Below are positions 1-23,557 of a DNA stretch of 23,557 bases, in pieces. The notes beneath the pieces are model-generated. The model ran no database searches. It was given only the letters and a program-made list of their open reading frames with translations, and had not been told where the DNA came from. Source of the DNA: a virus. Numbering within the stretch: position 1 is the first letter of the stretch; every line of letters begins with the position of its first letter. The stretch is from the IMG/VR virus record IMGVR_UViG_3300025769_000858, positions 1-23,557 of that record; one strand, given 5' to 3'. A program made the position numbers and the translations under genes.

Positions 1-497
1 AGTTCCTGTGTGACAGAGACATCGCCGGCTGCGTCGAAAGCAAAAATCTTGTTCGCGCGATCCACCGCGCCGATTGCAAATTCTGTTGAGGAAATTGTGT
101 TTGTTTTTGACGCCTTGATCGAACGGTCCAACTCCTCCTGCAACCCTTGGGTAATCATGGTCAGGCGATCGAGTCCGTCTTCGTGGCTCTCGGCCGGGAA
201 CGGATCGTTCTCGACGTAGTCGGTCCCCTGTGTCAGCGCCAGGTTACGCCGCAGCACCACAGTCTCACCAGATGCCGGGATGTTTCCGGCGGTAAACGTG
301 ACCGTGCCGCCAGCATCGGCGCCGGCCCCGCTGACGGTGTAATGCGTGGTCAGCGTCTTCGTCGTTTCCGTGCCGGTAGACGAGCGGATGATGACCTGCA
401 TCTCGCTGTCCGCGAAAATCTTGAATGTATACGCGAACGCAGTTTGACTACCTGTACCTGAGTAGCTGACTTTGGTTGTCGTTGAGCTAATCGTCAT
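1..497 (-). CDS. Tail fibre/spike protein, T7 gp17-like N-terminal domain (partial, 3' end outside window)
   Basis: An open frame of 165 codons starts with ATG at 497 and runs off the left edge with no stop. AAGGA lies 9 nt upstream, and the start overlaps the stop of the 997-residue gene as ATGA. The protein begins MTISSTTTKVSYSGTGSQTA. It then shows the hallmarks of podovirus fibre N-termini: a Y-x-F-x-IF strand near residue 24, a DYV-ENDPFPAESHEDGLDR stretch near 95-112, and LTMITQGLQEEL, which starts a helical connector. In T7-like phages this domain anchors the fibre to the tail tube. The receptor-binding C-terminus, the part that sets host range, is missing here. The position after the internal virion proteins fits the T7 order. 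The domain class is recognised from pattern; I could not run a search. Confidence 0.88.
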   Translation of the reverse strand, partial: MTISSTTTKVSYSGTGSQTAFAYTFKIFADSEMQVIIRSSTGTETTKTLTTHYTVSGAGADAGGTVTFTAGNIPASGETVVLRRNLALTQGTDYVENDPFPAESHEDGLDRLTMITQGLQEELDRSIKASKTNTISSTEFAIGAVDRANKIFAFDAAGDVSVTQE

Positions 498-3487
498 TGT
501 TGTAATCCTTCACCGAGGGCTTCCTTTTCCGCCGTTTCCTGCGCAGCGCGTTTCTGAATAAATTGTTGCAAAGCCCCGCTACTGCCGATCGTCTCTGCTA
601 GTGCGAGTCGTTTTGCTTTGAGGTAGGCGCCGCCCAACTTGTTGCGCAGCAGATCGCGGATATCGTTGTTTCCCTTTTCCGCCGCCTCAATCATCATTTT
701 GATTTCGGGTTCTTTGACCAGTTCACCAATCGCATTCTCGGCTAATTTTCCTGTTCGCTTTTGCAGCTGATAGCGCATCTCATCGGGCAACTGGATAGGC
801 TCGTCCAAGCCAGGAATGTTGATTTCCCGACTGAAGTTGCGGGACGCGATGCCCTTTGCGGCATTGATGGCACGGATTACCGGCGATGTTTTTTCGCGGC
901 TCAAATACGCCGGCGATATAAAATCCGGTCCCAGTGCCAGGTTGCGTTTGCCATCTTCCTCAAGCACGCCGAGGTAGATGTCATTACCCAACATATCGAC
1001 CCGCGGCTTCAAATCAGCCGACAGGCCCGGTATCTGTTTTTTGGCATTTTCAATAAAGCCTTTGGCGTCGTTCAGCAGCGGATCATTCAAACGTTCTGCG
1101 TAGCCAAGGACGCGAGGCACGGTCGATTGCAACATATCTTCCACAGTTTTTACGCCGTAGCGTTCTGGGTCAGCGATCGAGCGACCAAGATTTGCAAACC
1201 CCTGCATGAAGGTTTTATTGGAAAGATTGTAAACGGTAGCGCCTAACGCAGCCCCAACGACATTATTAAACGTTGGGTCTTCGCCATCAGTTGCGACCCC
1301 GATTGTTGCGGCGTCAGCCCACGCCCCAAGAATTGAGGACAACGGTTCGACCCCGGCATAGCTAACATAAACACCACCGACCCTGATGCTATACGGTTGC
1401 CAATTTTTGAGGCGCAACGCCTCTCTCGCACGCGGATCTGATGGACCGCCGCCGGTGATGTCGCCGGTCAGGGCTAAACTAAAAGCGGTCATTCCCACAC
1501 TCGTACCCAGCGCAATGCGGGCAACGGCCTCATCTTTTTGCTTGCCGCCGGCACGGATCATTGCGCCGGTATTACCCCACCAAATACCCAGCGGTGTGCG
1601 ATCAACAAAAGTGTATTTGGCACTGTTGTAAGGCGTTTTAATAAACGGAAACATAATGCGCATCATTGGTGCGCGCGTTATGTACTGAATTGATTTGCCT
1701 AATGTGTCCAAGTCGCTCTGTAGGGTCTGGTATTTGGCAACCGCCTCAACTTTTTCCAATGCAATCACGGGGGGATCAGCCATAAATTCGGCGACATAAT
1801 CAACCAGGTCGTCGCCCTTTAATCCGCGGGCCTCTCCGCCCATCATGGCTTGTTTGTACATTTCTCCGCGGGCGGCAATGACTTTGAAAAACGTATCGCC
1901 GCCTTGCAGCGTGCGATAGCTTACGCGACCAAGCGTTAATATGTTCCCCAGCACATCAGCGCCGGTTGCCAGGATAGGGTTATTTTCAGCGTCAATACCC
2001 AGACCGCGCGCACTGAACGGTGCCGCCAGTTCTGATTGCGGCCGGTCCAGTTTAGACCCGCCAATGTCATCGCTCATGCTCATAAACGCGCGGCCGGATG
2101 CACCGAATGCCTCGCGCAGCGCCATGATTTGACCAAACATTTGTGCGTTCAAATCAGAGAACGTCGCTGTCTCTGCCGCGTTTGCGCCCATGCTACGCCG
2201 GATGCCACCGACCATAGCGCCGCCAACCATTTCAGCATTGGGCAGTATCAGCGTGTTTATAACGCCGCCCAGAATATTCTTGGATTGTGTGATTGGATTG
2301 GTCAGCAAGAAGTGATGCCACACTTCATATGCGGCGTTGCTGACACGTTTCCATTTGGACAGGCCGCGCGCAAAACCAAGTTTCTGCGTCGGATCTTCTA
2401 GCTTTAGATGATTAGCCGCGCGGCGGCGTACCTCTTCCATGCCGCCAAAATCGTCCAGCAATTTGGTGAGATCACGGCCGCGCATACGATCAGCGTTAAC
2501 CAATTCGTTGACGTCTTCACTTACTGGCCGCGCACGCGCCGGCACACGCATCGCTGATACGGTGCGAGCGTATTCTGTCTGCGCGCCTTTGTATTGCCGC
2601 TGCATATTAGCGACAAATTCCTGCTGGTATAAAAACGCCGCTAGCTGTTCCGGCCCGCCGACCTCCGCAGCCTCGGCCAGTTTGTCGAGTTTGCCAAGCT
2701 CGCCCATCAGAATATCTTTTGCGGCCAGCATGGTTTCTGCCATGCCCAGCCCTTTGACCTCAATGCCTTGCCCAACTTCACGACTGAGTAAGGCCCGCGC
2801 CACTTCTTCAACCCGCTTTTCACTGGCGCCGATCAGGTCAGCCATTTGCCGGGTGGTTTGCAGCGTTATGACGCCGCGCTTGTCTTCATTGATTTTGCCG
2901 GCGTATAGCTGGCTGATTGTCTCAACGCGTTCAAGGACGCCAGCCTCGTCCACCATTTTTTCGCTATTGAAATCAGTCAGCCCACCTTCAAGCAGTGCCT
3001 CGCGTTCCTTGGGCGCCGCGATAAGGATTTGGCCTTCGTCATCAGTGACATTGATATAACGCGCGTAGGGGTCCGGCGTTTCCAATACTGCTGCCCGCGC
3101 ATTGGGCGCTTCCAGGGCAGACGTCTCATCAATCGGGTTAGCGTTGAGGTCAACCTCGTCAGATGCGACAGGCTCCGGCTCTGTAGGTATTGGATTTGTT
3201 TCTGGCGCCGGGGCCGCTTCAGCGGGCGCCGGTTCCGTTGTGTTTACCTCTGGCTCTGCCGCTCTTTGCTCCTGCAATTCCTGCGACTTTTTGCGAGCGC
3301 GTGACAGCACGTTGTCGCCGGTTTGATCAGCAACAGCGGCGCCTGAGTCAAAGAGTTTATCAATGCCCTGCGTCACGCGGCGCGTAACTGCTGGCGGCAA
3401 ACGCATACCGGCTACTTGCGTGCCGTCAGGTTGCGGCGGTGTATTAGCGGTCCCCAGAAGGGAACCGCTTTGCGGATTAACAGCCAT
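494..3487 (-). CDS. Large internal virion / DNA ejection protein (gp16-position), 997 aa
   Basis: This is the largest gene of the window, with ATG at 3487 and GAGG 5 nt upstream. The N-terminus (about 75-125) is rich in Pro, Ala and Glu and looks disordered. Residues 180-380 are charged and helical. A conserved-looking block at about 388-430 contains HHFLLTNPITQSKNILGG. A second block at about 600-635 contains FPFIKTPYNSAKYTFVDRTP. Weakly hydrophobic Gly/Ala segments lie at about 655-675 and 740-755. I see no lysozyme or transglycosylase motif. Size, gene order (after the gp13/14/15-like genes and before the fibre) and the amphipathic segments point to a virion protein ejected with the DNA, like T7 gp16. 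Homology to gp16 itself is not visible. An intrinsic terminator lies between this gene and its upstream neighbour. The enzymatic role, if any, is unknown. Confidence 0.7.
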   Translation of the reverse strand: MAVNPQSGSLLGTANTPPQPDGTQVAGMRLPPAVTRRVTQGIDKLFDSGAAVADQTGDNVLSRARKKSQELQEQRAAEPEVNTTEPAPAEAAPAPETNPIPTEPEPVASDEVDLNANPIDETSALEAPNARAAVLETPDPYARYINVTDDEGQILIAAPKEREALLEGGLTDFNSEKMVDEAGVLERVETISQLYAGKINEDKRGVITLQTTRQMADLIGASEKRVEEVARALLSREVGQGIEVKGLGMAETMLAAKDILMGELGKLDKLAEAAEVGGPEQLAAFLYQQEFVANMQRQYKGAQTEYARTVSAMRVPARARPVSEDVNELVNADRMRGRDLTKLLDDFGGMEEVRRRAANHLKLEDPTQKLGFARGLSKWKRVSNAAYEVWHHFLLTNPITQSKNILGGVINTLILPNAEMVGGAMVGGIRRSMGANAAETATFSDLNAQMFGQIMALREAFGASGRAFMSMSDDIGGSKLDRPQSELAAPFSARGLGIDAENNPILATGADVLGNILTLGRVSYRTLQGGDTFFKVIAARGEMYKQAMMGGEARGLKGDDLVDYVAEFMADPPVIALEKVEAVAKYQTLQSDLDTLGKSIQYITRAPMMRIMFPFIKTPYNSAKYTFVDRTPLGIWWGNTGAMIRAGGKQKDEAVARIALGTSVGMTAFSLALTGDITGGGPSDPRAREALRLKNWQPYSIRVGGVYVSYAGVEPLSSILGAWADAATIGVATDGEDPTFNNVVGAALGATVYNLSNKTFMQGFANLGRSIADPERYGVKTVEDMLQSTVPRVLGYAERLNDPLLNDAKGFIENAKKQIPGLSADLKPRVDMLGNDIYLGVLEEDGKRNLALGPDFISPAYLSREKTSPVIRAINAAKGIASRNFSREINIPGLDEPIQLPDEMRYQLQKRTGKLAENAIGELVKEPEIKMMIEAAEKGNNDIRDLLRNKLGGAYLKAKRLALAETIGSSGALQQFIQKRAAQETAEKEALGEGLQQ

Positions 3488-3497
3488 ATTGCCTCAT

Positions 3498-3523
3498 AAA
3501 AAAAGGCACCCAGAAGGGTGCCT
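3498..3523 (-). terminator. Intrinsic terminator before the 997-aa virion gene
   Basis: Read on the minus strand, AGGCACCC-TTCT-GGGTGCCT forms an 8-bp perfect stem with a 4-nt loop, followed at once by seven T residues. On the plus strand the hairpin is not followed by T residues, so it acts only on leftward transcription. The T tract runs directly into the ATGAGG that holds the Shine-Dalgarno sequence of the 997-aa gene. That gene is therefore either expressed by read-through or antitermination, or reduced relative to upstream genes. Confidence 0.85.
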
Positions 3524-3546
3524 GTTGGTCGCGTTATGAACGCCGT

Positions 3547-3702
3547 CTATTCTTCAACGGCCTCGTTGAGAGGCGTCGGAACCTTCTCAAGGTTGCGCAG
3601 TGCTTGAAACAACTTTGCCTTGGGCGTCTGCGTTTGCGAACTCTCGCGCTGCCGCGTCGAGTTTGTCTCGGTCAACTTCTGGTCGTTCGAACCATCTGAC
3701 AT
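3547..3702 (-). CDS. Small ORF overlapping the end of the 798-aa gene, 51 aa, unknown function
   Basis: ATG at 3702 is preceded by GGAG 7 nt upstream (GGAGCGAAAAG-ATG). The frame runs 51 codons to TAG at 3547-3549. It begins MSDGSNDQKLTETNSTRQRE and ends LEKVPTPLNEAVEE. The first two thirds overlap the 798-aa gene in another frame (+1 relative to it). The last 13 codons fill what would otherwise be an intergenic gap before the terminator at 3498-3523. The good ribosome site, the hydrophilic composition and the filling of the gap argue for a real gene. The overlap and the small size argue for chance. An alternative is that the frame is reached by a +1 frameshift from the upstream gene, but I see no slippery site that would support this. 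Confidence 0.45.
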   Translation of the reverse strand: MSDGSNDQKLTETNSTRQRESSQTQTPKAKLFQALRNLEKVPTPLNEAVEE

Positions 3703-5983
3703 CTTTTCGCTCCGTTACCTTAAAGCCTTTGGGTACGATACCATTCTTTGGATTTTTAACATACTTTTCAAATTCTTTCATGCGTGGCGGCGACATGTAA
3801 ACATCGGAGCCATCAGATAATGGGTACTCAACAACCTGACCGCTTTCACCACGCATGTACCGCATACCCGATGAGAATGTGCCAGGCTTACCTTCCCGCA
3901 CACCGACGCCCACCGGATTTTTACTAGCCACCGCCTTTAAGGTTTCGTGATCGACAACTTGCTCGCCATCAATAACCCAGCTTTCCCAATGGAATCTTCC
4001 CAGGCTGGCGTCCTGTTCGCGACCGATCATACGGTATGCTTCAGCAACATTTCCGCGAAGTCCATCCTCTAAAGCCTCGGTTAACAACAACCCACGCGGA
4101 CCACGCATAACACCCTGCAAGCCTTCTTTGACAGTGGTGCCTTCCTTGCCAAAGCCATCGTAAATATTTGCGCCCTCAAAACGGCCGTCGTCCCATAAGT
4201 GCCTACTTTGTATTCGATCCATTACCAGGACGTCGTCGCGACCGCCAACCAGCAAGATAAAAGAAACCACCTTGTTATCGATGCCAGCGCCGTCTGTCAG
4301 ATCCATAAACGTGCGCCGAATTTGACCCGCAGACATATTAGTGTCGCCCATCATGGCATGAAGCGTTTGCAGAACTGTTTGGTCACTTCCATCAGGTTTT
4401 TTGGCAAGCTCTTGCAACAGCTTGCCCGCTGCGTTGACGTTCATCGTAACTTGTTTACCGGGCGAGCCTTCTGGCAATTTTTCGCGCATCATGTTTTGCC
4501 ATTGCGCTAAGTCTACGTCGTCAAACGTACCGTCTACAGCTTTTTGAATCAGGTCGCCCGCGTCTGCAATAATGTCGATGTAGGCACTCTCTTGCTGCAC
4601 AGGGCCGGCACCACGGGACAAAATGCCCCAGACAAAAAGATTTGCGGTGGTTTCAGCATCAGCTTCGCCAGACGAATACATGTCTCGCAATATCGAAACA
4701 TTGGCAAAACCTTCATCAACGCCCGCTTTCATTTCCGGCGACAGTTGTTGCAGTTTGTCAGCCATCGCTTCAGAAGATTGCGCGTAGTTAATCGCTTGCA
4801 TTGGTGGCACCGGCAAAAGATCGCCACCAAACGTGTCTTGCTGAAATGCGTTCCAATTTTCGATCGATGTTAACGCTTGCGGGTGCGCGGCCTTGGCTTC
4901 ATCAATAGCTAAGAAATTAGCTGGCTTGTTGGCGGCTGAGAATGCTTGGGTGACTTTGTATTGTGGTTGGGCGCCAGTACCGACTGACAGCAGCTGATGA
5001 GGAACCTTGTGCGCGCGTGCGCCTTCCGGTGCCATAGGTATATCCACAGGCCCAAGCCCAGAACTAAGAACCTGACCGCCGCCCATGCGGTCAACGGCTG
5101 CGCCAAGCGCGTTGTTTGCGCCTCTGGCAAGCGCCACTCCGCCTTGCACCGCTGCCGGTAGGGCCATGCCTAACCCAGCCCCGGCTACCGTGCCGACGCC
5201 GGTTGCAACCAGGTTTCGGCTGAGATCAAATTCTTTTTGCTGCTCTGCGGCAATTGCTGCTTGCTGACGCATCGCGTCGTCTAGGCTTGCGTAACCACCA
5301 CTCTCGACGCCTGTTGCTATCGCCGTCGGTATTAAGCTGCGGATGTAATTCATTACGCCCGCCTTGCCAGCAGACTTAAAAGCCAGACGCGCAAGGAACC
5401 CCGTACCCAAAGTACCAAGACTTAGATAGGTGCTTGGGCTGGTTGCTAGGTTTCCCAACATGCGTTTTGTGCCGGACCAAGTGCCGTCCGGTAGTTTGTC
5501 GTAACCTTGTAACAACGAGAAAAACGCAGCTTGCTGGCGCTCAGTCATGTTTTCGACTTCGTCAAAAAAACTCAGCTGCGTCTCAGGTCGATAATTATAG
5601 CGACCCATAAACTCCAAGCCCCACTGACCGATTTCGTCGTCGTTCAACTGGGGCGGCATTGTCAGGTCGCCACCAAAGTCGTCTTCTTTATAAAATCGAG
5701 CCTGCGCCATATCTGCTCTTGGGTTGCCGGTCTTACGCCGCTCCTGCGGCCGAACAAACAGCGAATAAAGCTCGCGTGATGCATCTATCCATAGCGCACG
5801 TTCGTTGTCGCTGAATCCCCGGAGTTCATCTATGACAGGATTGTCGGAGTTGAGATCTACGTTCTTGTCTTTCTCCGCGACAAATTCCGCGTCATATCCC
5901 TTTTCCTCCAACACCCGCGCCGCTTCTTCTTCGGCACCAGAGTTGGGGATGGCTTCGTTGTAAACTGACGTTGGAAAAATCAT
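3587..5983 (-). CDS. Internal virion / ejection protein with C-terminal HhH-GPD-like motif, 798 aa
   Basis: ATG at 5983 overlaps the stop of the 552-aa gene as ATGA. The N-terminal third (1-175) is acidic and hydrophilic. Residues 180-300 contain Gly/Ala-rich, weakly hydrophobic segments (about 183-225 and 258-300), as in ejection proteins that meet the membrane. The C-terminal half has the block FVWGILSRGAGPVQQESAYI (about 450-469). It also has GAGIDNKVVSFILLVGGRDD (565-584) followed by VLVMDR, in which K571 and D589 are 18 residues apart. That resembles the helix-hairpin-helix Lys...Asp signature of OGG1-type DNA glycosylases. The pattern also recalls an uncharacterised domain of phage polyvalent proteins (possibly DUF7178, from memory). 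Gene position suggests a virion protein. Glycosylase function is a hypothesis. Confidence 0.65.
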   Translation of the reverse strand: MIFPTSVYNEAIPNSGAEEEAARVLEEKGYDAEFVAEKDKNVDLNSDNPVIDELRGFSDNERALWIDASRELYSLFVRPQERRKTGNPRADMAQARFYKEDDFGGDLTMPPQLNDDEIGQWGLEFMGRYNYRPETQLSFFDEVENMTERQQAAFFSLLQGYDKLPDGTWSGTKRMLGNLATSPSTYLSLGTLGTGFLARLAFKSAGKAGVMNYIRSLIPTAIATGVESGGYASLDDAMRQQAAIAAEQQKEFDLSRNLVATGVGTVAGAGLGMALPAAVQGGVALARGANNALGAAVDRMGGGQVLSSGLGPVDIPMAPEGARAHKVPHQLLSVGTGAQPQYKVTQAFSAANKPANFLAIDEAKAAHPQALTSIENWNAFQQDTFGGDLLPVPPMQAINYAQSSEAMADKLQQLSPEMKAGVDEGFANVSILRDMYSSGEADAETTANLFVWGILSRGAGPVQQESAYIDIIADAGDLIQKAVDGTFDDVDLAQWQNMMREKLPEGSPGKQVTMNVNAAGKLLQELAKKPDGSDQTVLQTLHAMMGDTNMSAGQIRRTFMDLTDGAGIDNKVVSFILLVGGRDDVLVMDRIQSRHLWDDGRFEGANIYDGFGKEGTTVKEGLQGVMRGPRGLLLTEALEDGLRGNVAEAYRMIGREQDASLGRFHWESWVIDGEQVVDHETLKAVASKNPVGVGVREGKPGTFSSGMRYMRGESGQVVEYPLSDGSDVYMSPPRMKEFEKYVKNPKNGIVPKGFKVTERKDVRWFERPEVDRDKLDAAAREFANADAQGKVVSSTAQP

Positions 5984-7638
5984 TTTTTATTGAGCTTTTC
6001 TAGTTCAGCTGCTGCGTCTTTATCAACGCTGGTTTTGCTTGTGATGTAATTTTCAAGAATGCGCAGCTTGAACAGTTCCAAAGCCAGGCTTGACGCTTTG
6101 CCTTGGAAGGCTCGCTTCGTCTCCGTGCGCGATTCCTTAACATCCTCAACAGTCCACTCAGTCATCGGCTTATCTTTTGCTGCCCCCAATCGTGGCGGCA
6201 CCAGACTGCGCAGGTTTGTTCTCTGCCCCTGCTGTAATGCGTCAACGGCATTACGGAACGCTTGCGGAACCGCCACACCGTCATCAATGTCGGCTTCAAA
6301 TTGTGCGCGAATAACAGCTGCTTTTTCTTTTGCGCCAGGAAGAATGCTGTCCAGTATGCCACCGGACTGCGCCACCTGATCCAGCACGCTGCCGAATATC
6401 TTTTCTTGCTGCGCTTGTGGCGTTCTTGCTATCTGCGACCGCGCTCGGTTTTCAATGCGCTCCGCAGTATCAAGCGTCTGCGTTAGTCCGACCTGTCCAT
6501 AGGCTCTGTCTATAATTGCGTTAAGTTCTGCCTCACTATCAGCATCGCGTATTTCCTTGAAAAAATTGTTTAGTTCTTTGTTATCTACAATGATTGGGTC
6601 ATCGCTCGACTGAAGCATCCGTTCCAACGTTGTACGTTGCTTGTCATTGATTTCACCCGTTCCAAAATCGGTTTCAATATCGTACAGCGACGGTCGTTCG
6701 TTTTTTTTGCTATCCAAGCGATATTTTTGTATTTGCGCTGCATACGTCCGATATCTTTTGTTCTGTCGTTCTTCTAATTTTCTTTTCGCTGTGCGTTGTT
6801 CGCGATCGTCCGTAGCCAGTGCCTTGCTTTCCAATCGATTGGCTAAACGCAATGCCCGCTCGGTTAAATTTTGGCGATCTTCTGGTCCCAGATTTTTGTA
6901 GGATTCTGGGCTTTGTATCGCACTGAACACATTTTCCGCGGCCTCTGGGTCATCATTTTTTTCTGCTTGAAGCAGTTGCGCTTCAACCTGCAAAACGTCC
7001 GCTTTGCCTAAATACTTTTTGACCAAGTTAAATTCGTCTTTGGGGCCGATGTGTCCCATCAGCTTCAGATTCATTGCCTCTAAACGAACCTCACGTTCAA
7101 GGCGATCGCGGTCACTTGTGGTTGGTGCCGTAGACATCTCGACCGCTATTTGGTCAAGAGTGCGGTAGCTATTCGTAACTGCTGTCTCGGCCATTAAAGC
7201 GCGCGCAGTGGTGCGCACGTTTTTGGCGCCGTTCGCAATGATCGCTGATGTTTCAGCGCGCCAAGTTCTCTTGCCGCTGCCTGTCGTAAACGACAAACCT
7301 TCGATCCCGCCCTTGTCTACCCGCTCACGTTCTGAGGTGACGTAGCGATTAAAAACACGCTCCGCTTCTAATGGATCAGGAATAGTTTTCACCATCTCGC
7401 GCGCTGTCTCTACGGCTGATGTCATGTGACTTTTAGCTTTTGAAACCTCTGCCTGGTTGCGAATGGCGACTTCTTTTTCCAGCCATTGCTGACCGATGTT
7501 TGAAATCGTATTGCCCAACTGCGCAACCGCTTGGCCGGGTGCTGCCATCGCGCCAGCATTAAGCCGTGCGGAGAGCGGTCGCGCGCCGGACCCCGCAACA
7601 AAACCAGTTTGGGGCTGTTCAATTTTTGTAATTTTCAT
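5980..7638 (-). CDS. Internal virion protein, coiled-coil, gp15-position, 552 aa
   Basis: ATG at 7638 overlaps the preceding stop as ATGA, and its own stop overlaps the next start in the same way. The four genes between 3587 and 8578 are thus translationally coupled. After a Gly/Ala/Pro-rich N-terminus (1-45) the protein is almost entirely charged and helical. Long Glu/Lys/Arg-rich stretches, for example about 255-330, are compatible with coiled coils. No enzymatic motif or membrane segment is visible. In T7-like order this is the place of gp15, the middle component of the ejected core that helps build the trans-periplasmic channel. Assignment rests on position and composition, not on recognised homology. 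Confidence 0.6.
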   Translation of the reverse strand: MKITKIEQPQTGFVAGSGARPLSARLNAGAMAAPGQAVAQLGNTISNIGQQWLEKEVAIRNQAEVSKAKSHMTSAVETAREMVKTIPDPLEAERVFNRYVTSERERVDKGGIEGLSFTTGSGKRTWRAETSAIIANGAKNVRTTARALMAETAVTNSYRTLDQIAVEMSTAPTTSDRDRLEREVRLEAMNLKLMGHIGPKDEFNLVKKYLGKADVLQVEAQLLQAEKNDDPEAAENVFSAIQSPESYKNLGPEDRQNLTERALRLANRLESKALATDDREQRTAKRKLEERQNKRYRTYAAQIQKYRLDSKKNERPSLYDIETDFGTGEINDKQRTTLERMLQSSDDPIIVDNKELNNFFKEIRDADSEAELNAIIDRAYGQVGLTQTLDTAERIENRARSQIARTPQAQQEKIFGSVLDQVAQSGGILDSILPGAKEKAAVIRAQFEADIDDGVAVPQAFRNAVDALQQGQRTNLRSLVPPRLGAAKDKPMTEWTVEDVKESRTETKRAFQGKASSLALELFKLRILENYITSKTSVDKDAAAELEKLNKK

Positions 7639-8135
7639 GCGAACGCCATCGCCGCACGGTTGGCACTACCCAATATCGAACTGATCGCCTGAGTACGGGC
7701 TGCTTGCATTCTGGCGCGGCCTTCCATTCTGTTTAGGTTCGCGCTCAATCGGGAATCAACAGCTTGTTCGCGCATCGCAATCGCCTCGACCTCCGATTTG
7801 TAATATCTCTGCGCGATCGACTCTTCGATATTATTTGCGCTATCAAGCGCCACGTCCAAAGCCGTACCCGTCCCGGCAACCACACCGCTGGCGCCGTAAC
7901 GCGCCTGTTGCTCCATTATGAAATTTACGCCGAGTTCTTGAGTGCGCAAAGCATCGCGGTCAGCCTGGAGCATAGTTTGCTCGGCTGCTTGTTCAGCGAC
8001 CTTCGCGTTGCGTTCTTGGATTTTGGCGTTGTACTCAGCAGTCGCCTTCGCTGCCTTTCCGCTTTTCATCGCGCCACTGGCGGAAACCATTCCGCCAACG
8101 ACAGCGGTCCCCGCGGCGATATATGGAGCAACCAT
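7635..8135 (-). CDS. gp14-like internal virion protein, 166 aa
   Basis: ATG at 8135 overlaps the TAA of the gp13-like gene by one base (TAATG). The N-terminus is MVAPYIAAGTAVVGGMVSAS, a Gly/Ala-rich hydrophobic segment of about 22 residues that could insert into a membrane. It is followed by long Ala/Gln/Glu/Arg helices (about 25-75 and 110-150) and a conserved-looking GASGVVAGTGTALDV turn near 80-95. This layout is typical of small podovirus core proteins of the gp14 or internal virion protein B type. These leave the capsid first and form the outer-membrane part of the ejection channel. Size and neighbours agree with that role. Confidence 0.75.
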   Translation of the reverse strand: MVAPYIAAGTAVVGGMVSASGAMKSGKAAKATAEYNAKIQERNAKVAEQAAEQTMLQADRDALRTQELGVNFIMEQQARYGASGVVAGTGTALDVALDSANNIEESIAQRYYKSEVEAIAMREQAVDSRLSANLNRMEGRARMQAARTQAISSILGSANRAAMAFA

Positions 8136-8578
8136 TATTCTTTAACCCATGCAAAGCGCCAGTGATCGGCGCCATCTAATCCGAATTTGGGCATCAGCCC
8201 CTCCGCCTTCATGCCCATCCAGTAAGCAAAACGTTCAGCCGCGGGCCATCCCACTTGCACGTTGGCTTGCACCCGCCAAAACCCCTCACGCTCAATCAAA
8301 TGTCGCAGCCCCCATCGCACTGAACGCGCAACCGCAACCGGATGTTTATCGACGTCTGAACTTGTCACCAGCCACGTTTCGCCCACGCCAGGCCAAAGCT
8401 CAAACACGCCGCAAGACAGCATCGGTTTGTCATTAACCAATAATGTGTAACCCGGCCGCTCCATCAACGCCTCGGCGTTGTCGCGCCAGTATTGCTGCAC
8501 GGTGTCGTTCATAATGTAGGCGATATGATCTGCTTCGAAATCGACCCAATTACCGATCAAAGACTTCAAGCCTCGCAT
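8135..8578 (-). CDS. T7 gp13-like protein, GNAT-like fold, 147 aa
   Basis: The frame opens further upstream at TTG (8587), but the first ATG is at 8578. I choose the ATG; neither start has a clear Shine-Dalgarno sequence. Either way the gene begins inside the end of tail tubular gene B (stop at 8550), so it is probably translated by coupling. The sequence has GNAT-like features: GYTLLVNDKPMLSCGVFELW (a beta-hairpin), then PVAVARSVRWGLRHLI, a helix, then VQVGWPAAERFAYWMGMKAE. The last part resembles the xxNxxAxRFxExxGFxxEG element of acetyltransferases. T7 gp13-family proteins share this order and place, between the nozzle and the core proteins. They are needed for morphogenesis and need not be active enzymes. 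Confidence 0.75.
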   Translation of the reverse strand: MRGLKSLIGNWVDFEADHIAYIMNDTVQQYWRDNAEALMERPGYTLLVNDKPMLSCGVFELWPGVGETWLVTSSDVDKHPVAVARSVRWGLRHLIEREGFWRVQANVQVGWPAAERFAYWMGMKAEGLMPKFGLDGADHWRFAWVKE

Positions 8579-10799
8579 AGATGCCAAGCAACGTCAGCGG
8601 CAGCGGCTGATCCTGCACCACAGTAACGAAGCCGTCTGTATCGTAGCCGTTGTCAAATTCAATCGTCTTGTCGCCAGTGTACAGACCCAGCGCCTGATCC
8701 ATCGGATCTGCGCTACTGCGGAAAGGTATGACGTCGGTCGCTGATGCACTCGCACCAACCTTGGCGCCGACTGTTTGGTAAAGCCGTACAGTGACATCGT
8801 GGATGCGTTTGACTTTGCCCTGGCTAACACCGTCAACAGAACCACCTTCGATGCGCATTGTCCGCAGGGTCGAGGTGTAACCCAGCCCGACGTGAACCTT
8901 GCTTGCTGATCGATCAAGTGTAACCGCGCCGCTGCTCACCGTTTTGTCCGCGTGCGCAGCGCCGTCAGCAAGGATAGTGACGGTTTCACCCTCAAGGTGG
9001 TTCAGGCCGCTAATTGTAGTCGCGGGCGAACCCGAATATGTCAGACCACTGTCTACATAGAACGCATCGCTTGTATTGGTGCCGAAGTCGATCGGCGTCA
9101 AATATTCGACATACCTGACAGTGGCGCCGTTCACGGTACGTTTAACGATCAGCCAAACCTGATCCTCGTTCAGGTCGCCCGGTATAACCGCAACGCTCTC
9201 AACCACGGCAGACGTCCCACCGATGATGTGGCGGTGCCAGGCGACAACATCTTCCTCGCGCCGATAAGTTAGCCCGCACAACTGCCCATCCGCGCGCGCA
9301 GCCCATATGACATTGTCAGGCTCTTGCTGCACTGCAAGCTGCTCAAACCCGCCTTCGCTAACATGCTCGGCAAGCAGCGTCATGTCTGGCGCCACATATC
9401 CGTCTACATCGTAGTTGAAGACCAGTTCGCGGATCTTGCGTTTAGCACGTTGCAGAAACAGCACCACATTGCCGGTCGCGACCGGGTCCACATTTGCCGT
9501 GCCGTATCGCGTCTGCCGTTTTATCTGGATCGTCGTCGGTGTAATCGGATCTGCCGTACTGCCAGAACTAGCGATAAATTCACCGCCGCTTGTGCCGATC
9601 ACCAAAGCGCGGCCAGACGCAAGATAACGAATAACATTCACTTGGCTTGACGCTAGGGTGTAGATCATCGCGTCGGCGTCATCAGCGCCGCTGTTGAACT
9701 GCTCAAACCCACCAGCTTCTGAAAAGAAAACCGTCTGCGGCTGGCTAGTTGTACCGGCAAAAACTAGGCGCTCCTCAAAGAAACAAATCGCGCCAGGAAA
9801 GCCCGTTGTTTCTGAAAAGGCGCCAAGCCTCCATTCGTCGGTTGCTTCTAGCTTGCCGACGATTGTGTACTGGCCCCCGCTTTCATTAACAAGATCGTCC
9901 GAAGGGGACACAAGAATTGTGTCTTCAGTCAGGTCAACAATCAGGTAGTCGCCATTATTGCTGGACGTGCCACTGACCGTAATGGTCATCCCGACAGTGA
10001 AACCCTCGTCAACAAAGTTTTTACCAGTGTCAACGATCCGATCGTTATGTTCAGCGCCAGTAGAAGACGGGTCGCCTTCTTTAAACGAAATTGTCGAAGC
10101 CGCGTAGGTGGGCAATAACTCCGCATCACCTTTAAGGTTTTTCTGCACCGCTGCGGTCACAAGCGTTGCACTTGTATAAACCGTAATTTTTGCAAAACCA
10201 TCGTGTATTTTCACCAACCGTCCGACATCAGACGATGCGAATAAATCTGCGCTGGCGGTTAGCGTAATGCTCCCGTCGCGGCCGTTTGCGGTCAGCGTCG
10301 TGTCCGTCGTGTTCTCATCCAGAAACGGCCCGAACTCAAATGCGACTTCTGTCAGCGTCCATGCAGTGTGTCCGGTGCGGGTTAGCTTGCGCGGAGCATA
10401 ATTCGGGTGAACGATAAACATCGTGTCAGCGGATTGCGCATAGCGCAATTCAAACAAATCTGCCGTCGCATATGGCGTTGCTATTTCGTATGCGCTACCG
10501 CCAGACGTTATCTGCCCGTTGTCTTTGTAGAAACGAAAATATTGGTTTCCCGCCTCGATTATGTAAGTCTGCTCGGTGTTAAATTCGAACGGAATTAAAG
10601 TCGTTTTTGCGCTGTTTGTTTTTACACCAGCAACATAATAACTGCCGGGCCTCCGCGTTGCGCCGCCGTGTGGATGGATCAAAAGGTTTTCGAGCGTCGA
10701 GCATCCGTTGCGATACTTGGACAGATCAAACCGTCCATCAAGCCGCGGGCTTAGTTCCCCGGCTGTAAAATTGGCAAACGCGTAGCTCAGTCGCGCCAT
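8550..10799 (-). CDS. Tail tubular protein B (nozzle), gp12-like, 749 aa
   Basis: The protein begins MARLSYAFANFTAGELSPRL and continues with LSKYRNGCSTLENLLIHPHG and GATRRPGSYYVAG. This FxxGExSPxLxGRxDLxKYxxGxxxLEN pattern is the signature start of podovirus tail nozzle proteins. The rest is beta-rich, including FFEERLVFAGTTSQPQTVFF near 345 and RREEDVVAWHRH near 525, motifs that recur in the family. Length (749) matches the usual 700-800 residues. The ATG at 10799 overlaps the TAA of tail tubular A by one base (TAATG), with GAGG 6 nt upstream. The protein forms the distal part of the short tail through which DNA leaves. Confidence 0.93.
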   Translation of the reverse strand: MARLSYAFANFTAGELSPRLDGRFDLSKYRNGCSTLENLLIHPHGGATRRPGSYYVAGVKTNSAKTTLIPFEFNTEQTYIIEAGNQYFRFYKDNGQITSGGSAYEIATPYATADLFELRYAQSADTMFIVHPNYAPRKLTRTGHTAWTLTEVAFEFGPFLDENTTDTTLTANGRDGSITLTASADLFASSDVGRLVKIHDGFAKITVYTSATLVTAAVQKNLKGDAELLPTYAASTISFKEGDPSSTGAEHNDRIVDTGKNFVDEGFTVGMTITVSGTSSNNGDYLIVDLTEDTILVSPSDDLVNESGGQYTIVGKLEATDEWRLGAFSETTGFPGAICFFEERLVFAGTTSQPQTVFFSEAGGFEQFNSGADDADAMIYTLASSQVNVIRYLASGRALVIGTSGGEFIASSGSTADPITPTTIQIKRQTRYGTANVDPVATGNVVLFLQRAKRKIRELVFNYDVDGYVAPDMTLLAEHVSEGGFEQLAVQQEPDNVIWAARADGQLCGLTYRREEDVVAWHRHIIGGTSAVVESVAVIPGDLNEDQVWLIVKRTVNGATVRYVEYLTPIDFGTNTSDAFYVDSGLTYSGSPATTISGLNHLEGETVTILADGAAHADKTVSSGAVTLDRSASKVHVGLGYTSTLRTMRIEGGSVDGVSQGKVKRIHDVTVRLYQTVGAKVGASASATDVIPFRSSADPMDQALGLYTGDKTIEFDNGYDTDGFVTVVQDQPLPLTLLGIYARLEVFDR

Positions 10800-11368
10800 T
10801 AGAACCTCGCGTTGATGAAGTCAGTGGCGCCGATCACGTCTGGCGTACCTTCGGTAGCGTCAACGAAGCGCGCTTCAGACAGCTTCGCCTGGTATACGCT
10901 GTACATATTTTGTTGAAGCCCGACGCTATTAGCGACCGGATAAGACAAATCAGCGGCGAGCGCCGCCGCGATCGCTTCTATCAACAGCACGTCATATTCG
11001 TTTGGATCGGTAACGCGGGCGATGTACCGGATTTTTATCGTGCCTTCGTCGGTCAGCAGCTTGCGTCCTTCAATGACGTATTCAACGCCATCCTGCTCAC
11101 CTTCTACTTCCAGTATGCGCAGGCAGTACGGATCTGCTGGCAACTGGTAGCTGTATGCATACTCCCAAGCGGGCGCATCGGTATCTTGTGCGAGCGAGGC
11201 GCGCTTGATCAAACAGTTCCACGGATGTGAACGGAACACACTGTCCCGCACAAATTCATAACGCTGATTGCACAGACGGCCGGCGCGGCTGTCCTCAGTC
11301 AACGCTATGATGTTGGACGCACCAATGTTGTTCAGCGCGCTGTTACAAATATCAACCGCAGAAGCCAT
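10799..11368 (-). CDS. Tail tubular protein A (gatekeeper), gp11-like, 189 aa
   Basis: The N-terminus, ASAVDICNSALNNIGASNII, followed by DSRAGRLCNQRYEFVRDSVF and RSHPWNCLIKRASLA, is the classic start of T7 gp11-like proteins. A later block, WEYAYSYQLPADPYCLRILE, is also characteristic. Length 189 is normal. The protein forms the ring between portal and nozzle. ATG at 11368 has AGGA 9 nt upstream, lying directly after the T tract of an intrinsic terminator. Transcription into the tail genes therefore depends on read-through from the capsid genes, or on a promoter I cannot see. The gene overlaps tail tubular B by one base. Confidence 0.94.
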   Translation of the reverse strand: MASAVDICNSALNNIGASNIIALTEDSRAGRLCNQRYEFVRDSVFRSHPWNCLIKRASLAQDTDAPAWEYAYSYQLPADPYCLRILEVEGEQDGVEYVIEGRKLLTDEGTIKIRYIARVTDPNEYDVLLIEAIAAALAADLSYPVANSVGLQQNMYSVYQAKLSEARFVDATEGTPDVIGATDFINARF

Positions 11369-11379
11369 TCAGATTTCCT

Positions 11380-11410
11380 AAAAAGAAAAGGGGCGGCATA
11401 AAGCCGCCCC
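11380..11410 (-). terminator. Intrinsic terminator after the capsid accessory gene
   Basis: Read on the minus strand, GGGGCGGC-TTTAT-GCCGCCCC forms an 8-bp GC-rich stem with a 5-nt loop, followed by TTTTCTTTTT. It lies 6 nt after the stop of the 159-aa gene and 11 nt before the tail tubular A start codon. Terminators after major capsid genes are common in podoviruses and help make capsid transcripts more abundant than tail transcripts. The plus-strand side has no T run. Confidence 0.9.
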
Positions 11411-11416
11411 TCTCAC

Positions 11417-11896
11417 TTAACTAACGACGTAGTGGATGATGAAGGACAGGTCGCCCTCAGTTCCACCCGCGGCGGCCATTGTGACCGCGATGTAGTAGTA
11501 CCCGCCGGGATCAGCAGAATCGCCGGCAAGCTCGTACATCTTCTGACCGCAAGTGTTGATGTTTGCGGCTTCGAAACGCACGTCAGCCATAGCACCTGCG
11601 TCGGCAACAGCAGTGGCAAAGACGTCTTCGTCTTTGACAACACCGGCGTCAGTGTAGATGCCTACGTTGAACGTGTTGCTTCCACCCAACGTGTCTGAGC
11701 CGACGAAGATGTGCGGCACAGTCGCGTTTGACGGAATCGGAGCGAGCATCAGAATGTCGTCGTCATCTGAGTCGCCCGCTGCCACAACGACTGTTCCTTG
11801 AGCCACACGCATAACGCCATGCAGGTTGGAAACGTCGTTGAAGACTTGCGGATCAGCTTCGAAGTTGCTGACCAGGGTTGAATTAGCAGTACCCAT
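11417..11896 (-). CDS. Probable capsid decoration / head accessory protein, 159 aa
   Basis: ATG at 11896 has a near-perfect AAGGAGGA about 9 nt upstream, the strongest ribosome site in the window together with that of the capsid gene. This implies high expression. The protein is acidic, Gly/Ala/Asp-rich and predicted to be beta-rich. Notable parts are TVVVAAGDSDDDDILMLAPI near 35-54, a GGSNTFNVGIYTDAGVV strand pair near 71-87, and a C-terminal GGYYYIAVTMAAAGGTEGDL. No enzymatic motif is visible. It sits 13 nt after the major capsid gene and just before the terminator that closes the capsid unit. A decoration or head-stabilising protein is the natural reading, but I do not recognise the family. 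A head fibre base or minor head protein is possible. Confidence 0.6.
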   Translation of the reverse strand: MGTANSTLVSNFEADPQVFNDVSNLHGVMRVAQGTVVVAAGDSDDDDILMLAPIPSNATVPHIFVGSDTLGGSNTFNVGIYTDAGVVKDEDVFATAVADAGAMADVRFEAANINTCGQKMYELAGDSADPGGYYYIAVTMAAAGGTEGDLSFIIHYVVS

Positions 11897-11909
11897 TGTT
11901 CAGTCCTCC

Positions 11910-12773
11910 TTATGCCGATTCATCGCAAAGAATAGAAACGACTTTGCTTTCTTCCATACGGGTGCTGCCGATCGACTGGCAATAATACACCTGTGTGGAA
12001 TAGCTTTTGTCGGCCCGTTCTTCGATGCGAGACATGACGTCCTTGCCAACGGCAAGCATCACACCGTCCTGCGCCCACGCGAAGCAGGTGCGGATGTCTG
12101 ATGCGACCGACAAGCGATTGGTCATATGGAAGGTGAATCCCAGGAAGGAATTTAGCTCACCGCGAGCTAAAGCACGGACTGTATTGAAGTCCGAACTTTT
12201 TACTTCAGTCGTATTCAGCAACGCGCTGATCTGCGCGGGGCCAACTGCGATATGCCGCGGAATCGACGGATCAATATCTGCCGAGTCCATGATCTCTTTC
12301 GCGGACAGCAGTTTAGCTACTGTCATGTCTGCACTGCCGTGGGCAACGATGTTGCCAGCCGGCAGAGCCGTGGACGTGCTGCCCGATTTCCCCGTCTTAG
12401 AGGAACCCGTCGCTGCCGCGATGATTTCATCATCGACAGCCCGGTTCATAGCGGCAGCTGCCGCCTGGGCATATGTGCTGGTTGGATCAATCAACATGCG
12501 GACTTTGTCAGCATCGTCAATAAGATCTGCCCATTCGTAGGTTTCAAGGGTTACCTGACGCCTGGAATGGGGGGTTTCAACAAGGGGGGTATCCCCGTGT
12601 CTCGACGTCCGTTTAACGGCTGCTACGGAACCAACCTGGTCGAAAAATGCCTTTTCGCCAGTTACGGATTCTTCGCGTACCGCGCCACGGAGTGCGCTGC
12701 CGCGCTGCTGCGAAAGCAGAGCGACGTTCGTCGAGAACTGCTGCGAAAACGCAGTAGTAATCTGAACGCTCAT
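11910..12773 (-). CDS. Major capsid protein, 287 aa
   Basis: The protein starts MSVQITTAFSQQFSTNVALL, with SQQRGSALRGAVR next. It then has GEKAFFDQVGSVAAVKRTSR and a YEWADLIDDADKVRMLIDP block near 78-96. Further on are FLGFTFHMTNRLS and a C-terminal CFAWAQDGVMLAVGKDVMSR stretch. These match the HK97-fold capsid group that includes phage_capsid_2-like proteins of podoviruses; the family name is from memory. Length is short but within range. GAGGAG lies 8 nt upstream of ATG at 12773. It follows the scaffold gene after a 135-nt spacer, the longest gap within the head module, and precedes the accessory protein and terminator. Confidence 0.88.
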   Translation of the reverse strand: MSVQITTAFSQQFSTNVALLSQQRGSALRGAVREESVTGEKAFFDQVGSVAAVKRTSRHGDTPLVETPHSRRQVTLETYEWADLIDDADKVRMLIDPTSTYAQAAAAAMNRAVDDEIIAAATGSSKTGKSGSTSTALPAGNIVAHGSADMTVAKLLSAKEIMDSADIDPSIPRHIAVGPAQISALLNTTEVKSSDFNTVRALARGELNSFLGFTFHMTNRLSVASDIRTCFAWAQDGVMLAVGKDVMSRIEERADKSYSTQVYYCQSIGSTRMEESKVVSILCDESA

Positions 12774-12908
12774 AAGCGTTACTCCTCAGTTAGGTTTATG
12801 AAAAATCGGCCGGCTCCCCGCAGACGCGGACCTTACCTTCGCATTCGTTGCGATCGACGGCGTGACTTTTACGCAAGCACGGGACCGTTACCGGCTACCC
12901 CGATATGT

Positions 12909-13724
12909 CTAGGCAGCTTCGTTGCCGTAGAGCATTTCGTAGAGGCGATTGCGCTCTTCCAAAAAGTGCGCGTGCTGCGGATGCGCCGAGTTCCACAAGG
13001 GACCGTCAGGCGCTTCCACCTCTTTAATTTTTTCGTTCAACTCCGATGGCGTCATTGACATGTCGGACTTGTCGATGCCCGCAAAATCATCTTCGCTGAC
13101 ACGCTCGCGGATGTACTCGCCAACGTTAATCATCGCCTTGATAAACTCCGGGTTGTCGCCCAGTAGCGTGCCATCAGCCAGCTGGATTTCGGTCATCTCT
13201 TCGCCACCGAAATTCTGCACCAGCCCATTAGCCAGGGACAAGCGATCATCTAAAGCAGAACCGTATTCTGCGCGCAAATCAGAGTTTACCTGATTGCGTA
13301 TTTCCTCAACATCAGGCCCGGCTTCAGCTTGTCCTTGCGCCATGTCGTTATAAGCGGACATCAGCTGCTGGGCCTGTTTGTTGTTCAGACCAATATCGTG
13401 CGCCGTATTTTTGAACCAATCCACAAGTTCGCTCTCGGCGCCTTCACCAGCATCGACCTCATACCCTTCAGCCGACTCTGGCCGGCCTAACCGCGTGAAT
13501 ACCTCGTTCCAATCGTCTGGACTGCTATGCTCACCCGGCAGCGGTATTTTATCCCGGCCGATCATGCTGCTTGCGTTGACATATGCCTTCGCAAGATTTT
13601 CAACATCATTGATCGGACCAAGGGCTGTATGCCCGCGAATGTCTTCGGGCAGGTTGTCTTTCCAATCGCCAGACGGGGCTACCTCCGCTTCGAAGACCTC
13701 CGCTACCTGTTCTTCTTCAGACAC
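12909..13724 (-). CDS. Capsid assembly scaffolding protein, 271 aa
   Basis: The protein is highly acidic and predicted to be largely helical. It has a disordered Glu-rich N-terminus and the block GDWKDNLPEDIRGHTALGPI (about 18-37), which occurs near the start of many podovirus scaffold proteins. It also has GLNNKQAQQLMSAYNDMAQG in the middle and a C-terminal FLEERNRLYEMLYGN amphipathic helix that would bind the coat protein. The start is GTG at 13724, with AAGGAG about 9 nt upstream. The gene overlaps the Bbp19-like gene by 8 nt. Its location between portal and capsid is the standard one for the T7 gp9-type scaffold. Confidence 0.88.
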   Translation of the reverse strand: MSEEEQVAEVFEAEVAPSGDWKDNLPEDIRGHTALGPINDVENLAKAYVNASSMIGRDKIPLPGEHSSPDDWNEVFTRLGRPESAEGYEVDAGEGAESELVDWFKNTAHDIGLNNKQAQQLMSAYNDMAQGQAEAGPDVEEIRNQVNSDLRAEYGSALDDRLSLANGLVQNFGGEEMTEIQLADGTLLGDNPEFIKAMINVGEYIRERVSEDDFAGIDKSDMSMTPSELNEKIKEVEAPDGPLWNSAHPQHAHFLEERNRLYEMLYGNEAA

Positions 13725-13938
13725 TGTTCTCTTCTCCTTGTGGTGGCTTGTCGTCGCTGATTAGCGACAGGATGAAAAGCAGCACGCTGCGCTGCCCTTC
13801 GGCATATGCGGTTTCATATGGATCACCGCGGAATGTTGGTTGATAGAACCCATACCGACGCTTGAGGTCTTCAAGCAGCCGTTCACCTTCATTGGTGTCG
13901 AGGATCTGCTTGGCGTCCTGCCGTAGCTCTTCAATCAT
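13717..13938 (-). CDS. Bbp19-like small phage protein, 73 aa
   Basis: The sequence contains DTNEGERLLEDLKRRYGFYQ, then PTFRGDPYETAYAEGQRSVL and a short hydrophobic helix LLFILSLI. The arrangement (acidic helix, F-x-GDP-x-x-TAxxEGxRSVxL, helix) is that of the Bbp19-like family, first named in Bordetella phage BPP-1. That family commonly lies between portal and scaffold or capsid genes. Its function is not established. The ATG at 13938 directly follows the portal stop, and its 3' end overlaps the scaffold start by 8 nt, so all three are one translational unit. Confidence 0.8.
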   Translation of the reverse strand: MIEELRQDAKQILDTNEGERLLEDLKRRYGFYQPTFRGDPYETAYAEGQRSVLLFILSLISDDKPPQGEENSV

Positions 13939-15555
13939 CTATGGCGTGCCTTGCTGTAGCACCTTGATCGCTGGCGCTACCGAACCCAAAGCCTCGGCGG
14001 TTTGTGTCGCCTCGTTCAGCTGCTGCTGCACCTGCGCCTGTTCCTGGCGCTCTGCTCGCTCGCGCATAATCTCACCTTCACCCTTTGTCACGCGGGCCGG
14101 GATCGATAGCGTGTGCAGCATGTAGCGGACCAGACCATCGGTATCGAGATGGTCAAACACTGTCGGGTCTATTCCAGCAAGCGGGCTGAGAAGTTCGAAC
14201 AACCGCACGATGCCCTGCACGTCGGACTGACGCTGCGCTTTCGCGAGCGGGCTGACGTACTCAATATCCAGATCATTGTTCAGCAGCGTCTCTGGCGCGG
14301 CCGGCAATTTATTCTGCCGGTTCAATATTTCGTATACGCGGCCAATCATGGGCTGAAGAAGTTCAGCCTGGAGACGACCCAGCACAGGCCCAAGTAGCCT
14401 CATCTTCTCTTCAGTGCGGCTGACCACCTCGGTCGCAGTCATCTGCGGCCCGGTGCCAAGTGTAAGCTGATCGACGTAAAACGCCGATCGGATCGCCTGG
14501 CGGCGCTGTTCTTCAAGATTAAGGCCAAGCGGATTGTTAGCGCCAATCTGCAAAGGCTCGATGCGATCGCGCGTACCGCCGCGATAGAAATTCAAGCCGC
14601 CTGGTGTGGTGCGGATCGGCAGCATGAACCCATCGTCTGGCACCATCAGGGGCGGGTCCACCTGCTTCTGTGCGGCCATGATCGTAACGCGCGACATGGC
14701 GTTAATCATTTTCGCATCAGGTAAACTGGTCATCGCGGGCGAACGTCCGTAATTTTGTTCGAAGCTGCTTTTGAGCCAGCGGGGTGCAACATAGGGAAAC
14801 TCGTCATAGCCGGCTTCGCGCAAAACAATTTTCTCGCCGGGGTCCATGTAAATACTGGCAAACGGTTTGTTGTTCGCGTCAATGCGTTGTGCGTCACGCT
14901 CAGTGCGCGGCATCACCACATGCACCAGCTTGACCTCTTCGTAAGGGTCACGCTCCAACTTGCGCTGCATCTTTTCGCCAAGGTTCTCAGCACCAAACAT
15001 CTGCGCGACCGATCGCACAGACATTTTGAACTCGCGGAACACCGTGTCTACGCGGCCAAACTGATCTTCGGACAGGTAGCACTCGCTGATATGGCGGGTG
15101 CCGAAACGGACGCCTTCGCCTTCGGGTGCGGCATCAATCATCATCACGCCGGTGCCAAACGTCACCAGGTCGCTGTACAATTCGTGTATCTGTTCCGCAA
15201 AGTTACTGCGCTGAAACTCGCGCTGCATGATACCCGTGACGGCTTCCAGAAACTCCTTCGCCTCGTCGTCGTTGTTCAATTCCTCATCGAGGTATGCCAG
15301 ATCAAACCAGTTCATTGACGGGTTGGTCAGCATCCCATGCAGTGAGGCGGAAAGCATTTCAGCGGCTTGGATCGCGGTGCCGTCGTAAATCTGCTCCATG
15401 CGCTTGTCGCCGGCAGAACGCTTCTTCGTCACGTCCGCCTTACGCGGCACAACGTACTCGGCGACCTCTTGCCAGTGCTGCTCCCACGTCGCGCGCTGTA
15501 CGCGCAGCTTGTCCAGCCGCTTCAGCAGAACGCGGGCGCGATCGTCCTCCGCCAT
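13939..15555 (-). CDS. Portal / head-tail connector protein, T7 gp8-like, 538 aa
   Basis: The N-terminal region has LDKLRVQRATWEQHWQEVAE and YVVPRK. It is followed by QIYDGTAIQAAEMLSASLHG and MLTNPSMNWFDL, the core signature of the podovirus head-tail connector family (about residues 14-86). Further family features are RSPAMTSLPDAKMINAMSRV near 270 and QMTATEVVSRTEEKMRLLGP near 365. The C-terminus (about 500-538) is Gln/Glu-rich and helical. Length 538 is typical. Twelve copies form the vertex ring through which DNA is packaged and which binds terminase and tail tubular A. The ATG at 15555 lies one base after the stop of the proline-rich gene. Confidence 0.93.
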   Translation of the reverse strand: MAEDDRARVLLKRLDKLRVQRATWEQHWQEVAEYVVPRKADVTKKRSAGDKRMEQIYDGTAIQAAEMLSASLHGMLTNPSMNWFDLAYLDEELNNDDEAKEFLEAVTGIMQREFQRSNFAEQIHELYSDLVTFGTGVMMIDAAPEGEGVRFGTRHISECYLSEDQFGRVDTVFREFKMSVRSVAQMFGAENLGEKMQRKLERDPYEEVKLVHVVMPRTERDAQRIDANNKPFASIYMDPGEKIVLREAGYDEFPYVAPRWLKSSFEQNYGRSPAMTSLPDAKMINAMSRVTIMAAQKQVDPPLMVPDDGFMLPIRTTPGGLNFYRGGTRDRIEPLQIGANNPLGLNLEEQRRQAIRSAFYVDQLTLGTGPQMTATEVVSRTEEKMRLLGPVLGRLQAELLQPMIGRVYEILNRQNKLPAAPETLLNNDLDIEYVSPLAKAQRQSDVQGIVRLFELLSPLAGIDPTVFDHLDTDGLVRYMLHTLSIPARVTKGEGEIMRERAERQEQAQVQQQLNEATQTAEALGSVAPAIKVLQQGTP

Positions 15556-15556
15556 A

Positions 15557-15781
15557 CTAGGCGCCCAGCTTTTCTTTGGTGTCAGTCGAGGCGCTACCCA
15601 AAACGCTGGTTGTCATGCGTGCGCCAGTGCCGGCGCCGGTGCGGACCTTTGCCAGACGCTGTTTATCCTCGCCGTCCTTGTCGCCTACGTTGACAACAGC
15701 ACTAGGGCGCACCACAGGCGCTGGCTGCACGGGCGGCGGGGGCGGTGGCGCAGGGGCTGGCCGTGAAAAAACTCCGCTCAT
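15557..15781 (-). CDS. Small proline-rich phage protein, downstream paralogue, 74 aa
   Basis: The protein begins MSGVFSRPAPAPPPPPPVQP and is thus built like its upstream neighbour, with MSG(V/L)FS plus a proline tract and a basic Ser/Thr/Gly-rich second half ending in LG. The two genes abut (TAAATG), and GGGGAG precedes the ATG at 15781. It lacks the GRTSTI core seen in the upstream copy and instead has a KVRTGAGTGARMTTSVLGS segment. This suggests divergence after duplication. Function is unknown. Proteins of this shape occur near terminase and portal genes of many tailed phages. Confidence 0.7.
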   Translation of the reverse strand: MSGVFSRPAPAPPPPPPVQPAPVVRPSAVVNVGDKDGEDKQRLAKVRTGAGTGARMTTSVLGSASTDTKEKLGA

Positions 15782-15997
15782 TTATTTACTCCCCAGCAAA
15801 GACGTTTTGCTGACTTCTGCTTCGGTGGTTAGTCCTGATCCGCTGGTCGCGATCGTGCTGGTCCGACCTTTGCGGCGTTTGAGATCTGCACGCACATCAT
15901 CCTCAACTACGGTGCTGGGATCTTTGATCGGCGCGGGTGGCGGGACGGGCGGTATCGGCGGCGGTGCCGGTGCTTTACTGGAAAAAAGACCACTCAT
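15782..15997 (-). CDS. Small proline-rich phage protein, upstream paralogue, 71 aa
   Basis: MSGLFSSKAPAPPPIPPVPP is followed by an acidic and basic helix and then KGRTSTIATSGSGL, with SKTSLLGSK at the C-terminus. The (R/K)GR-x-STI...G-x-GL...K-x-LLG pattern is one I know from short conserved proteins that lie between terminase and portal in many tailed phages. No function has been shown, to my knowledge. The ATG at 15997 overlaps the terL stop as ATGA, and GGAG lies 7 nt upstream. Confidence 0.75.
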   Translation of the reverse strand: MSGLFSSKAPAPPPIPPVPPPAPIKDPSTVVEDDVRADLKRRKGRTSTIATSGSGLTTEAEVSKTSLLGSK

Positions 15998-17280
15998 GCG
16001 GCTGCTCCAAATGGATCGTATTTATTCTGCGCAACCGCCTGGGGCGGTCGTGCGTTGTCGGTGACGGTTTTCATGCCAACAGCCATATAGCGAAACGCAT
16101 CAGCGGCATGGCTTGACCAATCGTGTACTGGCTGGTCGCGAAATTTTCTTGTGCGGTCGTTGTATTTGCGGTGGTAGTGACGCAAAGACTCAAGACCCTG
16201 GCGGCAATTGTCGCGATCGATGTAACAGCGCGGTATCAAAAGCCTTGCGGCATGGATGCCATCTTCAACTGGAAGGCGTGGGACGACGCGAAAGTTCAGC
16301 CCCAAATCATATGCAGTTTCTCGACGGCTTTTACCGCTGCCCATCTCACGCACTTCCAGATCATGCGGCCCATAGTGCGAGCCGTATGTGTAACCCAGGC
16401 TATGCAGGTGCCGCACATAGTGCGGCAGACCTTCGCCACGGTTTTCGTAGTAGTCGATAACCTGCACCTCACCGCGGCCCACGCTTTGCGTAAACCAGAT
16501 CGCAGTGTAGTCATGCATTCCGATATCCCAGAACGTATCGACCTTATTAGCCGGATCGTGCGGGACGCTCGTAATACGTTTTTTGTCATCAAGATCCTGT
16601 AACTCTTTGCCAAAAATGCTGCCGGGTACGTTCGCAACCCAACTGCATTCGAACTCCTGATTGTACTGGTCGATCGTCATGGTCGCCTTGGCGGCTTCCA
16701 GTTCTTCCGCATCGAGCAATTGGGTTTCAGATGCCTTGTACATCTGGCGCGCCCAGCCCTTTGTGCTGGCGGCGGCTTCCCACAAATCGTGAAAGTAGTT
16801 GTGGCCCTGCGGCGTGCCGATGAACGTGCAACCGCCTTTCCTGTCGGACAGTGCCGGGCGGATGACTTCGGGAAAAATGCTTTCCGGCATATCCGCGACC
16901 TCGTCCATCACGGCGAAATCGAGGTAGATGCCTCTCAGACTTGAGGGATTTTCTGATCCCAGAAGGCTTATTCTGGCGCCGTTGGGCAGGTCGCAGCGCA
17001 GTTCCGTCTCATGGTACTTCGTGCCGGGTATCTTTCCGCTGAACTGCTTCAGATAATCCCAGGCGACGTTTTTTGCCTGGCGATACGTCGGCGCTATATA
17101 CGCCAACCGCGGGTTGGGCTTCTGTTCCTCGATCGCGCGCTTCAGCAGATGATTGATGGCACAGACCGTCTTGCCGAACCGGCGATGCATGACCAGCACG
17201 TTGAAGCGGTTCTGATCCAGCATCTGGTGCAGTTCCCGCTGTAACGGGCGAGGCGTGTAATCGATCTCTATCGTCTTCAA
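15994..17280 (-). CDS. terL: Terminase large subunit, 428 aa
   Basis: This is the ATPase-nuclease motor that fills the capsid. RPLQRELHQ (11-19) is the adenine-binding region. MHRRFGKT (31-38) is the Walker A motif. LDFAVMDE (120-127) is Walker B with the catalytic Glu. FIGTPQG (153-159) is the coupling motif. The RNase H-like nuclease follows, with WDIGMHD (251-257, first acidic residue D252), VIDYYE near 274-279, and HDWSSHAADAFRY (386-398, acidic D387/D394). The only sensible start is TTG at 17280, which overlaps the previous stop as TTGA. The next in-frame ATG would remove the adenine-binding motif. It lies upstream of the proline-rich pair and portal. Confidence 0.93.
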   Translation of the reverse strand: MKTIEIDYTPRPLQRELHQMLDQNRFNVLVMHRRFGKTVCAINHLLKRAIEEQKPNPRLAYIAPTYRQAKNVAWDYLKQFSGKIPGTKYHETELRCDLPNGARISLLGSENPSSLRGIYLDFAVMDEVADMPESIFPEVIRPALSDRKGGCTFIGTPQGHNYFHDLWEAAASTKGWARQMYKASETQLLDAEELEAAKATMTIDQYNQEFECSWVANVPGSIFGKELQDLDDKKRITSVPHDPANKVDTFWDIGMHDYTAIWFTQSVGRGEVQVIDYYENRGEGLPHYVRHLHSLGYTYGSHYGPHDLEVREMGSGKSRRETAYDLGLNFRVVPRLPVEDGIHAARLLIPRCYIDRDNCRQGLESLRHYHRKYNDRTRKFRDQPVHDWSSHAADAFRYMAVGMKTVTDNARPPQAVAQNKYDPFGAAA

Positions 17281-17438
17281 TGCACAAGCTCGCCGGCAGA
17301 GTCTTCCCAGCCCTCAAACGGCCCCATAAGCTGTTGCAGGAACCATTCAGCGGCCTCCTGGGTGTCAAAGCCCTCAAGCATCACGCACAAGCCTACCTTG
17401 CCCTCCATGTCGGGTACGCAGTAGGCGCTGTAATGCAT
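17277..17438 (-). CDS. Small hypothetical protein before terL, 53 aa
   Basis: A longer frame is open upstream, but that part lies over two other genes and has out-of-character composition. The ATG at 17438 is the likely start, with GAGG 3-4 nt upstream. It overlaps the stop of the 48-aa gene by one base (TGATG). The product begins MHYSAYCVPDMEGKVGLCVM and ends with an acidic stretch after EAAEWFLQQLMGPFEGWE. It looks like a small alpha/beta domain with two Cys. I do not recognise it. Its stop overlaps the terL start as TTGA, so it may serve for translational coupling of terL. Confidence 0.65.
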   Translation of the reverse strand: MHYSAYCVPDMEGKVGLCVMLEGFDTQEAAEWFLQQLMGPFEGWEDSAGELVH

Positions 17439-17584
17439 CAGCCTCGGCCCATCACAGACTTCTTTTTCTTCTTCGGAAACCCGGCCTTCATGTTGGCGTA
17501 GGCTTTCGAACTTACGGTGGATTTGCTTTTCGGCCGGCTGGTGCCAGCTTTTTTGCGAGCGTTCATGTTTGCGTAGAGGCTCAT
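17438..17584 (-). CDS. Small very basic protein, 48 aa
   Basis: I choose the ATG at 17584, which overlaps the DUF6321-like stop as ATGA and has AAGG about 9 nt upstream. An in-frame start exists upstream but lies inside the neighbour. The protein starts MSLYANMNARKKAGTSRPKS and repeats the unit YANM-(N/K)A at residues 4-9 and 29-34. A run of lysines follows (38-42). With about one third Lys/Arg it is likely to bind nucleic acid. Short Ser/Lys-rich proteins of this kind occur near terminase genes in other phages. No function is known to me. Confidence 0.65.
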   Translation of the reverse strand: MSLYANMNARKKAGTSRPKSKSTVSSKAYANMKAGFPKKKKKSVMGRG

Positions 17585-17877
17585 GCTTTTTTCGCCTTGT
17601 TTCGTTTGCTGATTGCCGCCGCTTTGCTTTTGGCGTCGGCCTTGGATGAAGCGCCCCACGCGCGGAGAGAAAGAGAGAGACGCGTGGGGCGTCCCTTCGC
17701 ATCGCGCATCGGCCCCTTCATGTTGCCCATGCGGGCGAGGAAGCTGGCGCGGCGAGGATTGTCGCCTTTCTTGACCGGCGGCTTCAGTGTGCCGGACTTG
17801 TAGCTGGCGCGGCCTTTGGCGTTTAAGCCGCCTTTCGGATTCTTGCCTTCTTTGCGGGTCCAGGCGGGTGATGCCAT
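17581..17877 (-). CDS. DUF6321-like basic protein, 98 aa
   Basis: The start is taken at ATG 17877, with GGAG 9 nt upstream. An upstream ATG at 17919 would add 14 residues encoded within a perfect inverted repeat, which looks non-coding. The protein shows GGLNAKGRASYKSGTLKPPV, then RRASFLARMGNMKGPMRDAK and GRPTRLSLSLRAW. This is the pattern of a small phage family I recall as DUF6321. It is strongly basic (Lys/Arg-rich throughout, with a KRNKAKKA tail). Function is unknown. Its place between terS and terL suggests a packaging- or DNA-related role, which is inference only. The coding sequence contains an 11-bp inverted repeat at 17652-17691. Confidence 0.78.
   Translation of the reverse strand: MASPAWTRKEGKNPKGGLNAKGRASYKSGTLKPPVKKGDNPRRASFLARMGNMKGPMRDAKGRPTRLSLSLRAWGASSKADAKSKAAAISKRNKAKKA
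17652..17691. repeat. 11-bp perfect inverted repeat with polypurine spacer, inside the DUF6321-like gene
   Basis: The arms CGCCCCACGCG (17652-17662) and CGCGTGGGGCG (17681-17691) are exact reverse complements. They flank an 18-nt spacer that is purine-only on the plus strand after its first base. A hairpin this strong in coding sequence is unusual. Confidence 0.8.
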
Positions 17878-17895
17878 GTGGCGCTGCTCCGGTTC

Positions 17896-17916
17896 AGGCT
17901 CAGAGCGTCTGAGCCT
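17896..17916. repeat. 9-bp perfect inverted repeat just upstream of the DUF6321-like start
   Basis: The arms AGGCTCAGA and TCTGAGCCT are separated by GCG. The hairpin ends 18 nt before the chosen ATG at 17877. No T run follows on either strand, so it is not a standard terminator. It could be an operator, an RNA-stabilising 5' hairpin or part of a packaging site. Confidence 0.75.
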
Positions 17917-17919
17917 CAT

Positions 17920-18144
17920 TCTTCGATGTATTATCGTCTAGGGAAGCGGCGGGCGGTCTTGGGGGGGGAGGGGTAGGCATTTGCCGAAATCGGAAAAAAA
18001 ATGGCACCCCCCCATCGCCAACGGACGCTAACCCATTGAAAACATTACGCTGACCTACTGATTATCTATCCGTGGACGCTGCGAATGCGTTGCAATTGCG
18101 GCATCGCGCGCGTATCGATAGCCGCCTCCGCCTACTTAAAAAAA
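17920..18144. other. Non-coding spacer between terS and the DUF6321-like gene, with G and C tracts
   Basis: No convincing ORF lies here on either strand. The stretch holds GGGGGGGGAGGGG at 17961-17973, an A8 tract at 17994-18001 and C7 at 18007-18013. The G and C tracts could pair to form a long hairpin around a CCGATTTCGG palindrome. A T7 tract (minus strand) directly follows the terS stop but has no convincing stem. A GATAAT hexamer (minus) near 17933-17938 has no good -35 partner. Confidence 0.6.
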
Positions 18145-18627
18145 CTATTGTTTCGACGTGTCGTCAGCCACCAGCTTGATGACATCGGCCGGCTCAGACT
18201 TGCCTTGCTCCTGCTCGTCCGGCACGGCTCCCCACACCAGCGTCACTGGTCCGCTTTGCTGCTCGATGTCTTCCTTCTTGTGACGCACACCACGGGGCTG
18301 CATCTTCGCGAACGTCCACTTCTTGGTGTCAACCTCAAGCCGACGACGCTGCACTTCGGCGTTCATGTATCGCGGGTCCATGTCCGTCGGCAGCGGAGAC
18401 GCCGCCAGGTCATGCATCTCGTCGCTCAGAACCTCGGCGCCGATCGCTCTCGCACGGCTGTACATATCGAACAGGTCTTCATCACGCTGCACCGCCTTCA
18501 GCACCGTGACCCAATGCGGCATGTTCTCGCCCTTGTCACACACCGAACGCAGCGACTTGCCCTTCGCGAGTTCGTCGCAGACTTCCTGCATCTTCGACTT
18601 CGTGACCTTGAACCGCTTGGTCATCAT
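18145..18627 (-). CDS. terS: Terminase small subunit, 160 aa
   Basis: Terminase small subunits recognise phage DNA and recruit the large subunit. The N-terminal region TKSKMQEVCDELAKGKSLRS, followed by VCDKGENMPHWVTVLKAV, is the helix-turn-helix pattern of one common phage TerS group (IC..LA.GkSLr.IC...MP..sTV). It continues with FDMYSRARAIGAEVLSDEMH, and then the RRRLEVDTKKWTFAKMQPR motif at about 94-112, equally typical of the group. I start at the ATG at 18627 (an ATG pair, 18627/18624). A longer frame to 18696 would be read through a perfect terminator hairpin. The ribosome site is poor (GGGTGG directly before the ATG). A candidate promoter and terminator lie just upstream. Confidence 0.87.
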   Translation of the reverse strand: MMTKRFKVTKSKMQEVCDELAKGKSLRSVCDKGENMPHWVTVLKAVQRDEDLFDMYSRARAIGAEVLSDEMHDLAASPLPTDMDPRYMNAEVQRRRLEVDTKKWTFAKMQPRGVRHKKEDIEQQSGPVTLVWGAVPDEQEQGKSEPADVIKLVADDTSKQ

Positions 18628-18634
18628 CCACCCA

Positions 18635-18657
18635 TAAAAAAACCCGCCGAAGCGGGT
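18635..18657 (-). terminator. Intrinsic terminator / possible attenuator directly before terS
   Basis: Read on the minus strand, ACCCGC-TTCG-GCGGGT forms a 6-bp stem closed by a stable UUCG-type loop, followed by seven T residues. The T tract ends 7 nt before the terS ATG. It would stop transcripts coming from the replication genes as well as those from the candidate promoter at 18686-18715. Confidence 0.9.
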
Positions 18658-18660
18658 GAT

Positions 18661-18676
18661 TGGCGTCAGAACGCCA
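18661..18676 (-). promoter_or_regulatory. Leader hairpin upstream of the terS terminator
   Basis: Read on the minus strand, TGGCGT-TCTG-ACGCCA is a perfect 6-bp stem with a 4-nt loop, located 3 nt upstream of the terminator stem. The two tandem hairpins would form the first transcribed part of the terS leader if the candidate promoter is real. It could be an antitermination signal, a pause signal or simply RNA structure. Confidence 0.55.
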
Positions 18677-18685
18677 CCATACAGA

Positions 18686-18715
18686 AAAATACCCACATTT
18701 AGTGTGCATCGTCAA
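18686..18715 (-). promoter_or_regulatory. Candidate sigma70-type promoter for the late (terS) operon
   Basis: The minus strand carries TTGACG (18715-18710; 5 of 6 to consensus), an 18-nt spacer, and TATTTT (18691-18686; 4 of 6). It lies in the short gap after the DUF6362-like gene and upstream of the tandem hairpins and terS. Transcription would start near 18679. Sequence match alone is modest; the location is what makes it credible. Confidence 0.45.
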
Positions 18716-18724
18716 CACCAAACA

Positions 18725-19141
18725 CTACATCTTGTACCACAACTCCAAAATAGCCCGCTCAAACCGCCGCTTGGCCGTCGCCGGGTGACAGCCCACCAAA
18801 CCCGCCACACGGCGCCATGCTGGCCCTCTCTGCCGCCTCACTGCCGAATGGGCTACTGCCCATACCAAACGAGCGTCATCGGCCTCCAGCAGCCTTGTAA
18901 GCCGCAACGCAGCATCCCAGCGATCAACCTCACCCGCATCAGCCGGACTCGGTCGCACCTCGAACTCTCCATACCCATAAGCCAGCCCAGGATCAGGCAG
19001 ATAAGTTGGCCAGGCCACGCGATACTTTTTCCGCATCACTCCCGGCATCTTCCGCTCAGTCTCAGCGGCTTCAAAGAACAAACCAACCAACCCATCGACA
19101 TCGCCGACACGCTGCCGCAAGGCTTCAAATTCACCCATCAT
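18725..19141 (-). CDS. DUF6362-like HTH protein, candidate regulator, 138 aa
   Basis: The family pattern is clear. EAAETERKMPGVMRKKY-x-x-AWP (24-45) is followed by a GYGEFEVRPSPADAGEVDR segment and then ADDARLVWAVA (87-97). The C-terminal WRRVAGLVGCHPATAKRRFE (109-128) is a sigma-factor-like helix-turn-helix. I recall DUF6362 as a family of alphaproteobacterial phages and prophages with no proven function. The HTH implies DNA binding. Start: ATG at 19141 (or 19138), with GGAAGG 6 nt upstream. The gene lies between the palindrome/TGCGCA region and the promoter-terminator leader of terS. That makes it a candidate regulator of late genes or of its own promoter (inference). Confidence 0.75.
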   Translation of the reverse strand: MMGEFEALRQRVGDVDGLVGLFFEAAETERKMPGVMRKKYRVAWPTYLPDPGLAYGYGEFEVRPSPADAGEVDRWDAALRLTRLLEADDARLVWAVAHSAVRRQRGPAWRRVAGLVGCHPATAKRRFERAILELWYKM

Positions 19142-19300
19142 TGCGCACCTTCCGCCAACGTACTAGCCACGTTTACTGCGCACCAAGTGCGCGCCAAATG
19201 CGCAGCAAGCGCATTGGCGTGCGCGTGCGCAGTAAACTAGTACGGAATTTTTCTGCGCGCGCACTTTTTGCGCAGCTAATGCGCAGTAAGCGCGCAGTAA
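19142..19300. repeat. TGCGCA / GCGCAGTAA repeat cluster
   Basis: Six copies of the palindrome TGCGCA start at 19142, 19177, 19199, 19226, 19269 and 19280. GCGCAGTAA occurs directly at 19227-19235, 19281-19289 and 19292-19300, and inverted (TTACTGCGC) at 19173-19181. Further TGCGCGC and GCGCGC variants lie between them. The density far exceeds chance and the stretch has no ORF of its own. It could be an origin with iterons, an operator array or a terminase-binding site. Confidence 0.75.
19159..19244. repeat. 86-bp imperfect palindrome (potential cruciform)
   Basis: The outer arms CGTACTA (19159-19165) and TAGTACG (19238-19244) pair. The middle arms GTTTACTGCGCAC (19171-19183) and GTGCGCAGTAAAC (19225-19237) are perfect over 13 bp. 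The inner arms CGCC-AAATGCGC (19192-19203) and GCGCATT-GGCG (19209-19219) pair over 11 bp with a single-base bulge around the loop AGCAA. The whole folds into one long hairpin with small bulges. It lies between the primase/helicase stop and the DUF6362-like start. Confidence 0.85.
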
Positions 19301-19320
19301 CAGACCAAAAACAAACACCC

Positions 19321-19342
19321 CAATGTTCACCCATTGTTCACC
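19321..19342. repeat. Tandem 11-bp repeat across the primase stop codon
   Basis: CAATGTTCACC and CATTGTTCACC stand head to tail and differ at one base. The left copy contains the stop codon of the primase/helicase gene. This is short, but it borders the repeat cluster to its left and may belong to the same regulatory or origin region. Confidence 0.6.
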
Positions 19343-21372
19343 CCCGGCAGCTTGTCATAATCAACGAATAATCCTTCATCAGATCGCCGGCGAACTGGGT
19401 TCTTGTACTCGTCTGAAAACAGGACGCCGGACTGTTGCCACGCTCGAATGATGGTTTTTGCAGCGCCATCTGCGATGCCCATTTGCACCAGCACTGTGCC
19501 GGCCCAACGTGCGGCAGACCTTTGGGTCCAGGTGTAGCGTTGGCCGTCGTCCAACCCCTCGCCAATCAGCAGCAAAGCACGTCGCGCACCATCAACGCCC
19601 AGCCCGTCAAATGGGTCAGGCGGCGACCAGGGCGCCAGAACGCCCACATAATCGCCTTGCATTAACTCAACCGAATGACGCTCGAACCACACCGCATCCG
19701 CGCTGGGTGCGCTCATATTGCCCTTCGCGTCGTCAACGCGGACGTACCACGACCGCCGCGCGGGCAGGATGTCGAAGCCTTCAGCCTCTTTGTCTGACAT
19801 CGGTGTAATGGTCCGCGCCGATCGCACGGCACCGGCCAAAGCGCCGGCGCCTCGCGCAGTGTTTATGTCGCCGGCAGTTGCCACGAAACCAGACGGCGGT
19901 TTGCGTGTGTGATGGACAAGATCAATGGCCGCACCGCACCGCTTTGCTACATCAGCGAACACGTCCAGCACCGCATCGATCTGCTTGTTGTCGTTCTCTT
20001 CGGCGTAGTGGGCCTTTACGAGCGGATCGACCTGGAGCAGCCCGATGTCCAGCCGCTGCATCTGCTCGATGACCTGCTCCGCGGCCACTGTCGGCGCCAC
20101 AATGCCGTCCACTGGCTCGGCGACAATCATCTTGCAGTCGCGGCCGCTATCGAGAAATAGCCAGCCTTCCAACTCACCGGGATCAATATCAAACTGCTCG
20201 CATATGGCCCACGCCCGCCGCAGCAGTTCGTCGCGCGGATCTTCAAGGTTGTAATGCCACACACGAACCCGCTCTCGTACTGGAACGCCCAGCAGGTCGC
20301 GCCCCGTCGCTAGCGCAATGGCTTCGGTCAGTTCCAGCGTGGTCTTGCCCACGCCACCCGGCGACACGGTAGCCGACACATATCCACGGATCAGATGCTT
20401 GCCATACAGCCACCGACGCGGCTCTACGCCGCGCATATCGGCAGCACTGAAGCCTGATGCCATAACGCGCACAATTCGCGTCTGGACCCCATCCAAGACC
20501 GCCTGACGGCCCTCAGAAACCCACACGTCGTTCCAGTCCAGACCGACGTCGTCCGGCATGACAATATAGTCGGGCTTCGCCTTCCTCGCACCGTCCATGC
20601 CCGCACCGCTCTCGTCATTATCGGCCGCAATCACGATCTCAGCGCGCGGCCACGCAGCACGCAGCCCCTCAACCACCGGCGCAAGATTGCCGGCGTCGAA
20701 CGCACACACGGCACACTGGCCGGTCGCCTCATATACAGACGCCGCGGTCGAATAGCCTTCGGCGACATAGATCACGCCGGATGGCCGGCCCAACATAAAG
20801 AAGCCGCCCTTCTTGCGACCACCAGCCAGAAACCGCTTCTCGCCATCAGGCCCAATCGTCTGGTGTGAAATCACCTGCCCGGTGCTATCCACGATCGGGA
20901 TCAGCAGCTTGTCGCCGTCCAGCAGCAACCCGTGCGATCCGACCTGCTTGTCCAGCAGGTAAGGATGATCGACCGCGAACTCTGCCGCGGCGATGTCCTG
21001 CTCCGCCTGGGCCGCTGCCTCAATGCGCCGCGCCTCGATCTCTGCGGCCTGTCGTTCACGCGCAAGCTGGATGTTGTGCTTTTCAACAATGGTCAGCGCG
21101 CCAGCCTCACGGCTGCACCATGTTTGCTGACCGCGTCCCGCCTTCCACGATCCGAACGAGCCGTAAAGAATGCCGTCTAACTCGGACAGGACATACCAGC
21201 CGGACGTGTTCTTGCCCCGCGCCTCACCGTCAGGCACACGGTGGATCTCATCGTCTGCCACTGCCACGCCAGCCAGGCGCAGACCGAACGCTGATGCTGC
21301 GTCGGTGAAGTCGCGCACAGATTCCAAGCCGCTCACCTGCGGGCGTATAATTATCTCAGGTATCGCGACCAC
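19327..21372 (-). CDS. Primase/helicase: TOPRIM plus RecA-like (RepA/AAA_25-type) ATPase, 681 aa
   Basis: The N-terminal domain (about 1-150) has the SGWYVLSELDGILYGSFGSW and QTWCSREAGALT pattern of phage primase-helicase proteins, then a charged helical linker (100-135). The TOPRIM domain covers about 196-290: VIYVAEGYSTAASVYEATG contains the catalytic Glu (E205), and IVIAADNDESG contains the D-x-D pair (D251, D253). The C-terminal ATPase starts near 328 with Walker A SPGGVGKT (337-344). Walker B is LLQVDPL (445-451), followed by DLVHHTRKP (484-492). The start is GTG at 21372, overlapping the methyltransferase stop (TAGTG). It would prime and unwind DNA at the phage fork. An N-terminal zinc-binding domain is not evident. 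Confidence 0.88.
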   Translation of the reverse strand: MVAIPEIIIRPQVSGLESVRDFTDAASAFGLRLAGVAVADDEIHRVPDGEARGKNTSGWYVLSELDGILYGSFGSWKAGRGQQTWCSREAGALTIVEKHNIQLARERQAAEIEARRIEAAAQAEQDIAAAEFAVDHPYLLDKQVGSHGLLLDGDKLLIPIVDSTGQVISHQTIGPDGEKRFLAGGRKKGGFFMLGRPSGVIYVAEGYSTAASVYEATGQCAVCAFDAGNLAPVVEGLRAAWPRAEIVIAADNDESGAGMDGARKAKPDYIVMPDDVGLDWNDVWVSEGRQAVLDGVQTRIVRVMASGFSAADMRGVEPRRWLYGKHLIRGYVSATVSPGGVGKTTLELTEAIALATGRDLLGVPVRERVRVWHYNLEDPRDELLRRAWAICEQFDIDPGELEGWLFLDSGRDCKMIVAEPVDGIVAPTVAAEQVIEQMQRLDIGLLQVDPLVKAHYAEENDNKQIDAVLDVFADVAKRCGAAIDLVHHTRKPPSGFVATAGDINTARGAGALAGAVRSARTITPMSDKEAEGFDILPARRSWYVRVDDAKGNMSAPSADAVWFERHSVELMQGDYVGVLAPWSPPDPFDGLGVDGARRALLLIGEGLDDGQRYTWTQRSAARWAGTVLVQMGIADGAAKTIIRAWQQSGVLFSDEYKNPVRRRSDEGLFVDYDKLPGVNNG

Positions 21373-22790
21373 TACAGATTCTCCACCGCATCAATCCGCT
21401 GGCCGATCCAGCGCATGACGTTGACCGCCATCGAATTGCCCAGCGCCTTGTACCGGGGACCATCAGGACAGGCGTCAGCGTCCTTGCCGCGCCAGGGGAT
21501 AGCCGTCCAGCCATCAGGAAAGCCTTGTAGCCGCTCGCATTCTGTCGGCGTGAGGCGGCGCACGGATTGCGCAGCCACATAATCGCCGCCCTGGTTGCCG
21601 CCTACCGGCCCACCCGCCATGATCGGCTGCGACACGTCAGTCTCGCGTGCCTTGTAATCCTTGCCGCTGTTCATCGGCATGATGGAGTAGGCTGTCGGCA
21701 CCAGCCCATGCTCATCACGCAACCCGGTGTGCGCGTCTCCCTCAGATACCAGCGTAGGCGCTGCGTCAGGCACCAACGGCGTCCCGCGCCCCGTGCCGTC
21801 CTCGCTGGCGTCAAAGCCTTCCGCGCGCAGTGCGTGAGTAACTGCTTGAACTTCTGAGCGGGCTTCAAGCGTGTAGGCAAGGTCTGATTGCACGCCTACG
21901 CCGTCCGGTCCAGATGCGGGGTTCTCGCGTAACGCGCCTGCTTGAATGGCGTGAGTGACCGGGATATAATGATTTGCATCTACTTCTGGCGCCCCGTTTG
22001 CCGTTGGCCCCTTCGCGGTTAAAGCCCCTACTGTTACCGGGATCACGCGCCCCGTGTAAGCGTCCTGTCCGTTCAGTCCGCCGCCCATGTGCGCGCCATC
22101 GCTCAACGCGCCGCATACCTCAAAGCCAATATCCTCTACGAAGTCGCCGGGTCTGCCGCTACACTGGTTAGCGCCTGACGTAAGGCTGTCGGCAATTCTT
22201 TCCCGCGCTTTGCGGCGCGGCGCAGGATGCCCTGACAGGCTTTCGCGCTCAAAAAGTACCGCTGCGGCACGCCGCCAATCTCCAAGATATCCGACAACGA
22301 ACACACGCCGTCGTCGCTGGGGAACTGCTCTGGCAAAGCCGTCCACTCGGACGTACTGAGCGTCAAGAACTCGGTAGGCGAACCCATACCCGCATTCGAC
22401 CAGCCCCCCGAGTATGGAACCAAAGTCCCGTCCGCCTCCGCTTGACAGGACGCCGGGGACGTTCTCCCAGACCAGCCATCGGGGCCGCAGTCTCTGAGCC
22501 AGTCTAAGATATTCGAGGGCCAGGTTGCCGCGGTCGTCATCCAGTCCTCCGCGCAGACCGGCGATGGAGAAAGACTGGCAAGGTGTTCCTCCGACCAAAA
22601 GGTCGATTGGCTCATATTGATTATCCTCAATGGTTGTAAAATCGCCGTGTAACGGCACGTCAGGAAAGCGATGCGCCAGCACGGCGCACGGAAACTTTTC
22701 GATTTCAGAAATAAAAGCGGCAGACCAGCCCAGCGGCGCCCATGCCACAGACGCGGCCTCAATGCCGGAACAGACGGACCCGTAAATCAA
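21372..22790 (-). CDS. C5-cytosine DNA methyltransferase with long variable region, 472 aa
   Basis: The enzyme transfers a methyl group from S-adenosylmethionine to C5 of cytosine. Motif I is SVCSGIEAASVAW (5-17). Motif IV is GGTPCQSFS (67-75), with the catalytic C71. Motif VI is ENV (109-111). Motif VIII is QRRRRVF (158-164). RRLTPTECERLQGFP is motif IX and YKALGNSMAVNV is motif X, near the C-terminus. Residues about 200-400 form an unusually long target-recognition region of loosely repeated modules (for example VGALTAKG, ALSDGAHMGGG, AIQAGALREN, ALRAEGFDASEDGTG). The only start that keeps motif I is TTG at 22790, overlapping the previous stop as TTGA. No restriction enzyme lies nearby. It probably protects phage DNA from host restriction. 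Confidence 0.92.
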   Translation of the reverse strand: MIYGSVCSGIEAASVAWAPLGWSAAFISEIEKFPCAVLAHRFPDVPLHGDFTTIEDNQYEPIDLLVGGTPCQSFSIAGLRGGLDDDRGNLALEYLRLAQRLRPRWLVWENVPGVLSSGGGRDFGSILGGLVECGYGFAYRVLDAQYVRVDGFARAVPQRRRRVFVVGYLGDWRRAAAVLFERESLSGHPAPRRKARERIADSLTSGANQCSGRPGDFVEDIGFEVCGALSDGAHMGGGLNGQDAYTGRVIPVTVGALTAKGPTANGAPEVDANHYIPVTHAIQAGALRENPASGPDGVGVQSDLAYTLEARSEVQAVTHALRAEGFDASEDGTGRGTPLVPDAAPTLVSEGDAHTGLRDEHGLVPTAYSIMPMNSGKDYKARETDVSQPIMAGGPVGGNQGGDYVAAQSVRRLTPTECERLQGFPDGWTAIPWRGKDADACPDGPRYKALGNSMAVNVMRWIGQRIDAVENL

Positions 22791-23149
22791 AACGGAATAT
22801 CGTCGTTTAACTCAGCCGCACGCCGGCCAGCGTTCAACTCAGCCGACCGCCCGATGACCGACCGCAAGAACATCAGCCACTGGCCCTTGTCGAGCGCCCG
22901 CAGATCAGTGATCCCGATCGACTCCAGGTACTGCCCGCCAGACTTTCCGGCCTCCAAAATCATTTCGTTCTCTTCGTCGGTCCAATCCATTTTTTTCTCC
23001 CTCCAAATTTTCAAATGCTCTCGCGAACAAAACCAGCGATCAGGCCGGCTCACCCCAATCAGTCGCGGCGACCAGCCGAACCCGCGATCAGGTTTCCAGC
23101 ACACCGCGCACAGGCCGTGGTCATTCGTCGTCAACCTCGCCCCATCCAC
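22787..23149 (-). CDS. DUF6511-like protein, 120 aa
   Basis: The protein has CAVCWKPDRGFGWSPRL, then RWFCSREHLKIW, then MDWTDEENEMILEAGKSGGQ and YLESIGITDLRALDKGQWLM. This matches what I recall of DUF6511: CxxC..P.RGFGW....., W.FCS..C/H, D.T..E...L..A...GEYLESIG. C14, C17, C41 and H45 could bind zinc. The open frame extends to 23251, but the upstream part overlaps another gene. I take GTG at 23149, which has GAGG 6 nt upstream; TTG at 23134 is possible. Function is unknown. It overlaps the methyltransferase start by 4 nt and the 49-aa zinc-finger-like gene by about 29 nt. Confidence 0.75.
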   Translation of the reverse strand: MDGARLTTNDHGLCAVCWKPDRGFGWSPRLIGVSRPDRWFCSREHLKIWREKKMDWTDEENEMILEAGKSGGQYLESIGITDLRALDKGQWLMFLRSVIGRSAELNAGRRAAELNDDIPF

Positions 23150-23270
23150 CGCACGCCTCGCACTCAACCCAATAAACGTCGTACCCCTGCCAGGGATTGC
23201 CGTGGCTGTAGCCGCCGACCACGCGCTCGCGCTCAACCTCGCCCTCGCCATCGCAGTCGGGGCAGATCAC
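23121..23270 (-). CDS. Small two-CxxC (zinc-ribbon-like) protein, 49 aa
   Basis: GTG at 23270 overlaps the stop of the nuclease-like gene as GTGA and has GAGG 7 nt upstream. The product contains CPDCDGEGEVE near the N-terminus (C3, C6) and VECEACGGWGEVDDE at the C-terminus (C37, C40). The two CxxC-x-G-x-G elements, with an aromatic linker between them, resemble half of a DnaJ-type zinc finger (CxxCxGxG). Such miniature proteins are common in early or replication regions of phages and would bind one zinc ion. Coupling to both neighbours and the conserved-type motifs make it convincing despite its size and GTG start. Confidence 0.75.
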   Translation of the reverse strand: MICPDCDGEGEVERERVVGGYSHGNPWQGYDVYWVECEACGGWGEVDDE

Positions 23271-23557
23271 GCCATCGCCTCACGCTTGGAATAATCACCG
23301 CAGCCCGCCGCTTGCTCGCCGGCATCCAGATATTTTTTGTGCTTTGTGCAAAGCCATTGCGGCCCATCGATCGGCTTGGCGAACGAACAGGTGCGGCAGT
23401 TCCGCGCCACTGGCGCGCCCTCATGGCAAATGTCCTTGTAATCGCACCACATGCAGTCGGGCGCCTTCGGCGTTTCCGCCACGCGCTCCGGTAGCTCGCC
23501 GACATTCTCGACCATCGACCGCATACGCTCGGCCAAATACTCAGCCTCGTCGCGCAC
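23267..23557 (-). CDS. C-terminal part of a Cys-rich, PD-(D/E)XK-nuclease-associated protein (5'-partial)
   Basis: The frame is open to the right edge, so its start is outside the window. The visible 96 residues contain DCMWCDYKDICH (34-45), then NCRTCSFAKP (53-62), QWLCTKH (67-73) and AAGCGDYS (83-90). In phages, the pair C-x2-C-x5-C plus NCRTC...W.C..H.....Q..GC is the tail end of RecB/Cas4-like PD-(D/E)XK exonucleases. The catalytic core is not in view, so the enzyme call is inferred from the C-terminal pattern, recalled and not searched. The stop overlaps the next start as GTGA. Confidence 0.6.
   Translation of the reverse strand: MRDEAEYLAERMRSMVENVGELPERVAETPKAPDCMWCDYKDICHEGAPVARNCRTCSFAKPIDGPQWLCTKHKKYLDAGEQAAGCGDYSKREAMA

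Follow-up and report, generated by a model that had tools for sequence, protein, structure and literature searches.

In the sections of PMC7581432 devoted to them, the Rep helicases of SaPIs are described as recognizing, through their C-terminal domain (CTD), iterons that lie directly downstream of their own gene, and binding to such a downstream site has been shown for Cch2 of SCCmec. Three further arrangements are described in the relevant parts of PMC4234260. The P4 alpha protein unites a TOPRIM-type primase, unwinding activity, and a winged helix that binds origin repeats; RSF1010 has iterons and short stem-loops exposed for priming, and its RepC opens the way for RepA; and the archaeal plasmid pRN1 needs a stem-loop just 3' of the gene for its primase-helicase-winged helix protein. 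PMC7145576 and PMC7157519 concern other RepA proteins.

Here, we analyzed a 23,557-base virus record (the window, meaning the whole stretch of DNA) in which a short spacer lies among minus-strand genes for DUF6511, C5 methyltransferase, TOPRIM+AAA_25 primase-helicase, DUF6362, small terminase, large terminase, and head-tail connector proteins. Ring helicases of the type encoded here generally depend on other proteins to reach an origin, RepA of RSF1010 being one case. Our main reading, to which we assign a probability of about 0.8, is that this spacer is a replication origin, or the initiator-binding core of one, that would be recognized by the CTD of the adjacent primase-helicase.

The locus combines features of the described systems in a new setting. 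As in P4 alpha, a TOPRIM primase, a helicase, and a predicted winged helix share one chain, but the P4 alpha helicase, a member of SF3, differs from that of the window. With RSF1010 oriV the locus shares the RepA helicase family, iterons, and a stem-loop; unlike RSF1010, which divides the work among RepA, RepB', and RepC and has RepC read the iterons, it carries primase, helicase, and proposed reader in one chain, the primase domain being fused to the helicase. The pRN1 origin differs in having no iterons and in using a prim-pol with an SF3 helicase. As with SaPI Rep and Cch2, iterons stand directly downstream of the helicase gene, with a CTD as their proposed reader; unlike those proteins, which the sections on them in PMC7581432 place with DUF927/Cch-related and Primase_Cterm/D5-like helicases (Cch2 being 3'-to-5'), the window protein has a RecA-type motor and a fused TOPRIM primase. 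The origin logic is thus SaPI/P4-like and already known, and the motor is of the SF4 RepA/T7 type; the new elements are the family to which the helicase belongs, its setting in phages, and the evidence from natural swaps. A literature search that took in few subscription papers gave no report of a phage helicase of the RepA/T7 type that carries an iteron-reading domain of its own, and a word search of the main text of two roseophage papers (PMC12629253, PMC11288001) returned neither "iteron" nor "repeat."

Organization of the spacer

A reading made from the sequence alone had singled out this spacer as exceptionally structured DNA, citing an 86-bp palindrome with 13-bp perfect arms and an AGCAA loop, six TGCGCA sites, and GCGCAGTAA in three direct copies and one inverted copy. 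All of these elements are present as described. The total of TGCGCA in the window is ordinary (21 matches against 18.2 expected), so it is the clustering of 6 of the 21 within 185 bp that counts. For GCGCAGTAA, there are 5 matches in the window against 0.26 expected, and 4 of them fall in the spacer; an isolated copy lies at 15203-15211, within the head-tail connector gene. Folded as DNA, positions 19130-19340 give z = -7.7, with none of 200 shuffles folding as well. When 220-bp stretches were taken every 55 bp across the whole window, repeats peaked in the spacer, at 8 compared with a mean of 3.2 and a standard deviation of 0.7. The helicase 3' spacer likewise ranked first for repeat density in all nine sequences scanned along their length, namely, the window, six related contigs, and the cultured phages CRP-823 and CRP-831, with G003 and G004 covered to base 40000.

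Two features went unmentioned in that reading. The direct iterons follow one another at a pitch of 11 bp on the coding strand of the helicase, and the same iteron, as an inverted pair, forms the 13-bp arms of the palindrome. On that strand, the order is three direct TTACTGCGCA-like iterons, A-runs, the CCGTACTAG element, and the palindrome with its inner stem-loop (Table 1). A second short repeat with 11-bp spacing, CCCAATGTTCA/CCCATTGTTCA, occupies window positions 19319-19340 and overlaps the helicase stop codon. The sequence TGAACAATGGGTGAACATT at the helicase 3' end may resemble P4-type repeats.

TABLE 1 Features of the spacer and its surroundings (window coordinates)
Feature	Position	Strand	Description
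Origin-like spacer	19142..19326	-	185 bp; directly 3' of the primase-helicase gene, up to the DUF6362 start codon
Primase-helicase gene	19327..21372	-	TOPRIM + AAA_25 (RSF1010 RepA-like) + CTD
DUF6362 protein gene	18725..19141	-	Neighbor; not the determinant of the array
Small terminase gene	18145..18696		PHROG 1482; ~450 bp from the spacer
Direct iteron 1	19291..19300	-	TTACTGCGCG
Direct iteron 2	19280..19289	-	TTACTGCGCA; 11 bp from iteron 1
Direct iteron 3, degenerate	19269..19278	-	TAGCTGCGCA; 11 bp from iteron 2
CCGTACTAG element	19237..19245	-	Contains GTACTAG, invariant in 14/14 aligned spacers
Imperfect palindrome, 86 bp	19159..19244		Outer 8-bp arms 19159-19166/19237-19244
13-bp perfect arms of palindrome (iteron arms)	19171-19183/19225-19237
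Inner stem-loop of palindrome	19192..19219		Loop AGCAA at 19204-19208
CTD codons, residues 592-670	19363..19599	-	Predicted winged-helix topology; proposed iteron reader; coordinates from residue numbers
Predicted third (recognition) helix codons, residues 635-648	19429..19470	-	Coordinates from residue numbers

An inverted repeat of this size, standing where replication genes give way to structural ones, could also be a terminator, a late promoter, or a structured RNA between early and late genes. Within 18900-19500, we found no terminator-like and no promoter-like site, a weak result given that 0.9 and 0.4, respectively, were expected, and Rfam and tRNA searches of the spacer region returned no match. 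A terminator would not be expected to have multicopy iterons that vary in concert, and we regard a transcriptional or RNA element of this kind as very unlikely.

Arrays behind related helicases

Helicase profiles matched 142 open reading frames (ORFs) in 193 sequences, drawn from the best 80 matches per search and thus a sample rather than a census, and removal of near-duplicates and short spacers left 71 loci. At each, we counted the copies of one 8-mer, with 1 mismatch allowed, in the 220 nt that follow the stop codon; the final 220 nt of coding sequence served as a control at 70 loci. At least six copies stood right after the helicase stop at 45 of the 71 nonredundant loci, compared with 2 of the 70 coding controls. 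Counts above all 40 shuffles were obtained for 49/71 helicase spacers and 5/70 controls, leaving 22/71 spacers with no clear array by this measure.

Among named phages, 9 of 13 loci have 6 to 10 copies, some of these arrays being redundant or C-rich (CRP-811 repeats CRP-823; Smarc2), and 4 have fewer than six, including Caulobacter phage RW with 5 against a shuffle maximum of 4. Two helicase relatives came from bacterial genome contigs, of which L224 was examined and L223 is cut off. Immediately after the stop codon of a 37%-identical helicase from a Rhodospirillales MAG stand 6 copies of GCGGAAGT, of which the first three are spaced by 10 bp. A blastn search of the phage collection with the spacer itself returned no match. 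In the comparison with related phages that the sequence-only reading had proposed, relatives do not lack the repeats. One relative, G001, has genes for a phage integrase, located about 9 kb ahead of its helicase, and for a Vut_1 (vitamin-uptake-transporter-like) protein (L197 5838-7028 and 13230-13955), and its first 30 bases recur near its end.

The distribution of arrays also bears on the genes beside the spacer. The same reading had suggested that the repeats might be the operator array of the DUF6362 protein, whose gene adjoins the spacer in the window and whose C-terminal sequence, by reading, looks HTH-like. We compared 49 DUF6362 loci, obtained from 111 DUF6362 ORFs after removal of duplicates and short flanks. 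Arrays of at least six copies were found upstream of DUF6362 at 22 of the 24 loci with a helicase ending no more than 450 nt away, compared with 3 of the 25 others. Where an ORF separates the helicase from DUF6362 (L056 and L057), the array is at the helicase, with 7 and 9 copies, against 3 and 3 at DUF6362. Arrays also occur with no same-strand DUF6362 in the fetched DNA of L025, L032, L037, L038, and nine named-phage loci. These results contradict an operator for DUF6362, which we consider highly improbable.

A packaging (pac/cos) site for the nearby small terminase, the third suggestion of that reading, would suit the position of that gene in the window; judged by eye, L025 too has a small-terminase-like gene, no more than about 1 kb away. 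In eight named phages with arrays, however, the gene next to the array has no terminase match in PHROGs, and the annotated array neighbors in CRP-823, CRP-831, CRP-811, and 16-3 are not called terminase. The iteron sequence, moreover, follows the helicase CTD (below). The chance that terminase is the intended partner appears very slight.

Iteron sequence and the C-terminal domain

By sequence and fold, the protein belongs to the RepA helicase family (1g8y match, E = 2.8e-16). Outside the CTD, Foldseek and profile searches match it to T7 gp4 and RSF1010 RepA, and its core is of the AAA_25, RepA, and T7 gp4 type, not of the SF3/D5/DUF927 type. AlphaFold2 models of two family members, the window protein and L060 (20 and 19 sequences), have moderate whole-chain confidence (mean pLDDT, 67.7 and 77.0; pTM, 0.51 and 0.44). 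In both, mean pLDDT per ten residues over the last domain is 79 to 92; helices there precede a beta-hairpin, and the third helix is long (635-648 in the window, 596-609 in L060). From this order of predicted secondary structure, we read the CTD as a predicted winged helix. A Pfam scan of seven CTDs gave nothing above the family cutoff, and the Foldseek matches shown fit the primase/helicase part and not the CTD. When the CTD was searched by profile against solved structures, none of the four matches was credible; the best was a de novo-designed alpha-helical barrel (E = 0.0019), and the others had an E value of about 1.

Copies inside one array largely agree in sequence, as would be the case for sites of a single DNA-binding protein. 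The iteron is TTACTGCGCA in the window and L061/L063, TTTGTGCGCA in L007 and L017, TTTGGAGCGCA in L009, L011, and L024, ATCGGAGCGCA in L008, and ATCGGGGCGCA in L026. Within the family of the window, a GCGCA core is mostly kept and the 5' half of the iteron varies. More distant helicases are followed by iterons such as ACACCGCAA, GCACCGAA, CGGGACAT, TACTACAA, and TGTATAAA, among others.

The proteins are mosaic: a single helicase core is combined with variable CTDs and with either of two very different N-terminal primase regions, which share 11 to 13% identity and each have TOPRIM-like motifs. Divergent primase regions (11 to 13%) are fused to a near-same helicase core (85 to 89%) in close relatives (window versus L017-L032). 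More broadly, the primase modules beside such helicases are of TOPRIM types or of the polymerase/primase type of phage 16-3.

This mosaicism provides natural swaps. In the pairs with divergent CTDs, namely, window-L008 (primase/helicase/CTD identity, 93/97/42%), L017-L024 (93/97/42%), and L018-L026 (91/97/44%), the iterons differ: changes fall in the 5' half and the GCGCA core is retained, although some L018 copies have TCGCA. Among pairs with dissimilar primase regions, those whose CTDs are alike have the same iteron, namely, L007-L017 (11/85/85%; one L007 direct copy is off by a base), L009-L024 (13/87/66%), and L011-L024 (13/89/68%; two L011 direct copies deviate); the iterons of L008-L026 (12/86/59%) are 1 bp apart. 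Among cultured Roseobacter phages, CRP-823 and CRP-831 are 71% identical over the last 90 amino acids and 90% identical over the rest, and their iterons are TACTACAA and TGTATAAA, respectively; each array has 10 copies, and between the two phages 9 of the 10 start positions lie no more than 2 nt apart. CRP-823 and CRP-811, at 90% and, over the last 90 amino acids, 98% identity, have TACTACAA in common. The pair L050/L052 had been considered as the key domain swap; L052 has an exchanged CTD, but because its array (3 copies against a shuffle maximum of 4) does not rise above shuffles, the pair was dropped as main evidence.

In a partial Mantel test on 44 loci (45 with L055), picked for at least six copies and so representing loci with arrays, iteron similarity correlated with CTD given core at 0.278 (P = 0.0005) and with core given CTD at 0.078 (P = 0.024), meaning that a weak association with the core remains. 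L055, which lacks its helicase core, was left out; its inclusion gave partial values of 0.247 and 0.034. Shared ancestry inflates such correlations, and the swap pairs are the stronger evidence. About a dozen residue columns, e.g., T614, W615, Q617, and A634, separate the GGAGCGC/GGGGCGC iteron class from two others, which in 17 related sequences is suggestive only. Taken together, the swap pairs and the partial Mantel test point to a strong association between CTD and iteron, at the level of sequence comparison. Since the repeats tend to change when the CTD changes, these comparisons suggest that the C-terminal end of the helicase reads the repeats.

A CTD that reads the iterons could also do so for control, in partition, incompatibility, autoregulation, or transcription insulation, with replication starting elsewhere. 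The comparative evidence for CTD reading applies equally to this possibility, the GC skew does not point to the spacer, and related phages may be temperate, as indicated by the integrase in G001. On the other hand, the proposed reader is itself a primase-helicase, and a sigma-70 consensus scan, a weak test with 0.4 sites expected, found no promoter-like site. Iterons or a hairpin right behind an initiator gene also match known origins, as these are presented in the pertinent parts of PMC7581432 and PMC4234260. We consider a role confined to control unlikely.

Conservation of the hairpin and a candidate route of initiation

The layout of the spacer is retained among relatives. The hairpin regions of seven further relatives folded with z scores of -3.0 to -6.8; none of 200 shuffles did as well in six of the seven, and 3 of 200 did in L026. 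A consensus fold of 14 spacers (RNAalifold) showed two-sided changes at 7 of 19 pairs and did not recover the outer palindrome arms. We omitted the iteron-made outer arms from the covariation count because inverted iterons would covary even if no hairpin formed. The inner stem scored 0.359 for covariation, compared with 0.158 for shuffled alignments (0/500 as high) and at most 0.118 for slid versions, although the tested stem was derived from the consensus fold of the same 14-spacer alignment and relatedness alone can lift sequences above such shuffles when no structure exists. Of the five measures, the count of further pair types was unremarkable, with 97/500 shuffles as high. The inner stem of the hairpin thus appears to covary among the 14 relatives.

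Between the direct iterons and the palindrome, the window (19237-19245) and 13 relatives carry GTACTAG (alignment A7). By eye, this motif stays invariant where the inverted partner arm is lost (L008, L009, L011, L024, and L026). Also by eye, the arrays of L057, L059, L060, L066, L194, L195, and L212 contain a short hairpin centered on CTATAG, CTTTAG, or CTATATAG, and these hairpins of distant arrays are mostly flanked by inverted iterons.

The GC skew of eight records runs in one direction overall, with small local reversals and no consistent inflection at the array. The skew check that had been proposed for this locus is therefore uninformative, lending neither support nor refutation.

That the spacer could be the origin used by the neighboring primase-helicase was the first suggestion of the sequence-only reading, and, unlike the operator and terminase suggestions, it gains support from comparison, in that arrays follow the helicase and change in swap pairs. 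Sequence comparison shows an array that changes in concert, is linked to the helicase gene, and is associated with its CTD, and a conserved hairpin with a covarying inner stem. From these we infer a course of binding, melting, loading, and priming that would amount to origin function. The CTD would bind the iterons at their 11-bp pitch and dock the primase-helicase there. Assembled at the iterons, the primase-helicase would then open the DNA and load its own RepA/T7-type ring, and its own TOPRIM domain would prime. For loading or priming, single-stranded hairpin DNA would probably come from the palindrome. Since the gene ends with the reader domain and the array comes next, a single recombination tract could exchange both.

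We see about an even chance that these loci represent a widespread class of phage origin, undescribed so far, in which site-specific initiation and loading fall to the SF4 (DnaB/T7/RepA-type) ring helicase itself. In such a class, a C-terminal winged helix that can be swapped would read the adjacent iteron address, and reader and address would move as a single cassette, irrespective of primase module and helicase core. CRP-823 and CRP-831, whose arrays differ in sequence within one scaffold, would then exemplify compatible "plug-in" origins. A primase, a helicase, and their own origin reader in one protein, with the origin adjoining, would make a minimal and testable initiation system, for which the natural swap pairs CRP-823/CRP-831 and window/L008 would be ready-made tests of how such a domain changes DNA specificity. 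The arrangement would also provide a rule for finding origins in many uncharacterized marine and soil phages.
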